NCBI RefSeq assembly: GCF_001940455.1
Contig: NZ_MKQR01000028.1
Coordinates: forward strand, 664,916-728,915
Source: Actinokineospora bangkokensis
GTDB taxonomy: Bacteria; Actinomycetota; Actinomycetes; Mycobacteriales; Pseudonocardiaceae
Length of the DNA stretch: 64,000 nucleotides
Direction of reading: 5' to 3'
Position 1 is the first letter of the stretch. Every line of letters starts with the position of its first letter. Positions 1-64,000 of the stretch are shown here, piece by piece. A program made the translations under genes and the position numbers. The notes under the pieces are model-generated. The model was not told the DNA's origin, ran no database searches, and saw only the letters and a program-made list of their open reading frames with translations.

Positions 1-661
1 AGATGGTCATGGTCAGGTACTCCACCACCGCGTCGCGGCTCATGGTGCGGCGCTCCAGCCACCAGTCACCGACGTTCTGCACCATGCCGACGATGCCGTG
101 GCCCCAGACCTCGGCGCCGCCGGAGTCGAGGTGGAAGGCGCGCAGGTAGTCCCCGAGCAGGGCGGACAGCGCGTTGGCGATGACCTCCTTGTCCTCGGCC
201 ACGATGTCGGCGTCGATGCGCCGGTCGCCGAAGGTGCTGCGGACCAGCAGCCGGTAGAGGTTCGGGTACTCCTCGATGATCTCGAAGAAGGCGCTCAGGC
301 TCTTGCGGATGCGCGGCAGCGGCGCCTCCTCCCGGTTCATCGCCGGGATCAGCCGCTCGAACAGGATCTCCGTGCCCCGGTGGCCCAGCGCCACGAACAG
401 GTCGGCCTTGTCGGTGAAGTGCCGGTAGAGCACCGGCTTGGTCACCCCGGCCTCCGCGGCCACGTGCTCCATGCCCAGGTCAGGACCGTGCTCGTTGAGC
501 GCGCGCAGGGCGGCCTCGACGAACTCCTCGCGCCGCGCCGCCCGGTGCGACTTCCACCGGTCCCGCCGGGCGTCGCCCGAACTCGGTTCGGCCGGGTCGG
601 ACCGGTCCCGCCCGGACCGGCCCGAGGTCGACGACCTGTGGCGCTTGACACGATCCGTCAT
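1..661 (-). CDS. TetR-family transcriptional regulator (3' end beyond window)
   Basis: Predicted DNA-binding repressor. The first 220 codons are visible and the gene runs off the left edge. An Arg/Ser-rich leader of about 30 residues is followed by a TetR-type helix-turn-helix, with the typical stretch GVTKPVLYRHFTDKADLF near residues 75-95. The rest is the helical ligand-binding half. ATG at 661 is chosen; an in-frame ATG at 670 is possible. It is divergent from the diiron oxygenase gene at 760, and a perfect palindrome (680-692) lies in the shared promoter region, so it probably represses itself and that operon. The ligand is unknown; the neighbours suggest a lipid-like or aromatic compound, which is inference. 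Confidence 0.88.
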   Translation of the reverse strand, partial: MTDRVKRHRSSTSGRSGRDRSDPAEPSSGDARRDRWKSHRAARREEFVEAALRALNEHGPDLGMEHVAAEAGVTKPVLYRHFTDKADLFVALGHRGTEILFERLIPAMNREEAPLPRIRKSLSAFFEIIEEYPNLYRLLVRSTFGDRRIDADIVAEDKEVIANALSALLGDYLRAFHLDSGGAEVWGHGIVGMVQNVGDWWLERRTMSRDAVVEYLTMTI

Positions 662-679
662 GCGAATCATGCTACCAGA

Positions 680-692
680 GGTAACTGTTACC
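680..692. promoter_or_regulatory. Putative TetR operator palindrome
   Basis: GGTAAC-T-GTTACC is a perfect 13-base palindrome, followed at 697-701 by another GTTAC. It sits between the divergent TetR gene (start 661) and the diiron oxygenase gene (start 760), where an autoregulatory operator is expected. The binding protein is inferred from position only. Confidence 0.6.
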
Positions 693-759
693 GGAAGTTA
701 CGCACGTCTGGACGGAACGGGTCCGACGGCGCGGACGAGCCTGGAGGGGTGACTCACCG

Positions 760-1668
760 ATGAGCCGCGCGACGCAGGTTGCCAAGGTAGCGGACCGGGA
801 CCGCACAGCGGCCCGGCTGCTCAAGTCCTCGGCGGACAAGTTCTACGACCCGGACGTCGACATCGACTGGGCGGCCCCCGTCGTCGACGGGCTGGCCTAC
901 CACCCCGAGCACCGGGTGTCGCTCTACGGCACCGAGCTGTGGGACCGGATGACCCCTGAGCAGCGCCTGGAGCTGGGCAAGCACGAGATCGCCAGCATCG
1001 CCAGCAACGGCATCTTCTTCGAGGTGCTGCTGATGCAGCTGCTGCTCAAGCAGGTCTACAAGAACGACCCGACCAGCGACCACGTGCACTACATGCTGGC
1101 CGAGATCGCCGACGAGTGCCGCCACTCGACCATGTTCGGCAAGGCGTGCAGGCGCTTCGGCGTGCCCGCCTACGGGCCGCGGCCCTGGGTGAAGCAGCTG
1201 GCCAAGCTGCTGCCCGCGCTGGCCCCCGGCGTCTCGGCCTACGCCGCGATCCTGGTCGCGGAGGAGGTGCTGGACCGGATGCAGCGGGAGAACATGTCCG
1301 ACGAGGCGCTCCAGCCGCTGATCCGCATGGTCAACCGCATCCACGTGCTGGAGGAGGCCCGGCACGTCACCTTCGCCCGGCAGGAGGTGGTGCAGGGCAT
1401 GGCCAAGGCGGGGCGGGTCGCCCGGCAGTACCACCGGGTGCTCACCGCGGTGGTGTCCTACTTCGTCATGCTGTGCCTGATCAACCCGCGGGTGTACGCC
1501 GCCGTCGGCCTCAACCCCCGGCAGGCGCGGCGGGCGGCCAAGGCGAACCCGCACTTCCGGGCGACGCTGCTGTTCTGGGGGGAGCGGATCATGGGCTTCC
1601 TCGACGAGGCGGGCCTGGTCGGCGGCCCGGCGATGCCGCTGTGGCGGGCCGCGGGGCTGGTCAAGTGA
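760..1668 (+). CDS. AurF-like diiron oxygenase
   Basis: Ferritin-like helical protein of 302 residues, resembling the AurF/diiron oxygenase family, whose best-known member oxidises an aryl amine. Candidate iron ligands are spread over the helices: E88 (EIASIASNGIFFE), E115/E119/H122 (EIADECRH), E168/E169, and E198/E199/H202 (EEARHVTF). The ExxxH-type pairs are the family hallmark. ATG is at 760. The stop overlaps the GTG of the hydrolase at 1665, so the two are translationally coupled. It is divergent from a TetR gene with a palindrome in between. The substrate cannot be read from the sequence. Pairing with a hydrolase suggests that an oxidised product is then hydrolysed or exported; this is inference. 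Confidence 0.8.
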   Translation: MSRATQVAKVADRDRTAARLLKSSADKFYDPDVDIDWAAPVVDGLAYHPEHRVSLYGTELWDRMTPEQRLELGKHEIASIASNGIFFEVLLMQLLLKQVYKNDPTSDHVHYMLAEIADECRHSTMFGKACRRFGVPAYGPRPWVKQLAKLLPALAPGVSAYAAILVAEEVLDRMQRENMSDEALQPLIRMVNRIHVLEEARHVTFARQEVVQGMAKAGRVARQYHRVLTAVVSYFVMLCLINPRVYAAVGLNPRQARRAAKANPHFRATLLFWGERIMGFLDEAGLVGGPAMPLWRAAGLVK

Positions 1669-2642
1669 CCAAGTCCACCGCCAAGTCCACCGCCAAGTCC
1701 ACCGCCACCGGGTCCACCGCCGAGCCCTCCGCGACCCCGCCGAGCGCGATCGAGTCGATCACCACCTCCGACGGCGTCCGGCTGCACGTCGTGGTCGACG
1801 GGCCCGAGTCCGCGCCCGCGACGCTGGTCCTGCTGCACGGCTGGACGATGGACCACCACTCCTGGGACGACGCCGTCGAGCGGCTGCCCGGGCAGCGCGT
1901 GGTCCGGTTCGACTTCCGCGGCCACGGCGAGTCCGCCGCCGCGCCCCCCGGCACCGCCAAGATCTCCCGGCTGGCCGACGACCTGGCCGAGGTGATCGAG
2001 CGGTTCGCCCCGAGCGGCCCGCTGGTGCTCGCCGGGCACTCCATGGGCGGGATGACGCTGATGGCCTTCGCCGACCAGCACCCGCGGGTGGTCGAGCAGC
2101 GGGTGCTGGGCGTGGGGTTCGTCGCGACCACCTCCGGCGGGCTGTCCAAGCTGCGCCTGGGCCTGCCGCGCTGGGTGGCCGCGCCGGTGCTGTTCGGGGA
2201 GAAGGTCGTCAACCTGGGCCTGGCCAGGGTGCGCAAGCCCCGGCTGCTGGGCCGCTGGGCCGCGATCGCCCGGCCCGGGGTGCGGTGGCTGGTCTTCGGC
2301 CGCAAGCCGGTGCCCGGCCACATCGCGGAGACCGCGGCGGCGGTGGGCCGGTGCAACCCGGCGAACATGGTCGCCTTCCGCAACGACCTGAACCTGCACG
2401 AGCGCCTGCGGGCGCTGGGCACCTACCGCGGCGTGCGCGCGGTGGTGATGTCCGGCGGCCGCGACCGGCTCTGCCCGGTGCGCGACGGCAGGGTGATCGC
2501 CGACGCCCTGCCCGACGCGGAGTTCGCCGTCTACCCGGACGCGGGCCACATGCTCAACTACGAGCGGGTGGACGAGGTGGCGTCGCGGCTGTCGCGGCTG
2601 CTGGCCGCCGCGGTCGACACCCCGGCGCGCGCCACGGCCTGA
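1665..2642 (+). CDS. Alpha/beta hydrolase
   Basis: Alpha/beta-hydrolase fold protein, 325 residues from the GTG at 1665, which overlaps the upstream TGA. An unusual N-terminus repeats Lys-Ser-Thr-Ala three times (direct 12-base repeats), after which the fold begins near residue 30. LLHGW (about 56-60) forms the oxyanion region. GHSMGG puts the nucleophile at S126. A late Asp and the His in DAGHM complete the likely triad. It is coupled to the AurF-like oxygenase, which suggests consecutive steps. It resembles the second hydrolase at 2726, so the pair may be an old duplication. A start further downstream, at about residue 28, is possible if the repeat tail is not translated. Confidence 0.8.
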   Translation: MTKSTAKSTAKSTATGSTAEPSATPPSAIESITTSDGVRLHVVVDGPESAPATLVLLHGWTMDHHSWDDAVERLPGQRVVRFDFRGHGESAAAPPGTAKISRLADDLAEVIERFAPSGPLVLAGHSMGGMTLMAFADQHPRVVEQRVLGVGFVATTSGGLSKLRLGLPRWVAAPVLFGEKVVNLGLARVRKPRLLGRWAAIARPGVRWLVFGRKPVPGHIAETAAAVGRCNPANMVAFRNDLNLHERLRALGTYRGVRAVVMSGGRDRLCPVRDGRVIADALPDAEFAVYPDAGHMLNYERVDEVASRLSRLLAAAVDTPARATA

Positions 2643-2648
2643 GCGGGA

Positions 2649-2683
2649 CCCGGTCCACCCCTCGTGGGGCGGGGTGGACCGGG
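2649..2683 (+). terminator. Intrinsic-type terminator hairpin
   Basis: A perfect 13-bp stem (CCCGGTCCACCCC against GGGGTGGACCGGG) with a 9-base loop begins 7 bases after the hydrolase stop. There is no U tract, as is usual in high-GC actinobacteria. It separates the oxygenase operon from the next hydrolase. Confidence 0.7.
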
Positions 2684-2684
2684 A

Positions 2685-2721
2685 CTACTCGCCGGTAGGT
2701 TTGCTGGCTACCTCGTAGTAA
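2685..2721. promoter_or_regulatory. Two operator-like palindromes before the 2726 hydrolase
   Basis: CTACTCGCCGGTAG (2685-2698) matches 10 of 14 bases of the palindrome TTACTCGTCAGTAA in front of the TetR gene at 4447. CTACCTCGTAGTAA (2708-2721) keeps the palindromic outer bases. Both lie within 41 bases of the hydrolase start, so the regulator at 3812-4447 may control this gene. Binding is inferred. Confidence 0.45.
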
Positions 2722-2725
2722 CCTC

Positions 2726-3742
2726 GTGGGCGTGGCTGACATCTTCCGCACGTCCGACGGGGTGGCGCTGCACGTGGCCGACAGCGGCCCGGCCGGTGCC
2801 CCGCTCACCGTCGTCCTGGCGCACGGCTGGACCAGCGACCTGCGCGTCTGGGACGAGGTCGTCCCGCTGCTCACCCCGCACGCCAGGGTCCTGCGCTACG
2901 ACCACCGCGGCCACGGGCGCTCCGGCCCGGCCCCGCGCGGCTCGGCCACCCTGCCCCGGCTGTCCACCGACCTCGCCGAGCTGCTGGCCGAGCGCGTGCC
3001 CACCGGCGAGGTCGTGCTCGTCGGGCACTCCATGGGCGGCATGACGATGATGTCGCTGGCCGAGACCCACCCCGACGTGGTGGCCTCGCTGGCGGGGGCG
3101 GTGTTCGTCTCCACCTCGGCCGCGGAGATGGACCAGCTCACCTTCGGCCTGCCCCGCCCGCTGGTGCGCGCGGTGATGAAGCGCCGCGGCAAGCCCCGCG
3201 CGCACGCCTCGGCCGCCGCGGTGGTCGAGGGCATGAACACCCGGGTCGACCACGACGCCGCCACCCCCGACACCGCTACCCCCGAGGTCGCCGCGCCGGA
3301 GATCGCCGGGGAGCCGGTGCTGGTCGACCGCGCCGCGCCGCGGGTCGGCAAGGTCCAGGAGGTCGCCAACCTGGCGTTCCTGCGCTGGCTCGTCTTCGGC
3401 TCGGTGTTCCGCATGGTCGACGTGCGCGCCGTGGCCGACCAGCTCGGCCGCTCGCACCGGGGCACCATCGGCGGCCTCCAGCGCGACATCCTGCGCCACC
3501 ACTCCCGCGTCCCCGCGCTCGACGCCTACCAGGCGGTGCGCACCCAGGTGCTCGTCGGCGAGGCCGACCGGGTCACCCCGCTGGAGCACGCGCACGTCAT
3601 CGCCAGGGCCCTGCCCGACACCGAGTTCGTCCGCTACCCCGGCGCGGGCCACATGCTCCCCTACGAGCGCGCCCCCGAACTGGCCAACCGCGTCCTGCGC
3701 CTGGTCCGCTCGGCCACCCGGGCCCCGCAGCACACGGTCTGA
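2726..3742 (+). CDS. Alpha/beta hydrolase
   Basis: 338-residue alpha/beta hydrolase. AHGWTSDLRVW starts the fold, GHSMGGM gives nucleophile S102, and GAGHMLPYERA supplies the catalytic His. An extra stretch of about 35 residues, rich in Asp, Thr, Ala and Pro (about 175-210), sits in the lid region and is absent from the 1665 hydrolase. GTG at 2726 is used; GTG at 2732 is equally possible, and no strong ribosome site is seen. It stands alone between a terminator and a convergent TetR gene, with operator-like palindromes just upstream. The substrate is unknown. Confidence 0.8.
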   Translation: MGVADIFRTSDGVALHVADSGPAGAPLTVVLAHGWTSDLRVWDEVVPLLTPHARVLRYDHRGHGRSGPAPRGSATLPRLSTDLAELLAERVPTGEVVLVGHSMGGMTMMSLAETHPDVVASLAGAVFVSTSAAEMDQLTFGLPRPLVRAVMKRRGKPRAHASAAAVVEGMNTRVDHDAATPDTATPEVAAPEIAGEPVLVDRAAPRVGKVQEVANLAFLRWLVFGSVFRMVDVRAVADQLGRSHRGTIGGLQRDILRHHSRVPALDAYQAVRTQVLVGEADRVTPLEHAHVIARALPDTEFVRYPGAGHMLPYERAPELANRVLRLVRSATRAPQHTV

Positions 3743-3757
3743 GACCCGGCGACGACA

Positions 3758-3787
3758 ACGCCCCCCGGACCCTGGTCCGGGGGGCGT
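3758..3787. terminator. Bidirectional terminator hairpin
   Basis: A perfect 14-bp stem (ACGCCCCCCGGACC against its complement) with a 2-base tip lies between the convergent hydrolase (ends 3742) and TetR gene (ends 3812). It can serve both. Confidence 0.8.
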
Positions 3788-3811
3788 CGCTCGGTTGTCA
3801 GGGCGCGGTGC

Positions 3812-4447
3812 TCACTCCGGGCTGTGCAGCGGGAAGCCGCCGCCGATGCCGCGCCAGGCGAGGCTGGAGATGAGGTTGACCGCCTCCTCCTTGGGGAGCT
3901 TGCGGTTGTCGGAGAGCCACGCCATCGCCGCGACCTGGCTCACGCCCACCAGCCCCACGGCGAGCAGGCGCGCCCGGGGCTCGTCGAGGCCCGCGTCGGC
4001 GGTGATGGTGGTCGTGATGGCGTCGACGGCGGAGGAGGTGGCGCGGTCCACCGCGTCCTCGACCAGGGGCTCGCCGCGCAGGTCGGACTCGAAGACCAGG
4101 CGGAAGGCCTGGCTCTCGTTGTCGACGAAGTCGAAGTAGGCGCTGACGGCGTTGCGCACCCGGACCTTGTTGTCCGAGGTGGAGTCCATGGCCTCGGTGA
4201 CCCGGCGGGTCAGCTCGTCGACGTGCTTGTCGAGCAGCGCCATGTACAGCTCGAGCTTGCCGGGGAAGTGCTGGTAGAGGACCGGCTTGCTGACCCCGGC
4301 GCGCTCGGCGATCTCGTCCATGCCCGCTGCGTGGTAGCCGTTGGCCGCGAAGACGTCCTGGGCGGCGGCGAGCAGCTGGGCGCGCCGCGCCGTGCGGGGG
4401 AGCCGGGCCCCTCGCCCCGCTCCGTTCTGCTGGACCGTCTCTGACAT
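3812..4447 (-). CDS. TetR-family regulator (Rv3208-like)
   Basis: 211-residue TetR repressor. Residues about 17-65 are the DNA-binding domain (ARRAQLLAAAQDVF then GVSKPVLYQHFPGKLELY). The remainder is a helical ligand domain. Its place next to the DUF3152 and moeZ genes matches Rv3208 of M. tuberculosis as I recall that order. ATG is at 4447. A perfect palindrome 67 bases upstream (4514-4527) is probably its own operator, and similar sites precede the hydrolase at 2726. It is also divergent from the hydrolase at 4631, so it may control genes on both sides. Confidence 0.88.
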   Translation of the reverse strand: MSETVQQNGAGRGARLPRTARRAQLLAAAQDVFAANGYHAAGMDEIAERAGVSKPVLYQHFPGKLELYMALLDKHVDELTRRVTEAMDSTSDNKVRVRNAVSAYFDFVDNESQAFRLVFESDLRGEPLVEDAVDRATSSAVDAITTTITADAGLDEPRARLLAVGLVGVSQVAAMAWLSDNRKLPKEEAVNLISSLAWRGIGGGFPLHSPE

Positions 4448-4513
4448 GCGCCTCCACCCTCGCTCACGTGCAGTCCTCCGGGCGGGCTGCCGACCCGAAC
4501 GGGTGGCACGAGC

Positions 4514-4527
4514 TTACTCGTCAGTAA
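4514..4527. promoter_or_regulatory. Putative TetR operator
   Basis: TTACT-CGTC-AGTAA is a perfect 5-bp inverted repeat around four bases. It lies between the divergent TetR gene (start 4447) and hydrolase gene (start 4631). Related sequences at 2685-2721 suggest a small regulon. Confidence 0.6.
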
Positions 4528-4630
4528 CACAATCCGGGGAGCGGGGACCGGAAAAGTTCCCCCGGGGAGTGTGCCGTGCGCGGCACGCGCGCTCGCGGCG
4601 GGGGTGTGCGATCGCGGGCAGACTGGGGGG

Positions 4631-5623
4631 ATGAACGCCCCCGCCACCAGCAGACCGACCCGGGCGCAACCGCTGACCCGGGTCCCGCTCTCCACCGCCG
4701 AGCTGCCGCCGGTCGACCCGTCGCTGCCCGCCTGGCCCGGCGAGGACGTGGAGTCCGCGGGCATCACCCTGCACGTGCGCCGCACCCCGGGCGAGGGACC
4801 CACCACAGCGGTGTACGTGCACGGCCTCGGTGGCGCCGCGGCCAACTGGACCGACCTGGCCGCGCAGCTGGCCGGGTACGCCCCGGGCATCGCCGTCGAC
4901 CTGCCCGGCTTCGGCCGCTCCGCGCCCCCGGAGGGCTACCCGTACACCATCCAGGCGCACGCCGACGCGCTCGCGGACTGGTTGCGCGGCCTCGACCTGG
5001 GCCCGGTGCACCTGCTGGCGAACTCCATGGGCGGCACCATCACCGCCCACCTCGCCGCCCGCCACCCCGACCTGGTGCGCACCCTCACGCTGATCTCCCC
5101 GGCGGTGCCGGACCTGCGCCCCGACCCGCGCAGGCTCTCCGACCCGCGGATGGCCCTGGCGCTGCTGCCCGTCGTCGGCACCCGCGCGCGCCGCGAACTG
5201 GCCCGCACCACGCCGCGCCAGCGCGTGATGCAGATGCTCGACCTGTGCTTCGCCGACCCGGCCGGGGTGTCGCAGGAGCGGGTCGAGGAGACCGCCGCCG
5301 AGTACGCCGAGCGGGCCAAGCTCGCCTGGGCGAACCCCGCGCTGGCGCAGAGCACCCTGGGGCTCATCCGCTCCTGGCTGGCGCCGGGCACCCGGTCGAT
5401 GTGGCGGGTGCTGCCGCGCATCACCGCCCCCTCGCTGGTGATCTGGGGCACCGAGGACAAGCTGGTCAGCGTCCGCAAGGCGCCGCGCACCGCCCGGCTG
5501 CTCGGCCGCGCCCGCCTGCTGGTGCTCCCGCGCACCGGGCACGTGGCGATGATGGAGCGGCCCGCCACCGTGGCCCGGGCCGTCCTCGGCCTGTGGGAGG
5601 GCGCGGAGTCCGACACCTGGTAG
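4631..5623 (+). CDS. Alpha/beta hydrolase
   Basis: 330-residue alpha/beta hydrolase. YVHGLGGAAANW opens the fold. The nucleophile elbow reads NSMGG instead of the common GHSMGG, VIWGTEDKLV carries the likely acid, and RTGHVAMMERP the His. The start at 4631 is preferred over one 60 bases upstream because a run of Gs ends immediately before it and homologues usually begin near this point. It is divergent from the TetR gene. It lies inside the Rv3207c-Rv3208 type neighbourhood but is an extra gene there. Substrate not deducible. Confidence 0.82.
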   Translation: MNAPATSRPTRAQPLTRVPLSTAELPPVDPSLPAWPGEDVESAGITLHVRRTPGEGPTTAVYVHGLGGAAANWTDLAAQLAGYAPGIAVDLPGFGRSAPPEGYPYTIQAHADALADWLRGLDLGPVHLLANSMGGTITAHLAARHPDLVRTLTLISPAVPDLRPDPRRLSDPRMALALLPVVGTRARRELARTTPRQRVMQMLDLCFADPAGVSQERVEETAAEYAERAKLAWANPALAQSTLGLIRSWLAPGTRSMWRVLPRITAPSLVIWGTEDKLVSVRKAPRTARLLGRARLLVLPRTGHVAMMERPATVARAVLGLWEGAESDTW

Positions 5624-5644
5624 CCGCGCCTCCCCGCTCGCCCC

Positions 5645-5676
5645 AAACCCCTGATCGGCGCGAAACCCCTGATCGG
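5645..5676. repeat. Short direct repeat upstream of DUF3152 gene
   Basis: The 14-mer AAACCCCTGATCGG occurs twice, at 5645-5658 and 5663-5676, spaced 18 bases start to start, about 45 bases before the DUF3152 start. It could be a paired binding site. Confidence 0.5.
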
Positions 5677-5720
5677 GTGGTGCCGCTGCGGACGGCGGGT
5701 GGTGTGGCACAGTTGGTCGG

Positions 5721-6806
5721 GTGAGCCGAACGACGACGGGCGGGCTGGGTCCCGCGGACACGCCGTCCCGCTCCACCGACAGCGACCCGGACGGGGAGAG
5801 CGGGGCGACCGCGGCCGGGGGCGCGGACCGGCACCGCCGGGGCGGGCGCCGCTCGGCGGGTGAGCCGCTGGCCGCCTCCTGGCGCCCGGACCGCCCCGAG
5901 CGCCGTGAGCGGCCGCGGGGGGTGCGCGGTGTGCTGACCACCTACGGGTGGCGCGTCTACGCGCTGCCCGCGCTGGTCGCGGTCACCGCCCTGGTCGTCG
6001 TGCAGACGGCCGGGGACAAGGGCGGGGACGCCGCCGCGGCCACCCCCGGTCAGCAGGCACTGGTCACCGACGACGGGTCCACCGTCGACGCCGGGCCCCC
6101 GGTGGCCACCGAGCAGCCCGCCAAGCCGGTCGACGCGGGCGTGCCCACCGCCGACCTGCCCGCGGGCGGCCCGTTCACCCAGGCCGGGGCGGGCCGGTGG
6201 CACGGCGTGGCCGGGGAGACGGCCAAGGTCGGCGGCGCGGCCACGGTCTACACCTACACCGTCGAGGTCGAGGACGGCATCGACCCGTCCTCCTACGGCG
6301 GCGACGACGCGTTCGGCAAGCTCATCGACAGCACCCTGGCCGACCCGCGCGGGTGGACCAGCGGCGGGCAGATCGCGGTGCAGCGGGTGCAGCCCGGCTT
6401 CGCCAACCCGACGATGCGGATCAGCCTCACCTCGCCGGAGACCACCCACCGGATCTGCGGGTACTCCATCAAGTACGAGTCCTCGTGCTGGCAGTCCGAC
6501 GAGGACCGGGTGGTGGTCAACCTGGCCCGGTGGGTGCGCGGCGCGGTGGTCTTCGACGGCGACATGCTCACCTACCGGCAGTACGCCATCAACCACGAGG
6601 TCGGGCACGCCTTCCGCAACAAGCACGTGGGCTGCGCGCAGGCCGGGGCGCTGGCGCCGGTGATGATGCAGCAGAGCTTCGGCGTGGCCAACGACTACGT
6701 CGCCGCGCTCAACCGCGCCGTGGGCCTCACCGACGCGGTCAAGTCCGACGGGCTGGTCTGCAAGCCCAACGCCTGGCCGAACCCGACGGCGCGCGCGGCG
6801 GGCTGA
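5721..6806 (+). CDS. DUF3152 membrane-anchored putative zinc metalloprotease (Rv3207c-like)
   Basis: 361 residues. A charged, Ser/Arg/Gly-rich cytoplasmic part of about 75 residues is followed by one membrane segment (about 78-98), then an extracellular domain. That domain has the zinc-protease signature HEVGH at 292-296, and Cys residues nearby could form disulfides. The family is widespread in actinobacteria, usually next to moeZ, as here. GTG at 5721 is used. Proteolytic activity is inferred from the HExxH motif; I know of no assigned substrate. Confidence 0.82.
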   Translation: MSRTTTGGLGPADTPSRSTDSDPDGESGATAAGGADRHRRGGRRSAGEPLAASWRPDRPERRERPRGVRGVLTTYGWRVYALPALVAVTALVVVQTAGDKGGDAAAATPGQQALVTDDGSTVDAGPPVATEQPAKPVDAGVPTADLPAGGPFTQAGAGRWHGVAGETAKVGGAATVYTYTVEVEDGIDPSSYGGDDAFGKLIDSTLADPRGWTSGGQIAVQRVQPGFANPTMRISLTSPETTHRICGYSIKYESSCWQSDEDRVVVNLARWVRGAVVFDGDMLTYRQYAINHEVGHAFRNKHVGCAQAGALAPVMMQQSFGVANDYVAALNRAVGLTDAVKSDGLVCKPNAWPNPTARAAG

Positions 6807-6810
6807 CCTG

Positions 6811-6828
6811 CCGGGACGGCCGTCCCGG
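6811..6828. other. Perfect 18-bp palindrome after DUF3152 gene
   Basis: CCGGGACGG is followed directly by its complement CCGTCCCGG, five bases after the stop. With no loop it is a poor hairpin. It could be a weak terminator or a protein site ahead of moeZ. Confidence 0.4.
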
Positions 6829-6928
6829 ATCGTGGGAGGCGGGGAACAGCGCGTGGGATGCTGGTGTTGAGCCAGGCGTGTCAGCCCGCGCGCTGACCCG
6901 GACCCGGACCGCGTTCGAGGAGGAGCCG

Positions 6929-8107
6929 ATGTCAGGCAGTTTGCCGCCGCTCGTTGAGCCAGCGGAGGAGCTGACGAAGGAGGAGGTGGCGCGCTACAGC
7001 CGCCACCTCATCATCCCCGACGTCGGGGTGGACGGGCAGAAGCGGCTGAAGAACGCCAAGGTGCTCGTGGTCGGCGCGGGCGGGCTGGGCAGCCCGGCGC
7101 TGCTGTACCTGGCCGCGGCGGGCGTGGGCACGCTGGGCATCGTCGACTTCGACGTCGTCGACGAGTCCAACCTCCAGCGCCAGGTCATCCACGGCCAGTC
7201 CGACGTCGGCAAGCCCAAGGCGGTCTCGGCCAAGGAGTCGATCGCCGAGATCAACCCGTTCGTCGCGGTGAACCTGCACGAGGAGCACCTGAACTCCACC
7301 AACGCGCTGGACATCTTCCGCGACTACGACCTGATCCTGGACGGCACGGACAACTTCGCCACCCGGTACCTGGTCAACGACGCCGCGGTGCTGCTCGGCA
7401 AGCCCTACGTGTGGGGCTCGATCTTCCGGTTCGAGGGCCAGGTCAGCGTCTTCTGGGAGGACGCCCCCGACGGCCGCGGCCTGAACTACCGCGACCTCTA
7501 CCCGGTGCCGCCGCCGCCTGGGATGGTGCCCTCCTGCGCCGAGGGCGGCGTGCTGGGCGTGCTGTGCGCCTCCATCGGCTCGATCATGGTCACCGAGGCG
7601 ATCAAGCTGCTGACCGGCATCGGTGAGCCGCTGCTGGGCCGCCTGATGGTCTACGACGCGCTGGAGATGTCCTACCGGACCATCAAGATCCGCAAGGACC
7701 CGGAGACCAAGCCGATCGAGGGCCTGATCGACTACGACGCGTTCTGCGGCGTGGTGTCCGACGACGCGCAGGCCGCGGCGGCGGGCAGCACCATCACCGC
7801 CCGAGAGCTCAAGGAGAAGTTCGACCGCGGCGACGACTTCGCCCTGATCGACGTCCGCGAGCCGCACGAGTACGAGATCGTGCGGATCGAGGGCTCCACG
7901 CTCATCCCCAAGGACCGGATCCTCTCCGGCGAGGCGTTCGCCGAGCTGCCCCAGGACAAGCCGATCGTGCTGCACTGCAAGTCCGGCGCGCGCTCGGCCG
8001 AGGCGCTGGCCGCCCTGCACAAGGCGGGCTTCAAGGACGCCGTGCACGTCGGCGGCGGCGTGCTGGGCTGGGCCCACGACGTCGACCCGAGCCTGCCGAC
8101 CTACTAG
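6929..8107 (+). CDS. moeZ: MoeZ/MoeB-type adenylyltransferase-sulfurtransferase
   Basis: 392 residues, the usual length of actinobacterial MoeZ (Rv3206c). The N-terminal E1/ThiF domain has the nucleotide loop VVGAGGLGSP near residue 50 and the DFDVVDESNLQRQ motif. The C-terminal rhodanese domain (about 285-392) has active-site C350 in LHCKSGARS. The family adenylates the C-terminus of small sulfur carriers (MoaD-type, CysO-type) and passes sulfur to them, for molybdopterin, thio-containing metabolites or cysteine synthesis. The start at 6929 is fixed by the purine-rich ribosome site GAGGAGGAG. Single gene followed by a strong terminator. Confidence 0.95.
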   Translation: MSGSLPPLVEPAEELTKEEVARYSRHLIIPDVGVDGQKRLKNAKVLVVGAGGLGSPALLYLAAAGVGTLGIVDFDVVDESNLQRQVIHGQSDVGKPKAVSAKESIAEINPFVAVNLHEEHLNSTNALDIFRDYDLILDGTDNFATRYLVNDAAVLLGKPYVWGSIFRFEGQVSVFWEDAPDGRGLNYRDLYPVPPPPGMVPSCAEGGVLGVLCASIGSIMVTEAIKLLTGIGEPLLGRLMVYDALEMSYRTIKIRKDPETKPIEGLIDYDAFCGVVSDDAQAAAAGSTITARELKEKFDRGDDFALIDVREPHEYEIVRIEGSTLIPKDRILSGEAFAELPQDKPIVLHCKSGARSAEALAALHKAGFKDAVHVGGGVLGWAHDVDPSLPTY

Positions 8108-8122
8108 CGCGACGACGCCCGA

Positions 8123-8159
8123 CCGCGGCGCCCGGGTGCACGGCACCCGGGCGCCGCGG
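8123..8159 (+). terminator. Strong terminator after moeZ
   Basis: A perfect 17-bp GC stem (starting CCGCGGCGCCCGGGTGC) closes on a 3-base loop (ACG) 16 bases after the moeZ stop. Confidence 0.85.
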
Positions 8160-8329
8160 CGCGCCCGGGGCCCTCCCCGTGGTCTCGTTCGGGTGATCGA
8201 GGCCGCGACCGGGACACCCCCGGTGGGCCGGGTGGCGCGGTCCCGACCACCGCCACCTGCGAAGATCAACGCATCGGGCGCCGTGTCGCCGCCGTCTCAG
8301 CGGGGGTGGGACGGGTAGCGTCCAGCGCC

Positions 8330-9121
8330 GTGAGCACTCCGCCGCCGCCGCACGTCTGCGCCGCCTTCGGGGCCCGTGGGGTCGAGCCAGAGCTGGTCGA
8401 CCTGGGGCCGGTGTGGCGCGCGGGGGACGTGGCGCTGCGGCAGGCGGTCAGCCCGGCCGAGGCCAGCTGGGTGGCCCAGACCCTCGGCGACCTCACCGTG
8501 CCGGACCTGCGGGTGGCCCGGCCGGTCCGCTCCAGCGACGGGCGCTACGTCGTCGGCGGCTGGATGGCCCACCGGTTCCTCGCCGGGCGCCCCGAGCCCC
8601 GCTACGACGAGGTGATCTCCGCCTCGCTGCGGCTGCACAAGGCCACCTCGCACCTGGCCCGCCCGCGCTTCCTGGGCACCCGCGCGGACGTGTTCGCCAC
8701 CGCCGACCGGGTGGCCTGGGACGAGGAGCGCGGCGTCCGGCTGACCCCCGAGCTCGGCGGCAGGCTGTTCGACCTGTTCGCCGAGTACCGCCGCGACACC
8801 GACCTGACCCCGCAGGTGGTGCACGGCGACCTGTTCGGCAACGTGCTCTTCGACGGCGACGAGCCGCCCGCGATCATGGACTTCACCGCCTTCCACCGGC
8901 CGCCGGAGTGGGCGGCGGCGGTGGTCGTGGTCGACGCGATGGCCTGGGGCGGCGCCGACGACGCGCTGGCCAAGCGCTGGGCCCACCTGCAGGACTGGTC
9001 GCAGGCGCTGCTGCGCGCGCTGCTGTTCCGCTTGGCCGTGCACGCCCTGCACCCCAAGAGCACCTCGCGCTCGATGCGCGGGCTGGAGCGGGCCGCGCAC
9101 CGCATCAGCCAGTTCGTCTGA
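8330..9121 (+). CDS. TIGR02569-family protein (Rv3205c-like, kinase-like fold)
   Basis: 263 residues from GTG 8330; a GTG at 8306 would add eight. It resembles the TIGR02569 family found beside moeZ in mycobacteria. The region VVHGDLFGNVLFDGDEPP, followed by IMDFTAFHRPPEW, looks like the catalytic and metal-binding loops of aminoglycoside-phosphotransferase-type kinases (HGDLxxxN and D-F). A phosphotransferase role is therefore plausible, but the substrate is unknown and I do not know of an experimental function. It follows the moeZ terminator, so it has its own promoter. Confidence 0.8.
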   Translation: MSTPPPPHVCAAFGARGVEPELVDLGPVWRAGDVALRQAVSPAEASWVAQTLGDLTVPDLRVARPVRSSDGRYVVGGWMAHRFLAGRPEPRYDEVISASLRLHKATSHLARPRFLGTRADVFATADRVAWDEERGVRLTPELGGRLFDLFAEYRRDTDLTPQVVHGDLFGNVLFDGDEPPAIMDFTAFHRPPEWAAAVVVVDAMAWGGADDALAKRWAHLQDWSQALLRALLFRLAVHALHPKSTSRSMRGLERAAHRISQFV

Positions 9122-9300
9122 GGTCACGGGGGATCCCCACCACCGCGCGGTGGTTCCCGTCGCCCCGCAACGCCCTCACACGCCCTGCCGCGCCGAGGTG
9201 CGCAAGACGTGCCACCGCTGTCACCCGGCGCCACGCGCGGGCAAAACGGGCTCCTTACGGTTCGCCCGACAGGCCAGCAGGAGGCCCGGAGGAGGACCGC

Positions 9301-10833
9301 ATGAGTCTCACCGTCGACCCGCCCAGGAGCGCGGAGCAGGTGGCGCCGCGCACGGGGCGGTGGATCGAGCACTGGGAGCCGGAGAACGCCGAGTTCTGGG
9401 AGCGGACCGGGCGCAAGGTCGCCCGGCGCAACCTGGTGTGGTCGATCCTCGCCGAGCACCTGGGGTTCTCCATCTGGGTGCTGTGGTCGGTGGTGGTGCT
9501 CAACCTGTCCAACGCGGGCTTCGGCGGCGGCACCCCGTTCACCGCCAGCGAGCTGTTCTGGCTCACCGCCCTGCCCAACCTGGTCGGTTCCGCGCTGCGC
9601 ATCCCCTACACCTTCGCGGTGCCGCGCTTCGGCGGCAGGCTCTGGACGATGATCAGCGCCGCGCTGCTGTTCGTGCCCACCGCGGCGCTGGCGGCGATGG
9701 TGCACTTCGACTTCGTCCGCGAGCAGTCGCACGACACCCAGTTCGCGATCATGCTGGTGCTCGCCTCGCTGGCGGGCGTCGGCGGCGGCAACTTCTCCTC
9801 GTCGATGGCCAACATCTCCTTCTTCTACCCGGAGAAGCAGAAGGGCCTCGCGCTCGGCCTCAACGCCGCGGGCGGCAACCTCGGCGTCGCCGTCGTGCAG
9901 CTGCTGACCCCGCTGGTGGTGATCATCGGGGTGCCCTACGCGGTGGCCAAGAACCCGGTGCACCCGGTGCACCTGGCCTACGCGGGCATCATGTGGATGC
10001 CGTTCATCGTGCTCGCCGTGCTGGGCGCCTACTTCCGGATGAACTCGCTGGTGGTGGCCAAGTCCGACAGCCGCTCGTACCTGTCGTGCCTGCGCGAGCG
10101 GCACACCTGGGTGATGTCGGTGCTCTACATCGGCACCTTCGGCTCGTTCATCGGGTTCTCCTTCGCGCTGCCGCTGGTGATCAAGCTGACCTTCCCGGAG
10201 TTCCTGGCGCAGAACCCGTTCATCGGCACCTACCTGGCGGGCCTGGGCTTCCTCGGCGCGCTGGTCGGCTCGGTGACCCGGCCCTTCGGCGGGTGGCTGT
10301 CGGACCGGCTCGGCGGCGCCAGGGTGACGCTGGGGGTGTTCGTGGCCATGGCGGGGTTCACCGCGCTGGCCCTGATCGGGGTGAACCAGCGCAGCTTCCC
10401 GCTTTTCTTCGCCTCCTACCTGGTGATCTTCGCGCTCTCCGGCGCGGGCAACGGCTCCACCTACCGGATGATCCCGGTGATCTTCGGTGAGGTCGGCCGC
10501 AAGCGCCTGCCCACCAGCGGGCTCTCCGCGCAGGAGAGCGCGCTGAAGTACAAGCGGATGTCGGCGGCGGTCATCGGCATCGCCGGGGCCATCGGCGCCT
10601 TCGGCGGCTTCCTCATCCAGCAGATCTTCCGGTTGGCCAGCCTGCCGGTGAGCAGCGCGGTCACCGCGGCCAAGACCCCTGAGGCCAAGGCCGCCGCCGC
10701 GGAGGCCAACGCCACCTGGTCGACCTCCGCGCTGTGGGTGTTCATCGCCGCCTACGCCGTCTTCGCCGTGATGACCTGGTTCTTCTACCTGCGCAAGGCC
10801 GACGCGGACAGCATCGCCCACGCGCGCATCTGA
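9301..10833 (+). CDS. narK: NarK/NasA-type nitrate/nitrite transporter (MFS)
   Basis: 510-residue major facilitator protein with about 12 membrane helices. It carries the NarK-family signatures GGNFSSSMANISFFYP and SGAGNGSTYRMIPVIF, Gly-rich helices that line the nitrate path in this family. A start at 9301 is set by GGAGGAGGACC just upstream. It stands directly ahead of nirBD on the same strand, so its role is probably uptake of nitrate or nitrite for assimilation. A nitrate reductase gene is not in the window; the sequence alone does not separate nitrate from nitrite specificity or antiport from symport. Confidence 0.92.
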   Translation: MSLTVDPPRSAEQVAPRTGRWIEHWEPENAEFWERTGRKVARRNLVWSILAEHLGFSIWVLWSVVVLNLSNAGFGGGTPFTASELFWLTALPNLVGSALRIPYTFAVPRFGGRLWTMISAALLFVPTAALAAMVHFDFVREQSHDTQFAIMLVLASLAGVGGGNFSSSMANISFFYPEKQKGLALGLNAAGGNLGVAVVQLLTPLVVIIGVPYAVAKNPVHPVHLAYAGIMWMPFIVLAVLGAYFRMNSLVVAKSDSRSYLSCLRERHTWVMSVLYIGTFGSFIGFSFALPLVIKLTFPEFLAQNPFIGTYLAGLGFLGALVGSVTRPFGGWLSDRLGGARVTLGVFVAMAGFTALALIGVNQRSFPLFFASYLVIFALSGAGNGSTYRMIPVIFGEVGRKRLPTSGLSAQESALKYKRMSAAVIGIAGAIGAFGGFLIQQIFRLASLPVSSAVTAAKTPEAKAAAAEANATWSTSALWVFIAAYAVFAVMTWFFYLRKADADSIAHARI

Positions 10834-10847
10834 AGCCCCCCGCGCGT

Positions 10848-10880
10848 CCCCGGTCGGGTGGCCAGCGCCACCCACCGGGG
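10848..10880 (+). terminator. Hairpin after narK
   Basis: An imperfect stem, CCCCGGTCGGGTGGC against GCCACCCACCGGGG, with a one-base bulge and 4-base loop, lies 15 bases after the transporter stop. It separates narK from the nirB promoter. Confidence 0.6.
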
Positions 10881-10917
10881 GCCCGCACAGGTCGCTGACC
10901 TGGGCGGGGAGGGCCAT

Positions 10918-10933
10918 GTAACAGCTGTGACAC
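10918..10933 (+). promoter_or_regulatory. Candidate GlnR box upstream of nirB
   Basis: GTAAC, six bases, then GACAC matches nine of the ten conserved positions of the actinobacterial GlnR half-site pattern GTnAC-n6-GAAAC (as I remember it). It lies about 100 bases ahead of nirB, where nitrogen control is expected. Confidence 0.5.
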
Positions 10934-11034
10934 CGATCGGACGCCCGTGCGACACGGGCCGATCGGACCATCGTGACGAGCAGTCAGCGGGCGGCGCGAC
11001 CGCCCGGACGCCGACAGTGGAGGGAGCACCCGGG

Positions 11035-13554
11035 ATGCCGCGCACGCTCGTGGTCATCGGGAACGGGATGGTCGGGCACCGGGTGGTGCAGGCGCTCCGC
11101 GACCGCGACACCGCCGGGGGGTGGCGCGTGGTCGTGCTCGCCGAGGAGGCCAGGCCCGCCTACGACCGGGTCGCGCTGACCTCCTACGTCGACGGGTGGG
11201 ACCCGCTGTCCTTGCAGCTCGACGGCGCGGAGTTCACCGGCGACGCCGCGGTGGAGCTGGTGCTGGGCGACGCGGTGACCGCCGTCGACCGGGCCGGGCG
11301 CACCGTGACCACCGCCGCCGGGCGCACCGTGGCCTACGACGCGCTGGTGCTGGCCACCGGCTCGGCGCCGTTCGTGCCCCCGGTGCCCGGCCGCGACCTG
11401 CCCGGCTGCCACGTCTACCGCACCATCGACGACCTCGACGCCATCCGCGCCGACGTCGAGCGGGCCAGGGTGGGCCGCGGTCGCGGCGCGGCGATGGTCG
11501 TCGGCGGCGGCCTGCTCGGGCTGGAGGCGGCCAAGGCGCTGCGCGACATGGGCGTGTCCCCGCACGTGGTGGAGCTGGCGCCGCGGCTGATGCCGCTGCA
11601 GGTCGACGAGGGCGGCGGCGCGCTGCTCAAGCGGCTGGTGGAGGGCCTGGACGTCACCGTGCACGCGGGCACCTCCACCGCGGCCATCGAGCCCGACCGG
11701 GGGCGGCTGCTGGCCAAGCTGGCCAACGGCACCGAGCTCGACCTGGACCTGGTGGTGTTCTCCGCGGGCATCCGCCCCCGCGACCAGCTCGCCCGCGACT
11801 GCGGACTGGCGGTGGGCGAGCGCGGCGGGGTCGTGGTGGACGAGGGCTGCCGCACCTCCGACCCGCACGTCTACGCGGTGGGCGAGTGCGCGAGCCTCGA
11901 CGGCCGCGTCTACGGCCTGGTCGCCCCCGGCTACTCGATGGCCGAGGTGGTGGCCGACCGGCTGCTCGGCGGCTCGGCCACCTTCCCCGGCGCTGACCTG
12001 TCCACCAAGCTCAAGCTGATGGGCGTGGACGTGGCCTCCTTCGGCGACGCGCACGCCACCACGGAGGGCGCGCTCGAGGTCGTCGTGAACGACGCCGTGC
12101 GGGGCACGTACAAGAAGCTCGTGGTCTCCGACGACGCCAAGACGCTGCTCGGCGGCGTGCTCGTCGGCGACGCCGCCGACTACGCCCTGCTGCGCCCGCT
12201 GGTGGGCCGCGCGCTGCCCGGTGACCCCGGCGCGCTGCTGGCCCCGGCGGGCGGCGGTGGCGGTGGGGTCGGCGTGGACGCGCTGCCCGACGAGGCCCAG
12301 GTCTGCTCCTGCAACGCCGTCACCAAGGGCGACATCCGCACCGCGGTGCACGAGCAGGGGTGCGCCGACGTCCCGGGGCTCAAGGCGTGCACCAGGGCGG
12401 GCACCTCGTGCGGGTCGTGCGTGCCGATGCTCAAGCAGCTGCTGACCTCTTTCGGCGTCGAGCAGTCCACGGCGCTGTGCGAGCACTTCACCCAGTCCCG
12501 CGCCGAGCTGTTCGAGGTCGTGCGGGTCACCGGGATCACCACGTTCAGCAGGCTGGTCCAGGAGCACGGCCGGGGCAGGGGGTGCGACATCTGCAAGCCC
12601 GCGGTGGCCTCCATCCTGGCCTCGCTGGGCGGCGGGCACATCCTCGACGGCGGCCAGGGCGCGTTGCAGGACACCAACGACAAGTACCTGGCGAACATGC
12701 AGCGCAACGGCACCTACTCGGTGGTGCCGCGCATCCCCGGCGGCGAGATCACCCCGGAGAAGCTGATCGTCATCGGCCAGGTGGCGCGCGACTTCGGGCT
12801 CTACACCAAGATCACCGGCGGGCAGCGGATCGACCTGTTCGGCGCCACGGTCGACCAGCTCCCGCTGATCTGGCGGCGGCTGGTCGACGCCGGGTTCGAG
12901 TCCGGGCACGCCTACGGCAAGGCGCTGCGCACGGTGAAGTCGTGCGTGGGCAGCACGTGGTGCCGCTACGGCGTGCAGGACTCGGTGGGGCTGGCCGTGG
13001 AGCTGGAGCTGCGCTACCGCGGCCTGCGCTCGCCGCACAAGCTGAAGTCCGGTGTCTCCGGGTGCGCCCGCGAGTGCGCCGAGGCGCGCAGCAAGGACTT
13101 CGGCATCATCGCCACCGACAACGGTTGGAACCTGTACGTGGGGGGCAACGGCGGCACCATGCCCCGGCACGCCGACCTGCTCGTGTCCGAAGTGGACAAG
13201 GAGACGCTGCTGCGGGTGATCGACCGGTTCCTGGTGTTCTACATCCGCACCGCCGACCGCCTCCAGCGCACCTCCGCCTGGCTCGACGCGATGGAGGGCG
13301 GCCTCGACCACCTCCGCGACGTCGTGGTGCACGACAGCCTCGGCCTGTGCGCGGAGCTGGAGGCGCAGATGGCGGCGCACGTCGACGGCTACGCCGACGA
13401 GTGGGCCGCGGTGCTCGACGACCCGGAGAAGCTCGCCCGCTTCTCGTCTTTCGTCAACGCGCCCGGCGCGCCGGACCCGACGATCTCCTTCCGCGAGGAG
13501 CGGGGGCAGCGGGTCCCGGTGCTGCTGGGCGTCCCGGAGGTGAGCTCGCGATGA
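11035..13554 (+). CDS. nirB: Assimilatory nitrite reductase [NAD(P)H], large subunit
   Basis: 839 residues, normal for NirB. Order: FAD/NAD(P)-binding half starting VVIGNGMVGHRVV; a BFD-type [2Fe-2S] domain with CSCN and CGSC (about 423-470); a second Cys-containing segment; then the sulfite/nitrite reductase half with the siroheme-[4Fe-4S] motifs SCVGSTWCRYG and SGCARECAEA. It reduces nitrite to ammonium in the cytoplasm. ATG at 11035 follows GGAGGGA. Its stop overlaps nirD (ATGA). A GlnR-like site precedes it. Siroheme synthesis genes follow in the same transcription unit. Confidence 0.96.
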   Translation: MPRTLVVIGNGMVGHRVVQALRDRDTAGGWRVVVLAEEARPAYDRVALTSYVDGWDPLSLQLDGAEFTGDAAVELVLGDAVTAVDRAGRTVTTAAGRTVAYDALVLATGSAPFVPPVPGRDLPGCHVYRTIDDLDAIRADVERARVGRGRGAAMVVGGGLLGLEAAKALRDMGVSPHVVELAPRLMPLQVDEGGGALLKRLVEGLDVTVHAGTSTAAIEPDRGRLLAKLANGTELDLDLVVFSAGIRPRDQLARDCGLAVGERGGVVVDEGCRTSDPHVYAVGECASLDGRVYGLVAPGYSMAEVVADRLLGGSATFPGADLSTKLKLMGVDVASFGDAHATTEGALEVVVNDAVRGTYKKLVVSDDAKTLLGGVLVGDAADYALLRPLVGRALPGDPGALLAPAGGGGGGVGVDALPDEAQVCSCNAVTKGDIRTAVHEQGCADVPGLKACTRAGTSCGSCVPMLKQLLTSFGVEQSTALCEHFTQSRAELFEVVRVTGITTFSRLVQEHGRGRGCDICKPAVASILASLGGGHILDGGQGALQDTNDKYLANMQRNGTYSVVPRIPGGEITPEKLIVIGQVARDFGLYTKITGGQRIDLFGATVDQLPLIWRRLVDAGFESGHAYGKALRTVKSCVGSTWCRYGVQDSVGLAVELELRYRGLRSPHKLKSGVSGCARECAEARSKDFGIIATDNGWNLYVGGNGGTMPRHADLLVSEVDKETLLRVIDRFLVFYIRTADRLQRTSAWLDAMEGGLDHLRDVVVHDSLGLCAELEAQMAAHVDGYADEWAAVLDDPEKLARFSSFVNAPGAPDPTISFREERGQRVPVLLGVPEVSSR

Positions 13555-13931
13555 CCGCGGTGGACAGCGCCACGGCGACAAGCACGGGGAACGGCACGGG
13601 GATCGACGCGTGGACCGAGGTGTGCCCGCTCGACGCCGTCCCGGTGGAGGAGGGCCGGGCGGTGCTGCTGCCCGACGGCACCCAGGTCGCCGTGTTCCGA
13701 ACGCATGACGACCAGGTTCACGCCCTGTGCAACGTCGATCCGTTCAGCGGCGCCGCGGTACTCTCCCGCGGCATCGTCGGGGACCTCGGCGGCGTCCCCG
13801 TCGTCGCGTCGCCGATGCACAAGCAGCACTTCGACCTGCGCACCGGGGCGTGCGTCGAGGACGCCTCGGTGGTCGTCGCCACGTACCCGGTGCGGGTCCG
13901 GGGTGGCACCATCTGCCTGGGGCGAACGTGA
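13551..13931 (+). CDS. nirD: Nitrite reductase [NAD(P)H], small subunit
   Basis: 126 residues with the Rieske-like fold of NirD (CNVDPFSGAAVLSRG then MHKQHFDLRTG). The small subunit keeps only part of the Rieske ligand set, as in other NirD proteins. An N-terminal tail of about 20 Ala/Thr/Ser/Gly residues precedes WTEVCPLDAVP. ATG at 13551 overlaps the nirB stop, with GGAGGTGAG upstream, so the subunits are made together. Confidence 0.94.
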   Translation: MTAVDSATATSTGNGTGIDAWTEVCPLDAVPVEEGRAVLLPDGTQVAVFRTHDDQVHALCNVDPFSGAAVLSRGIVGDLGGVPVVASPMHKQHFDLRTGACVEDASVVVATYPVRVRGGTICLGRT

Positions 13932-13954
13932 CCGCGCTCCTGGAGGTTCGCGAC

Positions 13955-15091
13955 GTGACAGACCCGCAGACCGCTCCGCTCGCCGGGTACACCGTGGGGG
14001 TGACAGCGGCCCGCCGGGCCGACGAGCTCGGCGCGCTGATGGAGCGCAAGGGCGCCACCGTGGTGCACGGCCCGGCCATCCGCATCATCCCGCTGGCCGA
14101 CGACAGCGAGCTGCTGGCCGCCACCACCCGGCTGGTCGAGGACCCGGTGCCGGTGGACGTGGCGGTGGCCACCACCGGCATCGGCTTCCGCGGCTGGGTG
14201 GAGGCCGCCGAGGGCTGGGGCCTCGGCGACCGGCTCATCGCGGCGCTGGGCCGCTCCCGGGTGCTCGCCCGCGGCCCCAAGGCCAAGGGCGCGGTGCGCG
14301 CGGCGGGCCTGACCGAGGACTGGTCGCCGGAGTCCGAGGCCAGCGCCGAGCTGCTGGCGCACCTGCTGGAGGGCGGCGTGGCGGGCAAGCGGATCGCGGT
14401 GCAGATCCACGGCGAGCCGCTGCGCGAGTTCATCGACGCGCTGCGCGCCGCGGGCGCCGACGTGGTCGAGGTCCCGGTGTACCGGTGGACCGGCCCGGCC
14501 GACCCCGGCCCGCTGGAGCGGCTCATCGAGGCGGTGCTGGGCGGCCAGGTCGACGCGCTGACGTTCACCAGCGCCCCGGCCGCGGCCAGCGTGCTGGAGA
14601 CCGCCGACCGGCTCGGCCGCTTCGACCAGCTCGTCACCACCCTCACCGACCGGGTGCTGGTGGTCGGCGTCGGCCACATCACCGCCGCCCCGCTGACCCG
14701 GCTGGGCATCCCGGTGGTGTGCCCGGAGCGGGCCCGCATCGGCGCCCTGGTGCGCGAGCTGGCGGTGGCCCTGCCCGCCCGCGCCCAGCGGTTCACCGTC
14801 TGCGCCAGCGAGGTGGAGCTGCGCGGGCAGGCGGTGGTGGTCGACGGCGACCTGCGGCCCGTGCCGCCCGCCCCGATGGCCCTGCTGCGCGCGCTGGCCG
14901 CCGACCCGGGCCGGGTGCTGTCGCGCCCCGCGCTCGTCGGCGTGCTGCGCCGCCACTCCGGGCGGGAGGTCGGCGTCGACGAGCACGCGGTGGAGACGGC
15001 CGTGGGCAGGCTGCGCGCCGCCCTGGGCGCGCCGGGGCTGGTGCAGACCGTGGTCAAGCGCGGCTACCGGTTGGCGGTGCCGGTCCCGTGA
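13955..15091 (+). CDS. Uroporphyrinogen-III synthase domain fused to winged-helix DNA-binding domain
   Basis: 378 residues. The first roughly 265 resemble uroporphyrinogen-III synthase (HemD; opening GYTVGVTAARRADELGALMERKGA). The last roughly 95 resemble the OmpR-type winged helix (LRALAADPGRVLSRPALVGVLRR ... VETAVGRLRAALG ... VVKRGYRL). The same fusion (Rv0260c) lies near narK3 and a chelatase gene in M. tuberculosis. GTG at 13955 is preferred because GGAGG stands 8 bases upstream; GTG 13928 overlaps the nirD stop and is the alternative. It may make or sense the tetrapyrrole intermediate for siroheme and regulate the operon. The regulatory role is inference. Confidence 0.88.
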   Translation: MTDPQTAPLAGYTVGVTAARRADELGALMERKGATVVHGPAIRIIPLADDSELLAATTRLVEDPVPVDVAVATTGIGFRGWVEAAEGWGLGDRLIAALGRSRVLARGPKAKGAVRAAGLTEDWSPESEASAELLAHLLEGGVAGKRIAVQIHGEPLREFIDALRAAGADVVEVPVYRWTGPADPGPLERLIEAVLGGQVDALTFTSAPAAASVLETADRLGRFDQLVTTLTDRVLVVGVGHITAAPLTRLGIPVVCPERARIGALVRELAVALPARAQRFTVCASEVELRGQAVVVDGDLRPVPPAPMALLRALAADPGRVLSRPALVGVLRRHSGREVGVDEHAVETAVGRLRAALGAPGLVQTVVKRGYRLAVPVP

Positions 15092-15786
15092 CCCTCGTGC
15101 TCGTCGCGCACGGCACCCGCGCGCCCGGGGGCGCCCAGGTCGTGCAGGCGGTGGCCGACCAGGTCCGCGACCTGCTGCCGGAGGTCCCGGTCAAGGTCGC
15201 CTTCGCCGACGTGCGCGCCCCCGACGTGACCGCCGTGCTGCGGGCGGTGCGCGGCCCGGCCGTGGTCGTGCCCGCCTTCCTCGCCTCGGGCTACCACGTG
15301 CGGGTGGACGTGCCGGAGCAGGTCGCCCGGTCCGGGGCCGGGGCGGTCACGATCGCCCCCGCGCTGGGCCCGGCGCCCGCGCTGGTGCTGGCCATGCACG
15401 AGCGGCTGGTGGACGCGGGCTGGCGGCCCGGGGACACCGTCGTGCTCGCCGCCGCCGGGTCCTCCGACCCGCGCGCGCTCGCGGACGTGCGCCGGGCGGC
15501 GGTGCTGCTCGGCGCACGCACGGGGTCGGTGGTGCGCGTCGGGTACGCGGCCACGGCCCAGCCGTCGGTGGCCGAGGTCGTCGCCGCCGCGCGCGGGCGC
15601 GTGGCCGTCGCGTCGTGGTTGCTGGCGCCCGGGTTGTTCCACCGCGCGGTCGCCTCGTGCGGGGCGGACGTGGTGGCCGAGCCCCTCGGTGACCACCCGC
15701 GGGTGGCGGACCTGGTCGTGCGCCGCTACCTGGAGGCGGTCGTCTACCGCGGTGGACGCAACCAGGGCTGGGGTCTCGCCGTCTGA
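15088..15786 (+). CDS. Sirohydrochlorin chelatase (CbiX/SirB-like)
   Basis: 232 residues. It begins VTLVLVAHGTRAPGG, whose His is the metal-site His of class II chelatases. A second half, from about residue 115, repeats the pattern (VVLAAAGSSDPRA), giving the two-domain CbiX form. It inserts iron (siroheme) or cobalt into sirohydrochlorin. GTG 15088 overlaps the preceding stop. In this operon, iron insertion for the NirB siroheme is the likely job; a role in cobalamin is possible, since cobalamin genes occur elsewhere in the window. Confidence 0.9.
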   Translation: MTLVLVAHGTRAPGGAQVVQAVADQVRDLLPEVPVKVAFADVRAPDVTAVLRAVRGPAVVVPAFLASGYHVRVDVPEQVARSGAGAVTIAPALGPAPALVLAMHERLVDAGWRPGDTVVLAAAGSSDPRALADVRRAAVLLGARTGSVVRVGYAATAQPSVAEVVAAARGRVAVASWLLAPGLFHRAVASCGADVVAEPLGDHPRVADLVVRRYLEAVVYRGGRNQGWGLAV

Positions 15787-15830
15787 GTGCGGTGTGGGGC
15801 GCGGGCCCCAGCCGGACGGAGGTCGTGGAC

Positions 15831-16394
15831 GTGAGCGGGAAGCGTTACCGGTTAACGGGTTTGATCGCGGTCGCGTTAGGACTGTGCACTGTCGCGGCGT
15901 GCGGGCCGGGGTCGGCCAACGTCGCCCCGACGCCCTCGTCGTCGGCCGCGGCGAAGACCTCGGAACGGCCGGTCGCGCAGACCGAGGAGTCCGAGGCGTC
16001 GGAGGCGTCGGGGGAGCCGGAGACCACGACCAAGCGGCCCAGGGCCACGATGGCGCTGCCGCCGCGCACGACCACCGCGGCGCCGGTGGACCCGGGCATC
16101 CCCGACGTCGACCAGTCCTTGCCCGCGCAGTACTGCGACCGGCGGTTCAAGGGCGCCCTGGGCAAGCCGATGCTGGCGGTGGTGGTGGAGACGCCCGGCG
16201 GGGTCCTCGACTGCGAGGAGGCCGCGTCGATCCTGTTCGACTACTACGCCGCCCGGCGCGAGCCCGAGACGGGCCTGCCGCCGTTCGAGATCGGCCCGCT
16301 GCGCTGCAACCAGGTCGCCGAGCCGGACCTGCCGCAGGTGGTGTGCGCCGACGCCGACAACCTCATCTACTCGATGTGGCCGCAGGGCGAGTAG
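15831..16394 (+). CDS. Putative secreted lipoprotein
   Basis: 187 residues from GTG 15831, chosen because GGAGG stands about 9 bases upstream. A basic start and hydrophobic core end in the lipobox VAAC with C24 as the lipidated Cys. Then comes a low-complexity linker of about 65 residues rich in Ser, Thr, Glu and Pro. The folded C-terminal part (about 90-187) contains four Cys residues (YCDRRF, DCEEA, RCNQV, VCADA) that may form two disulfides. No known family recognised. It follows the chelatase at a short distance but probably has its own role at the cell surface. Confidence 0.75.
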   Translation: MSGKRYRLTGLIAVALGLCTVAACGPGSANVAPTPSSSAAAKTSERPVAQTEESEASEASGEPETTTKRPRATMALPPRTTTAAPVDPGIPDVDQSLPAQYCDRRFKGALGKPMLAVVVETPGGVLDCEEAASILFDYYAARREPETGLPPFEIGPLRCNQVAEPDLPQVVCADADNLIYSMWPQGE

Positions 16395-16461
16395 CCGCGC
16401 GGAATAGCCGCCGCGACCGCGCGGTTGACACGGGCGCACACCGCGACCAGGGAGGTGCCCC

Positions 16462-16827
16462 GTGCAGGACGTGTTCTCGATGCTCGACCTCGCCCGCTTC
16501 CACCAGGACAGCGGCGACCACATCGCGGCCACCCGGCTGCTGGCGCGAGCCGCCGAGCTGGAGCCCGCGGCGGTGTCGATCCTGACCGAGCTGACCCGCT
16601 CGCAGCTGCGCACCGCGGCGCTCACCGCCGCCGAGCGCACCGCCCGCCGCATCGTCGAACTGGCCCCGGCCGACGCCTACGGGCACGTGCTGCTCGGCCG
16701 CGCGCTGGCCAGGCAGGGCAAGCACCGCGAGGCGCTGCCGCACCTGCGGCTCGCCTCGACGATGAGCGGCGAGTGGCAGGAGCTGGTCGAGGCCAGCGAG
16801 GAGCGGATGCGCTCCGCGGCGGCCTAG
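16462..16827 (+). CDS. Tetratricopeptide-repeat protein
   Basis: 121 residues, entirely helical by pattern. Two to three TPR-like units are visible (DLARFHQDSGDHIAATRLLARAAELEP and AYGHVLLGRALARQGKHREALPHL), so it is probably a small cytoplasmic scaffold for protein contacts. GTG 16462 follows GGGAGGTG. Its TAG stop shares three bases with the stop of the convergent VOC gene (CTAG at 16824-16827). Partner unknown. Confidence 0.78.
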   Translation: MQDVFSMLDLARFHQDSGDHIAATRLLARAAELEPAAVSILTELTRSQLRTAALTAAERTARRIVELAPADAYGHVLLGRALARQGKHREALPHLRLASTMSGEWQELVEASEERMRSAAA

Positions 16828-17243
16828 TCGGTGCCCTCGGTTTCCGCTGCTTCTTCTGTCTCCGCTGTTTCTCCTGTCTCCTCGGTGAAGACGCAGAACG
16901 GGTGGCCGTCCGGGTCGTAGCAGACCCGGACGTGCTCCTGCGGCTGGAAGTCCGCGACCGCGCCGCCCGCGGCGCGCACCCGGGCCACCGCGTCGTCCAG
17001 GTCGTCCACCTCGATGTCCAGGTGCGTCTGCATCTGCTGACCGTCCTCGGTGGACGGCCAGGACGGCTTGCGGTGCAGCGGTTCGAACTGGAACGACAGC
17101 CCCGCGCCGCCGCCCGCGGGCCGCAGCGTGACCCACTCCGGGTCGTCCTTGCCGATCGACCAGCCCAGCAGCGCGGCGTAGAAGCGGGCGAGGGCGCGCG
17201 GGTCCCGCGAGTCGAGCACGGTGGCGGTCAACTCCACGGCCAC
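16824..17243 (-). CDS. VOC/glyoxalase-superfamily protein
   Basis: 139 residues. ATVLDSRDPRALARFYAALLGW is the typical first beta-alpha unit. HLDIEVDDLDDAVARVRAAGG starts the second, and DPDGHPFCVF near residue 120 carries the conserved end of the fold. The tail repeats Glu-Thr-Ala and is low-complexity. These proteins bind a metal and act in ring cleavage, isomerisation or drug binding; the specific activity cannot be told. GTG 17243 overlaps the end of the SDR gene (17228) by 16 bases, so the two are co-transcribed. Confidence 0.82.
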   Translation of the reverse strand: MAVELTATVLDSRDPRALARFYAALLGWSIGKDDPEWVTLRPAGGGAGLSFQFEPLHRKPSWPSTEDGQQMQTHLDIEVDDLDDAVARVRAAGGAVADFQPQEHVRVCYDPDGHPFCVFTEETGETAETEEAAETEGTD

Positions 17244-18142
17244 ACCACCTTCGCGGGCGCCAGCATCGCCAGCGAGGCCTCCCACAGCCGGGCGGCGAGG
17301 TCGGCGTCGCGGGCGGCCTTGCTCGGCACCTCCGGCACCGCGGGCCCGAAGGTGATCCGCAGCGGCCCGTACAGCGCGCCCTGGAAGGCGTCCGGGTCGG
17401 TGGCCGCGCGCAGCGTCGGCACCGCGCCCGCCGCGGCCGACTGCGAGAAGAAGGTGTCGCCCACCCGGGTCAGCAGCGCCGAGAAGCCCGGCTCGTCCTT
17501 GCCCAGCTCGGTCTTGGCGTACCCGGGGTGCGCGGCGGTGGACAGGGTGTCGTGCCCGGCGGCGCCGAGCCTGCGGCCGAGCTCCTGGGTGAACAGGATG
17601 TTGGCCAGCTTGGACTGGAAGTAGGCGGGCCAGCGCCGGTAGCCGCGCTCGAAGTTGACGTCGTCGAAGCGGATGCGGCCCGGCCGGTGCGCCATGCTCG
17701 TCACCGTCACCACCCGCGCGCCGGGCGTCGCCACGAGCTGGGGGAGCAAACGCAGCGTGAGCGCCATGTGACCCAGGTGGTTGACGCCGAACTGGGTCTC
17801 GAACCCGTCCGCCGTGCGCCCCTCGCCCACCGCCATCAGGCCCGCGTTGTTGATGAGCAGGTCCAGCCGGTCGTGGGCGAAAGCGCTGGCGAAGCCCTCC
17901 ACCGACGCCTGGTCGGCCAGGTCCAGCTCGGCCAGCTCCAGCTGCTCGGCGGGGACGCCCAGGCCCACCAGGCGGTCGCGGCCCGCGGCGGCCTTGCGCT
18001 GGTCGCGGCAGGCCATGACCACCGTCGCGCCGCGCTGGGCCAGGATGCGCGTGGTCTCCAACCCGAGGCCGGTGTTGGCCCCGGTGACCACCGCGAGCGC
18101 GCCGGGCACCCGGGGGACGTCCTGCTCGTGCCACGCGCTCAT
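17228..18142 (-). CDS. Short-chain dehydrogenase/reductase
   Basis: 304 residues. TGANTGLGLETTRILAQRG is the Gly-rich nucleotide loop, NNAG lies near residue 85, and the catalytic Ser and YxxxK (TSMAHRPG, then YFQSK) are in place. The size and the HPGYAKTELG stretch fit the retinol-dehydrogenase-like subgroup common in actinobacteria. ATG 18142 is chosen for AGGAGA upstream; extending to 18190 has no support. Co-transcribed with the VOC gene. Substrate unknown. Confidence 0.87.
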   Translation of the reverse strand: MSAWHEQDVPRVPGALAVVTGANTGLGLETTRILAQRGATVVMACRDQRKAAAGRDRLVGLGVPAEQLELAELDLADQASVEGFASAFAHDRLDLLINNAGLMAVGEGRTADGFETQFGVNHLGHMALTLRLLPQLVATPGARVVTVTSMAHRPGRIRFDDVNFERGYRRWPAYFQSKLANILFTQELGRRLGAAGHDTLSTAAHPGYAKTELGKDEPGFSALLTRVGDTFFSQSAAAGAVPTLRAATDPDAFQGALYGPLRITFGPAVPEVPSKAARDADLAARLWEASLAMLAPAKVVWPWS

Positions 18143-18396
18143 GCGGTCATCTCCTTCGACGGGCGGCGGACGCCACCCATCGTCCCCCACCCGCCGCCCG
18201 GGCGCGGTCCGGCCCTCTGGTGACGGTCCGAGCGCGGGGGGTCACGTAGCTTCGTCGTAACACAATGCAACCATTCGGGTCCTTGTGACCATGAAACTCG
18301 GCTGAAAGAGTGAATCGCACTGCAAGCGACGCCGGTTCCCGCGCGGGCCCACCCGCCCGGCGCCGCGATCCCCGATCAAGCAGAAGGTGACCCCTG

Positions 18397-18588
18397 ATGA
18401 CGCTCGCCCACGAGGCCCCTGCCGTCTTCGGCCGCATCGCCGCAGCCAAGGAACTCGAGCACGCGCACAACACCGAGCAGGCCAGCCGCGCCACCCGCAC
18501 CGTCGCCGACCACGCCAGCGACGCCGCCGACTGCCAGTTCCTCCTGGAGATGCTGGGCCTGGACCCCGCCCTCGGCAAGCGCTGCTGA
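18397..18588 (+). CDS. Small conserved-type hypothetical protein, 63 aa
   Basis: 63 residues, Ala/His/Asp-rich and probably helical, with the end CQFLLEMLGLDPALGKRC. ATG 18397 follows AAGGTGA. It stands alone: a 250-base, locally AT-richer upstream region holds its promoter and a hairpin follows. I recall similar small actinobacterial proteins ending in an LLxMLGL motif but know no function. Two Cys (in DCQF and at the end) could bind metal or form a disulfide. Confidence 0.68.
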   Translation: MTLAHEAPAVFGRIAAAKELEHAHNTEQASRATRTVADHASDAADCQFLLEMLGLDPALGKRC

Positions 18589-18597
18589 CACCCGGCC

Positions 18598-18620
18598 GTG
18601 ACGGCACTGGGGGCCGTCAC
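18598..18620 (+). terminator. Terminator hairpin after 63-aa gene
   Basis: GTGACGGC pairs perfectly with GCCGTCAC across a 7-base loop, ten bases after the stop. Confidence 0.65.
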
Positions 18621-18688
18621 CGCCGAACCCGCTGCGGCCGCGCGCCGGGCGGGTCGAACACCCCGCGTGACGACGCCGCGGCCCCGCT

Positions 18689-18973
18689 TCACCGCCAGCG
18701 GTACTGCCCGAGGTCCACCTTGCCGTCGTCGGCGAGCACGCCCTCGGCACGCAGCAGCTCCAACTGGCGGCGCGCCACCGGCTCGGCCGGGCGCCCGGTG
18801 GCCCGGATGACCCGGTGCCAGGGCAGGTCGTGCCCGTCCTCGGAGAGCACCTTGCCCACGATCCGCGGCGACGACGCCCCGGTGCGCGCGGCGATGTCGC
18901 CGTAGGTGGCGACCCGGCCGCGCGGCACGGAGCGCACGGCCTCGCGGATCAGCTCGTGCAGGCGCTCATCCAC
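18689..18973 (-). CDS. Alkyltransferase-like DNA repair protein (ATL)
   Basis: 94 residues matching only the DNA-binding domain of O6-alkylguanine-DNA alkyltransferase (VPRGRVATYGDIAARTG). At the active-site position the usual PCHRV reads PWHRV, so the alkyl-accepting Cys is Trp. That change defines alkyltransferase-like proteins, which bind O6-alkylguanine and hand the lesion to nucleotide excision repair. Counterpart of Rv3204. Its start overlaps the end of the hydrolase gene at 18966, so the two form an operon divergent from adnAB. Confidence 0.92.
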   Translation of the reverse strand: MDERLHELIREAVRSVPRGRVATYGDIAARTGASSPRIVGKVLSEDGHDLPWHRVIRATGRPAEPVARRQLELLRAEGVLADDGKVDLGQYRWR

Positions 18974-19718
18974 CGAGGAACCCCCGCAGCAGCGCCCCCA
19001 CCTCGGCGGGCGCCTCCAGGGTCACCATGTGCCCGGAGTCGACCTCGGCCAGCTGGAAGGAGTCCAGCGCGGCGCAGGCGCGCACGAACTGGGTGCCGAC
19101 GAAGTCCTCCCGCGTGGCGCGCACCAGCAGCGTCGGCGTGCCCGCCGGGGGCAGCGGCACCGGGCGGCACATCTCGCTCCAGGCCGTCGCCACGGCCGCC
19201 GGGCTGTACTTCGGGCGCCAGCGGCCGTCCTCGCCCTCGACCCAGTTCAGGTCCACCTCGCGCTCCACCACCGCGTCGGCGGCGGTGGGCCAGTCGAAGC
19301 GCTGGGTGCCCACGGCGTCCGCGCGCGTCTGCCGCACCACCCACGCCCCCTCCGCCCACACCAGGGCCTGCTCGGGGGCGATGCCCGTGGCCGGGTCGAG
19401 CAGGGCCAGCCCGCTGACCCGGTCCGGGGCCAGGGCGGCGGCGTGCAGGGCCACCAGGGCGCCGAAGGAGTGGCCGACGACCGGCGCCGACCACAGCCCG
19501 TGCGCGTCCAGCACGCCGAGGAGGTCCTCGGCCAGCTGCTCCAGGGTCCACGGCGGCTCGTGCGGGGCGTCGCCGTGGCCGCGCAGGTCCGGGCACAGCA
19601 CCCGGTACCCGGCCAGCTCCGCCGCGCAGAAGTCGGTGAAGCGGCGGCCGTGGCCGCAGACGCCGTGGACGAGGAGGACGGGGGGCGCGTCGGGGGCGCC
19701 GTGCTCGTGCACCGGCAT
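18966..19718 (-). CDS. Alpha/beta hydrolase (LipV-like)
   Basis: 250 residues. VLLVHGVCGHGRRFTDF, GHSFGALVAL (nucleophile Ser) and DSGHMVTLEAP (His) give a full catalytic set. Position between the alkyltransferase-like gene and divergent adnA matches Rv3203 (lipV) as remembered. ATG 19718 is used; the 70 bases to adnA at 19789 hold both promoters. Substrate unproven; a lipase or esterase role is inherited from the mycobacterial name. Confidence 0.87.
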   Translation of the reverse strand: MPVHEHGAPDAPPVLLVHGVCGHGRRFTDFCAAELAGYRVLCPDLRGHGDAPHEPPWTLEQLAEDLLGVLDAHGLWSAPVVGHSFGALVALHAAALAPDRVSGLALLDPATGIAPEQALVWAEGAWVVRQTRADAVGTQRFDWPTAADAVVEREVDLNWVEGEDGRWRPKYSPAAVATAWSEMCRPVPLPPAGTPTLLVRATREDFVGTQFVRACAALDSFQLAEVDSGHMVTLEAPAEVGALLRGFLGG

Positions 19719-19788
19719 GCGCGTGATCCTCGCACGCGACCGGTGTGCCGGTGGTGGGGCGGGCGGGCGCGCGTGGTCCAATCGGCGG

Positions 19789-22700
19789 ATGGCCCCCGGG
19801 AAGTCACCGCTGGCGCCGCGCCTGGTCAGGAGACCGGCGGCGCCCCGGCCGGTGTCCCGGTGGGCCGAGGGCGCGCGGCGGGTGCTGCTCGGGGCCGCGG
19901 GCGGGGTGCGCGTGCTGGGCGGTCCGGGCTCCGGCAAGACCACGCTGCTCGCGGAGGTGGCCGCGCACCGGATCCTGCGCGGGGGCGTCGACCCGGGGCA
20001 GTTGATGGTGCTGACCGCGAGCAGGCGCGCCGCGGTCGACCTGCGGGCCCGCGTCACCGACCTGCTCAGCCTGCACGACCCCGACACCGACCTGCGCACG
20101 GTCCGCGAACCCCTGGTGCGCACCGTGCACTCCTACGCCTACGGGGTCCTGCACGCCCAAGCCGCGCTGCGCGAGGAACCCGGGCCCCGGCTGCTGTCGG
20201 GCCCCGAGCAGGACCAGGTGTTCCGCGACCTGCTCGACGGCGACCTGGCCGCGGGCGCCCCGCGCTGGCCCGAGCGGCTGCGGCCCGCGCTGTCGGTGCC
20301 CGGCTTCGCCGAGGAGCTGCGCGACCTGCTGCTGCGCGCCGCCGAGCGCGGGTTCGGCCCCGAGGACCTGGCCGAGCTGGGCAGGCGCGAGGGCCGCGAC
20401 GAGTGGGTGGCCGCCGCGCGGTTCGGCAGGCAGTACGAGGAGGTCATGCTGCTGCAGGGCCGCGCGGACAGCGCCGTCGCCCTCACCAGCTCACCCGCCC
20501 TCGACGCCGCGGAACTGGTGGCAGGCGCGGTGATCGCCTTCGAGACCGACCCCGACCTGCTCACCGCCGAGCGCGACCGGGTGCGCTACCTGCTCGTCGA
20601 CGACGCCCAGCACCTCGACCCGTTGCAGTACCGGCTGATCTCCGCGCTCGGCGGGGCGGCCAAGGAGTTCGTCATCGCGGGCGACCCGGACCAGGCGGTG
20701 TTCTCCTTCCGCGGCGCCGACCCGGCGATCCTGCGCGGGGTCGACCCGCCCGGCGGCACCGTCGTCCTCGACCGCGGGCACCGGATGTCCCCGGCGGTGC
20801 GGCGGGCGGTGTCGCACCTGGCGGCCCGGCTGCCCGGCACCGGCAAGCGCAAGCCGGACAAGGACAAGGCCAAGGGCGGCACCGTCACCGTGCGGCTGCA
20901 CCCCAGCGCCGCCGCCGAGGCCGCGTGGGTGGCCGACCAGCTGCGCCGGGCCCACCTGCTCGACGGCGTCGCCTGGCGGGACATGGCCGTGCTGGTGCGC
21001 TCCGCGACCCGCTCGGTGCCGGTGCTGCATCGCGCGCTGGCCGCCGCCGGGGTGCCCGTGGCCGCGCCGGGGGAGGAGCTGCCGCTGTCCCAGCAGCCCG
21101 CGATCCGGCCGCTGCTGGGCGTGCTGCGCTGCGCCGCCGAACCCGCGCAGCTGGACGTGGAGCTGGCCGAGATGCTGCTGTCCTCGCAGCTCGGCGGCGC
21201 GGACCCGTTGGCGCTGCGGCGGTTGCGCCGCGGCCTGCGCAGGCTGGAGCTGGCCGCGGGCGGCGACCGGTCCAGCGACGAGCTGCTCGTCGAGGTGCTG
21301 CGCGACGAGGACCGGCTCACCGCCCTGGGCGACGCCGAGGCGGGCCCGGTGCGCCGGGTGTGGACCCTGCTGCACACCGCCCGCGAGGGCGTGCTCCAGC
21401 GGCACGCCGTGGAGCGGGTGCTGTGGGACGTCTGGCACGCCAGCGGGTTGGAGAACCGGTGGGTCGCCCTGGCCGCGCGCGGCGGACCCGTGGGCGCGCA
21501 GGCCGATCGCGACCTCGACGCGGTGGTGCGCCTGTTCTACGCCGCCGAGCGCTACACCGAGCGGCTGCCCGGGGCGAGCGCCGCGGCGTTCGCGGACTTC
21601 CTGATCGGGCAGCGCATCGCGGGCGACACGCTCGCCCGCTCCGCGCCGCAGGGCGACGCCGTGGCGGTGCTCACCGCCCACGCCGCCACCGGTCGCGAGT
21701 GGACGGTCGTGGCGGTGCCCGGCGTGCAGGAGGGCGCGTGGCCGGACCTGCGGCTGCGCGGGTCGCTGCTGGGCGTGGAGCGGTTGGTCGACCGGCTCGC
21801 CGGGGTGGGCGAGGAGGAGCGGCTGTCCGCGACCGCGCCGCTGCTGGCTGAGGAGCGCAGGCTGCTGCTCGTGGCCGCCTCCCGGGCCAGGGCCAAGCTG
21901 CTCGTCAGCGCCGTGCGCGGCGAGGAGGAGCAGCCGTCGCGGTTCCTCGCCGAGCTGGCGGGCGCCGAGGAGGCCGACGACCCCGACGCCGCGGTGCCGA
22001 TGGCCGAGCCGCAGCGCGCGCTGGTGCTGGCCGACCTGGTGGGGGAGCTGCGCCGGGTCGTCTGCGACCCCGGCGCCGCCGCCGAGCACCGCGGCCAGGC
22101 CGCCCGCCAGCTGGCCAGGCTCGCCGACGCGGGCGTCCCCGGCGCCGACCCGGCGGGCTGGTACGGCCTGTCGGAGGTCTCCACCCTGGAGCCGCTGCGC
22201 GCGGTGGGCAGCCCGGTGTCGGTGTCGCCGTCGAACGTCGAGCTGATCGCCAAGTGCCCGCTGCGCTGGGTGGTGGAGAAGCACGGCGGGCAGGACCCCG
22301 CGCAGCTCGCCGCCATCACCGGGACCCTGGTGCACGCGCTGGCCCAGGCCGCGGCCTCCGGCGCCTCCCGCGAGCAGCTGATGGCCGAGCTGGACACCGC
22401 GTGGACCCGGGTCGACGCGGGCGCGCCCTGGTTCTCCCGGCGCGAGCGGCAGCGGGTGCGCGGCATGGTCGACACCTTCCTGACCTGGTTGCACGCCACC
22501 CGCGCCACGCTCACCGAGGTGGGCGTCGAGCGCGACGTGTCAGTCGACCTGGGCGACGGCATCACCGTGCGCGGCCGGGTCGACCGGGTGGAGGTGGACG
22601 AGGAGGGCCGCCCGGTCATCATCGACATCAAGACCGGCAAGAGCCCCGTCACCGCCAGGGAAGCGGGTGAGCACCCGCAGCTGGCGGTCTACCAGCTCGC

Positions 22701-22974
22701 CGTCGCCTACGGCGCCTTCGAGGGCCGCAGCAAGGTGCCCGGGGGCGCGCGCCTGGTGTACGTGGCCAAGCCCGCGCGGGACGGCAACCCCACCGAGCGC
22801 GTCCAGGACCCGGTGGAGGGCGAGGTGCTCGACCACTGGCTGTCCATCGTGCGCGAGGCGGCGGCCAACACCGTCGGCCCGCACTACGACGCCTTCGAGA
22901 ACCCGGACTGCCCGCGCTGCCCGGTGCGCACCGCCTGCCCCCTGCACCCCAGCGGCCGACAGGTGACCGAGTGA
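19789..22974 (+). CDS. adnA: AdnA subunit of ATP-dependent helicase-nuclease
   Basis: 1061 residues, close to mycobacterial AdnA. The UvrD-like motor comes first: Walker A GGPGSGKTT near residue 45, VDDAQHLDPLQ, GDPDQAVFSFRG, and the late motif VAASRARAKLL. The C-terminal RecB-family nuclease has GRVDRVEVDEEGRPVIIDIKTGK. Cys residues in KCPLRW and in CPRCPVRTAC form the four-Cys pattern of an iron-sulfur nuclease clasp. AdnAB resects double-strand ends for recombination. ATG 19789. Its stop overlaps adnB by four bases. Confidence 0.93.
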   Translation: MAPGKSPLAPRLVRRPAAPRPVSRWAEGARRVLLGAAGGVRVLGGPGSGKTTLLAEVAAHRILRGGVDPGQLMVLTASRRAAVDLRARVTDLLSLHDPDTDLRTVREPLVRTVHSYAYGVLHAQAALREEPGPRLLSGPEQDQVFRDLLDGDLAAGAPRWPERLRPALSVPGFAEELRDLLLRAAERGFGPEDLAELGRREGRDEWVAAARFGRQYEEVMLLQGRADSAVALTSSPALDAAELVAGAVIAFETDPDLLTAERDRVRYLLVDDAQHLDPLQYRLISALGGAAKEFVIAGDPDQAVFSFRGADPAILRGVDPPGGTVVLDRGHRMSPAVRRAVSHLAARLPGTGKRKPDKDKAKGGTVTVRLHPSAAAEAAWVADQLRRAHLLDGVAWRDMAVLVRSATRSVPVLHRALAAAGVPVAAPGEELPLSQQPAIRPLLGVLRCAAEPAQLDVELAEMLLSSQLGGADPLALRRLRRGLRRLELAAGGDRSSDELLVEVLRDEDRLTALGDAEAGPVRRVWTLLHTAREGVLQRHAVERVLWDVWHASGLENRWVALAARGGPVGAQADRDLDAVVRLFYAAERYTERLPGASAAAFADFLIGQRIAGDTLARSAPQGDAVAVLTAHAATGREWTVVAVPGVQEGAWPDLRLRGSLLGVERLVDRLAGVGEEERLSATAPLLAEERRLLLVAASRARAKLLVSAVRGEEEQPSRFLAELAGAEEADDPDAAVPMAEPQRALVLADLVGELRRVVCDPGAAAEHRGQAARQLARLADAGVPGADPAGWYGLSEVSTLEPLRAVGSPVSVSPSNVELIAKCPLRWVVEKHGGQDPAQLAAITGTLVHALAQAAASGASREQLMAELDTAWTRVDAGAPWFSRRERQRVRGMVDTFLTWLHATRATLTEVGVERDVSVDLGDGITVRGRVDRVEVDEEGRPVIIDIKTGKSPVTAREAGEHPQLAVYQLAVAYGAFEGRSKVPGGARLVYVAKPARDGNPTERVQDPVEGEVLDHWLSIVREAAANTVGPHYDAFENPDCPRCPVRTACPLHPSGRQVTE

Positions 22975-25900
22975 GCCTGCCGCTGCCCGGCCTCGCCCTG
23001 GTGTCCCCGCGCGAGCTGGCCCACGAGCTCGGCCTGCCCGCCCCCACCGACGAGCAGGTCCGGGTGATCGCCGCCCCGCCGGAGCCGTCGCTGGTGGTGG
23101 CGGGCGCGGGCGCGGGCAAGACCGAGACGATGGCGGGCCGCGTGGTGTGGTTGGTGGCCAACGGGTTGGTGACCCCCGAGCGCGTCCTGGGCCTGACCTT
23201 CACCCGCAAGGCCGCCCGCCAGCTCGCCGACCGGGTGCGCGCCCGGCTGCGCCGCCTCGCCGGGTCCCCCCTGCTCGACCGCCTCGACCCCTCCGGTGAG
23301 CGCCGCGCGGCGGTGTACGCGGGCGAGCCCACCGTGCTGACCTACCACGCCTACGCGGGCAGGCTCGTCGGTGAGCACGGCCTGCGGCTGCCCGTCGAAC
23401 CGGGTGCCCGGCTGCTTACCGAGACCGGCTCTTGGCAGGTGGCGCACGGGGTGGTGGCGAGCTGGGCGAACGACCTGGAGACCGACTGGGTGCCCGCCAC
23501 CGTCACCGCCCGGCTGCTGGCGCTGGCGGGCGAGCTGGCCGAGCACCTGGTGGACCCCGACGCCCTGCGCGCGCACGCCGAGGCGGTGTGCGCGGCGGTG
23601 GAGAACGCGCCGCGGGCCAAGCGGCAGGCCGAGAAGCTGCCGGAGAAGCTGCGCGACGTGGTGCTGGCCCAGCGGTTCCGGGTGGCGCTGCTGCCGCTGG
23701 TGGAGGCCTACGCCGCGCGCAAGCGCAAGGAGGGCGCGATCGACTTCGGCGACCAGATGGCGCTGGCCGCGCAGCTGGCCGCCGGGTCGGCGGAGGTGGT
23801 GGTGGGCGAGCGCGAGCGGTACGGGGCGGTGCTGCTCGACGAGTACCAGGACACCGGGCACTCCCAGCGGGTGCTGCTGCGCTCGCTGTTCGGCGCGTCC
23901 CTGGAGCACCCGGACGCCGAGCCGATGCCGGTGACCGCGGTCGGGGACCCGGCCCAGGCCATCTACGGCTGGCGCGGCGCGTCCGCGGCGAACCTGCCCC
24001 GGTTCACCACCGACTTCCCCCGCCGCGACGGCGGCCGCAAGGTCCCCGCCGCCCGCTACGGGCTGCTCACCAGCTTCCGCAACCCCGAGGAGGTGCTCGA
24101 CCTCGCCAACGCCGTCTCCGCCCCGCTGCGCGCCGCGGGCCTGGAGGTCGACGAGCTGCGCGCCCGCGACGGCGCCCCGCCCGGCGACATCAAGCTGGCG
24201 CTGCTCGACGACGTTGACGCCGAGGTCGGCTGGGTCGCGGACCTGGTGGCCGACCGCTGGGGGTCGGTGCTGGCCGAGCGCGGCACCCCGCCGACCGCCG
24301 CCGTGCTGGTGCGCCGCCGCTCGGACATGGCCGACCTCGCCGCCGCCCTGCGCGCCAGGGGGCTGCCCGTCGAGGTCGTGGGCCTGGGCGGGCTGCTCGA
24401 CGAGCCGGAGGTGCGCGACCTGGTCAGCGCACTGCGCGCGCTGATCGACCCGCTGGCGGGCACCGCGGCCGCCCGGCTGCTCACCGGCGCGCGCTGGCGG
24501 GTGGGGGCGGCGGACCTGGCCGCGCTGTGGCGGCGGGCGCGGGTGCTGGCGGGCGCGTACGCGGTGAAGCCGGACGCCGCGGGGGCGGCCGACGCCATCC
24601 CCGGCGAGGGGGCCGAGCAGGCCGGGCTCCTCGACGCCATCGACGACCCCGGCCCGGCCGAGCAGTACTCCGAGCAGGGGCACGCCCGCATCCGCGCCTT
24701 GGGCCACGAGCTGACCGCGCTGCGCCGCCGCCTCGACCAGCCGCTGCCGGAGCTGGTGGCCGACGTCGAGCGCACGATGCTGCTCGACATCGAGGCCACC
24801 GCCCGCCGCGGCGGCGCGGGCCGGGCGCACCTGGACGCCTTCGCCGACGTGGTGGCCGACTACGCCAGGGCCAGCCCGGCCGCCGGGCTGGCCGCCCTGC
24901 TGGACTACCTGGCCACCGCCGAGGAGGCCGAGGACGGGCTCGAACCCGGTGAGGTGGAGGTCGCCGAGGACCGGGTGCAGATCCTCACCGTGCACTCGGC
25001 CAAGGGCCTGGAGTGGGAGGTCGTGGCCGTCCCGCACCTGGTGGAGAAGGTGTTCCCGAGCGGCCAGCGCGGCGGCAGCTGGCTGACCAACGTCACCGAG
25101 CTGCCCGCGGCCCTGCGCGGCGACTCCGCCGACCTGCCGGTGCTGCGCCTGGAGTCGGCGCAGGACCGCAAGGAGGTCCAGGAGCTGCTGGAGGAGCACA
25201 AGCAGGCGTTCGCGGAGCGGGGCCTGGTGGAGGAGCGGCGGCTGCTCTACGTCGCGCTCACCCGGTCCGAGCGCACGCTGCTGCTGTCCGGGCACTGGTG
25301 GGGGCGCACGTCCCGCAAGGGCCCGTCCCCGTTCCTCACCGAGCTGTCGGAGTACGTCGCGGGCCGCCGGTGGGCGTCGGGGGTGATCGACGTGTGGGAG
25401 CCGGAACCGGCCGAGGACGCCGAGAACCCGCTCGCCGCAGCGGTGAAGTCCGCGTCCTGGCCCGCCGACCCGCTGGGGGAGCGGCGGTTGCCGGTGCTGG
25501 AGGGCGCCGCGCTGGTGCGCGCGGAGCTGGCGGCGCTGCGCGCGGGGGAGGAGCCCGTCGAGGAGCACGACCCGTTCGGCTGGGTCCGCGACACCGAGGT
25601 GCTGCTGGCCGAGCGGGCCGCGGCGGGCAGGCGCCGCGAGGAGGTCGCCCTGCCCGAGCACCTGACGGTGAGCCAGCTGGTCGAGCTGGCCACCGACCCC
25701 GACGCCCTGGCCCGCCGCCTGCGCAGGCCCCTGCCCTTCCCGCCCAACCCCGCCGCCCGCCGCGGCACCACCTTCCACACCTGGCTGGAACGCCGCTTCG
25801 GCTCCTCCGCCCTGCTCGACCTCGACGAGCTCCCCGGCGCCGCCGACGCCGACGCCGCCCCCGACGACGACCTGCTGGCCCTGCAGGAGGCCTTCGAGCG

Positions 25901-26255
25901 CAGCCAGTGGGCCCACCGCACCCCCCACCAGGTCGAGGTCCCCTTCTCCACCGAGGTCGACGGCATCAACATCCGCGGCCGCATGGACGCCGTCTTCCCC
26001 GACCCCGACGGCGGCTGGACCGTCGTCGACTGGAAGACCGGCGCCATCCCCCCCGACGACCACCTCACCCCCATCGCCACCCAGCTCGCCGCCTACCGCC
26101 TCGCCTGGGCGGCCCTCCAGGACGTCCCCCCCACCAAGGTCCGCGCCGCCTTCCACTACGTCCGCCACAACCACACCCTCCACCCCACCGACCTCCTCGA
26201 CGCCGAAGGCCTCCGAGCCCTCCTCCGCGCCGTCCCCCACCCCACCCCCGACTAG
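22971..26255 (+). CDS. adnB: AdnB subunit of ATP-dependent helicase-nuclease
   Basis: 1094 residues. Superfamily 1 motor with Walker A AGAGAGKTETM, TFTRKAARQLADRV, Walker B LLDEYQDTGHSQ, GDPAQAIYGWRG, VHSAKGLEWE and VALTRSERTLLL. The C-terminal RecB-type nuclease has GTTFHTWLERRF, GRMDAVFPDPDG and TVVDWKTG (catalytic D and K). GTG 22971 overlaps the adnA stop, so the heterodimer is made in equal amounts. The last roughly 180 codons are extremely C-rich at third positions. The gene ends near a long inverted repeat, convergent with helR. Confidence 0.95.
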   Translation: MSLPLPGLALVSPRELAHELGLPAPTDEQVRVIAAPPEPSLVVAGAGAGKTETMAGRVVWLVANGLVTPERVLGLTFTRKAARQLADRVRARLRRLAGSPLLDRLDPSGERRAAVYAGEPTVLTYHAYAGRLVGEHGLRLPVEPGARLLTETGSWQVAHGVVASWANDLETDWVPATVTARLLALAGELAEHLVDPDALRAHAEAVCAAVENAPRAKRQAEKLPEKLRDVVLAQRFRVALLPLVEAYAARKRKEGAIDFGDQMALAAQLAAGSAEVVVGERERYGAVLLDEYQDTGHSQRVLLRSLFGASLEHPDAEPMPVTAVGDPAQAIYGWRGASAANLPRFTTDFPRRDGGRKVPAARYGLLTSFRNPEEVLDLANAVSAPLRAAGLEVDELRARDGAPPGDIKLALLDDVDAEVGWVADLVADRWGSVLAERGTPPTAAVLVRRRSDMADLAAALRARGLPVEVVGLGGLLDEPEVRDLVSALRALIDPLAGTAAARLLTGARWRVGAADLAALWRRARVLAGAYAVKPDAAGAADAIPGEGAEQAGLLDAIDDPGPAEQYSEQGHARIRALGHELTALRRRLDQPLPELVADVERTMLLDIEATARRGGAGRAHLDAFADVVADYARASPAAGLAALLDYLATAEEAEDGLEPGEVEVAEDRVQILTVHSAKGLEWEVVAVPHLVEKVFPSGQRGGSWLTNVTELPAALRGDSADLPVLRLESAQDRKEVQELLEEHKQAFAERGLVEERRLLYVALTRSERTLLLSGHWWGRTSRKGPSPFLTELSEYVAGRRWASGVIDVWEPEPAEDAENPLAAAVKSASWPADPLGERRLPVLEGAALVRAELAALRAGEEPVEEHDPFGWVRDTEVLLAERAAAGRRREEVALPEHLTVSQLVELATDPDALARRLRRPLPFPPNPAARRGTTFHTWLERRFGSSALLDLDELPGAADADAAPDDDLLALQEAFERSQWAHRTPHQVEVPFSTEVDGINIRGRMDAVFPDPDGGWTVVDWKTGAIPPDDHLTPIATQLAAYRLAWAALQDVPPTKVRAAFHYVRHNHTLHPTDLLDAEGLRALLRAVPHPTPD

Positions 26256-26547
26256 CTTCACCCCCCCAACCCCCCACCCCCACAGCCTTTCCGCCTTTCC
26301 CCTCAAACCAGCGCAACCCCCTAAGCAGCAGGAAGCCCGGCCAAGCCCCTGCTCGATGGGGTGGTTGTGCTTGGTCGGGGGAGGCGATCATGTGCTACCC
26401 AACGGGACGGGCGGGCGTCTTTTCAGCCCGCCTTTTCCCCGCCCGCAGCGCATGATCGCCGTAGGGGCCCCGACCCAGCAAAACCACCCCATCGAGCCCG
26501 CCCCCCAAATCCCGAAAGATCCGGGCGAAGCCCGATGCCCCCCAGCA
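26256..26547. other. Intergenic region between convergent adnB and helR
   Basis: 292 bases without a credible gene. About 95 bases of C-rich sequence follow the adnB stop; then a long imperfect inverted repeat fills 26351-26497. Confidence 0.7.
26351..26497. repeat. Long imperfect inverted repeat with inner hairpin
   Basis: The left arm starts GCTCGATGGGGTGGTT at 26351, and the right arm ends with its complement at 26497. Further in, TGC, GGTCGGGG and finally GGCGATCATG (26383-26392) also have partners, the last at 26451-26460, so arms of about 45 bases pair with a few mismatches and a small offset. The centre holds a separate hairpin (7-bp stem GGCGGGC, 26410-26432) followed by TTTT. It may be a bidirectional terminator or a dispersed palindromic element. 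Confidence 0.75.
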
Positions 26548-28719
26548 TCACCCAGGAACCAGCCCCGCCAACGCCTCAGGCAGCTCCCCCGAGTGCACCA
26601 CCCCCAACCGCTGCGTGGCCCGCGTCAACGCCACGTACAACTCCGCCTGCCCCCGCGCCCCCTCCGCCAGGATCCGCTCCGGGGCCACGACCAGCACCGA
26701 GTCGAACTCCAACCCCTTCGTCTGCGCCGCGGCGACTGCGCCCGGCACGCACGCAGGCCCGATCACGACGCTGGTCCCCTCCCGACCGGCCTCCTCCCGC
26801 TGGAACTCGGCCACCGCCGCCGCCACCTCGTCCTCGGGCACCCGGCGGGCCCACGGCCGCACGCCGCAGGCGCGGACGGACTCCGGGGGTTCGGTGCCGG
26901 GGGAGAACCCGGCCAGCACGCGGGCGGCGACGGCCATGATCTCGGCGGGGGTGCGGTAGTTGACGGTGAGGGCGCGGTAGACCCAGCGGCCAGGGACGTA
27001 GCGGTCGAGCACGGACGACCAGGAGCGGGCGCCCGCGGGGGAGCGGCGCTGGGCGAGGTCGCCGACGATGGTGAAGGAGCGGTTGGGGCAGCGGCGCATG
27101 AGGACGCGCCAGTCCATCTCGGACAGTTCCTGGGCCTCGTCGACCACCACGTGCCGGTAGGTCCAGGACCGGTCGGCGGTGGCGCGCTCGACCAGGTCGC
27201 GGGTGTCGCGCTCGACGAAGCGGTCGGCCAGGTCCGCCGCGTAGACCATGTCCTGCGGGAGCAGGTGGTCCTCGTCGTCCATGAGGTCGTCGCGGCGGTC
27301 GACGGCCAGGATCTCCAGCACGCCCGCGGCGTACTCGGCCTCCGCGCGCCACTCCCGCTCGGCGGTCCTGTCCTCGGGGCCGGTCGGGCCCAGCAGGTCG
27401 AACAGCTCGTCGAGCAGCGGCACGTCGGACACCGTCCACGCCTCGCCGTCGGCGCGCAGCAGCGACGCGGGCGCCCCCGCGGCGCGCAGCCGCTCGGGGG
27501 AGGACAGCAGCTCGCCCAGCAGCTCCTGCGGGGTCAGCACCGGCCACAGCTGGTCGAGGGCGGCGGTGAACGCCTCGTCGTCGGCCAGCTCCGCCAGCAG
27601 GTCGGCGCGCAGCTCCTCCCAGGCCGCCTTGTCGTCGCGGCTGACCCAGCCGCGCCCGACCCGCGGGATCGCCCGCTCGGTGAGCACGTAGGTGATGACC
27701 TCGGTGAACACCGCCCGCGCCTGGTTGTGTGGCAACCCGCTGTCGCGCGCCTCCTGCCTGGCCCACTCGGCGGTGGCCGCGTCGATGCGCAGCGCCACGT
27801 CCGACAGCTCGACCGGCAGCGGCTCGGCGGGCAGGGACTGCCGGTCGGCGATGGCCGCCCGCAGCACGTCCAGCACCCCCAGCGACCCCTTGACCGCCGC
27901 CGCCCCCTGGTCGTCCTCCGCGGTGGCGCGCAGCCCCGGCACCAGGCCCCCGGTGGTCGTGAACACCACGTCGGACTCGCCCAGCGACGGCAGCACCCGC
28001 CCGATGTGGTGCAGGAAGGCCGGGTTGGGCCCGACCACCAGCACCCCGTGCCGCTCCATCTGCTCGCGCTGGGTGTAGAGCAGGTACGCGACGCGGTGCA
28101 GCGCCACCACCGTCTTGCCCGTCCCCGGCCCGCCCTCGACCACCAGCACCCCGGGGTGGTCGAGCCGGATCACCTCGTCCTGCTCGGACTGGATGGTGGC
28201 GACGATGTCGCGCATGCCCTCCCCGCGCGGCGCGTTCACCGCCGCCAGCAGCGCGGCGTCGCCCCGCGCGCCCCCGCCGGGCCGCGCGAAGTCCTCGTCG
28301 GTGAACTCCACGACCCGCCGCCCCCGCGTGAGGAACTGCCGGCGCCGCCGCACGCCCTCCGGGTGCGCCCCGGTGGCGGTGTAGAACGCGCGGGCCGCGG
28401 GGGCGCGCCAGTCCAGCAGCACGGGCTCGTAGTCGTCCTCCTCGTCGAACAACCCGATCCGCCCCACGTACTGCCTGCCCCCGCCCACCGCGTCCAAGCG
28501 GCCGAAGCACAGCCCGCTGTCCGCCACGTCCAGCCGCCGCACCTCCCGCCCCGCGATGCGCACGGCGTCGTCCCGCTGCACGATCGGCACACCCTCGTCC
28601 CGCAGCGCGCCCGCCAGCACCCCCCGTGCCCGCGCCCGCTCCGCGTCCAGCCGCGCGTAGAGCCCCCGGACGTGCTCCCGCTCCGCCCGCAACTCGTCCT
28701 CGTACACCTCGGTAGCCAC
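26548..28719 (-). CDS. helR: HelR, helicase-like RNA polymerase-protecting ATPase
   Basis: 723 residues from GTG 28719, which follows GGGGAG. UvrD-like superfamily 1 ATPase of the HelD/HelR group: a coiled N-terminal arm (ELRAEREHVRGLYARLDAERARA), Walker A GGPGTGKT with K202, VVVDEAQELSEMDW, GDLAQR, and a late VALTRATQRLG. HelR proteins displace rifamycins from RNA polymerase and free stalled polymerase, giving rifampicin tolerance. Assignment to HelR rather than general HelD rests on the rifamycin-associated element at 28795-28815 in its promoter. The short tail of the preceding gene ends just before that element, so helR has its own promoter. Confidence 0.9.
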   Translation of the reverse strand: MATEVYEDELRAEREHVRGLYARLDAERARARGVLAGALRDEGVPIVQRDDAVRIAGREVRRLDVADSGLCFGRLDAVGGGRQYVGRIGLFDEEDDYEPVLLDWRAPAARAFYTATGAHPEGVRRRRQFLTRGRRVVEFTDEDFARPGGGARGDAALLAAVNAPRGEGMRDIVATIQSEQDEVIRLDHPGVLVVEGGPGTGKTVVALHRVAYLLYTQREQMERHGVLVVGPNPAFLHHIGRVLPSLGESDVVFTTTGGLVPGLRATAEDDQGAAAVKGSLGVLDVLRAAIADRQSLPAEPLPVELSDVALRIDAATAEWARQEARDSGLPHNQARAVFTEVITYVLTERAIPRVGRGWVSRDDKAAWEELRADLLAELADDEAFTAALDQLWPVLTPQELLGELLSSPERLRAAGAPASLLRADGEAWTVSDVPLLDELFDLLGPTGPEDRTAEREWRAEAEYAAGVLEILAVDRRDDLMDDEDHLLPQDMVYAADLADRFVERDTRDLVERATADRSWTYRHVVVDEAQELSEMDWRVLMRRCPNRSFTIVGDLAQRRSPAGARSWSSVLDRYVPGRWVYRALTVNYRTPAEIMAVAARVLAGFSPGTEPPESVRACGVRPWARRVPEDEVAAAVAEFQREEAGREGTSVVIGPACVPGAVAAAQTKGLEFDSVLVVAPERILAEGARGQAELYVALTRATQRLGVVHSGELPEALAGLVPG

Positions 28720-28794
28720 GCGCTCCCCACTTGCTCCTGCCACGGGGCACCCCCATCCGGCACCCGCTTCGGCGGGCGATTCTGGGGCACGCAC

Positions 28795-28815
28795 GGGGTC
28801 TTGCGGCAAGACCCC
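28795..28815 (-). promoter_or_regulatory. Rifamycin-associated element (RAE)
   Basis: Two perfect 10-base arms, GGGGTCTTGC and GCAAGACCCC, flank one central base. This reproduces the CTTGC/GCAAG core and G/C flanks of the published element found before rifamycin-inactivating and helR genes. It lies 75 bases upstream of the helR start. On the coding strand TTGCCG inside the element could serve as a -35 box, with CAGAAT about 18 bases on as a -10; that part is tentative. Confidence 0.85.
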
Positions 28816-28822
28816 CGGTGCG

Positions 28823-29326
28823 CTATACGTTGAAGTGGGAGGACGTGGTTCCTCTACTCCTTGGGCGATCGCCCGCGTGACCAGGCCCCGTTCGCTTCAC
28901 GCCCGGCGCGGTGCGCGTCCGCCGCCACAGCTCCACGAGCCCGGCGCCGCCGATGCCCGCGAACACCATCAGCACCACGCCCACCGGTCGCGCGTCGAAG
29001 GTCGACCCCGCGTTGGCCGACAGCAGGTGAACCACGTCCCCGGTCCCCACCGCGATCTCCACGACCTCGCCCTCGGAGTGCCCGCACGCGTCCAGCGAGG
29101 CCGTCCGCTCCCCGGCGCCGTCGGTCCAGCGCACCTGCTCGGGTTCCGGGGACGAGCAGCCCGCGGCGCGCACGACGGTGGCCGAGGCGGGGGTCAGCGC
29201 GGCCTCGGACGTGGACCAGTGGCCCAGGGCGCCGAGGAGGGCGAGCACCAGGGCGACCACGATGCTGAGTGCCGCGACGGCCGCCGCGGTGAGCAGCGGG
29301 TGGGGCGGCGCGGGGCGGGCGCGCAC
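28823..29326 (-). CDS. Hypothetical membrane protein
   Basis: 167 residues from GTG 29326. Two hydrophobic segments, about 12-35 and about 112-130, enclose an outside loop with two Cys (AAGCSSPEP and DACGHSE) that could pair. The C-terminus is basic and presumably cytoplasmic. Family not recognised. It lies between the ion channel and helR on the same strand, 32 bases from the channel gene's end, and may be co-transcribed with it. Confidence 0.65.
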   Translation of the reverse strand: MRARPAPPHPLLTAAAVAALSIVVALVLALLGALGHWSTSEAALTPASATVVRAAGCSSPEPEQVRWTDGAGERTASLDACGHSEGEVVEIAVGTGDVVHLLSANAGSTFDARPVGVVLMVFAGIGGAGLVELWRRTRTAPGVKRTGPGHAGDRPRSRGTTSSHFNV

Positions 29327-29357
29327 TGCTCGATGGTCGCAGACGGGGGTCGGGGCG

Positions 29358-30422
29358 TCAGTCGTCCGCCGGGGTCACCTTGCGGATGTAGAGCAGCCGG
29401 TCGCCCGCCTCGATGGCGTCGGCCTCGCTGGAGTCGACCCGGTGCAGCTTGCCGCCGCGGACCAGGCCCAGGACGATGTCGGACAGGTGCCGGGGGGAGC
29501 CGCCGACCTCGGACTGCTCGACCTCGCGCTCGGAGATGGCCAGGCCCTCGTCGGGGGTGATCAGGTCCTCCACCATGTCGACCACGGTGGGGGTGTGGGT
29601 GGCCATGCCCAGCAGCCTGCCCGCGGTCTCGGAGGACACGACGACCTGGTCGGCGCCGGACTGGCGGAGCAGGTGCACGTTCTCGGTCTCGCGGACCGCG
29701 GCGACGATCTGGGCGTTCGGGGCCAGTTCGCGGGCGGTGAGGGTGATCAGCACGGCGGAGTCGTCGCGGCTGGCGGCCACCACCACCGACTTCGCCCTGG
29801 GCACGCCCGCCACCCGCAGCACGTCCGAGCGGGTGCCCGAGCCGTGCACGGTGACCAGGCCGAGCAGCGACGCCGCGTCGAGCATGCCCTGGTCGGTGTC
29901 GACGACGACGATGCGGCTGGGCTCGACGCCGTCGGAGAGCACCGCGCTCACCGCCGAGCGGCCCTTGGTGCCGTACCCGACGACGACCACGTGGTCCCGC
30001 ACCTTCGACCTCCACCGTTGGATCTTGAACGCCTGCCGCGAGCGCTCGGTCAGCACCGCCAGGGTGGTGCCGACCAGGATGATCAGGAAGAGCACCCGCA
30101 GCGGGGTGATGACCAGGATGTTCACCAGCCGCGCGGAGTCGCTGGCCGGGGTGATGTCGCCGTAGCCGGTGGTCGAGAGCGACACCGTGGCGTAGTAGAA
30201 GGCGTCGAGCAGCGACACCCCGTCCTCGTTGACGTCGCGGTAGCCGTCGCGGTCGAGGTAGACGATGACCACGGCCAGCAGCAGCGCCAGCACCGCCCAC
30301 AGCACCCGGCGCGCGATCGAGGTGACCGGGCTGACGTTGCTCTCCGGCATCCGGATGACGCCGACGAGGTCGTGCTCGGCCCGGTCCGCGAGGCTGTCGA
30401 ACACCCGCTTCGGCCTGATCAC
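29358..30422 (-). CDS. Potassium channel protein with RCK domain (Rv3200c-like)
   Basis: 354 residues. Two membrane helices flank the pore with selectivity filter TTGYGD. After them comes a regulator-of-K-conductance domain (VVVVGYGTKGRSAV, nucleotide-binding), then a RCK-C-type end. It should conduct K+ across the cytoplasmic membrane under nucleotide or ligand control. GTG 30422 follows GGGGGAGG. Gene order between adnB and nudC matches M. tuberculosis apart from inserted genes. Confidence 0.9.
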   Translation of the reverse strand: MIRPKRVFDSLADRAEHDLVGVIRMPESNVSPVTSIARRVLWAVLALLLAVVIVYLDRDGYRDVNEDGVSLLDAFYYATVSLSTTGYGDITPASDSARLVNILVITPLRVLFLIILVGTTLAVLTERSRQAFKIQRWRSKVRDHVVVVGYGTKGRSAVSAVLSDGVEPSRIVVVDTDQGMLDAASLLGLVTVHGSGTRSDVLRVAGVPRAKSVVVAASRDDSAVLITLTARELAPNAQIVAAVRETENVHLLRQSGADQVVVSSETAGRLLGMATHTPTVVDMVEDLITPDEGLAISEREVEQSEVGGSPRHLSDIVLGLVRGGKLHRVDSSEADAIEAGDRLLYIRKVTPADD

Positions 30423-30548
30423 CGGCGCCTCCCCCCAGGACTGCTGGCCCCGCGCGGAGCCTCGCGCGGAAGGGTAGCCGCACCAGGTGGAACCCGTGTG
30501 GTGAGGCTCATCGCCCGTCGCCGGGCGCGCGCGTGGCAGGGTGTGCTG

Positions 30549-30932
30549 GTGGCCACCACCGACTCCCGCCGCGCGATCGCGCTGTCCGTGCTGCTCGGCA
30601 CCGCGGGCACCCTGCACTTCGCCGTCCCGAAGCAGTTCGACGCCCTGGTGCCCCGGCAGCTGCCCGGCGGCAAGCGGCTGTGGACGCAGCTGTCGGGGGT
30701 GGCCGAGGTGGGGGTGGCGCTGGCGGTGGCCGTGCCCCGCACCCGCCGCCTGGGCGGGCTGCTCGCGGCGCTGCTGTTCGTCGCGGTGTTCCCCGGCAAC
30801 GTCAAGATGGTCGTCGACTGGGAGCGCAAGGGGGTGCCGCCGGTGCGGCGGGCGATCGCGTGGGGGCGGCTGCCGCTCCAGTGGCCGCTGGTGGCGTGGG
30901 CGCTCAACGTCCGCGACGCCGCCCGCCGCTGA
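30549..30932 (+). CDS. DoxX-like membrane protein
   Basis: About 127 residues from GTG 30549, supported by GGCAGGG; GTG 30501 or 30543 would lengthen it. Three to four hydrophobic segments (ALSVLLGTAGTLHF, VAEVGVALAVAV, LLAALLFVAVFPGNVKM, LQWPLVAWAL) fit the DoxX/DoxD-like four-helix family. The PGNVKM stretch is common in actinobacterial members. Function unclear; relatives act in redox homeostasis. It converges on the zinc peptidase gene with only three bases between stops. Confidence 0.78.
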   Translation: MATTDSRRAIALSVLLGTAGTLHFAVPKQFDALVPRQLPGGKRLWTQLSGVAEVGVALAVAVPRTRRLGGLLAALLFVAVFPGNVKMVVDWERKGVPPVRRAIAWGRLPLQWPLVAWALNVRDAARR

Positions 30933-30935
30933 CCC

Positions 30936-32273
30936 TCAGCTGACGTCGGCCGCGGCCGCCGCCCAGGTGTTGCAGGGGCCGGTGCGGTTGTTCTTGTACC
31001 CGTGCTCCTGCCAGGCCCCGTAGTGCTGCGGCGAGCCGTGGTCGCGGGGGACGTTCTGGTTCCAGTCGCCGCGGTTGTAGCCGTCGGCGAGCATGTCGCG
31101 GACCACCGGGTCGGTGATCGAGCCGCCGCCGTTCCACCCGCCCGCGAACCACATGCCGCCGAAGCACTGCGCTTGCAGCTCCGAGCGCCGGGACAGCTCC
31201 AGGCCCTGCGCGGTCTGGTCGCCCGCCTCGTAGCGGGTGTCCCAGTACGCGTCGAGCACCCCGGACAGCGCCTGGATGTGGTGGCCGAACTCGTGGGCGA
31301 ACACCGCGAGGTAGACCCCGCTCTTGGTGCCGTTCTGGTCGGTCTGCAACCCCTCGAACGGCATGTAGATGGTGTTGTTCTGCGGGCAGTAGAACGCCGC
31401 CCAGGACGCCCCGCTGGCCGAGCCGCACGGGCTCTCCCAGGTGGAGCCGGAGGGGAACTGCAAGCCGGGGGTGGAGTAGGGCAGGCCCGCGCGCTGCATC
31501 GCGGGCGCCCACGCCTGCTCCAGGCACGGCAGCGCGGCCGTGAAGAAGGCTTGTGAGGAAGCGGGGTCGTTGCGCCACGCGGGCAGGTTGCAGGTGACCT
31601 CGTTGACGCCGTTGGACGCGGAGAACAGCGGGTTGTCCGCCAGCGTGTAGACGGGCTTGGGGCCCGACTGCGTCGTCGTGGTGGTGGAGCGGGTCGTGGT
31701 GGTGGTGCGCGTGGTGGTGGCGCCCGCCCGGGTGGTGGTCGTGGTGGTCCGGGTGGTGGTCGTCGTCGGGTCCTCCGGTGCGGAGTACGTCGGCGCGGCG
31801 GGCGGGCGCTGGTAGCCGACGTCCGCCGTGCGGCTGTGCCGCTGGTTCGCGGCTATGAACCCGAACAGCGCCACCCCCGCGAACAGCAGCAGCACGAGGC
31901 TGATGGCCACGATCGGACCGGCGTTCGACCGGCGCGGCGGCGGGTGCGGGGGGCGCCACATCGGCGGGGGGCCACCGAAGTGCGGCGGGTAGCCGGGCGG
32001 TGGCGGTCCGTAGCCGGGGGCGGGGTACTGGCCCGACGGTGCGGCGTGCTGCCCTGGCGGGGCCGGGTACCTGGCGGTCCCTTGTGGACCCTGCGGGTAC
32101 CCCGGCGCGAGGGGCATCGGCCGCGCGACGGGCGGCGGGGCCACCGGCATCGGCGGGGGGAACTGCGGGGGGCGCGGGGGGAACTGCCCGCTCGGGTACC
32201 CCTGGTGGGGCGGGAACTGCCCGGGGCCGTGCGGCCCCTGTGGACCCCACGGGCCCGGTGGTGTCTGGGTCAT
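30936..32273 (-). CDS. Membrane-anchored neutral zinc metallopeptidase (YpfJ-like)
   Basis: 445 residues. The first roughly 120 are Pro/Gly/Gln-rich and cytoplasmic. One membrane helix (IVAISLVLLLFAGVALF) follows, then a Thr-rich spacer with long runs of Thr. The catalytic domain has VFAHEFGHHIQ (HExxH) and RSELQAQCFGG carrying the third ligand Glu, as in the putative neutral zinc metallopeptidase family. It should act outside the membrane; substrate unknown. ATG 32273 follows a run of Gs. Confidence 0.88.
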   Translation of the reverse strand: MTQTPPGPWGPQGPHGPGQFPPHQGYPSGQFPPRPPQFPPPMPVAPPPVARPMPLAPGYPQGPQGTARYPAPPGQHAAPSGQYPAPGYGPPPPGYPPHFGGPPPMWRPPHPPPRRSNAGPIVAISLVLLLFAGVALFGFIAANQRHSRTADVGYQRPPAAPTYSAPEDPTTTTTRTTTTTTRAGATTTRTTTTTRSTTTTTQSGPKPVYTLADNPLFSASNGVNEVTCNLPAWRNDPASSQAFFTAALPCLEQAWAPAMQRAGLPYSTPGLQFPSGSTWESPCGSASGASWAAFYCPQNNTIYMPFEGLQTDQNGTKSGVYLAVFAHEFGHHIQALSGVLDAYWDTRYEAGDQTAQGLELSRRSELQAQCFGGMWFAGGWNGGGSITDPVVRDMLADGYNRGDWNQNVPRDHGSPQHYGAWQEHGYKNNRTGPCNTWAAAAADVS

Positions 32274-32361
32274 GCGTCCCCCCGAGTCGTGCGCACCGCG
32301 CCCCGGCCGTTTTCGCCGGAACGGCCGTGAGCATAGGAGCCCTGGGCTATCGTTCGCTGCC

Positions 32362-34104
32362 GTGTTGACGAAATGGGCCGTCGCCGCCGCGGTGGCCGGC
32401 ATCGCGCTGGGGGCGGCGCAACCCTCCTTCCCGTCGCCGCCGAGCGACGCGCCGTCCCTCGACTTCCCGGTGCCCTCGGCGGGCCCGGCGCCGAGCCGGG
32501 GCGGTGTCCCCACGGTCAACCCGGTGCCGCCCACGGGCACCGACAAGCCCACGCACCCGCCGGGGGTGCCCCAGCCGCCGCTGCCGCGCAGCGTCAACGT
32601 GCAGCTGAAGGTGGAGCGCGACGGTCGGCTCACCGTCCGCGAGCAGGTCATCGTGCAGGCCAGGCAGACGATGACCCGCACGGCCCCGCTGCGCATCGGT
32701 GACCGGGTGTTCACCGTGCGCGACCCCAGGGTCGAGGGCAACGGCACCGCCGCGGTCGAGGGCGACTCCCTGGTCCTGCGGCTCGGCGAGGGCGCGTCCA
32801 CGGTGGACTACACCGTGGACGGCACCGTCGAGGACCTCGGGGACCGCCTGCGGTTCCGCTGGCAGATCGCCAGCGGCTGGGACACCGTGCTGGTCTCGGT
32901 GCGCGCCTCCCTGCTCACCCCGCAGCGCGGCTCCGACTTCGCCTGCCTCGCCGGGCCCGCGGGCACCGAGGACAAGTGCGACTCCGCGCTGACCGACGGC
33001 GGCGCCGTGCTGCGCGTCGTGCAGTCCAACCTGGACCAGGGCGCGCGCGTCGACCTCTCCGCCGACCTCCCGGCGGGGTCGGTGCCCGCCACCGCGCGGT
33101 TCGAGGCCGCGTCGGCCGCGTCGGCCGCGTCGGCGTTCGCGCTGTCCCCGCTCAACGGCGTCGGGTTGGGCGCGGGGTTCCTGCTGCTGCTGGCCGGATT
33201 CGCCGTGCTGTGGCGCGCCCGCGCCCGAGACGGCCGCGCCCTGGGCGGCGAGGTGGAGCCGGTCGCGCTGCTGGACGACCGGGGCGGCGAGGTCGTGTTC
33301 GCCTCACCCGACGGCATCCTCCCCGGGCAGGTGGGGGCCGTCGTCGACGAGCGGGTCGACGCCCGCGACCTCAGCGCCACCGTCGTCGACCTGGCCGTGC
33401 GCAACTACCTGTGGGTCACCGAGGTCGACGGCGACTGGCAGGTGGTGCGCCGCAACCCGGCTGATGACGCGCTCACCGCCTACGAGAAGGCCGTCTACAC
33501 CGCGCTCCTGCCGGAAGGGGTCGAATCCGTTCGGCTTTCCCGGCTGCGCGCCGAACCGCCGTCGATCGCCCCCGCGCGGGACGCGGTGTACCGGGACGCG
33601 GTGTCGCGCGGCTGGTTCACCCGCAGGCCCTCGGCGTTCGGGCCGCTGGGCATCGCGGGCGCTGTCCTGCTGGTGCTCGGCGTCGGCGGCACCGTGCTGT
33701 TCGCGGTGCTCGGCGGACCCGCGCTCATCGGCGTCGCCGTCGCGATCGTCGGCCTGGCGGTGCTCGCGGGCGGGCGGCTCCTGCCCCTGCGCACTGAGCG
33801 CGGCAGCGTCCTGCTCCAGCAGGTGCGCGGCGTGCAGGGCTTCCTCAACACCGCCGACCCGGGGTCGGTGCCCGCCGCCCAGCGGGAGATGGTGTTCTCC
33901 CGCGCGTTGCCCTACGCCGTCGCCCTCGACGACGTGGAGCAGTGGTTGCAGCGGTTCGGCGGGCTGGACCCCGCGGCCGACGGCACCCCGGGGCTGTACT
34001 GGTACGCCACCCAGGACCCGGCCGCCGCGGGCGACCAGCAGCGCTTCGGCCAGCAGTTCCGCGCGTTCCTCGACGGGCTCGACGAGGTGTTCGCCACGGC
34101 CTGA
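32362..34104 (+). CDS. DUF2207 family membrane protein
   Basis: 580 residues from GTG 32362. A signal-like N-terminus and Pro-rich stretch precede an extracellular beta domain (about 75-250) characteristic of DUF2207. A membrane helix (GVGLGAGFLLLLAGFAVLW) follows, then a cytoplasmic region containing YEKAVYTALLPEG, two adjacent membrane helices (about 435-490), and a last cytoplasmic domain. Role unknown. It is divergent from the zinc peptidase gene with about 88 bases between starts. Confidence 0.82.
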   Translation: MLTKWAVAAAVAGIALGAAQPSFPSPPSDAPSLDFPVPSAGPAPSRGGVPTVNPVPPTGTDKPTHPPGVPQPPLPRSVNVQLKVERDGRLTVREQVIVQARQTMTRTAPLRIGDRVFTVRDPRVEGNGTAAVEGDSLVLRLGEGASTVDYTVDGTVEDLGDRLRFRWQIASGWDTVLVSVRASLLTPQRGSDFACLAGPAGTEDKCDSALTDGGAVLRVVQSNLDQGARVDLSADLPAGSVPATARFEAASAASAASAFALSPLNGVGLGAGFLLLLAGFAVLWRARARDGRALGGEVEPVALLDDRGGEVVFASPDGILPGQVGAVVDERVDARDLSATVVDLAVRNYLWVTEVDGDWQVVRRNPADDALTAYEKAVYTALLPEGVESVRLSRLRAEPPSIAPARDAVYRDAVSRGWFTRRPSAFGPLGIAGAVLLVLGVGGTVLFAVLGGPALIGVAVAIVGLAVLAGGRLLPLRTERGSVLLQQVRGVQGFLNTADPGSVPAAQREMVFSRALPYAVALDDVEQWLQRFGGLDPAADGTPGLYWYATQDPAAAGDQQRFGQQFRAFLDGLDEVFATA

Positions 34105-34144
34105 CGCGGGGTGTCCACGGCCCCCCGGGACGCCCGCCACCGAG

Positions 34145-34153
34145 TTATCCACA
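34145..34153 (+). other. Perfect DnaA-box-like 9-mer
   Basis: TTATCCACA lies 52 bases before the M16 peptidase start, in the promoter region. It is a single site, so it is not an origin. Confidence 0.4.
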
Positions 34154-34204
34154 GGCGAACACGGCTGCGGCGCCCCGCGGCCCCGGCTCCCGTAGGCTCG
34201 TCTC

Positions 34205-35488
34205 GTGACCGATCCCGAGCTGCACCGCTACACCCTGGCCAACGGTCTGCGCGTGGTCCTCGCCCCGGACACGACCTCCCCGGTCGTGGGCGTGAGCGTG
34301 CACTACGACGTGGGCTTCCGCTCCGAGCCGGAGGGGCGCACCGGGTTCGCCCACCTGTTCGAGCACCTGATGTTCCAGGGCAGCGAGAGCCTGGAGAAGC
34401 TGGCGCACTTCCGCCACGTGCAGTCCTCCGGCGGCACCTTCAACGGGTCGACGCACCCGGACTACACCGACTACTTCGAGGTGCTGCCCTCGGCGGCGCT
34501 GGAGCGCGCGCTGTTCCTGGAGGCCGACCGGATGCGCGCCCCCAAGATCACCGCGGAGAACCTCAAGAACCAGATCGACGTGGTGAAGGAGGAGATCCGC
34601 CTCAACGTGCTCAACCGGCCCTACGGCGGGTTCCCCTGGATCACCCTGCCGCCGGTGCTGTACTCCACCTTCCCCAACGCGCACAACGGCTACGGCGGGT
34701 TCGAGGACCTGGAGCAGGCCTCGCTGGAGGACTGCGCGTCCTTCTTCGACACCTACTACGCCCCGGCCAACGCGGTGCTCACCGTCACCGGCGACTTCAC
34801 CGTCGAGCGGGCCAGGGAACTGGTGGACCGGCACTTCGGCGACGTCCCGGCGCGCGAGCGCCCGCAGCGGCCCTCCTTCGCCGAGCCCGCCCCCGACGGC
34901 GAGGTGCGCGCCGACATCGTCGACCGGCTCGCCCCAATCCCCGCGGTCGCGGTCGGCTACCGGATGCCCGACCCGATCGCGGACGTCGACGGCTACCTCG
35001 CCTACCTGGTGCTCGCGGGCGTGCTCACCGACGGCGACGGCTCCCGGTTGCAGCAGCGGCTGGTCTACGGCGACCAGATCGTCAACGACATCAGCGCGGG
35101 CGCGGGCATGTTCGGCCCGTTCGAGGCCCGCGACCCGGACACCTTCATCCTCACCGCCATGCACTCGCCGGAGGTCTCGGTCGACACCGTGCTCAAGGCG
35201 GTCGACGAGGAGCTGGCGCGGCTGGCCAGCACCCCGCCCTCGGCGCAGGAGCTGGCGAAGGTGACCGCCCGGTGGGCGGCCTCGCTGCACAAGGAGCACG
35301 ACCGGCTGGTCAGCCGCACCCTCGCGCTGGGCTCCTTCGAGCTGCTCTACGGCGACCCCGGCCTGGTGCACGCGCTGCCCGACCGCATCTCCCGGGTCAC
35401 CCCGGAGGCGGTGTCGGCGGCCGCGGCGGCGCTGCGCCCGGACTCGCGCGCCGTGCTGACCATCACCCCCGCGGGCGGTGCCGGGTGA
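34205..35488 (+). CDS. M16 family zinc peptidase, catalytic member
   Basis: 427 residues. The inverted zinc motif HLFEH (HxxEH) lies near residues 57-61, with the distal Glu in VVKEEIRLNV, so it should be an active pitrilysin/processing-peptidase-like enzyme. GTG 34205. Its stop overlaps the GTG of a 22-codon His-rich ORF, which in turn overlaps the second M16 gene. Pairs of active and inactive M16 proteins form a clamshell heterodimer in bacteria. No signal peptide is visible, so it is probably cytoplasmic. Confidence 0.92.
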   Translation: MTDPELHRYTLANGLRVVLAPDTTSPVVGVSVHYDVGFRSEPEGRTGFAHLFEHLMFQGSESLEKLAHFRHVQSSGGTFNGSTHPDYTDYFEVLPSAALERALFLEADRMRAPKITAENLKNQIDVVKEEIRLNVLNRPYGGFPWITLPPVLYSTFPNAHNGYGGFEDLEQASLEDCASFFDTYYAPANAVLTVTGDFTVERARELVDRHFGDVPARERPQRPSFAEPAPDGEVRADIVDRLAPIPAVAVGYRMPDPIADVDGYLAYLVLAGVLTDGDGSRLQQRLVYGDQIVNDISAGAGMFGPFEARDPDTFILTAMHSPEVSVDTVLKAVDEELARLASTPPSAQELAKVTARWAASLHKEHDRLVSRTLALGSFELLYGDPGLVHALPDRISRVTPEAVSAAAAALRPDSRAVLTITPAGGAG

Positions 35489-35553
35489 TCACCCACGCGC
35501 ACGCCCACCACCAGAACAGCCACGACCAGGACCACCCGGAGGAGACCCCGTGA
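35485..35553 (+). CDS. 22-residue His-rich mini-ORF between M16 genes
   Basis: GTG at 35485 overlaps the stop of the first M16 gene, and its own TGA (35551-35553) overlaps the GTG (35550) of the second. The predicted product starts ITHAHAHHQNSHDQDH and ends PEETP: six His among 22 residues, a strong metal-binding composition. It fills the whole 61-base gap. It may couple translation across the pair, donate or buffer Zn for the peptidase, or simply be a coupling device. No family is known to me. It is too short for statistics; the overlaps and composition are the evidence. Confidence 0.45.
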   Translation: MITHAHAHHQNSHDQDHPEETP

Positions 35554-36905
35554 GCCGCACCGCCGAGGAGATCGGGCGCACCGAGCTGGGGCCGCGCCCG
35601 CTCCCGCCGCTGGGGGAGCACCGGGCGGCCACCGACCTGTCCTACCTGGACACCGAGCTGGACAACGGCCTGCGGGTCATCGCCGTCCGGCAGAGCACCG
35701 TGCCGATGGTGGAGGTGCGGCTGCGGGTGCCGTTCGCCGGTGACGACCCCGCGCACGCCGCGCGCGCGGAGGTGCTGGCCGCCACCGTGCTCACCGGCAC
35801 CGCCGAGCGCGACCGGGTGGGCGTCGACACCGAGCTGGCCCTGGTCGGCGCCGAGCTCAACGCCGGGGTCGACCCGGAGGTGCTGGCCATCGGCGGCAAC
35901 GGCCTGGCCTCCGGCCTCGACACCCTGCTCGCCGTGCTGGCCGACGCGCTGACCGGCGCGGTGCACCGCGACGACGAGGTGGCGGGCGAGCGGGCCCGGC
36001 TGATCGAGCGGATCACCGTCGCGGAGTCCCAGCCCAGCGTCATCGCCCGCAAGGCGTTGCAGCGCCACCGCTACGGCGACCACCCGTTCACCCGGGAGAT
36101 GCCCACCGCCGCGGACGTCGCCGAGGTCACCGCCGAGGACGTGCGCGCGCTGCACCGGGCCGCCGTGCTGCCGCGCGGGTCGGTGCTGGTGCTCGTCGGG
36201 GACGTCGAGCCGCAGGCCGCCGTGGACGCGGCCGCGCGCGCGTTCGCGGGCTGGGTGGGGGAGGGGTCGGCGGTGGTGCTGCCGCCGCTGCCCGCGCTGG
36301 TGCCCGGCGACCTCGCGCTGGTGAACCGGCCCGGTGCCGTGCAGTCGCAGTTCCGGCTCTCGGCGCAGGGCCTGGTGCGCACCGACGACCGCTACCCGGC
36401 GCTGCAACTGGCCAACCTGTCCTTCGGCGGGTTCTTCTCCTCCCGCCTGGTGGAGAACATCCGCGAGGACAAGGGCTACACCTACCACGCCCGCTCGTCC
36501 TCGGAGTTCACCCCGGGCGGGGCGACGCTGCTCGTCGACACCGACACCGCCTCCGACGTCACCGCGGGCGCGCTGCTGGAGATCCGGCACGAGCTGGGCC
36601 GGATGGTGGTCAGCCCGCCGACCGAGGCGGAGGTGGAGGTGGTGCGCGAGTACGCCATCGGCACCCTGCTCATCGCCACCTCCTCGCAGGGCGGGCTGGC
36701 CTCGCAGCTGGCCGCCACCGCCGTGCTGGGCCTGGGCGTGGAGTACCTGCTCGCGCACCCGGGCAGGCTCAAGGCCGTCACCCACGAGCAGGTGGTGGCG
36801 GCCGCGCGCGAGTTCTTCGCCCCCAGCCGCTTCACCGGTGTCATCGTCGGCGACGCGGAGAAGGTCGGCGACCTGCGCGCGCTCGGCGGGGTGAGCTTCC
36901 CCTGA
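35550..36905 (+). CDS. M16 family peptidase-like protein, non-catalytic partner
   Basis: 451 residues from GTG 35550, behind GGAGGAGA. It has the two-domain M16 fold, including the second-half signature ENIREDKGYTYHA (about 305-320), but at the zinc-motif position it reads HAARAEV instead of HxxEH, so it should be inactive. It is likely the substrate-binding partner of the upstream peptidase, as in mitochondrial-type processing peptidase pairs. A hairpin follows at 36936. Confidence 0.9.
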   Translation: MSRTAEEIGRTELGPRPLPPLGEHRAATDLSYLDTELDNGLRVIAVRQSTVPMVEVRLRVPFAGDDPAHAARAEVLAATVLTGTAERDRVGVDTELALVGAELNAGVDPEVLAIGGNGLASGLDTLLAVLADALTGAVHRDDEVAGERARLIERITVAESQPSVIARKALQRHRYGDHPFTREMPTAADVAEVTAEDVRALHRAAVLPRGSVLVLVGDVEPQAAVDAAARAFAGWVGEGSAVVLPPLPALVPGDLALVNRPGAVQSQFRLSAQGLVRTDDRYPALQLANLSFGGFFSSRLVENIREDKGYTYHARSSSEFTPGGATLLVDTDTASDVTAGALLEIRHELGRMVVSPPTEAEVEVVREYAIGTLLIATSSQGGLASQLAATAVLGLGVEYLLAHPGRLKAVTHEQVVAAAREFFAPSRFTGVIVGDAEKVGDLRALGGVSFP

Positions 36906-36935
36906 CGGGCCCGGCGGGCGCGGCGCCCGCACCCC

Positions 36936-36965
36936 GCGCCCCCGGGACCACCGCCCCGGGGGCGC
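36936..36965 (+). terminator. Terminator hairpin after M16 pair
   Basis: An 11-bp GC stem (GCGCCCCCGGG with its complement) and 8-base loop lie 30 bases after the stop and 25 before nudC. Confidence 0.7.
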
Positions 36966-36990
36966 CCCCACCCGCGTCACGAGGCGAGAG

Positions 36991-37971
36991 ATGACCACGC
37001 ACCCCTTCCAGCTGCACGGCCTGCCCGCGCTGTCCCGGTCGACCGTCCAGCGCGACGAACTGCTCCGCAAGGACGACCGACGGCTCGACGAGCTGTGGCG
37101 GACGGGTCAGGTCGTGCTCGTCGACCGTCAGGGCCGCACCCCGGTCCGCGACGGCGCCACCGGCCTGGCCACCCGCCCCACCGCCACCGTCGCCGACGAG
37201 CGCCCGGCGGACGCGGTGCTGCTGGGCCTCGACGGCGACACCTCCTACTGGGCCGTCACCGCCGAGGAACCCATGCGCGAGGGGCTGATCGCCCCGCCGG
37301 GCAACTCCTGGGGCATGGCCACCGGCGGGGTGTCGCAGGCGGGGGAGGAGTGGCACGACCTGCGCGCGGTGGGCGACCTGCTCGACGACACCGCGGCGGG
37401 CCTGTTCACCACCGCCTCGGGCCTGACCAACTGGCACGGCCGGGCCCGGCACTGCGCCAAGTGCGGCGCCGCGGTGCTCCCGGTCGCGGCGGGCTGGGCC
37501 ACGCACTGCACCGGGTGCGGGCGCGAGGAGTACCCGCGCACCGACCCGGCGGTGATCTGCCTGGTGCACGACGGCGCCGGGGTGGACGGGGAGAACGTGC
37601 TGCTCGCCCGCCAGCCGATCTGGCCGCCGCACCGCTACTCGGTGCTCGCCGGGTTCGTCGAGACCGGGGAGAGCCTGGAGGCCTGCGTCGAGCGGGAGAT
37701 CGCCGAGGAGGTCGGCGTGCCGGTCTCCGGCATCCGCTACCTGGGCAGCCAGCCCTGGCCGTTCCCACGCTCGATCATGATCGCGTTCGCCGCGGTGGCC
37801 GACCCGGACCACCCGCTGGTGCCCGCCGACGGCGAGATCGAGCAGGCCCGGTGGTACTCCCGCGCCCGGGTCCGGGAGGCGGTCGCGGCGGGCGGGCAGC
37901 TGCCGGACCTGATCCTGCCCGGCCCCACCTCGATCGCCCACCAGATGCTCACCGCCTGGGCGGCGGCCTGA
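36991..37971 (+). CDS. nudC: NAD(H) pyrophosphatase, Nudix family
   Basis: 326 residues. The NudC N-terminal domain is followed by a four-Cys zinc ribbon (CAKCGAAV ... CTGCGREE), then the Nudix box GFVETGESLEACVEREIAEEVG and the NudC marker SQPWPFPRS. It hydrolyses NADH/NAD to NMN and AMP and can remove NAD caps from RNA. ATG 36991 follows GAGGCGAGAG. Counterpart of Rv3199c. Confidence 0.96.
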   Translation: MTTHPFQLHGLPALSRSTVQRDELLRKDDRRLDELWRTGQVVLVDRQGRTPVRDGATGLATRPTATVADERPADAVLLGLDGDTSYWAVTAEEPMREGLIAPPGNSWGMATGGVSQAGEEWHDLRAVGDLLDDTAAGLFTTASGLTNWHGRARHCAKCGAAVLPVAAGWATHCTGCGREEYPRTDPAVICLVHDGAGVDGENVLLARQPIWPPHRYSVLAGFVETGESLEACVEREIAEEVGVPVSGIRYLGSQPWPFPRSIMIAFAAVADPDHPLVPADGEIEQARWYSRARVREAVAAGGQLPDLILPGPTSIAHQMLTAWAAA

Positions 37972-38014
37972 TCGTCGCCCGGCGGGACCCGCCCCCGTGG
38001 TGTGCACTGGAGGG

Positions 38015-38527
38015 GTGAGCGCGCACACCGTGGTGGTCGTGATGGGGGTGTCGGGGTCGGGCAAGACCACCGTCGCCGCGGGGTTGGCCCAGCGCCTGGG
38101 GGTGCCGCTGGCGGAGGCGGACGAGTTCCACTCCCCGGCGAACATCGCCAAGATGACCTCGGGCAGACCGCTCGACGACGCCGACCGCGCCCCCTGGCTG
38201 GCCGCGATCGCCGGGTGGATCGCGGAGCGGGCCCGCGACGGCGGCGGGGTGGTGACCTGCTCGGCCCTCAAGCGCCGCTACCGTGACACGCTGCTCGCCG
38301 CCGCCCCCGGCCACGTGCTGTTCCTGCACCTCGACGGGGACAAGGAGCTGCTGGCCGAGCGGATCGGGCGGCGCAGCGGGCACTTCATGCCGCCCGCCCT
38401 GCTCGACTCGCAGCTGGCCGACCTGGAACCGCTGGAGCCCGGGGAGCCGGGCGTGCGGCTCGACATCGCGCTGACCCCCGACGCCCTCGTCGACGCGGCC
38501 GCGGCGGCGGTCGAGGGGGACCGGTGA
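38015..38527 (+). CDS. gntK: Gluconokinase
   Basis: 170 residues. Walker A GVSGSGKTT, DEFHSPANIAKM and RPLDDADRAPWL are the GntK pattern; CSALKRRYRD follows. It phosphorylates gluconate to 6-phosphogluconate. GTG 38015 is close behind GGAGG; GTG 38030 is possible. The stop overlaps the start of the gluconate permease gene, giving a two-gene uptake-and-activation operon. No regulator gene sits beside it. Confidence 0.94.
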   Translation: MSAHTVVVVMGVSGSGKTTVAAGLAQRLGVPLAEADEFHSPANIAKMTSGRPLDDADRAPWLAAIAGWIAERARDGGGVVTCSALKRRYRDTLLAAAPGHVLFLHLDGDKELLAERIGRRSGHFMPPALLDSQLADLEPLEPGEPGVRLDIALTPDALVDAAAAAVEGDR

Positions 38528-39876
38528 CCACCGCGGCGGCCGCGTGGACCGGCACCGACACCCGCCTCATCGCCGCCGCGCTGATCGGCATCGCGCTCAT
38601 CGTCGTGCTGATCACCCAGCTCAAGGTGCACCCGTTCCTGGCGCTGATCCTCGGCTCCGGCGTGCTCGGCCTGGTCGCGGGGATGCCGGTGGGGTCGCTG
38701 GTGAAGAGCTTCAGCGACGGCGTGGGCGACACCGTGGCGGGCGTCGGCGTGCTGATCGCCCTCGGGGCCATGCTCGGCAAGCTGCTCGCGGACTCCGGCG
38801 GCGCGGACCGCGTCGTCGACACCATCGTCGGCCGGGCGCGCGGGCCCCTGCTGCCGTGGGCGATGGCGCTGGTGGCCGTCCTCATCGGACTGCCGATGTT
38901 CTTCGAGATCGGCCTGGTGCTGCTGATCCCGGTGGTGCTGCTGGTCGCCAAGCGCTCCGGGCAGCGGCTCATGCTGCTCGGCATCCCCGCGCTGGCCGGG
39001 CTCTCGGTGCTGCACGGGCTGGTCCCGCCGCACCCCGGTCCGCTGGTGGCCGTGGACGCGCTGGGCGCCGACCTGGGCATCACCCTGGGCCTGGGCATCC
39101 TCGTCGCCATCCCGACCGTGGTCGTCGCGGGGCCGCTGTTCGCCAGGGTGGCCGCGCGCTGGGTCGACGTGCCCGCCCCGGAACCCGAGCCGACCCCGCG
39201 GGTCGAGCGCAGGCCCGGGTTCGGCGCCACCCTGGCCACGGTGCTGCTGCCGGTGGTGCTGATGCTGGGCAAGGCCCTGTCGGACATCCTCGCCGCGGAG
39301 GGTTCCGCCGTGCGCCGGGTGTTCGACTTCGTGGGCAGCCCGCTGGTGGCGCTGCTGCTGGCGCTGCTGGTGGCGATGTTCACCCTCGGCCGCGCGGCGG
39401 GGTTCACCCGCGAACGCCTGCGGGACACGCTGTCGGACTCGCTGCCGCCGATCGCGGGCATCCTGCTCATCGTCGGCGCGGGTGGTGGGTTCAAGCAGAC
39501 CCTGGTCGACGCGGGTGTCGGCAACGTGATCACGACCCTGGCGCAGGGGGCGAACTTCTCCCCGGTGCTGCTGGGCTGGCTGATCGCCGTCGCCATCCGG
39601 CTCGCCACCGGGTCGGCCACGGTGGCCACCACCACCGCGGCGGGCATCATCGCCCCGCTGGCCGCCGCGCTCGACCCCGCGCAGGCCGCGCTGGTGGCGC
39701 TGGCCGTCGGCGCCGGGTCGCTGTTCTTCTCGCACGTCAACGACGCCGGGTTCTGGCTGGTCAAGGAATACTTCGGGCTGACGGTCGGGCAGACGGTGAA
39801 GACGTGGTCGCTGATGGAGACGGTGATCTCGGTGTTCGCGCTCGCGCTGATCTTCCCGCTCAGCCTGCTGCTGTGA
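38524..39876 (+). CDS. gntP: Gluconate permease, GntP family
   Basis: 450 residues with about 12-14 hydrophobic segments. GntP-family marks include MFFEIGLVLLIPV, HGLVPPHPGPL and ATGSATVATTTAAGI, and SLFFSHVNDAGFWLVKEY near the end. It imports gluconate (or a related sugar acid) with protons. GTG 38524 overlaps the gntK stop. Confidence 0.94.
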   Translation: MTTAAAAWTGTDTRLIAAALIGIALIVVLITQLKVHPFLALILGSGVLGLVAGMPVGSLVKSFSDGVGDTVAGVGVLIALGAMLGKLLADSGGADRVVDTIVGRARGPLLPWAMALVAVLIGLPMFFEIGLVLLIPVVLLVAKRSGQRLMLLGIPALAGLSVLHGLVPPHPGPLVAVDALGADLGITLGLGILVAIPTVVVAGPLFARVAARWVDVPAPEPEPTPRVERRPGFGATLATVLLPVVLMLGKALSDILAAEGSAVRRVFDFVGSPLVALLLALLVAMFTLGRAAGFTRERLRDTLSDSLPPIAGILLIVGAGGGFKQTLVDAGVGNVITTLAQGANFSPVLLGWLIAVAIRLATGSATVATTTAAGIIAPLAAALDPAQAALVALAVGAGSLFFSHVNDAGFWLVKEYFGLTVGQTVKTWSLMETVISVFALALIFPLSLLL

Positions 39877-39881
39877 CCGCA

Positions 39882-39912
39882 GGGCCCGCCCTCCCCGGGG
39901 GAGGACGGGCCC
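39882..39912. terminator. Bidirectional terminator between gntP and M14 gene
   Basis: 15-bp arms starting GGGCCCG, with one C-A mismatch, meet over a single base between convergent genes. Confidence 0.8.
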
Positions 39913-39923
39913 GGTCCGCCAGG

Positions 39924-41240
39924 TCAGGACGCGTAGGGCGCCGCGGCCTTCTGCGCGGCCAGCACCAGGGCGGGCAGCAGCTTGGGGAAGTAATAGGAGT
40001 CCTGGCAGGAGTAAGGGGGCAGGAACCCGCCGCAGCCCCGGCCCTCGTTGTCGCCCACCTCGATGGTGTAGGCGGCCACGCCCAGCTTGTCGTAGACCCA
40101 GTCCTCGGTGCCGCCCGCCGAGTCGTACAGGATCTCGCCCGCCTGCCCGGACTCGTAGCCCAGCACGTCGCCCATCTCGGCGCCGAAGGCGCGCAGCGCC
40201 GCGTCGTTGCCGGTGTGCACGGCGGCGTCGTGGCCCCACGGGAAGATCACCTGGGCGGCGTCGGCGTGCAGGGTGATGAACATGCCGGTGGTGTCGGCCG
40301 GGGCGGCGGTGGCGTCGCCGTCGGCGCGCCGGTCGGCCCACAGGTCGGAGAACAGCGACTCCAGCGCGGAGTTCTCCACCTCGGAGTCCGGCGCCGGGCC
40401 GAGGAACACCTCGCTGCACGGGTCGTCGGAGGTGCCGCTGTAGCCCCAGTGCGAGTCGGCGTTGCGGTTGAGGTCGACCCCGGTGCTGCCGGTGCCGCAG
40501 TCGCCGTGGGAGTCGTTGGCGTTCTTGCGCTGCAGGATCGGGTCGTCCCCGCCGGAGGCCACGATGTCGACCCCGTCCGGGTTGGCGACCGGCACCACCC
40601 ACATCTCGGTGGAGTCCATCAGCGCGGTGACCGCGGGGTCGGTGCCGTAGCCGTCGACGAGGTGGTCGACCCAGCGGTAGGCGACCTCGCCGGTGGAGAT
40701 CTCCCGGGAGTGGACCTGCGCCATGAGGAAAAACTTGGGCTTGCCGCCCGCGCTGCGCGAGCAGTCGGCGCCGGTGATCTTCGTCAGGCAGATCGCCCTG
40801 AGGTCGTTGCCGCCGCGGCCCTGGGTCTTGAGCCAGGACTGCCCGTAGGTGACGACAGCGGCGAGGTCGGGGTGCGCGGCGGCGACGGAGTCCAGGTGCG
40901 CGTACTGCCCGGCGACGGTCCGGTACCCGCCGTAGTAGGTGCCCGCCGCCGCGGAGCGGGTCGTCACGGGGGCGGCGGCCGGGCCCTGCGGGGTGGCGGT
41001 GAGCCCCAGCGCGGCCACCCGCTCGACGTCCCCGCCGAGCACGTAGAGGTCGTCGCCGGTCCGCCGCTCCAGCAGGTCCACGCCGCGGGCGACCAGCTCG
41101 GCGGCGCGCGGGGCGGCGCCCGCGACCCGGTAGACGGTGGACGGGTCGGCCGCCGCCGCGGTCGCGGACGGCGCGCCCAGCAGCGGCGCGGCGCCCAGCG
41201 CCAGCGCCGCGGCGGCTGCGGTGAATCGGCCTCGGGTCAT
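39924..41240 (-). CDS. Secreted M14 zinc carboxypeptidase
   Basis: 438 residues. A signal peptide of about 30 residues ends near SATAAAADP. A propeptide-like part of about 80 residues precedes the M14 domain. Zinc ligands are visible in VHSRE (H and E) and ITLHAD (H); the catalytic Glu is in YTIEVGDNEG. NPDGVDI and DLNRNADSHWG are standard M14 substrate-pocket motifs. It should trim peptides outside the cell. ATG 41240. It ends at the shared terminator with gntP. Confidence 0.92.
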   Translation of the reverse strand: MTRGRFTAAAAALALGAAPLLGAPSATAAAADPSTVYRVAGAAPRAAELVARGVDLLERRTGDDLYVLGGDVERVAALGLTATPQGPAAAPVTTRSAAAGTYYGGYRTVAGQYAHLDSVAAAHPDLAAVVTYGQSWLKTQGRGGNDLRAICLTKITGADCSRSAGGKPKFFLMAQVHSREISTGEVAYRWVDHLVDGYGTDPAVTALMDSTEMWVVPVANPDGVDIVASGGDDPILQRKNANDSHGDCGTGSTGVDLNRNADSHWGYSGTSDDPCSEVFLGPAPDSEVENSALESLFSDLWADRRADGDATAAPADTTGMFITLHADAAQVIFPWGHDAAVHTGNDAALRAFGAEMGDVLGYESGQAGEILYDSAGGTEDWVYDKLGVAAYTIEVGDNEGRGCGGFLPPYSCQDSYYFPKLLPALVLAAQKAAAPYAS

Positions 41241-41319
41241 GCCCTGGACGGTAGGGCGGGGAACCGGTTCACCAACAGCCGACGGAAGTCGGGAATCGTC
41301 ACCCGACCCGGTGACCGCG

Positions 41320-42438
41320 TCAGACCAGGTCGGGGATGAGCAGGTCGAGCAGCATCTCCTCGGGCACCGCCCAGCCCGCCTTCAGCGCCTCCTGCAGCAC
41401 CGGGTCCCACGGCGTCTCGGGCGGCTCGGCGCCCAGCGGCGGCAGGTCCAACCCCTCCGAGCGGGCCAGGTCCAGCGCCGCCCGGTAGTCGTCGGCGGCC
41501 ATCCGCCACGGGGTGCCCCCGGTCAGCCGCAGCGCCTGCCCCACCACCAGCAGGCCCGCCGCGTCGAAGTCGCCGTGCACCATGAACGACGCCTTGAGCG
41601 AGGCCAACCGCGCCAGCAGCATCCGCGACGCCACCGACAGCCGCGACGACAGGCACAGCACGTCCGCCGTCCCGGTCAGCTCCGCCAGCCGCGGCGACGT
41701 GCACACCCACACCCGCCCGCCGCGCGGCACCACCGGCACCGACGCCACGTCCCGCAGCGCCACCACCTGACCGCGCCAGATCACCGTGGACGACACCCCG
41801 TCCACCGCGACCCCGCAGCGCTCCCACAGCCGCTGCTCCTCCAGGGTCGTGCGCGGCAGCGGCACCCCGTGCGCCAGCGCCGCCGCGCGCAGCACCAGCG
41901 CGGCCACCTTGCGCCCCCGGTCCAGGTCGACCCCGGCCAGCTCCGCGCGCGGCACCCACACCGTCGGCACCACCCGGGGGTCGAGGTTGATCCTGGCCAG
42001 CACCGACGCGGCCACCGCGGCGGGCCCGTCCAGCTGCTCGGGGGCCACCTTGGAGTACCGGCGCACCTGGTCGACCCACGGCCCCGCCCACGGCCGGTCG
42101 GCCAGGCCTACCGCCGCCAGCGCCGAGCGCAGCAGGTCGTCGACCCAGGTGTCGCGCGCCGCCGGGGCCGACCCGGGCAGCACCGGCGTGCCGTGCACCG
42201 ACTCCAGCACCGCGCGCAGCCCGCCCGCGCCCGCCAGCCGTTCGTCCAGTTCGGACACCCCGAAGGTCAGCCCGACACCCGCGGTCACCGGCACCCCGAG
42301 CAGTGCCGCCGCCGCGGCGGCGGCCGCCTCGTCCGGGGCCTTGTAGCCGAAGCGCCGCTGCCCGCGCTGCACCGCCGCCCTGGCCTGCTTCCACAGCACC
42401 ACGTACTCGGGGCGGCCGAAGTCCCGCGCCCCGGTCAC
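41320..42438 (-). CDS. jetD: Wadjet JetD (DUF3323/DUF2399, Toprim-like nuclease subunit)
   Basis: 372 residues of the TIGR02679 type. The N-terminal DUF3323 part has LLGVPVTAGVGLTFGVSELDERL. The C-terminal DUF2399 part is related to the Toprim fold of topoisomerase VI A, with HGDFDAAGL at 288-296 giving the two acidic residues. JetD cuts plasmid DNA bound by the JetABC motor. Odd: where I recall family members reading CENP, this one reads CTSP (246-249), so a likely metal-binding Glu is absent. GTG 42438 overlaps the jetC stop (GTGA). Confidence 0.88.
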   Translation of the reverse strand: MTGARDFGRPEYVVLWKQARAAVQRGQRRFGYKAPDEAAAAAAAALLGVPVTAGVGLTFGVSELDERLAGAGGLRAVLESVHGTPVLPGSAPAARDTWVDDLLRSALAAVGLADRPWAGPWVDQVRRYSKVAPEQLDGPAAVAASVLARINLDPRVVPTVWVPRAELAGVDLDRGRKVAALVLRAAALAHGVPLPRTTLEEQRLWERCGVAVDGVSSTVIWRGQVVALRDVASVPVVPRGGRVWVCTSPRLAELTGTADVLCLSSRLSVASRMLLARLASLKASFMVHGDFDAAGLLVVGQALRLTGGTPWRMAADDYRAALDLARSEGLDLPPLGAEPPETPWDPVLQEALKAGWAVPEEMLLDLLIPDLV

Positions 42439-45400
42439 GGGTCGTCCCGGTCGAGCGCGGCGCCGTCCCAGGTGGTGTGCGTGCACGCCACGCCGTGCCC
42501 GGACTTGGGCCGCAGCACGTCGTAGATGTGCATCCGCGGGATCCGGTCGGACACCCCCCACCCGGACGGCCAGGTGATCACCCAGTCCATGTCCAGGTCC
42601 ACCAGCAGGCCCAGCATGCGCGCGATCGTCGGGTCGTCGAGCCGCTCGAACGCCTCGTCGAGCAGCACCAGCCGCAGCGGCGAGACCCGCGAGGAGGCCG
42701 CCACCCCCGCCGAGATCGCCCCGTAGAACGCCGCCGCGGCCGCGAACAGCGTCACGTAGGAGATCAGCCGCGTCTCACCGGAGGACAGCTGGCGCAGCCG
42801 CCGCGAGCGCGGCTTGCCGTCCGGGCCGCTGTCGCGCACCCGCACGGTGAAGGCGAACCACGACCGGTAGTCCAGCGCCCGGGCCAGGATCTCGGTGAAC
42901 CCGCCGGTCGCGGTGTCCCGCTCGGCCTCGATCCGCTCGGTGAACACCTGCTGCAACCGGGTGTCCTGCTCCTCGGTGCGCTCGGCGAAGGGCAGCCGCA
43001 GCAGCGCGAGCGCCTCCTGCGTCGGCTCGTCCAGCCACGCCGCGGGCTGCCACTCCAGCTGCACGTGCACCCCCTGCGACGAGCGGGCGCCGTCGAGCAC
43101 CTCGTTCATCCGCCGGGTCAGGTCCTCGGCCACCGAGATCTGCGCGGACAGCCGCTCGGCCAGCTCCCGCACCAGGTGCAGGGCGAAGATCCCCTGGTAC
43201 TGCTCGGACAGGAACCCGCGCCGCTCGGCCAGCCGCTCGGCCACCCGGCGGGCGGCCACCGCCACCGGGGCGGGCCCCTCCTCCCCGGAGACGACCACGG
43301 TGAGGATGCCCGCGTGCCGCTCGGGCAGCACGTTGTGCGTGCCCGCCAGCGACGCCTGCAACCCCTGCAACCGGGTCAGCGCGCTCTCCTCGCCCGGCAG
43401 CCGCCCGCCCTCGGCCACCGCGGCGGCCAGCACCTCGAAGGCCTCCCGGTCGGTGCCCGGGCGCGGCTCCGGCGTCGCCGCCGCCCACACCCCCGGCGCG
43501 GCCAGCGCCTCGGCGAACGCCCGCGCGGCCGCGTCCGCCGCCGCCCGCTTGCCGTCCAGCTCGCCGTCGCGGGTGTCGAGCAGCGTCTGCGCCTTCACCA
43601 CCCGGTTCGACAGCTCGACCGCGGCCTTGCGCGCCTCGGGCAGCCGCTGCCTGCCCGCCCTGCGCTCGCGCTCCAGCTCGGCCAGCCTGCGCGCGACCTC
43701 CTCGGCCTCGCCGCCGACCGCCGAGGTCAGCTCGGCCAGCGCCGCGGCCTCGCGGTGGAACACCTGGCACCGCTCGTCGGCCACCCGCTCGGCGGTCTCC
43801 CGGTCGTCCACCGCGGCCCGGTGGTCGTGCAGGGCCTCCACCAGGTCGCGCACCGTGCCCGCGCAGCGCTTGGCCAGCGCGTCGCGCAGCGCGGCCGCGG
43901 CGTCGCGGGCGGCCCCGGCCGAGCGCTGCGCGTGCCGCAGCGCCTCGGTGTCGGCGGTCAACCCGGCCGCGCCCGCGTCCCTGGCCAGCTCCGCCGCCGC
44001 GGCCTTCACCCGGCCGTCGGCGGCGGCCTGCTCGGCCCGGCGCCGCTCGGCCTTGCGGCCCGCCTCCCGCGCCTGCGCGGCGGCCTGCTCGGCCGCCGCC
44101 CGCGCCCCGATGACCTCCCGGTCGTCGGGGAAGGCGTCGAGGTGGGCGTCCCACACCTGGACCGCCGCCGCCCGCCGCGCCACCTCGGCCTCGGCCGCGG
44201 CCCGCTCGGCGTGCATGCCCTCCAGCGCCGCGGCCAGGTCCGCGCTCGCGCGCCGCCGGGTCGCCTCCCGGGCGCCCGCGCCGACGAACTCCGCGTCCGG
44301 CTTGGCCAGCGCGCCGCGCAGCACCCCCGCCTGCCAGCGCCCGTCCGACCACACCGCGAGCCCGGGGCCCGCCTGCTCGAACGACACCGACGCCAGCAGC
44401 CCGGCCACCACCGCGGCGGGCACCGGCGAGCCCGGGTCCACTGCGGGCACCAGCGCCGCGCCCAGCGGCGAGGGCACCGGGTCGCCCGCGGCGGCCAGCA
44501 CGTCCCCCACCGCCGCGTCCACCGACCCGTCCGCGGCCACCCACGCCGTCAGCAGCCCCGACGCTTGCAGCGCCGCCTCCACCCCCGCCCGCGCCGCCTT
44601 GGGCAACCCGGGCGCGAAGTCCACCAGGCGGTAGAACGGCGCGCCCGCCGCCGGGTCCCGCTCCGCGTGCGCGTGCGGCGGCAGCGGCGGGGCCGCGTCC
44701 ACCCCGCCGCGCAGCTCGATCAACCGCGCCTCGGCCGCCTGCACCCGCCCCACCAGGTCGTCGACCACCTGCCGGGCCGCCACCACCCGCTGCCGCAACC
44801 CGGCCAGGTGCGGGGCCGCCCACGCCCGCGCCGCGTCGCGCGCCGCCCGGGTCGCCTCCGGCCCGGCCTGCACGTCGGCACCCGACGGCGGCTGCGGCGG
44901 GCGGGCGGCGTGCTCCTCGGCGAACGGCCCGGACGCCGCCCACCGCCGCGCCCGCTCGCACCACACCTGCGCGGCGTCGGCGAAGCGCTGCGCGGCCTCG
45001 TTGCGCCGCCCGGAGGCCTCGGTGGCCTCGATCTGGGCGTCGCGGGCCCCGGCCACCAGCTTGTCCAGGTCCTGCCGCTCGCGGTCGAGGCGCAGCGCCC
45101 GCTCGTGCAGCGCCAGCGCCAGCGCCGCCCGGCCGCCCACCTGCGCGCCGATCGCCTCCACCTGGTCGGCCGCAGCGGCCAGCGCGTCGGCCAACCGGTC
45201 CGGGGCCACCTCCGGCGGGGTGCGGCGCTGGATCTCCAGCGGCTCGGCCTCCGGGTCCGGCTTGGCCCGCACCCGGTCGGTGCCCAGCAGCGCCACCGGC
45301 TCCGGCGCGGCGGGCACCGGCGGGCACAGCCCCGGGTCCAACCCGGCCGCCACCAGGCCCGCGGTGGTGCTGCGGGCCAGCTCCACGGCGTCCTCGACGT

Positions 45401-46550
45401 CCCCGCCCAGCCGCCGCAGCACGGTCAGCACCGCCTCCACCGCCCGGTCGGCGTGGTTGCGCTGCACCCCGGCGGTGTCCAGCGCCGCCGCCGCGGCCTC
45501 GCGGGTGCGCTCGACCAGCTTCTCCCGGTCCTGCAGGTCGCGCAGGCCCTGGTAGGCGGGCATCGACTTGAGCGAGTCGATGCCGTCCTCCAGCTCCGCC
45601 TCGCGCTCCTCCAGCGCCACCACCGCCGCCTCGGCCTCGGCGTGCGCGGCGGTGTCGGAGCCCAGCCGGGCCCGCAGCCGGTGCAGCTCGGCGTGCGCGC
45701 TGTCGAGCGCCTTGCCCGCGGCCTCGGCCTTGGTGCCCGCCGCGTGCAGCGCGCCCAGGGCGTACCCGGCGTACCCGGTGAGGAAGGTGCCCATCGCCGC
45801 GTCGGCGGTGCTCAACCGGCCGATGTTCTCCCGGATCGACTCCAGGTCCTCGAACGAGGTCGCCAGCTGCTCGACCACCGAGGCGTCCAGCGGCGGCAGC
45901 GCGTCGGTGAGGATCTGCTCCAGCTGCCCGTCCTGCACCTTCAGCCCGATGTCCGGGTTGCGCAGCGTCCGCTGCAGGTGCAGCAGGTCGCCGTAGCGCC
46001 CGGCGGGCACCCCGTAGACGGTCTCGGCCACCTTCGCCCGGAACGCCGCCTCGTCGTAGACCCGGTCGGCGCCCAGCACCTCGCGCAGCGCCGCGGGCCC
46101 CAGCGGCACCCGGTCGGCCGAGGCGAGCGCGAAGTGCACGCCCACCCGCGACGGGGTCACGAACCGCCACGAGTCGCTGACCTGCTGCGAGGTCGCCGAC
46201 GCCTTCACCCCGACCCCGCAGGTCAGGTACTCCTCGCCGCCGGTGCCCGACACCCGGCGCAGCTCCACCCAGGCGTAGCCGATGCGGTTGGGCCCGCCGT
46301 CGTAGTCGTCGAGCATCAGCCGCCGGATCGACACCGTGCCCGCGCCCTTGGACCCCAGGTGCCGCAGGTCGCCGTCGAGGCACAGCGGCAGCAGCAGCTC
46401 CAGCGTCCGCGACTTGCCCGAGCCGTTGGTGCCCTGGAAGATGGCGCGGCCACCGGAGAAGTCGAACACCTGCTCGCGGTACTGCCAGATGTTGACGATG
46501 CCGCCGCGGTGCAGCCGCCAGCGGCCGGAGACCGGATCAGCGGAGGTCAC
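42435..46550 (-). CDS. jetC: Wadjet JetC (SMC-like ATPase)
   Basis: 1371 residues. Walker A GTNGSGKS at 40-47. Very long Ala/Arg/Glu-rich coiled coils fill the middle, interrupted near residues 620-760 by a non-coiled hinge-like part. Near the end come the ABC signature LSSGE (1255-1259) and Walker B LVLLDEAFERLDD. It is the loop-extruding SMC/MukB-like motor of the Wadjet complex, matching TIGR02680. GTG 46550 overlaps the jetB stop. The opposite strand carries a long antisense frame that I reject. Confidence 0.94.
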   Translation of the reverse strand: MTSADPVSGRWRLHRGGIVNIWQYREQVFDFSGGRAIFQGTNGSGKSRTLELLLPLCLDGDLRHLGSKGAGTVSIRRLMLDDYDGGPNRIGYAWVELRRVSGTGGEEYLTCGVGVKASATSQQVSDSWRFVTPSRVGVHFALASADRVPLGPAALREVLGADRVYDEAAFRAKVAETVYGVPAGRYGDLLHLQRTLRNPDIGLKVQDGQLEQILTDALPPLDASVVEQLATSFEDLESIRENIGRLSTADAAMGTFLTGYAGYALGALHAAGTKAEAAGKALDSAHAELHRLRARLGSDTAAHAEAEAAVVALEEREAELEDGIDSLKSMPAYQGLRDLQDREKLVERTREAAAAALDTAGVQRNHADRAVEAVLTVLRRLGGDVEDAVELARSTTAGLVAAGLDPGLCPPVPAAPEPVALLGTDRVRAKPDPEAEPLEIQRRTPPEVAPDRLADALAAAADQVEAIGAQVGGRAALALALHERALRLDRERQDLDKLVAGARDAQIEATEASGRRNEAAQRFADAAQVWCERARRWAASGPFAEEHAARPPQPPSGADVQAGPEATRAARDAARAWAAPHLAGLRQRVVAARQVVDDLVGRVQAAEARLIELRGGVDAAPPLPPHAHAERDPAAGAPFYRLVDFAPGLPKAARAGVEAALQASGLLTAWVAADGSVDAAVGDVLAAAGDPVPSPLGAALVPAVDPGSPVPAAVVAGLLASVSFEQAGPGLAVWSDGRWQAGVLRGALAKPDAEFVGAGAREATRRRASADLAAALEGMHAERAAAEAEVARRAAAVQVWDAHLDAFPDDREVIGARAAAEQAAAQAREAGRKAERRRAEQAAADGRVKAAAAELARDAGAAGLTADTEALRHAQRSAGAARDAAAALRDALAKRCAGTVRDLVEALHDHRAAVDDRETAERVADERCQVFHREAAALAELTSAVGGEAEEVARRLAELERERRAGRQRLPEARKAAVELSNRVVKAQTLLDTRDGELDGKRAAADAAARAFAEALAAPGVWAAATPEPRPGTDREAFEVLAAAVAEGGRLPGEESALTRLQGLQASLAGTHNVLPERHAGILTVVVSGEEGPAPVAVAARRVAERLAERRGFLSEQYQGIFALHLVRELAERLSAQISVAEDLTRRMNEVLDGARSSQGVHVQLEWQPAAWLDEPTQEALALLRLPFAERTEEQDTRLQQVFTERIEAERDTATGGFTEILARALDYRSWFAFTVRVRDSGPDGKPRSRRLRQLSSGETRLISYVTLFAAAAAFYGAISAGVAASSRVSPLRLVLLDEAFERLDDPTIARMLGLLVDLDMDWVITWPSGWGVSDRIPRMHIYDVLRPKSGHGVACTHTTWDGAALDRDDP

Positions 46551-47737
46551 AGGGTGCCTTCCTCAGCGCTCGGGGTGGCCGGGGCGGGCGGCGGGTCGAA
46601 CAGCGACCAGCCCGGCTCCGGCGGGGGTTCGGGGGCCTGCGGCTTGGCCGGGGTGTCGTCGGGGCGCGGCAGCCAGCGGTGCGCGGCGGGCGAGAGCAGC
46701 AGCCCCGCCCCGTCCTCGACCAGCAGCCCCAGCCGCTTGAGCAGGTCGATCACCGCGTCCACCAGGTCGTCGGCGTTCTCCGTGGCCTGCCGCGACCACG
46801 CCGCCGGGTACTCCTCGACCAGCCTGCCGCACACCTCGCGCAGGTCGGCGGTGCCGATCCGCACCCGGCCGTCGCGGCGCGGCTCGTGCGCCACGGCCAG
46901 CAGGTCCGGCAGCGCCAGCAGGGTGATCCTGGCGACCGTGCCGGTCGAGGGGAACACCACGTCGGTCAGGTACTCCTCCGGGTCGGTCACCGCCACGCCC
47001 TCGGCCCGCACCTCGGTCACCAGCCCGAAGCAGCGCTCCAGCAGCTCCGACTCCCGCCGCTGGCCCCGGCGCAGCCAGTCGGCCTGCTCCGGGGTCAGGT
47101 CCGCGTGCAGGGTCACCGGGTTCTCCACCAGCTTGCGCCGCACCACGTGCTCGGTGGTCGCCCCCGCCCGCTCGCCCGCCCCGCCCAGCAGCTGCCCCAG
47201 CAGGTCGGTGTGGATGGTGATCAGCGCCTCGGCCTCGCCGATCGCCCCGTCGGTCTCGGTGATCACGCCCAGCCCGATCAGGTGCCGCAGCGCCGCGGTC
47301 AGCGCCCGCCGGTCGGACAGGTCGTCGACCAGGGTGATCCCGGCCTCCGCCGCGGTCGAGCGGACGTCGGCCACCAGCCGCGACAGCAGCACCTGCCTGC
47401 CCACCCCGGTCAGCGCCGCCATCGTCAGGCACAGGTAGGCGTACCCGCGCGGGGTCAGCGACGGCTCACCGCGGCTCGCGTCGTCACCCGCCCCCACCTT
47501 GTGCAGCCGGGCGAACCGGCGCTCGACCACCAACCGGTAGCCCAGCAGCGCCGCGAACACCTCCTGCAGCACCACCCGGTGCCGGTACACCAGCGGCAGC
47601 AGGTCCCCGTCCGGGCCGCCCACGCGCAGCAGCGGGTGCCGCAGCAGCACCTTCGCGCAGCGGGCGACGTTCGCCGCGTCGATGTCGGACAGGTCGTCGA
47701 GCACCGAGGGCACCCGCGACCGCGCGTCAGCCCGCAC
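46547..47737 (-). CDS. jetB: Wadjet JetB (DUF2398, KleisIn-partner KITE-like)
   Basis: 396 residues of DUF2398 (TIGR02678). Winged-helix-like segments are evident (CAKVLLRHPLLRVGGPDGDLLPLVYRHRVVL; LTPRGYAYLCLTMAAL). A Pro-rich tail of about 40 residues follows. In the Wadjet complex JetB is the small KITE-like subunit on the kleisin. GTG 47737 overlaps the jetA end by 11 bases; its own end overlaps jetC. All four jet genes are thus coupled. Confidence 0.9.
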   Translation of the reverse strand: MRADARSRVPSVLDDLSDIDAANVARCAKVLLRHPLLRVGGPDGDLLPLVYRHRVVLQEVFAALLGYRLVVERRFARLHKVGAGDDASRGEPSLTPRGYAYLCLTMAALTGVGRQVLLSRLVADVRSTAAEAGITLVDDLSDRRALTAALRHLIGLGVITETDGAIGEAEALITIHTDLLGQLLGGAGERAGATTEHVVRRKLVENPVTLHADLTPEQADWLRRGQRRESELLERCFGLVTEVRAEGVAVTDPEEYLTDVVFPSTGTVARITLLALPDLLAVAHEPRRDGRVRIGTADLREVCGRLVEEYPAAWSRQATENADDLVDAVIDLLKRLGLLVEDGAGLLLSPAAHRWLPRPDDTPAKPQAPEPPPEPGWSLFDPPPAPATPSAEEGTL

Positions 47738-49295
47738 CGCGCACCCGCGTCCGCGCCCTGGCGATGTCGAGCACCGCGTCCCGCAACGTCAACGTGCCGC
47801 CCTCGCTGCGGATGTTCGTGGTGTGCCCGACCGAGGGGGTCAACCGCAGGGTCAACCCCCGCACCTGGTCGGTGGCCTCACCGGGGTCGGCGGCGCCCTC
47901 GCGCTGCGCCATGGCCAGCGTCAGCAGCTCGCACAGCGCCGCGAGCGCGGGCGCGGACAGCACCGCCGCGCCCAGGTCCGCCGCGGCCGCCACCAGCTCC
48001 GCCGAGGCCGCCTCCCGCCGCTCGTCGGCCTCCCTCGCCGCGGCCAGCAGGCCCTGCTCGGTGATCGGGTCGTCCATGATCCGCGACGTCCGCCCGCGCG
48101 CGCCCCGGTCACCCCGGCCGCGCACGCTCACCGACACCTCCACCGCCGGGCCGTCCGCCCACGGGGTGCGCTCGTCGTCGCCGTCGTGCTCCGGGGCGGG
48201 CAGCAGGTTGCGCGCCGAGTGCAGCCCGAACGCCCCCGCGTACAGCTCGTGCGCCTCGTCCGGGGTCGCCCGGTCGAACCGGGCCGCCAGCGCCACCAGC
48301 TCCCCGCGCCTGCTCGGCAGCAGCCCGCCCCCGGTCGTCGCCCGCCGCACCGTGGCCAGCAGTGCCCCGATCGCCCGGGTCGTCGCGTCCCGCAGCGCGG
48401 TCACCTGGCTCGGCTTGCCCGGCCGGTCGGCGAACCAGTCGGTCAGCTCCTGCCAGTCGGCCCCCGCCCGGCCCCTGGTGCGCTCCACGGTCGCCCCCAG
48501 CTGCTCGGCCGGGCGCAGCAGCCGCACCAGGTCCGCCCGCCGCGGGGCCAGCGCCGCCAGCGACGCCGCGATCGTCGGGGTGTGCCGCAGCACGTCCTCC
48601 ACGACCAGCTGGATGTACTCCACCAGCAGGTTGCGGAACCCGGAGATCTCCTCCGGCGCGAGGTGGTGGCGGGTCAGCACCTGGCCCAGGTAGGCGTAGA
48701 AGTCGCGCACGGTCGCCGCCAGCTCCGCGTGCTGCAGGAACAGCGTCGTCACCCGCTCGGCCAGCTGCTCGCGGGCCCGCCGCGCGGGCAGCGACCCCGG
48801 GTCCCGCTCGGTCCGCGAGGTCGCCAGGTCCAGCGTCTCGCCCAGCTCCGCCAGCCCCCGCTCCACCGCGGGCAGCAGCTCCCGGGACACCTCGCGCGCG
48901 CCCTCGGGCACCCGCAGCAGCTCGTCGACGTCGCGCTGCACCCGCACCGCGAGCTTGCCCACCTGGTAGCGCATCGAGCCCTGCTGGAACTCCGCGATGC
49001 TGGCCGCGATGGTCTCCCGGCGCCCGTGCACCAGGTTCCCCCACTCCACCAGCTGCCGCAGCCGCGGGATCACCACGTCGATGTGCGACTCGCCGGTGTC
49101 GACCTCGCCGTCGCGCTCCGCCGCAGCCAGCGCCGAGGCCACCTCGCCCGCGGACAGGTCGGCCAGCAGCGTCGAGGTGAACAGCCGCATGATCGCCAGG
49201 TAGGTGCGGTGGTGCTCGCGCGGCTGCAGGTAGGCGTAGAGCTGGAGCCTGCGCTGGGCGTCGGCCCCCGGCCCGGTCCCCTGGTCTGACTCCAC
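47727..49295 (-). CDS. jetA: Wadjet JetA (DUF2397, kleisin-like)
   Basis: 522 residues of DUF2397 (TIGR02677). It opens RRLQLYAYLQPREHHRTYLAIMRLF, then has helical segments and ends with winged-helix-like GGTLTLRDAVLDIARARTR. JetA is the kleisin-like bridge closing the SMC ring. GTG 49295 is chosen to match the usual N-terminus; no strong ribosome site is seen and a longer form cannot be excluded. First gene of the cassette, divergent from cobD with 112 bases between starts. Confidence 0.9.
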   Translation of the reverse strand: MESDQGTGPGADAQRRLQLYAYLQPREHHRTYLAIMRLFTSTLLADLSAGEVASALAAAERDGEVDTGESHIDVVIPRLRQLVEWGNLVHGRRETIAASIAEFQQGSMRYQVGKLAVRVQRDVDELLRVPEGAREVSRELLPAVERGLAELGETLDLATSRTERDPGSLPARRAREQLAERVTTLFLQHAELAATVRDFYAYLGQVLTRHHLAPEEISGFRNLLVEYIQLVVEDVLRHTPTIAASLAALAPRRADLVRLLRPAEQLGATVERTRGRAGADWQELTDWFADRPGKPSQVTALRDATTRAIGALLATVRRATTGGGLLPSRRGELVALAARFDRATPDEAHELYAGAFGLHSARNLLPAPEHDGDDERTPWADGPAVEVSVSVRGRGDRGARGRTSRIMDDPITEQGLLAAAREADERREAASAELVAAAADLGAAVLSAPALAALCELLTLAMAQREGAADPGEATDQVRGLTLRLTPSVGHTTNIRSEGGTLTLRDAVLDIARARTRVRGAG

Positions 49296-49407
49296 GGCGG
49301 GCCACGATAGCCGCCGGGGTCGGTGCGCGCGCAGTCCGGGGCGAGCCCCGCGATACGGTGCCACCTGCACGGGGGACCCCCACGCGGTGGGTCACGAGGA
49401 GGGGGAC

Positions 49408-50343
49408 ATGACGGCGGCGCGCGCACTGGGGCTGCTGCTCGGCTTCGCCGCCGACGCCGCGCTCGGCGACCCCCGCCGCCACCACCCGGTCGCGGGCTTC
49501 GGCACCCTCGCGGGCAAGCTCGAACGGGTCCTCTACGCCGACTCCCAGACCCGCGGCACCGCCTACACCGCCGTCCTCGCCGGTGGCGCGGTCGCCCTGG
49601 GCGCGCTGGCCGAGCGCGCGGGCCGCGACCGGCCCCTGCTGCGCGTGGCCACCACCGCCGCCGCCACCTGGGTCGTGCTCGGCGGCAAGTCCCTGGCCAC
49701 CGAGGGCGCCCTGATCGGCAAGCACCTCGACGCAGGCGAACTGGCCGAGGCCCGCACCCGGCTGCCGCACCTGTGCGGCCGCGACCCGCACTCCCTCGAC
49801 GGCCCGGCCATGGCCCGCGCCACGGTCGAGTCGGTCGCGGAGAACACCTCCGACGCCGTGGTCGCCCCCCTGGTGTGGGGCGCGCTCGCGGGCGTCCCCG
49901 GCCTGCTCGGCTACCGCGCGGTCAACACCATGGACGCGATGGTCGGCCACCGCTCACCCCGCTACCAGCGCTTCGGCTGGGCCTCCGCCCGCCTCGACGA
50001 CCTGGTCAACCTGCTGCCCGCCCGGCTCGCCGCCCTGCTCACCGTCGTCGGCGCCCCCGTCGTCGGCGGCAACCGGCGCAGCGCCTGGCTGGCCTGGCAG
50101 CGTGACGCCGACGCCCACCCCAGCCCCAACGCGGGCCGGGTCGAGGCGGCGTTCGCGGGCGCACTGGAGGTCCGCCTCGGCGGCCGCACCGTCTACCCCT
50201 ACGGCGTGGAGGACCGCCCGGTGCTCGGGGACGGCCGGATGCCCGACGCGGGCCACGTCACCCGGGCGGTGGAGCTGTCCAGGGTCGTCGGCGTGCTGAC
50301 GGCCGCGCTCGCGGTGGTCGTCGGCTTCTTCACCCGCCGCTGA
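49408..50343 (+). CDS. cobD: Adenosylcobinamide-phosphate synthase (CobD/CbiB)
   Basis: 311 residues, integral membrane protein. It begins LGLLLGFAADAALGDPRRHHPVAGFG; the GDP-xx-HPV motif is the CbiB hallmark. VESVAENTSDAVVAPLVWGA and NTMDAMVGHRSPRYQRFGWASARLDD are also conserved. It attaches the aminopropanol arm in cobalamin synthesis. ATG 49408 follows GAGGAGGGGG. It is convergent with SURF1, as in Rv2235-Rv2236c. I see no cobalamin riboswitch ahead of it. Confidence 0.95.
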   Translation: MTAARALGLLLGFAADAALGDPRRHHPVAGFGTLAGKLERVLYADSQTRGTAYTAVLAGGAVALGALAERAGRDRPLLRVATTAAATWVVLGGKSLATEGALIGKHLDAGELAEARTRLPHLCGRDPHSLDGPAMARATVESVAENTSDAVVAPLVWGALAGVPGLLGYRAVNTMDAMVGHRSPRYQRFGWASARLDDLVNLLPARLAALLTVVGAPVVGGNRRSAWLAWQRDADAHPSPNAGRVEAAFAGALEVRLGGRTVYPYGVEDRPVLGDGRMPDAGHVTRAVELSRVVGVLTAALAVVVGFFTRR

Positions 50344-50381
50344 CCAGACCCCGTACTCGTCCGGTAGCGCCTTGGCGAGCG

Positions 50382-51203
50382 CTAGGCGTTGACCCCTTCG
50401 TCCTTGGCCAGTTCGTCCTGGGCCAGCTGCTCGGCCACCGACAGCTTGCGCGGCCGGGGCTGGGCCAGCGAGCCGCCGGGCTGCACCTCGCGCCAGCTGA
50501 AGTAGAGGAACCCGATCAGCGCCATCGCCCCGAACGCGATCCACTGGAGCGCGTAGGAGAAGAACGGCCCCGTCTCCAGCTGCGGCAGCGGCAGCGCCGC
50601 CAGCACCCCGGGCGACCCGTCCTCCAGCGCGAAGTACCCGGGCCGGATCGCCAGCCCCGCGGCCGCCGCCACCGCCCGCGAGTCCACCGCGTACACCTGC
50701 AGGTGCCCGTCCCGGCCGTCCCGGAACGCCTGCCGCCCGCTCGGGTCCCGCTCGTCGACGTGCACCCGGGCCGTGACCTCCACCTGCCCGCGCGGCGCGT
50801 CGGCGTAGTCCGGCACGTCCCCGTTCACCGGCCGCACGTACCCCCGGTCCACCAGCACGGTGTCCCCGTCCACCGTCCGGAACGGCGTCAACACCTCGAA
50901 GGCCGCATTGCCCTGCACGGTCCGCAACCGCGCCACCGCCTCGGCCTCCGCCAGGAACTCCCCCCGCATGGTGACCCGCCGCCACTCGGTCCCCTGGTCC
51001 GGCGCGGCCCCCCCGGGCAGCACCCGCGCCAGCGGGACCGGCGCCGCCCCCGTCGACGCCTCGATCGCGCTGTTCGTCGCCTCCCGCTCCGCGGCCCGCC
51101 CGAACTGCCAGGGTGCGAGCAGCCCGAAGCACGCCCCGGCGAACACCACCACGACGAACGCCAGCAGCAACCACCCGGGCCGCAGGAGCAACCTCAACCG
51201 CAC
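50382..51203 (-). CDS. SURF1 family cytochrome oxidase assembly protein
   Basis: 273 residues. An N-terminal membrane helix is followed by APWQFGRAAERE (the SURF1 WQ-R motif). An extracytoplasmic domain has VDRGYVRP near residue 130, and a C-terminal helix carries YALQWIAFGAMALIGFLYFSWRE. It assists assembly of the aa3-type oxidase, probably with heme. GTG 51203 is used. Counterpart of Rv2235. Confidence 0.92.
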   Translation of the reverse strand: MRLRLLLRPGWLLLAFVVVVFAGACFGLLAPWQFGRAAEREATNSAIEASTGAAPVPLARVLPGGAAPDQGTEWRRVTMRGEFLAEAEAVARLRTVQGNAAFEVLTPFRTVDGDTVLVDRGYVRPVNGDVPDYADAPRGQVEVTARVHVDERDPSGRQAFRDGRDGHLQVYAVDSRAVAAAAGLAIRPGYFALEDGSPGVLAALPLPQLETGPFFSYALQWIAFGAMALIGFLYFSWREVQPGGSLAQPRPRKLSVAEQLAQDELAKDEGVNA

Positions 51204-51537
51204 ACCCCCACGGTAAGCCCACCCGGCCCCGACCACCCCCACCGCCCCAACTCGGCCCGCCCGCTCCCGTCAACGCTGCCGCACCTGCGCGCGGACGGGC
51301 CCTGGGCGGGGGAGGGCGGTGTGCCAACGCTTTCACCCGCTGCTGGTGGTCGCGGCGGCCGAGGTGCGCGTGGCTCGCGGACAGACCCATCGTGAGCACC
51401 GGCACACCTCCCTGGTGCAGGCGTGCGCCGGTGGTGAGAACACCCTCCGCTTTCCCGCTTGTGCGCGGGGGTGCACCGCTTGTCGCGCGACCTGCGTCAA
51501 CCCGGATCGCTCCTGCGCACTCCGGGGGCGTGAGCGC
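51204..51537. other. Intergenic region, no gene recognised
   Basis: 334 bases between the SURF1 start and the end of the fructosamine-kinase-like gene. It contains the SURF1 promoter by default. An open frame starting at 51319 exists but continues through the antisense strand of the kinase and has no protein-like composition. Confidence 0.6.
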
Positions 51538-52359
51538 TCAGCCCAGTGCCGCCCGCGCCGCGGCCGTCGCCTGCCGCGCGTAGCCACCTCCAAAGAGCAC
51601 GACGTGCACCAGCAGGGGGAACAGCTGGTGCAGCGGCACCCGCTCCCGCCAGCCGTCTGCCAGGGGCCGGTGCTCGTCGTAGGCGGCCAGCACCACGTCC
51701 AGGTGCGGGCAGCCGAAGAGGGCGAGCATCGCCAGGTCCGACTCCCGGTGCCCGCCGTGCGCCGCCGGGTCGATCAGCCACACCCGCTCGTGGCGGTCCC
51801 ACAGCACGTTCCCGCTCCACAGGTCCCCGTGCAGCCGAGCGGGCGGCTCACCCGGCCCGGCCAGCTCGGCGATCCGGTCCAGCACCGCCTCGAACGGCCC
51901 CGCCGCCAGCAGCCCCCGGTCGACCGCCTCCCGCAGGTAGGGGCGGACCCTGTGCTCGGCGAACCACCCCGGCCACGCCGCCCCCGCCTCGTTGCGCATC
52001 GGCGCCAACCCGATCCACGCGTCGGCGGGCCCCTCCCCGAAAGCGCTTGCGCCCGTCGCGTGCAGGTCCGCCAACCCGCGCCCGAACCGCTCCGCCGCCA
52101 CCCGCGACGGCCCACCCGGCTCCACCTGCTCGGTCACCAACCACCGGTCGTCCACCGCGAGCACCTGCGGCACGGCCACGCACCCCGGCTCACCCAACCA
52201 CCGCAACCCCCACGCCTCCGCCGCCACCCGCCCCGGCCCGTGCTTGGCCACGACGAACCCGCCGTCGTCCAGGTCCACCTCGAACACGTCGGCCCCGAGC
52301 GCGTGGGCACCGGTGGCGGCCACCCCCAACAACCCGGCCACGGCCTTCCGCGCGTTCAC
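51538..52359 (-). CDS. Fructosamine kinase family protein
   Basis: 273 residues. Kinase-like fold with LHGDLWSGNVLWD (catalytic loop) and LIDPAAHGGHRESDLAML (metal loop), the fructosamine/ketosamine-3-kinase pattern. These enzymes phosphorylate sugars on glycated proteins so that they fall off. GTG 52359 overlaps the ptpA stop, so it is co-translated with the phosphatase gene. Substrate inferred from family only. Confidence 0.9.
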   Translation of the reverse strand: MNARKAVAGLLGVAATGAHALGADVFEVDLDDGGFVVAKHGPGRVAAEAWGLRWLGEPGCVAVPQVLAVDDRWLVTEQVEPGGPSRVAAERFGRGLADLHATGASAFGEGPADAWIGLAPMRNEAGAAWPGWFAEHRVRPYLREAVDRGLLAAGPFEAVLDRIAELAGPGEPPARLHGDLWSGNVLWDRHERVWLIDPAAHGGHRESDLAMLALFGCPHLDVVLAAYDEHRPLADGWRERVPLHQLFPLLVHVVLFGGGYARQATAAARAALG

Positions 52360-52826
52360 AGCCGCTCCCGCACCCACCCCAACAACCCGGGCACGGCGGC
52401 CTCCACCATCGCCAACACCTCGTCGAACCCCTCGTCCCCGCCGTAGTACGGGTCCGGCACGTCCCGGTCCTCCCCCGCGTCGGGATCGAAGTCCCGCAGC
52501 AACCGCACCCGGTCACCGCCCACCAACCGCCGCAACTCCCGCGCGTGCCCCGAGTCCAGCGCCACCAACAGGTCCGCGTCCAGGTGCTCCTCGTCCAACA
52601 ACGCCGCCACGTGCTCCACCGGGTACCCCTCCCGCGCCAACACCCGCACCGTCCGCTCGTCCGCCCCGTCCCCCACGTGCCACGACCCAGTCCCCGCACT
52701 GCTCACCTGGACAACCCCGGCCAACCCCGCCCGCCGCACGTGCTCCTCGAACACCAGCGCAGCCATCGGCGACCGGCAGATGTTCCCGGTGCACACGAAG
52801 CACACCCGCAAACCCGATTCCCGCAT
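52356..52826 (-). CDS. ptpA: Low-molecular-weight protein tyrosine phosphatase
   Basis: 156 residues. CTGNICRS near the start is the P-loop with catalytic Cys and Arg; DPYYGG holds the general-acid Asp. Counterpart of Rv2234 (PtpA) by position next to SURF1 and cobalamin genes. ATG 52826. It heads a two-gene unit with the fructosamine-kinase-like gene. No tyrosine kinase gene is adjacent. Confidence 0.94.
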   Translation of the reverse strand: MRESGLRVCFVCTGNICRSPMAALVFEEHVRRAGLAGVVQVSSAGTGSWHVGDGADERTVRVLAREGYPVEHVAALLDEEHLDADLLVALDSGHARELRRLVGGDRVRLLRDFDPDAGEDRDVPDPYYGGDEGFDEVLAMVEAAVPGLLGWVRERL

Positions 52827-53036
52827 GCGCGGAGTGTGCCCAACAACCGCCCCCCGCGAAAGCCGCTGCCAGCACCTGTGTCCCCCGCCTCAACCTGCAC
52901 ACCCCCTCACCTTGCCCCGCCGCCCCGATCCACCAGAACTGTCGTTCTCCCGCCCTAAGCTCGACACCGCTGTCTTGGTTGGGCTTTCTCTTGGGGGGCT
53001 CCCGGTGAGCGCAGGACGAGGTTCACTCGAACAGGT

Positions 53037-53045
53037 TGTGGATAA
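53037..53045 (-). other. Perfect DnaA-box-like 9-mer
   Basis: TTATCCACA on the minus strand, about 210 bases upstream of ptpA. A second perfect copy is at 34145. Confidence 0.4.
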
Positions 53046-53234
53046 CTGCTTCGGAGGCTCCGGAACTGTCGGTCCCCCCGATTAGGCTTGAGCAATAGGA
53101 ACGGCGCGCGGGGGCGACCTCACTCCACCCGCGCCCCCGCCACCTCCTCCTCCACCGCACCCCCGCAGTCGACCACCCCTCCATCCCCGACCCAGCCGCC
53201 CGACCGGCCCACCCCGGCCCGACCGCCCACCCGG

Positions 53235-53284
53235 CCCGGCCGCAGGGCCCGGCCCGACCTGACCCGGCCGCAGGGCCCGGCCCG
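53235..53284. repeat. 22-bp direct repeat
   Basis: A 22-base unit beginning CCCGGCCGCAGGGCCC occurs at 53235-53256 and again at 53263-53284, six bases apart. Confidence 0.7.
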
Positions 53285-53429
53285 GCCCTGCCCGCTCCCG
53301 ACCACAGCCGCGCCGACCGCGCCGCCGCCCGGTGCAAGCGAGCCGCGCGGGTTAGAAGCCCAGGCCGGGGCGGCGCCCCGCGCGCACGGCGAGAGCGGCC
53401 GGAGCGAGGATGGGGCCATGGCCAGCTTC

Positions 53430-53492
53430 GGGCCGCGGCTGGCTGGGGTGGGCCCCAGGCTGGCTGGGGTGGGCCCCAGGCTGGCTGGGGTG
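53430..53492. repeat. 21-bp tandem repeat, three copies
   Basis: Three units ending CTGGCTGGGGTG, each 21 bases long, stand head to tail; copies two and three are identical and the first differs at a few bases. In one frame they would encode GPRLAGV repeats, but no gene is supported. Confidence 0.8.
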
Positions 53493-53707
53493 GGACAGGT
53501 AGCCGGTTGGGGCGAGTGCGGCAGGCGCGGGTGGTTGGTTGGCCGCTTGGGCGGCCTGGTCGGGCCGAGCCGGTCGGGCGGCTGGGTCGGGTCGTGAGTG
53601 GGCGGGTAGGGGATGGGATTGGCGTGCGGGTGGTTGGGCGCGGGGTGGGTGGGTGGTGGGGCCGGGGTGGGGGAAAGGCCTGATCAGGGGCACCTAGACT
53701 CGCCCGA

Positions 53708-54778
53708 ATGGATGAGGTTGGCGGGCTGGGTGGGGTGTGGGGGTTGCGGCACCACGGGGATGTCGACGCGGAGCCGGGGTTGGTGGACTTCGCGGTGAAC
53801 GTGCGGCCCGGGGGGCCGCCGGGGTGGTTGCGGGAGCGGTTGGTGGGGGCGTTGGGGCGGGTCGGGGCGTACCCGTCCGCGGGGGATGACCTGGGGGCTC
53901 GGGAGGTCGTGGCTGGGCGGTTCGGGCGGGGGGTGGATGAGGTGGTGGTGTTGAACGGGTCGGCGGAGGGGTTCGCGCTGTTGCCGAACCTGCGGCCGCG
54001 CAAGGCGGCGTTGGTGCACCCGTCGTTCACCGAGCCCGAGGTGGCGTTGCGGCAGGCGGGGGTGCCGGTGGAGCACGTGCTGCTGGATGCGGCGGACGGG
54101 TACGCGCTGCACCCCGGGCGGGTGCCGGAGGACGCGGACCTGGTGGTCGTCGGGAACCCGACGAACCCGACGTCGACGTTGCACCCGCGGGAGGTGGTGT
54201 TGGCGCTCGTGCGGCCGGGGCGGACGGTGGTGGTGGACGAGGCGTTCATGGACGCCGTGCCGGGGGAGCCCGAGTCCGTCGCCGCGGTGAGCGGGGTGGG
54301 GGTCCCCGGGCTGATGGTGTTCCGGAGCCTCACCAAGACCTGGGCGATCCCCGGCCTGCGCGCCGGGTACGCGCTGTCCGACCCGGGCACCCTCGCCCGC
54401 CTCACCTGGAACCGTCCACAGTGGCCTGTCGGCACGCTCGTCCTCGAAGCCGTCCGGGCCTGCGAGGAACCCCGGGCCGTCGCGGAGGCGCGAGCGGGGG
54501 CCGTCCGGCTCGACGAACACCGGGTCGAGTTGCAGAAGGCGCTGGCGGAGATCCCCGGTGTGCGCGTCGAAGGCGACCCCCGGGCACCGTTCCTGCTGCT
54601 CCGGGTGGACGACGGCGCCGGGCTGCGCGCGCACCTGCGGGGTGTGGGGATCGCCGTGCGGCGGGGCGATACGTTTCCCGGGCTCGGGCCCGATCACCTC
54701 CGGGTCGCGGTGCGGCCGCCTGGGGAGTTCGGGGTGTTGGTGGAGGCGGTTCGGGACTACCAGGAGGGGTTGTCGTGA
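53708..54778 (+). CDS. cobC: CobC-like PLP-dependent aminotransferase/decarboxylase
   Basis: 356 residues, fold type I PLP enzyme resembling histidinol-phosphate aminotransferases. [19 protein letters not shown] and [15 protein letters not shown] (PLP lysine K210) are visible. Position matches Rv2231c; the expected reaction is threonine phosphate decarboxylation, giving the aminopropanol arm used by CobD. ATG 53708. The first roughly 200 codons are G-ended with TTG and GGG common, unlike the C-ended second half. Its stop overlaps the next gene (GTGA). Confidence 0.87.
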
Positions 54779-55614
54779 GCACTGTCGGTGACGCTGTGGC
54801 GGCTTTGGAGCGGGCCTACCCGCCGGAGTTGGCCGAGAGCTGGGACGCGGTGGGGCTCGTCTGCGGTGACCCCGCGGAGGTCGTCGACACGGTGCTGGTG
54901 TGCGTGGACCCGGTGGAGTCCACTGTGGAGGAAGCGGTGGAGCTCGGGGCGCAGTTGGTCGTCGCCCACCACCCGCTGCTGCTCAAGGGGGTGCACGGGG
55001 TCGGGGCGGACACGCAGAAGGGCAGGCTGGTGCACCGGATGATCCGCAGCGGGGTCGCCCTGTTCTGCGCGCACACCAACGCCGACTCCGCCGACCCCGG
55101 GGTGTCCGACGCGTTGGCTGCGGCGTTGGGGCTCACCGTCACCGGGCCGCTGGACCCGAAGGCGGACGGGCGGACGGGGATCGGGCGGGTGGGGGAGCTG
55201 GCGGAGGGCGAGCCGTTCTCGGCGTTCGTCGAGCGGGTGGCGGCGGCGCTGCCCGCGACGGCGTGGGGGGTGCGGGCGGCGGGGGACCCGGGGCGGTCGG
55301 TGCGGCGGGTGGCGGTGTCCGGGGGTGCCGGGGACTCCTACCTCGGGGCCGCGACCGCGGCCGGGGTGGACGTGTTCGTCACCGCCGACCTGCGCCACCA
55401 CCCGGCGGCGGAGCACCTGGCCCGGCCGGGGGCGCCCGCGCTGGTGGACGTGGCGCACTGGGCGAGCGAGTGGCCCTGGTGCGAGCAGGCGGCCTCCGTC
55501 CTGCGCTCGGCCCTCGGCGGTACGGTCGGGGTCGTCGTCTCCACGCGCCGCACCGATCCCTGGACCGCCCAGGTCGCCGGGGCGGTGTCCCGAACCGGGA
55601 GGTCCACCGGGTGA
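54775..55614 (+). CDS. Nif3-like dinuclear metal-centre protein (DUF34)
   Basis: 279 residues. [27 protein letters not shown] and DVAHWASEW contain the His, Asp and Glu ligands typical of the Nif3/YbgI family, which binds two metal ions. Often annotated as GTP cyclohydrolase I type 2 homolog, but activity is unproven. GTG 54775 overlaps the cobC stop; its stop overlaps the zinc-ribbon gene. Counterpart of Rv2230c. Confidence 0.92.
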
Positions 55615-56348
55615 AAGCCGAACCCGCCGCCCAGCGCCGCCTGCTCGACCTCGCCGAGGTCGACACCGAGCTCGCGCGCGTGCTGCACCGCCGCACGACC
55701 ATGCCCGAGCTGGCCGAGATCGCCGCCGCCGAGCAGGCGGTGCGGGCCAAGGCCGACGCCAGGGTCGCGGTGCAGACCCAGCTCGACGACCTCGACCGCG
55801 AGGTGGCCAGGCAGGAGAAGGAGATCGACGCGGTGCGCGCCCGCACCGATCGCGACCGGGCGATGATGCAGAGCGGCAAGCTCGGCGCCAAGGCGCTGAC
55901 CGACGTGGAGCACGAGCTGGGCACCCTCCAGCGCCGCCAGTCGGTGCTGGAGGACGACCTGCTGGAGCTGATGGAGCGCCGCGAGGCCGTCGAGATGGAC
56001 GCGCAGCACGCCTCGGTGGAGCTGGCCAAGGCCGAGGAGGCGCTGGCCGGGGCCACCGCCCGCCGCGACGAGAACCTCAAGGACCTCGACACCCAGCAGG
56101 CCCGCCGCGACGCGGAGCGGGCCACGATCGTCCCCGGCCTGCCCGAGGGCCTGCTGGCCCTCTACGAGCGCAAGCGGGCGAGCCGGGGCACCGGGGCGGC
56201 GCTGCTGCGCGCCCGGCACTGCGGGGCGTGCAGGCTGGAGATCGACCGGCGGGAGCTGAGCCGGATCAAGGAGACCGCCGCCGACGAGGTGGTCGAGCAC
56301 GAGGAGTGCGGGGCGATCCTGGTGCGCACCGCCGAGTCCGGCCTCTGA
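55611..56348 (+). CDS. Coiled-coil C4 zinc-ribbon protein (Rv2229c-like)
   Basis: 245 residues. A long antiparallel coiled coil (about 15-185) is followed by a zinc ribbon with two CxxC-type halves: HCGACRLEI, then EHEECGAIL, where the last pair has one Cys visible with His nearby. Conserved next to Nif3 and RNase H genes in actinobacteria. A role in nucleic-acid handling is guessed from the neighbours. GTG 55611 overlaps the Nif3-like stop. Confidence 0.88.
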
Positions 56349-57451
56349 TGCGGGTCGCGGTCGAGGCCGACGGCGGGTCCCGGGGCAACCCGGGGCCCGC
56401 GGGCTACGGGGCCGTCGTCTTCGGCCCCACCGGCGCGGTCCTGGCCGAGCGCGCCGAGCCGATCGGGGTGGCCACCAACAACGTCGCTGAGTACCGGGGC
56501 CTGATCGCGGGGCTGCGGGCGGCCGCGGAGCTGGGGGCCGACGAGGTCGACGTGCGGATGGACTCCAAGCTGGTCGTGGAGCAGATGGCCGGGCGCTGGC
56601 AGGTCAAGCACCCGGCGATGAAGCCGCTGGCCGCCGAGGCCAGGCAGCTGGCTGCCGGGTTCGCCGAGGTGACCTACAGCTGGGTGCCGCGGGCGAGCAA
56701 CGCCCACGCCGACCGGTTGGCCAACTCCGCGATGGACGGCTCGCCGGTGGACTTCACCGCGGGCGCGGAGGTGGGCGAGCCCGCCCCCGCCGCCACGCGC
56801 ACCTCGCCGTCGGGCTGGACCGGGGCGGTGGGGACGCCGACGAAGCTGCTGCTGGTGCGCCACGGCCAGACGCCCATGTCGGTGGAGCGGCGCTACTCCG
56901 GCCGCGGCGACGTGCCGCTCACCCCGCTGGGCGAGGCGCAGGCCGCCGCCGCGGGCCGCCGGGTCGCCGGGCTCGACGGCGTGGACGCCTCGACCCCGGT
57001 GCTGACCTCGCCGCTGGGCCGCACCCGGCAGACCGCGCAGGCCATCGCCGCCGCCACCGGCGGCACCGTGCGGGTGCTCGACGACCTGGTGGAGACGGAC
57101 TTCGGCACCTGGGAGGGGCTGACGTTCCGGGAGGCGGCGGCGCGCGACCCGGAGCTGCACGGGCGCTGGCTGTCGGACACGTCGGTGCCGCCGCCGGGCG
57201 GGGAGAGCTTCGACGCCGTGCACCGCCGGGTCGCCAGGGCGCGCGACGAGGTGCTGCGCGAGCACGGGGGGCGCACGGTGGTGCTGGTCAGCCACGTCAC
57301 CCCGATCAAGACGCTGCTGCGCCTGGCCCTGGACGTGGGGCCCTCGATCCTGTTCCGCCTGCACCTGGACCTGGCGTCGCTGTCGATCGCGGAGTTCTAC
57401 CCGGACGGCAACGCCTCGGTGCGCCTGGTCAACGACATCGCGCACCTCTGA
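56348..57451 (+). CDS. Bifunctional RNase H / histidine phosphatase
   Basis: 367 residues. Residues 1-135 are RNase H type I (EADGGSRGNPG with D8, NNVAEYRGL with Glu, MDSKLVVEQM with Asp). After a linker, residues about 170-367 are a histidine-phosphatase domain with LLVRHGQTP. In mycobacteria (Rv2228c) the second domain acts as alpha-ribazole phosphatase, which fits the cobC-cobD context. ATG 56348 shares one base with the preceding TGA. It converges on the transporter gene with six bases between. Confidence 0.95.
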   Translation: MRVAVEADGGSRGNPGPAGYGAVVFGPTGAVLAERAEPIGVATNNVAEYRGLIAGLRAAAELGADEVDVRMDSKLVVEQMAGRWQVKHPAMKPLAAEARQLAAGFAEVTYSWVPRASNAHADRLANSAMDGSPVDFTAGAEVGEPAPAATRTSPSGWTGAVGTPTKLLLVRHGQTPMSVERRYSGRGDVPLTPLGEAQAAAAGRRVAGLDGVDASTPVLTSPLGRTRQTAQAIAAATGGTVRVLDDLVETDFGTWEGLTFREAAARDPELHGRWLSDTSVPPPGGESFDAVHRRVARARDEVLREHGGRTVVLVSHVTPIKTLLRLALDVGPSILFRLHLDLASLSIAEFYPDGNASVRLVNDIAHL

Positions 57452-57457
57452 GCCCGC

Positions 57458-58690
57458 TCACAGGGCCAGCCACAGCGCGGTGGTGGCCCCGGCGAGCGCC
57501 AGCGGGGTGGTGGCCAGGCCCAGGGCGGTGAACTGGCCGAGCCGGGGCCGCACGCCCGCCCCGAGCAGCACCCGCCGCCAGAGCAGGGTGGCCAGCGAGC
57601 CCACGTAGGTCAGGTTCGGCCCGATGTTGACCCCGAGGAGCACCGCCAGCAGCGGCCCGGGGTGTCCCTGCACGACCGGCAGCAGGATCAGCGTGGCGGG
57701 CAGGTTGTTCACCAGGTTCGCGGCCACCGCGGCGATCCCGGCCACGGCGAGCAGCGCGGGCAGCGACGCCCCGGTCGGCAGCACCGCGTCCAGCAGGTCG
57801 CGGGCACCGTTGTCCGCGACGGCCTCGACCACCACCGCCAGCGCGGCGACGAACAGGCACAGCAGCGGCGCCGCGGCCGAGACGACCTGCCCGGGGGTGA
57901 CCCGCCGCCGGGCCAGGGCGCGCCCGGCGAGCACCACCGCGGCGGCGACGGCCACGGCCACCGCGGGCACGTGCACCAGCGGCCCCGCGCAGAACCCCAG
58001 GAGCATCACCCCGAGCGCCACCAGGGCGAACACCGGCGCGTCGCCGGGCGGTTCTGCCGAGGGGGTGCCCGGCCGCAGGTCCGTGCGGAAGAACCACCAG
58101 AACACCGCGAACTCGACGGCGATCGCCACCAGCCACGGTCCGGCCATGAGCCCGGCGAAGGAGAGGAACCCCAGGCCGCTGGCGTTGAAGGCGAGCAGGT
58201 TGGTCAGGTTCGACACCGGCAGCAGCGTCGAGGCCGAGTTGGACAGGTGCGCGCAGGCGTAGGCGGGCGGGGTGGCCGAGACCCGCAGGTGGCGGGCGGT
58301 CACCAGCACGACGGGGGTCAGCAGCACGACGGTCGCGTCCAGGCTCAGCACCGCCGTGGTCCCGGCCGCGGCGGCGAACGTCAGCCCCAGCAGCCCGCGC
58401 GCCGACCCCCGGCAGGCCGCCCCGACCCGCGCCCCGAGCCATCGGAAGACGCCCTCGGTGTCGGCCACGTGCGCGACCACCAGCACGGCGGCGAGGAACA
58501 GCAGCGTGTCGCCCAGTTCCACCACCCGCGCGAGGGCCGCCGCGGGCCCGACCAGGCCCAGTGCGAGGACCACCACGGCCCCCGGCACCGCGGCGACGGC
58601 CTCCGGCCACCCCCGGGGCCGCGCCACGGCGAACCCCAGGACCAGCAACAACACCACCACGGCCGCGACCGTCCCGCCCACCCCGTGCAC
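57458..58690 (-). CDS. ArsB/NhaD-type ion transporter
   Basis: 410 residues with about 11 membrane helices. The motifs LSNSASTLLPVSNLTN, NLVNNLPATLILLP and GVNIGPNLTYVGSLATLLW resemble the arsenite pump and Na+/H+ antiporter branch of the ion transporter superfamily. No ars regulator or reductase gene is adjacent, so the substrate stays open: arsenite, Na+ or a small anion. GTG 58690. Confidence 0.82.
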   Translation of the reverse strand: MHGVGGTVAAVVVLLLVLGFAVARPRGWPEAVAAVPGAVVVLALGLVGPAAALARVVELGDTLLFLAAVLVVAHVADTEGVFRWLGARVGAACRGSARGLLGLTFAAAAGTTAVLSLDATVVLLTPVVLVTARHLRVSATPPAYACAHLSNSASTLLPVSNLTNLLAFNASGLGFLSFAGLMAGPWLVAIAVEFAVFWWFFRTDLRPGTPSAEPPGDAPVFALVALGVMLLGFCAGPLVHVPAVAVAVAAAVVLAGRALARRRVTPGQVVSAAAPLLCLFVAALAVVVEAVADNGARDLLDAVLPTGASLPALLAVAGIAAVAANLVNNLPATLILLPVVQGHPGPLLAVLLGVNIGPNLTYVGSLATLLWRRVLLGAGVRPRLGQFTALGLATTPLALAGATTALWLAL

Positions 58691-58777
58691 AGGGGGAACG
58701 GTAGCCCGCCGGCCGCGCTCGAACCGCGCGAGGCGGGCCCCGGGGAGGGGCGGGCGGGGGAGATCAGGCAGGGAGGG

Positions 58778-59326
58778 TCAGGCGGTGAGGGCGGAGGCCT
58801 TGCGCAGGGCGTCCTGGAAGGGCACCAGGGCGTCCTCCAGGGCCTTGCGGGCGGGGGCGAGCACCGCGCCGGTGCCGGTGCCGGGCTCCTCGATCATGCG
58901 GTCCGGGACGAAGTGGCCGGGCAGGACCTTGGTGGCGCCCATGGCGAAGAGCAGGGGGCGCAGGACGAAGTCCAGCGCGACGAGGTGGCCCTGGGAGCCG
59001 CCGGTGGCCAGGGGCAGCACCGCCTTGCCGACGAGCGCGCCGGTGGGCAGCAGGTCGAGCAGGGACTTGACCAGGCCGCTGTAGGCGGCGCGGTAGACCG
59101 GGCTCACCACCACCAGGCCGTCGGCGGACTCCACGGCGGACAGGGCGGCGCTGATGGCGGGCTCGGCGCGGTCCTCGGCCAGCAGGGCCACGGTGGGCAG
59201 GTCGCGGACGGCCAGGAGGTCGGCGGAGTGGCCCGCCGCGGTCAGGGCGGTGGCGACCAGCGTGGCCACGACGCCGGGGCGGGCGGTGCTCGACGGGCTG
59301 CCCGAGATGATCAGCACGGTGCTCAC
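58778..59326 (-). CDS. NADPH-dependent FMN reductase (SsuE-like flavodoxin fold)
   Basis: 182 residues. STVLIISGSPSSTARPG is the phosphate loop and SPVYRAAYSGLVKSLLDLLP the flavin-side helix of the SsuE/NADPH-dependent FMN reductase family; ATGGSQGHL follows. It supplies reduced flavin to a monooxygenase, but none is adjacent. GTG 59326 is chosen since GAGGAG stands 7 bases upstream. Confidence 0.87.
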   Translation of the reverse strand: MSTVLIISGSPSSTARPGVVATLVATALTAAGHSADLLAVRDLPTVALLAEDRAEPAISAALSAVESADGLVVVSPVYRAAYSGLVKSLLDLLPTGALVGKAVLPLATGGSQGHLVALDFVLRPLLFAMGATKVLPGHFVPDRMIEEPGTGTGAVLAPARKALEDALVPFQDALRKASALTA

Positions 59327-59521
59327 GGTCTGGCTCCTCACTCAGCTGCGGGACGGTCGGCGGCGGGCGCCGCGACAGATCCCGTCGGCGAGGCGGCCGT
59401 AGTCGAGGTGCCTGCGCCGGGTGAGGTGGTCACCGGACATGGTCGGCAGTAGAGCAGCAGCGCGCGGCGGCCCTCAACGCCGTCCACAGCATGGGACGTC
59501 GGGCCCATCCAGCGGACGGCG

Positions 59522-59527
59522 TATCCT
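59522..59527 (+). promoter_or_regulatory. Probable -10 box of rnpB
   Basis: TATCCT stands 7 bases before the first base of the RNase P RNA, the proper distance for initiation there. No clear -35 box is visible. Confidence 0.5.
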
Positions 59528-59534
59528 CTGCTGC

Positions 59535-59928
59535 GCGGGCGAGTCGGCCGGGCGGCCGCGGCGGGGGGTTCCCCCGACGAGGAAAGTCCGGACTCCGCAG
59601 GGCAGGGTGGTTGTTAACGGCAACCCGGGGTGACCCGCGGGACAGTGCCACAGAGAGCAGACCGCCTGGTGGCGACACCAGGTAAGGGTGAAACGGTGGT
59701 GTAAGAGACCACCAGCGCCCCGGGTGACCGGGGCGGCTAGGTAAACCCCACCCGGAGCAAGGCCAAGAGGGGGTCCTCGCGGACCCCTGCGCAGGCGTTC
59801 GAGGGCTGCCCGCCCGAGCCTGCGGGTAGGCCGCTGGAGCCTGCCGGCGACGGCAGGCCTAGATGGATGGCCGCCACCGGGGCCCCGCGCCCCGGGACAG
59901 GATCCGGCTTACACGCCGGCTCGCCCGC
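59535..59928 (+). ncRNA. rnpB: RNase P RNA, bacterial type A
   Basis: GCGGGCGAG at the 5' end pairs with CTCGCCCGC at the 3' end (helix P1). Conserved blocks include GAGGAAAGTCCGGACTCC, CAGGGTGGTTGTTAACGGC, ACAGAGAGCAGACCGCC, GGTAAGGGTGAAACGGT and GATGGATGGCCGCC, and GACAGGATCCGGCTTACA near the end. About 394 nt. Catalytic RNA that trims the 5' leader of tRNA precursors. Confidence 0.97.
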
Positions 59929-60315
59929 ACCCCCGGGGTTAGTCCGGTCGGCAGTACACCGATCGGAGTAACTTCGCTCGTGTAGTAGTGGAAGAAGTGC
60001 TGTGATTCGCCACACCCAGGGTGAGCGGACCTCGGGCAAGCGGGTGAAACCGCCCCGCCACCCGATTTTTCCCGCTCTGCGGGGTCGTCACCGGCCCTCC
60101 CCGGATGATGATGGGTGTGGTCAGATAGCAGCCGCACGGCACCGGAGGGGTGGTCGCAGCACACGGAACGCGTTCTCGCAGCTACCCCCCGTAATGACAA
60201 TCATGTGCTTGTCGTGCTGTACTTCCCTGGTGCAGCACGAGGCACAGCCGACAGACCTGCCGCGCAGGAGCACCGCCCCCCGACCGACCGGCTTCCGCGC
60301 ACTTGGGAGATCGAC
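59929..60315. other. Upstream region of type IV secretion-like genes
   Basis: 387 bases without a recognised gene. The first part ends transcription of rnpB by default. GTAATGACAATCATG at 60191-60205 contains a small ATGA/TCAT palindrome, and a hairpin lies at 60205-60245. Presumably it carries the promoter of the genes starting at 60316. Confidence 0.55.
60205..60245. promoter_or_regulatory. Hairpin in leader of type IV secretion-like genes
   Basis: TCGTGCTG (60212-60219) pairs perfectly with CAGCACGA (60233-60240) over 13 bases; outer GTGC and GCAC extend it with a bulge. It lies 71 bases before the first gene, so it could be an operator or an RNA leader element. Confidence 0.4.
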
Positions 60316-60600
60316 ATGAGCACCCCCGCCCTCCAGGCCATCGTGGAGCTGGCCCAGAACGAGCAGACCGCCATCGACACCGGCGGTGTCCGGGACTGGA
60401 TCCTCAACAACATCATCCCGCTGCTGCTGCTGGCCGTCGCGCTGACGCTGCTGTACCTCGGCGGCGGCAAGGGGGACAACTCCGGCGTCATGCGCCGCCT
60501 CGGCGGGGTGGTGATCGCGCTGGGCATCATCGGCCTGGCGGTGACGACCGACGCGGGCAAGAACATCGGCACCTGGATCGCCGGCCTGTTCACCGGCTGA
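60316..60600 (+). CDS. Small two-helix membrane protein (VirB2/TrbC-like position)
   Basis: 94 residues. Two hydrophobic segments, NIIPLLLLAVALTLLYL and VVIALGIIGLAV, flank a short basic Gly-rich loop; the N-terminus is polar. Size, topology and first place before VirB3-like and VirB4-like genes fit a pilin-like VirB2/TrbC protein, though no sequence signature proves it and no cleaved signal is obvious. ATG 60316 follows GGGAGA. Confidence 0.7.
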   Translation: MSTPALQAIVELAQNEQTAIDTGGVRDWILNNIIPLLLLAVALTLLYLGGGKGDNSGVMRRLGGVVIALGIIGLAVTTDAGKNIGTWIAGLFTG

Positions 60601-60620
60601 GAAGAAAGCGCCGGTGAACC

Positions 60621-61139
60621 GTGCGGATCCGCACCGACGACGAGGTCTACCGGGTCGACGCCGTGTGGCTCGGCCCGCCGAAGGCGACCTTCCCCTGGCG
60701 CGCCCGGTACGTGGCGTGGGGCGTGGGCTCCGTCGTCTACCTCCTCCTGCTGACCGTCCTGCGCAACCTCGGCGTCGGCCTGTTCTGGTCGTTCGCCTGG
60801 GGCATGGTGGGCACCATCGCCCTCACGATGCTGATCACCTCCCGGATCAGCCACGAGCGGCCGCTGACCGCCGTGCTGACCATGTGGGTGCGCGAGCTGA
60901 ACACGCCCCGGGAGGACACCACCGCCCAGGGCGGGGCGGTCAGCGCGGCGGCGGTGCGCGTGCGCGCCGAGTACCCGCGCAAGCGCGACAAGCAGAAGCG
61001 CCGGGCCGAGCGGGCCCGTGAGCGCAGCCGCGCCAAGCGGCAGCAGGCCCCCGGCACCCCCGCCGGGCAGCACGAGCAGAAGCAGACCAGGCAGCGCCGC
61101 CCGAGGAAGAAGGAGGTCAGCGGTGTTCGGACGCCGTAA
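60621..61139 (+). CDS. Membrane protein (VirB3/PrgI-like)
   Basis: 172 residues. VRIRTDDEVYRVDAVWLGPP leads into two close membrane helices (about 32-75, separated by a short turn). A cytoplasmic tail follows that is highly basic from residue 115 on (KRDKQKRRAERARERSRAKR). Its position before a VirB4-type ATPase suggests a VirB3/PrgI-like inner-membrane partner. GTG 60621; its end overlaps the ATPase gene by 17 bases. Confidence 0.68.
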   Translation: MRIRTDDEVYRVDAVWLGPPKATFPWRARYVAWGVGSVVYLLLLTVLRNLGVGLFWSFAWGMVGTIALTMLITSRISHERPLTAVLTMWVRELNTPREDTTAQGGAVSAAAVRVRAEYPRKRDKQKRRAERARERSRAKRQQAPGTPAGQHEQKQTRQRRPRKKEVSGVRTP

Positions 61140-64000
61140 GGGCGAGCGGGACGCGCTCTCCCCGTACCCGGCGGGCCACCCGCAGGACCTGTCCGGGCGC
61201 TACGAGCACGCCCAACCCCGCAAGCGCGGCAAGCGCCTGCCGGGGGAGCAGGGCATCCCCAGCTACACCCCGGAGATCGCCGCCCGCTCCATCGACGGGC
61301 ACCTGCTGCGCACCGGCTCCGACGTCTTCGCCTGGTACCGGCTGGCCCCGCAGCGCTGGTCGTTCCGCTCGGACTCCCAGCGCCAGGACCTCATCTCGGC
61401 CATCGCGGGCCAGTACGCCGAGCTGTCCGGCCGGTGGATGCACCTGCGGGTGACCACCCGGCCGTACCCGATCCGCATGTGGGCCGAGGCGCACGTGCAC
61501 AACGCGATCAACCGGCTGCCCGACGTCCCCGGCGCGCTGAGCTTCGACGACTACCTCGTCGGCGAGCAGCAGCAGCTGCTCGGGCACTCGATGGCCGAGA
61601 AGGAGGTCTACCTCGGCGTCCAGGTGCAGACCCGCAACGTGGTCGACCGGGCCGTCGAGCGGGCCGCCCCGCTGCTGCGCAAGGTGTTCCCGGACGCCGT
61701 CGACGCCGAGCTGATGGCCATCGAGTCCGAGGTCGAGCACCTCGACCAGGTGATCGGCTCCGCCGGGCTGGAGGGCCGCCCGGTCACCGCCGACGAGATG
61801 TCCTGGCTGATGCACCGCTCCTGCTCGCTGGGCCTGCCCGCGCCGCGCAACATGCCCGCGGTGCCCGGCGCGGCGTGGGAGCCCGAGGACCTGGCCAGCT
61901 TCACCGACGCCGCCGACTTCCACCAGGACCCCTACGCGCCCACGGTCACCGTGCGCGGCCGCACCGGGTCCAACGCCGGGGTCACCCGGCACGTGGCGGT
62001 GCTGACCGTCGGGCAGATGCACGGCCTGACCATCCCCGAGGTCGACGACCCGTGGGTGCAGCACAGCGACCGGCTGCCCGCCGCGGTGGAGTGGTCGGCG
62101 CGGATCTACGTGCGCCGCCCCGAGGAGGTCCAGGGCGAGCTCCAGCGGCAGATGAACAAGGTCCGCTCGCAGGTCAAGCACTACACCGACGAGCACGAGC
62201 TGGAGCCGCCGCAGTCGCTGGCCCGGCAGGCCAGCCGGGTGCTGGAGATCGACGACGAGATGACCTCGGGCTTCACCGCCCTGGCCACCCGGGTGCGCTC
62301 GTGGTGGCGGCTGGCCGTCTCGGGCCCCACCGAGCGCGACGCGCTGCGGCTGGCCCAGCAGTTGCTCGACCTGTACAAGCCCAAGGTCGCCATCGAGCAC
62401 CCCGAGGCCCAGTACGCCCTGGCGCGGGAGTTCATCCCCGGCGAGCCGCTGTCCTCCAGCGCCTACCTGCGCCGCGGCTCGGTGATCTGGGCCGCCTCCT
62501 CGGTGCCCACCGCCACCGCCGAGGTCGGCGACCGGCGCGGCATCCTGCTCGGCGAGACGGTCACCGCGACCCGCCGCCCGGTGGCCTGGGACCCGTGGAT
62601 GGCCCAGGAGATCCGCGACGCCTCCGGCCTGACCGCCATGGTCGCCGGGCTCGGCGGCGGCAAGTCCTTCCTCGGCGGCGGCATCGTCTACAAGACGCTG
62701 CGCGCCGGGGCGCACTGGACGGTGCTCGACCCGTCCGGCCCCCTGGCCAAGCTGTGCGACCTGCCCGAGCTGCGCCCCTACGCCCGGCCGATCAACCTGC
62801 TCAACGCCCAGGCGGGCATCCTCAACCCGTACCGGGTGGTGGCCGAGCCCAAGATCGACCACTTCCTCGACGACGACGACCCCGAGCGGGCCTGGCGCCG
62901 GGAGAAGGCGCTGGCCGCCGCGACCCGCCGCCGCCTGGTGCTCGACGTGCTCACCGGCCTGCTGCCCTACGAGGTGGCCAGGCTGCCGCAGTCGCGGATC
63001 GTGCTGCTGCGCGCGGTGCGCACGGTGGGCGGGCGCGCCGACGCCGACCCGTCGCTGGTGTTCGACGCGCTGCGCCGCGACGCCTCCGAGCACCACGAGC
63101 ACGCCACCGTCGTGGCCGACTTCCTCGACGAGATGAAGGAGCGGATGTCGCTGCTCATCCCCGAGCGCGGCGCCGACCCCTACGACGAGCAGCGCGACGA
63201 CCGGATGACCGTGCTGACCATGGCCGGGCTGACCCTGCCCAAGGACGGCGTGGCCCGCGAGCACTGGACCGACGCCGAGGCGCTGGGCGTGGAGATGCTG
63301 AACCTGGCCGCCTGGCTGACCCAGCGCTCCATCTACGACAAGCCCAAGGACATGCGCAAGGGCGTCTGGATCGACGAGGCGTTCTTCCTCTCCGAGGTGC
63401 CGACCGGGCGCGTGCTGATGAACCGGTTCGCCCGCGACTCCCGCAAGTGGAACGTGCGCGTGCTGCTGTCCTCGCAGATCCCCGCCGACTTCCTGCGCAT
63501 CCAGGGGTTCGTGGCGCTGCTGGACTCGGTGTTCATCGGCCGCCTCGACGACGACCAGGCCCAGGCCGACGCGCTGCGCCTGCTCAAGGTGCCCGTCGGC
63601 GCCGGGTACGAGTCGGTGGTGGCCAGCCTGGGCCGCCGCCCCGGGGTGCGCCGCGGCGAGGTCGAGCGCGACACCGCGCCCCGCCAGTTCATCTTCGGCG
63701 ACGGCGCAGGCGGCGTGGAGCGCATCCGCGTCGACCTGTCCGGCGCGCACCTGGACCACCTGCGCGCCGCCATGGACACCACCCCCGACGCCGGGCGCGA
63801 CCTGGCCAGGGGCCTGCCGGACGCGGACCTGCCGCACGCCCCGGAGATCCCCGAGCCGGAGCCGGACGAGGTGCCCAGCGCCCCGATGCCCTCCGACGAG
63901 GAGTTCGAGCGGGCCGCGGAGTTCGAGCTCGGCCTGACCGAGGACGACTACCTGGACGCGGGCGCCCTGGAGGGCACCCTGGTCGTGGACGAGGACCCCG
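61123..64000 (+). CDS. VirB4-like type IV secretion ATPase (3' end beyond window)
   Basis: 959 codons are visible with no stop. The N-terminal half (to about 480) resembles the VirB4/TraC N-domain. The motor has Walker A GLGGGKS (K514), Walker B VWIDEAFF (D751, E752) and VLLSSQIPADF, typical of VirB4/TraB-type ATPases. An acidic Pro/Glu/Asp-rich tail begins near residue 905. GTG 61123 follows GGAGG. It should energise a membrane secretion or conjugation-like channel. No relaxase, coupling protein or integrase is seen in the window. Confidence 0.87.
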   Translation, partial: MFGRRKGERDALSPYPAGHPQDLSGRYEHAQPRKRGKRLPGEQGIPSYTPEIAARSIDGHLLRTGSDVFAWYRLAPQRWSFRSDSQRQDLISAIAGQYAELSGRWMHLRVTTRPYPIRMWAEAHVHNAINRLPDVPGALSFDDYLVGEQQQLLGHSMAEKEVYLGVQVQTRNVVDRAVERAAPLLRKVFPDAVDAELMAIESEVEHLDQVIGSAGLEGRPVTADEMSWLMHRSCSLGLPAPRNMPAVPGAAWEPEDLASFTDAADFHQDPYAPTVTVRGRTGSNAGVTRHVAVLTVGQMHGLTIPEVDDPWVQHSDRLPAAVEWSARIYVRRPEEVQGELQRQMNKVRSQVKHYTDEHELEPPQSLARQASRVLEIDDEMTSGFTALATRVRSWWRLAVSGPTERDALRLAQQLLDLYKPKVAIEHPEAQYALAREFIPGEPLSSSAYLRRGSVIWAASSVPTATAEVGDRRGILLGETVTATRRPVAWDPWMAQEIRDASGLTAMVAGLGGGKSFLGGGIVYKTLRAGAHWTVLDPSGPLAKLCDLPELRPYARPINLLNAQAGILNPYRVVAEPKIDHFLDDDDPERAWRREKALAAATRRRLVLDVLTGLLPYEVARLPQSRIVLLRAVRTVGGRADADPSLVFDALRRDASEHHEHATVVADFLDEMKERMSLLIPERGADPYDEQRDDRMTVLTMAGLTLPKDGVAREHWTDAEALGVEMLNLAAWLTQRSIYDKPKDMRKGVWIDEAFFLSEVPTGRVLMNRFARDSRKWNVRVLLSSQIPADFLRIQGFVALLDSVFIGRLDDDQAQADALRLLKVPVGAGYESVVASLGRRPGVRRGEVERDTAPRQFIFGDGAGGVERIRVDLSGAHLDHLRAAMDTTPDAGRDLARGLPDADLPHAPEIPEPEPDEVPSAPMPSDEEFERAAEFELGLTEDDYLDAGALEGTLVVDEDP

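Follow-up and report, generated by a model that had tools for sequence, protein, structure and literature searches.

The rifamycin-associated element upstream of helR in Actinokineospora bangkokensis as the predicted midpoint of two opposed promoters

In Actinobacteria several routes of resistance to rifamycins, which are front-line drugs, share a switch, the rifamycin-associated element (RAE). The closest described systems are the RAE-helR pairs of Streptomyces venezuelae and Mycobacterium abscessus, in which a class II HelD ATPase bearing the PCh-loop residues lies behind an RAE palindrome. In the accessible portions of the published accounts the RAE is a 19-bp palindrome awaiting its factor, a mirror antisense promoter and a hairpin going unmentioned there, and a January 2026 paper, again in its accessible portion, states that what reads the RAE is unknown. 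A review (PMC10719064) records, in the part available, that the mycobacterial sense promoter 2 has a -35 overlapping the RAE, and it gives the mapped M. smegmatis starts there as distances only. The literature on the RAE also reports that deleting its upstream half abolishes induction.

Two other systems bear upon this locus. In Bacillus subtilis helD is repressed until rifampicin is present by an antisense promoter that is the stronger of the two, has a 19-bp spacer and yields a terminated RNA of ~90 nt; once this promoter is inactivated helD expression is high and uninducible, and shortening the distance between the promoters abolishes regulation (PMC12802891, in the portion available). In addition, bidirectional promoters arising from DNA symmetry have been described, in which symmetry of the promoter sequence leads to transcription in both directions (PMC10268837, likewise in part).

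The stretch of DNA analysed here (the window) comprises 64,000 nucleotides of the A. bangkokensis genome. Its helR gene (26548–28719, minus strand) specifies a protein of 723 amino acids from a GTG start (complement of 28717–28719), separated by 75 bases from a palindrome at 28795–28815 (GGGGTCTTGCsGCAAGACCCC) which has perfect 10-base arms around one base and is centred at 28805. The sequence-only reading had claimed a 21-base element with perfect 10-base arms 75 bases before a HelD/HelR-type ATPase, and the positions bear this out. A longer helR reading frame starting at 28809 was rejected since its start would fall inside the palindrome.

The helR product exceeds the curated cut-offs of the NCBIfam models HelD_MYCSM [NF041465; 1297 bits, cut-off 1051] and motor_HelR_2 [NF041258; 1285 bits, cut-off 1100], and falls below that of motor_HelR [446 bits, cut-off 750]. 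Of the proteins with a solved structure it is closest in sequence to M. smegmatis HelD [6yxu; 1114 bits over residues 5–723], and it carries the motifs DWRAP at 103, Walker A at 197 and DEAQE at 527. Residues E484, D485 and Q490 of the M. smegmatis PCh-loop, which the available part of the review associates with resistance to, or contact with, rifampicin (PMC10719064), are conserved in the alignment as E483, D484 and Q489. Based upon its kinship to actinobacterial HelD/HelR and upon these PCh-loop residues the protein is assigned to class II HelD/HelR, with the same predicted role as HelR of S. venezuelae and M. abscessus, that is, releasing rifamycin from RNA polymerase. Two further HelD paralogues are present in the genome, neither of them at an RAE site. 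RpoB of this genome retains D516, H526 and S531 (E. coli numbering).

Perfect palindromes (arms of at least 10, gap 0–1) are at chance level in so GC-rich a window: three are present against a mean of 1.35 over 40 simulated windows, 29 of which contained at least one, and the palindrome alone was rejected as proof of an element. The match to the RAE consensus, which we take to be GGGGCTTGCGGCAAGGCCC, does, unlike the palindrome as such, exceed chance. With up to three mismatches the consensus occurs at one place in the window (two mismatches on the better strand, three on the other), while shuffled windows gave a mean of 0.16 matches and none of 100 contained two. The central 11-mer CTTGCNGCAAG is found at three places in the 7.45-Mb genome, and the reversed control pattern at two. 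A search for other copies, which the sequence-only reading had proposed as a check, thus gave three sites in all, each preceding a gene of the rifamycin-resistance type: helR, a gene for an Rgt-like glycosyltransferase (L001) and a gene for Rph (L002). All three have common flanks.

The Rgt-like gene has a gene for a Rox-like monooxygenase as its upstream neighbour. All of these assignments lie below the curated cut-offs: Rgt [537 bits, cut-off 800], Rox [rif_monoox 291 bits, cut-off 800; PRK06834 scores 302] and Rph [733 bits, cut-off 999], the reading frames of the last two being cut by the stretch end. Such modifying genes therefore exist behind RAEs elsewhere in the genome. The window itself had been said to lack a modifying enzyme, and tblastn with the Rgt-like, Rox-like, partial Rph and Arr proteins produced no match in it at E 0.001. 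That helR lies behind an RAE, the central proposal of the earlier reading, is supported by the two models, the 6yxu match, the PCh-loop residues and the RAE match. This is an already known arrangement; what is new here is the predicted anatomy of the element, namely a mirror antisense promoter and a hairpin RNA, the palindrome first noticed being only the middle of what reads as a larger element.

This anatomy emerged from a comparison of relatives. The 17-bp core GGNCTTGCNGCAAGNCC was gathered from named genomes together with genomes of the same family (present in 107 of 150) and of the same class (129 of 296), 30 loci being taken from the family matches and 30 from the class matches. Among the matches listed there were 184 core sites, 115 of which precede a relative of helR, rox, rgt or rph (tblastn, E 1e-8 or better). 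A flank-only profile split the other 69 into 17 elements (score >5) and 52 chance palindromes (below -16), the latter being unoriented sites of low flank score, one of which (L114) is cut off by its stretch. With duplicates counted once (L003/L004/window and L001/L133), the matches listed hold 129 distinct elements: 68 from named genomes, 58 from the family and class samples and three from this genome. They are associated with helR (50), rox (34), rgt (16), rph (11) and other genes (18).

Seven of the 18 others precede arr, six of these, plus a fuller stretch of the seventh, scoring above the Arr model cut-off. Two more are rox-like (one seemingly with an internal deletion), one is Rgt-like, one HelR-like and one starts like HelR; L042 precedes a DHA2-type MFS efflux pump, and in five the stretch ends or is masked. 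Element L085 was oriented by its flanks and rgt gene rather than by a neighbouring helR match, and the base-frequency columns hold it reversed. The 17 elements let in by a flank score that itself draws on the -10 positions, and L085, are omitted from a set of 111 flank-independent elements, chosen by palindrome core and neighbouring resistance-type gene with the flanks unused. Fold and hairpin counts cover 126–127 of the 129 elements, the remainder being cut off.

On the minus strand we place a putative sense -10 (CAGAAT) at 28779–28784, that is, +21 to +26 from the palindrome centre; the corresponding -35 (TTGCCG, 28804–28809) falls within the palindrome, its place being set by the 19-bp spacing. 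Element comparison places an antisense -35 (TTGCGG, 28801–28806, plus strand) inside the same palindrome and an antisense -10 (TACGTT, 28826–28831, plus strand) at the mirror offset. Taking TTGCsG for the -35 in either direction gives a spacer of 19 bp on both sides; the promoters would be divergent, with predicted starts 66 bp apart.

Both boxes are tied to this offset. At +21 the antisense pattern TANNNT is present in 127 of 129 elements as against 0–2% at other offsets, and the sense pattern nAnnnT (A2 and T6) also in 127 of 129 as against at most 18% elsewhere (scans from 9 to 69 on both strands). Only antisense +27 also exceeds 50% (A2/T6 55%), with TANNNT there at 1%. Chance palindromes (n = 52) show A2/T6 at +21 in 2–4%. 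Among the 111 flank-independent elements each pattern occurs in 109, the exceptions being L111 and L123 on the antisense side and L111 and L019 on the sense side, with L123 and L019 shifted by one base. When the 29 best-scoring HelR relatives from 100 family genomes were searched by flanks only, the element was recovered at 20, lying 66–1454 bases before the HelR match (nine at 894–1454), which speaks for the composite layout. Base frequencies over +21 to +26, which like all percentages given here overstate the independent evidence as the element sequences are mutually related, are C.91 A.99 G.71 A.94 A.86 T.98 (sense) and T.98 A.99 N N T.89 T.98 (antisense). The full TANNNT is seen at the sense -10 in only two of 129 elements, the first base being C in 117. 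Positions 3–4 of the antisense box vary freely, and in this it resembles a real -10.

The comparison suggests that two opposed promoters, one of them pointing away from the gene, are centred exactly on the RAE palindrome, and we consider this two-promoter anatomy likely. By its position the sense promoter is the mycobacterial promoter 2 whose -35 overlaps the RAE; no conserved box that might represent promoter 1 of M. smegmatis was seen upstream of -45 in the element alignment. It is unlikely that the upstream box is instead the sense -10 (read as TATAGC), a candidate rejected on finding C as its sixth base in 96%. An antisense spacing of 17 to TATACG, deduced from the three copies of this genome, was replaced by 19 to TANNTT after the relatives were compared. 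Relative to the symmetric bidirectional promoters described in the available part of PMC10268837, the symmetric part here is the -35 region, and the link is to a single drug-response regulon.

A GG at antisense +33/+34 (G in 97 and 95%), seven bases past the last base of the -10, marks the expected antisense start and often opens a covarying hairpin. Stems of at least seven pairs begin at this start in 68 of 126 elements, and in 39 the next eight bases hold at least four U. The remaining classes are hairpin alone (29), U-run alone (4) and neither (54); hairpin plus U-run reached 0–3% at the nine control offsets tried and 1% after mononucleotide shuffling. The median hairpin of the 39 is 25 nt, from which an antisense RNA of ~30 nt is predicted. 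The mean antisense folding z-score is -1.17, against 0.05, 0.40 and 0.10 in three control stretches. Antisense arms pair with their own partner at 6.42 of 9 positions compared with 5.68 for swapped partners (sd 0.08, 300 swaps, n = 127), while the sense side displays almost no covariation (4.87 own, 4.78 swapped, sd 0.06). If active, the antisense promoter would thus seem to yield no more than a tiny RNA of ~30 nt that terminates itself. In the window the predicted start is at 28838 and the hairpin region spans 28838–28862 (plus strand); this copy (scored as L003) folds weakly (z = -1.1) and has no U-run following it. No RNA family was matched at the Rfam gathering threshold in six sources, save RNase P elsewhere in the window.

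The element extends beyond Actinobacteria. It was found with a rox-like gene in two contigs binned in their source as Gemmatimonadaceae MAGs and, in degenerate form, in one Bradyrhizobium, and it precedes arr in Stenotrophomonas maltophilia PC315. In the genus Stenotrophomonas the core is present in 37 of 91 genomes, and 29 of the 30 loci read show the layout, all 29 before arr (24 distinct sequences), with sense TAGACT (A2/T6 kept) and antisense TAC/ATCT both at +21. By eye, the Stenotrophomonas arr loci also have a GC-rich hairpin followed by a U-rich tract on the antisense strand. One further Pseudomonadota genome carries the element before an Arr gene; the pattern used for this search, which already required the -10 bases, matched five of 398 Pseudomonadota genomes, four of them within the Stenotrophomonas set. 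Literature searches that did not extend to the text of the primary papers Surette 2022, Hurst-Hess 2022 and Spanogiannopoulos 2014 turned up neither a mirror antisense promoter nor its terminator-like RNA, nor this element upstream of arr in Stenotrophomonas.

We think it reasonably probable that helR is under RAE control and that the palindrome serves two opposed sigma-A-type promoters as their shared -35 region, and probably as an operator too. Transcription of the resistance gene would start from the sense promoter (TTGCsG-19 bp-cAnAAT). The antisense promoter (TTGCsG-19 bp-TANNTT), which has the better -10 and often starts exactly at a hairpin, would give a transcript of ~30 nt that would terminate at once. 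Because the two -35 sites coincide, RNA polymerase could presumably not occupy both promoters simultaneously. The antisense promoter would be the default occupant, helping to keep the gene quiet, and a rifamycin signal at the palindrome would let the sense promoter fire; HelR would then free rifamycin-bound polymerase. From its conservation one would assume that the antisense arm is used. That this arm is the working part of a rifamycin alarm, holding the gene off and being what rifamycin disables, we put forward only tentatively. By analogy the best precedent for a repressive antisense arm is B. subtilis helD, the helD/pps alarm sharing with the present system an antisense promoter with a 19-bp spacer (here predicted), related resistance genes and, as far as hairpin plus U-run in 39 of 126 elements suggest it, a short terminated antisense RNA (PMC12802891, in part). 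Its promoters converge, with starts 39 bp apart, whereas those predicted here diverge from one palindromic -35 region.

According to the published view the RAE is the operator of a dimeric rifamycin-responsive transcription factor, the flanking boxes serving that factor or being a by-product and the antisense promoter having no function. We consider this somewhat unlikely. In its favour, all 20 elements recovered by flanks only keep GGnCTTG(C/T)SGCAAGnCC, including the GG/CC at 7–8 which the search did not require. A -35 would not call for such strict conservation of the arms, and the palindrome looks like a protein site. A factor of this kind is suggested by both the review (PMC10719064) and the January 2026 paper in their available parts, and a parallel is offered by the activator DriD of Caulobacter, whose 20-bp pseudo-palindromic site at driD overlaps the -35 of a bidirectional promoter; DriD binds single-stranded DNA after DNA damage, and the accessible text of PMC12340889 gives it no link to rifamycin. 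A useless antisense -10 should however decay, yet TANNNT persists at nearly every element. Furthermore, Pfam revealed no shared linked regulator among the ten neighbouring ORFs of four loci outside Actinobacteria. One locus (L202) has a BTAD-domain regulator, next to which lies a Fic protein with a sub-threshold HTH; neither recurs in the other three, and a regulator gene linked to the element was rejected for these loci in the absence of a family common to the four. The factor binding such an operator would then be a host protein present across phyla.

Alternatively, the sensing might be done by RNA polymerase without any dedicated factor, as at B. subtilis helD: polymerase arrested by rifampicin at the busier antisense promoter would leave the sense promoter free. 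This we judge unlikely. The related genes (helD, rph/pps), the better antisense -10, the 19-bp spacer and the predicted short terminated RNA all recall B. subtilis, the layout occurs in other phyla without a common linked regulator, and at M. smegmatis rpoBC rifampicin has differential effects on two interfering promoters (review, PMC10719064, in part). Since the promoters here diverge and share a -35 region, the sense promoter would be expected to be shut by the arrested polymerase as well. For a divergent pair sharing its -35, passive competition calculated at steady state gave no induction at seven settings (0.02–1.00 of the uninduced output), and passive occlusion as rifamycin sensor was rejected as the output of this simple model never exceeded 1. 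The signal would hence be carried by a factor on the palindrome, unless the antisense arm works by some other route.

It is very improbable that the upstream hairpin and box are merely the terminator and end of a neighbouring gene unrelated to the RAE. An upstream ORF of 167 amino acids (28823–29326, minus strand), for which no Pfam or NCBIfam match was obtained, does end beside the box; its stop codon adjoins it and its last two sense codons, AAC GTA, form the antisense -10, an overlap which may constrain that box in the window. Across many genera, however, box and hairpin keep one distance from the RAE whichever gene follows it (helR, rox, rgt, rph or arr), and chance palindromes lack the box; this constant spacing already largely excludes such a reading. 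Least credible is a constitutive housekeeping HelD beside a chance palindrome, for although perfect palindromes are common in GC-rich DNA and HelD_MYCSM scores slightly above HelR_2, such a gene would account neither for the RAE match and the full flanking element nor for three genome sites each preceding a gene of the rifamycin-resistance type.

Returning to two opposed promoters sharing one palindrome, the mirror pair and the predicted minimal antisense RNA provide a testable lead on how rifamycins are sensed. The same switch before arr in Stenotrophomonas shows where the carrier of the signal must be present. Should the antisense arm indeed be the working part of the alarm, the RAE would be a second answer to the problem solved by B. 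subtilis, built on another plan and present in Actinobacteria, in some Pseudomonadota and perhaps in Gemmatimonadota.

The helR gene (26548–28719, minus strand) is converged upon by a gene at 22971–26255 which specifies a UvrD-like helicase bearing a PD-(D/E)XK nuclease domain at its C-terminus. Between the two lies an imperfectly palindromic repeat of about 150 bp (26330–26510), which matches no fewer than 41 genomic sites at 77–100% identity, 40 of the 178 first-look candidates having been scored; it is therefore a member of an interspersed repeat family. Within the helicase gene there is also a perfect palindrome with arms of 12 (24869–24893), longer than that of the rifamycin-associated element (RAE) before helR and probably due to chance. 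Elsewhere in the window are a tRNA-Pro (TGG) gene (32476–32562, minus strand) and a class A RNase P RNA (59540–59927, plus strand).

The rifampicin-site region of the organism's own RpoB (L263) retains D516, H526 and S531 (E. coli numbering) but carries the changes N518T, L521I and S522A relative to the E. coli protein.

Among the 20 element-bearing HelR relatives (from the 29 best-scoring in 100 family genomes, flanks only being searched) the element lies 894–1454 bases upstream in nine: L205, L208, L209, L215, L217, L222, L223, L224 and L225. This distance leaves space for an additional gene between the element and the HelR match, and these loci perhaps carry an rgt-helR operon.

The element also stands before other genes. 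In the genus Stenotrophomonas, where the RAE core is present in 37 of 91 genomes, the element precedes arr in 29 of the 30 loci read (L233 and L235–L262). For a rox-like ORF behind an RAE in locus L134 (746–1462), agreement with the rifampin monooxygenase model covers the beginning and does not resume until position 284, so that the middle seems to be missing. In Actinoplanes aureus (L042) a complete RAE element is centred some 104 bases upstream of an ORF (229–1797) for a DHA2-type MFS efflux transporter, which may belong to the rifamycin regulon as a further member.
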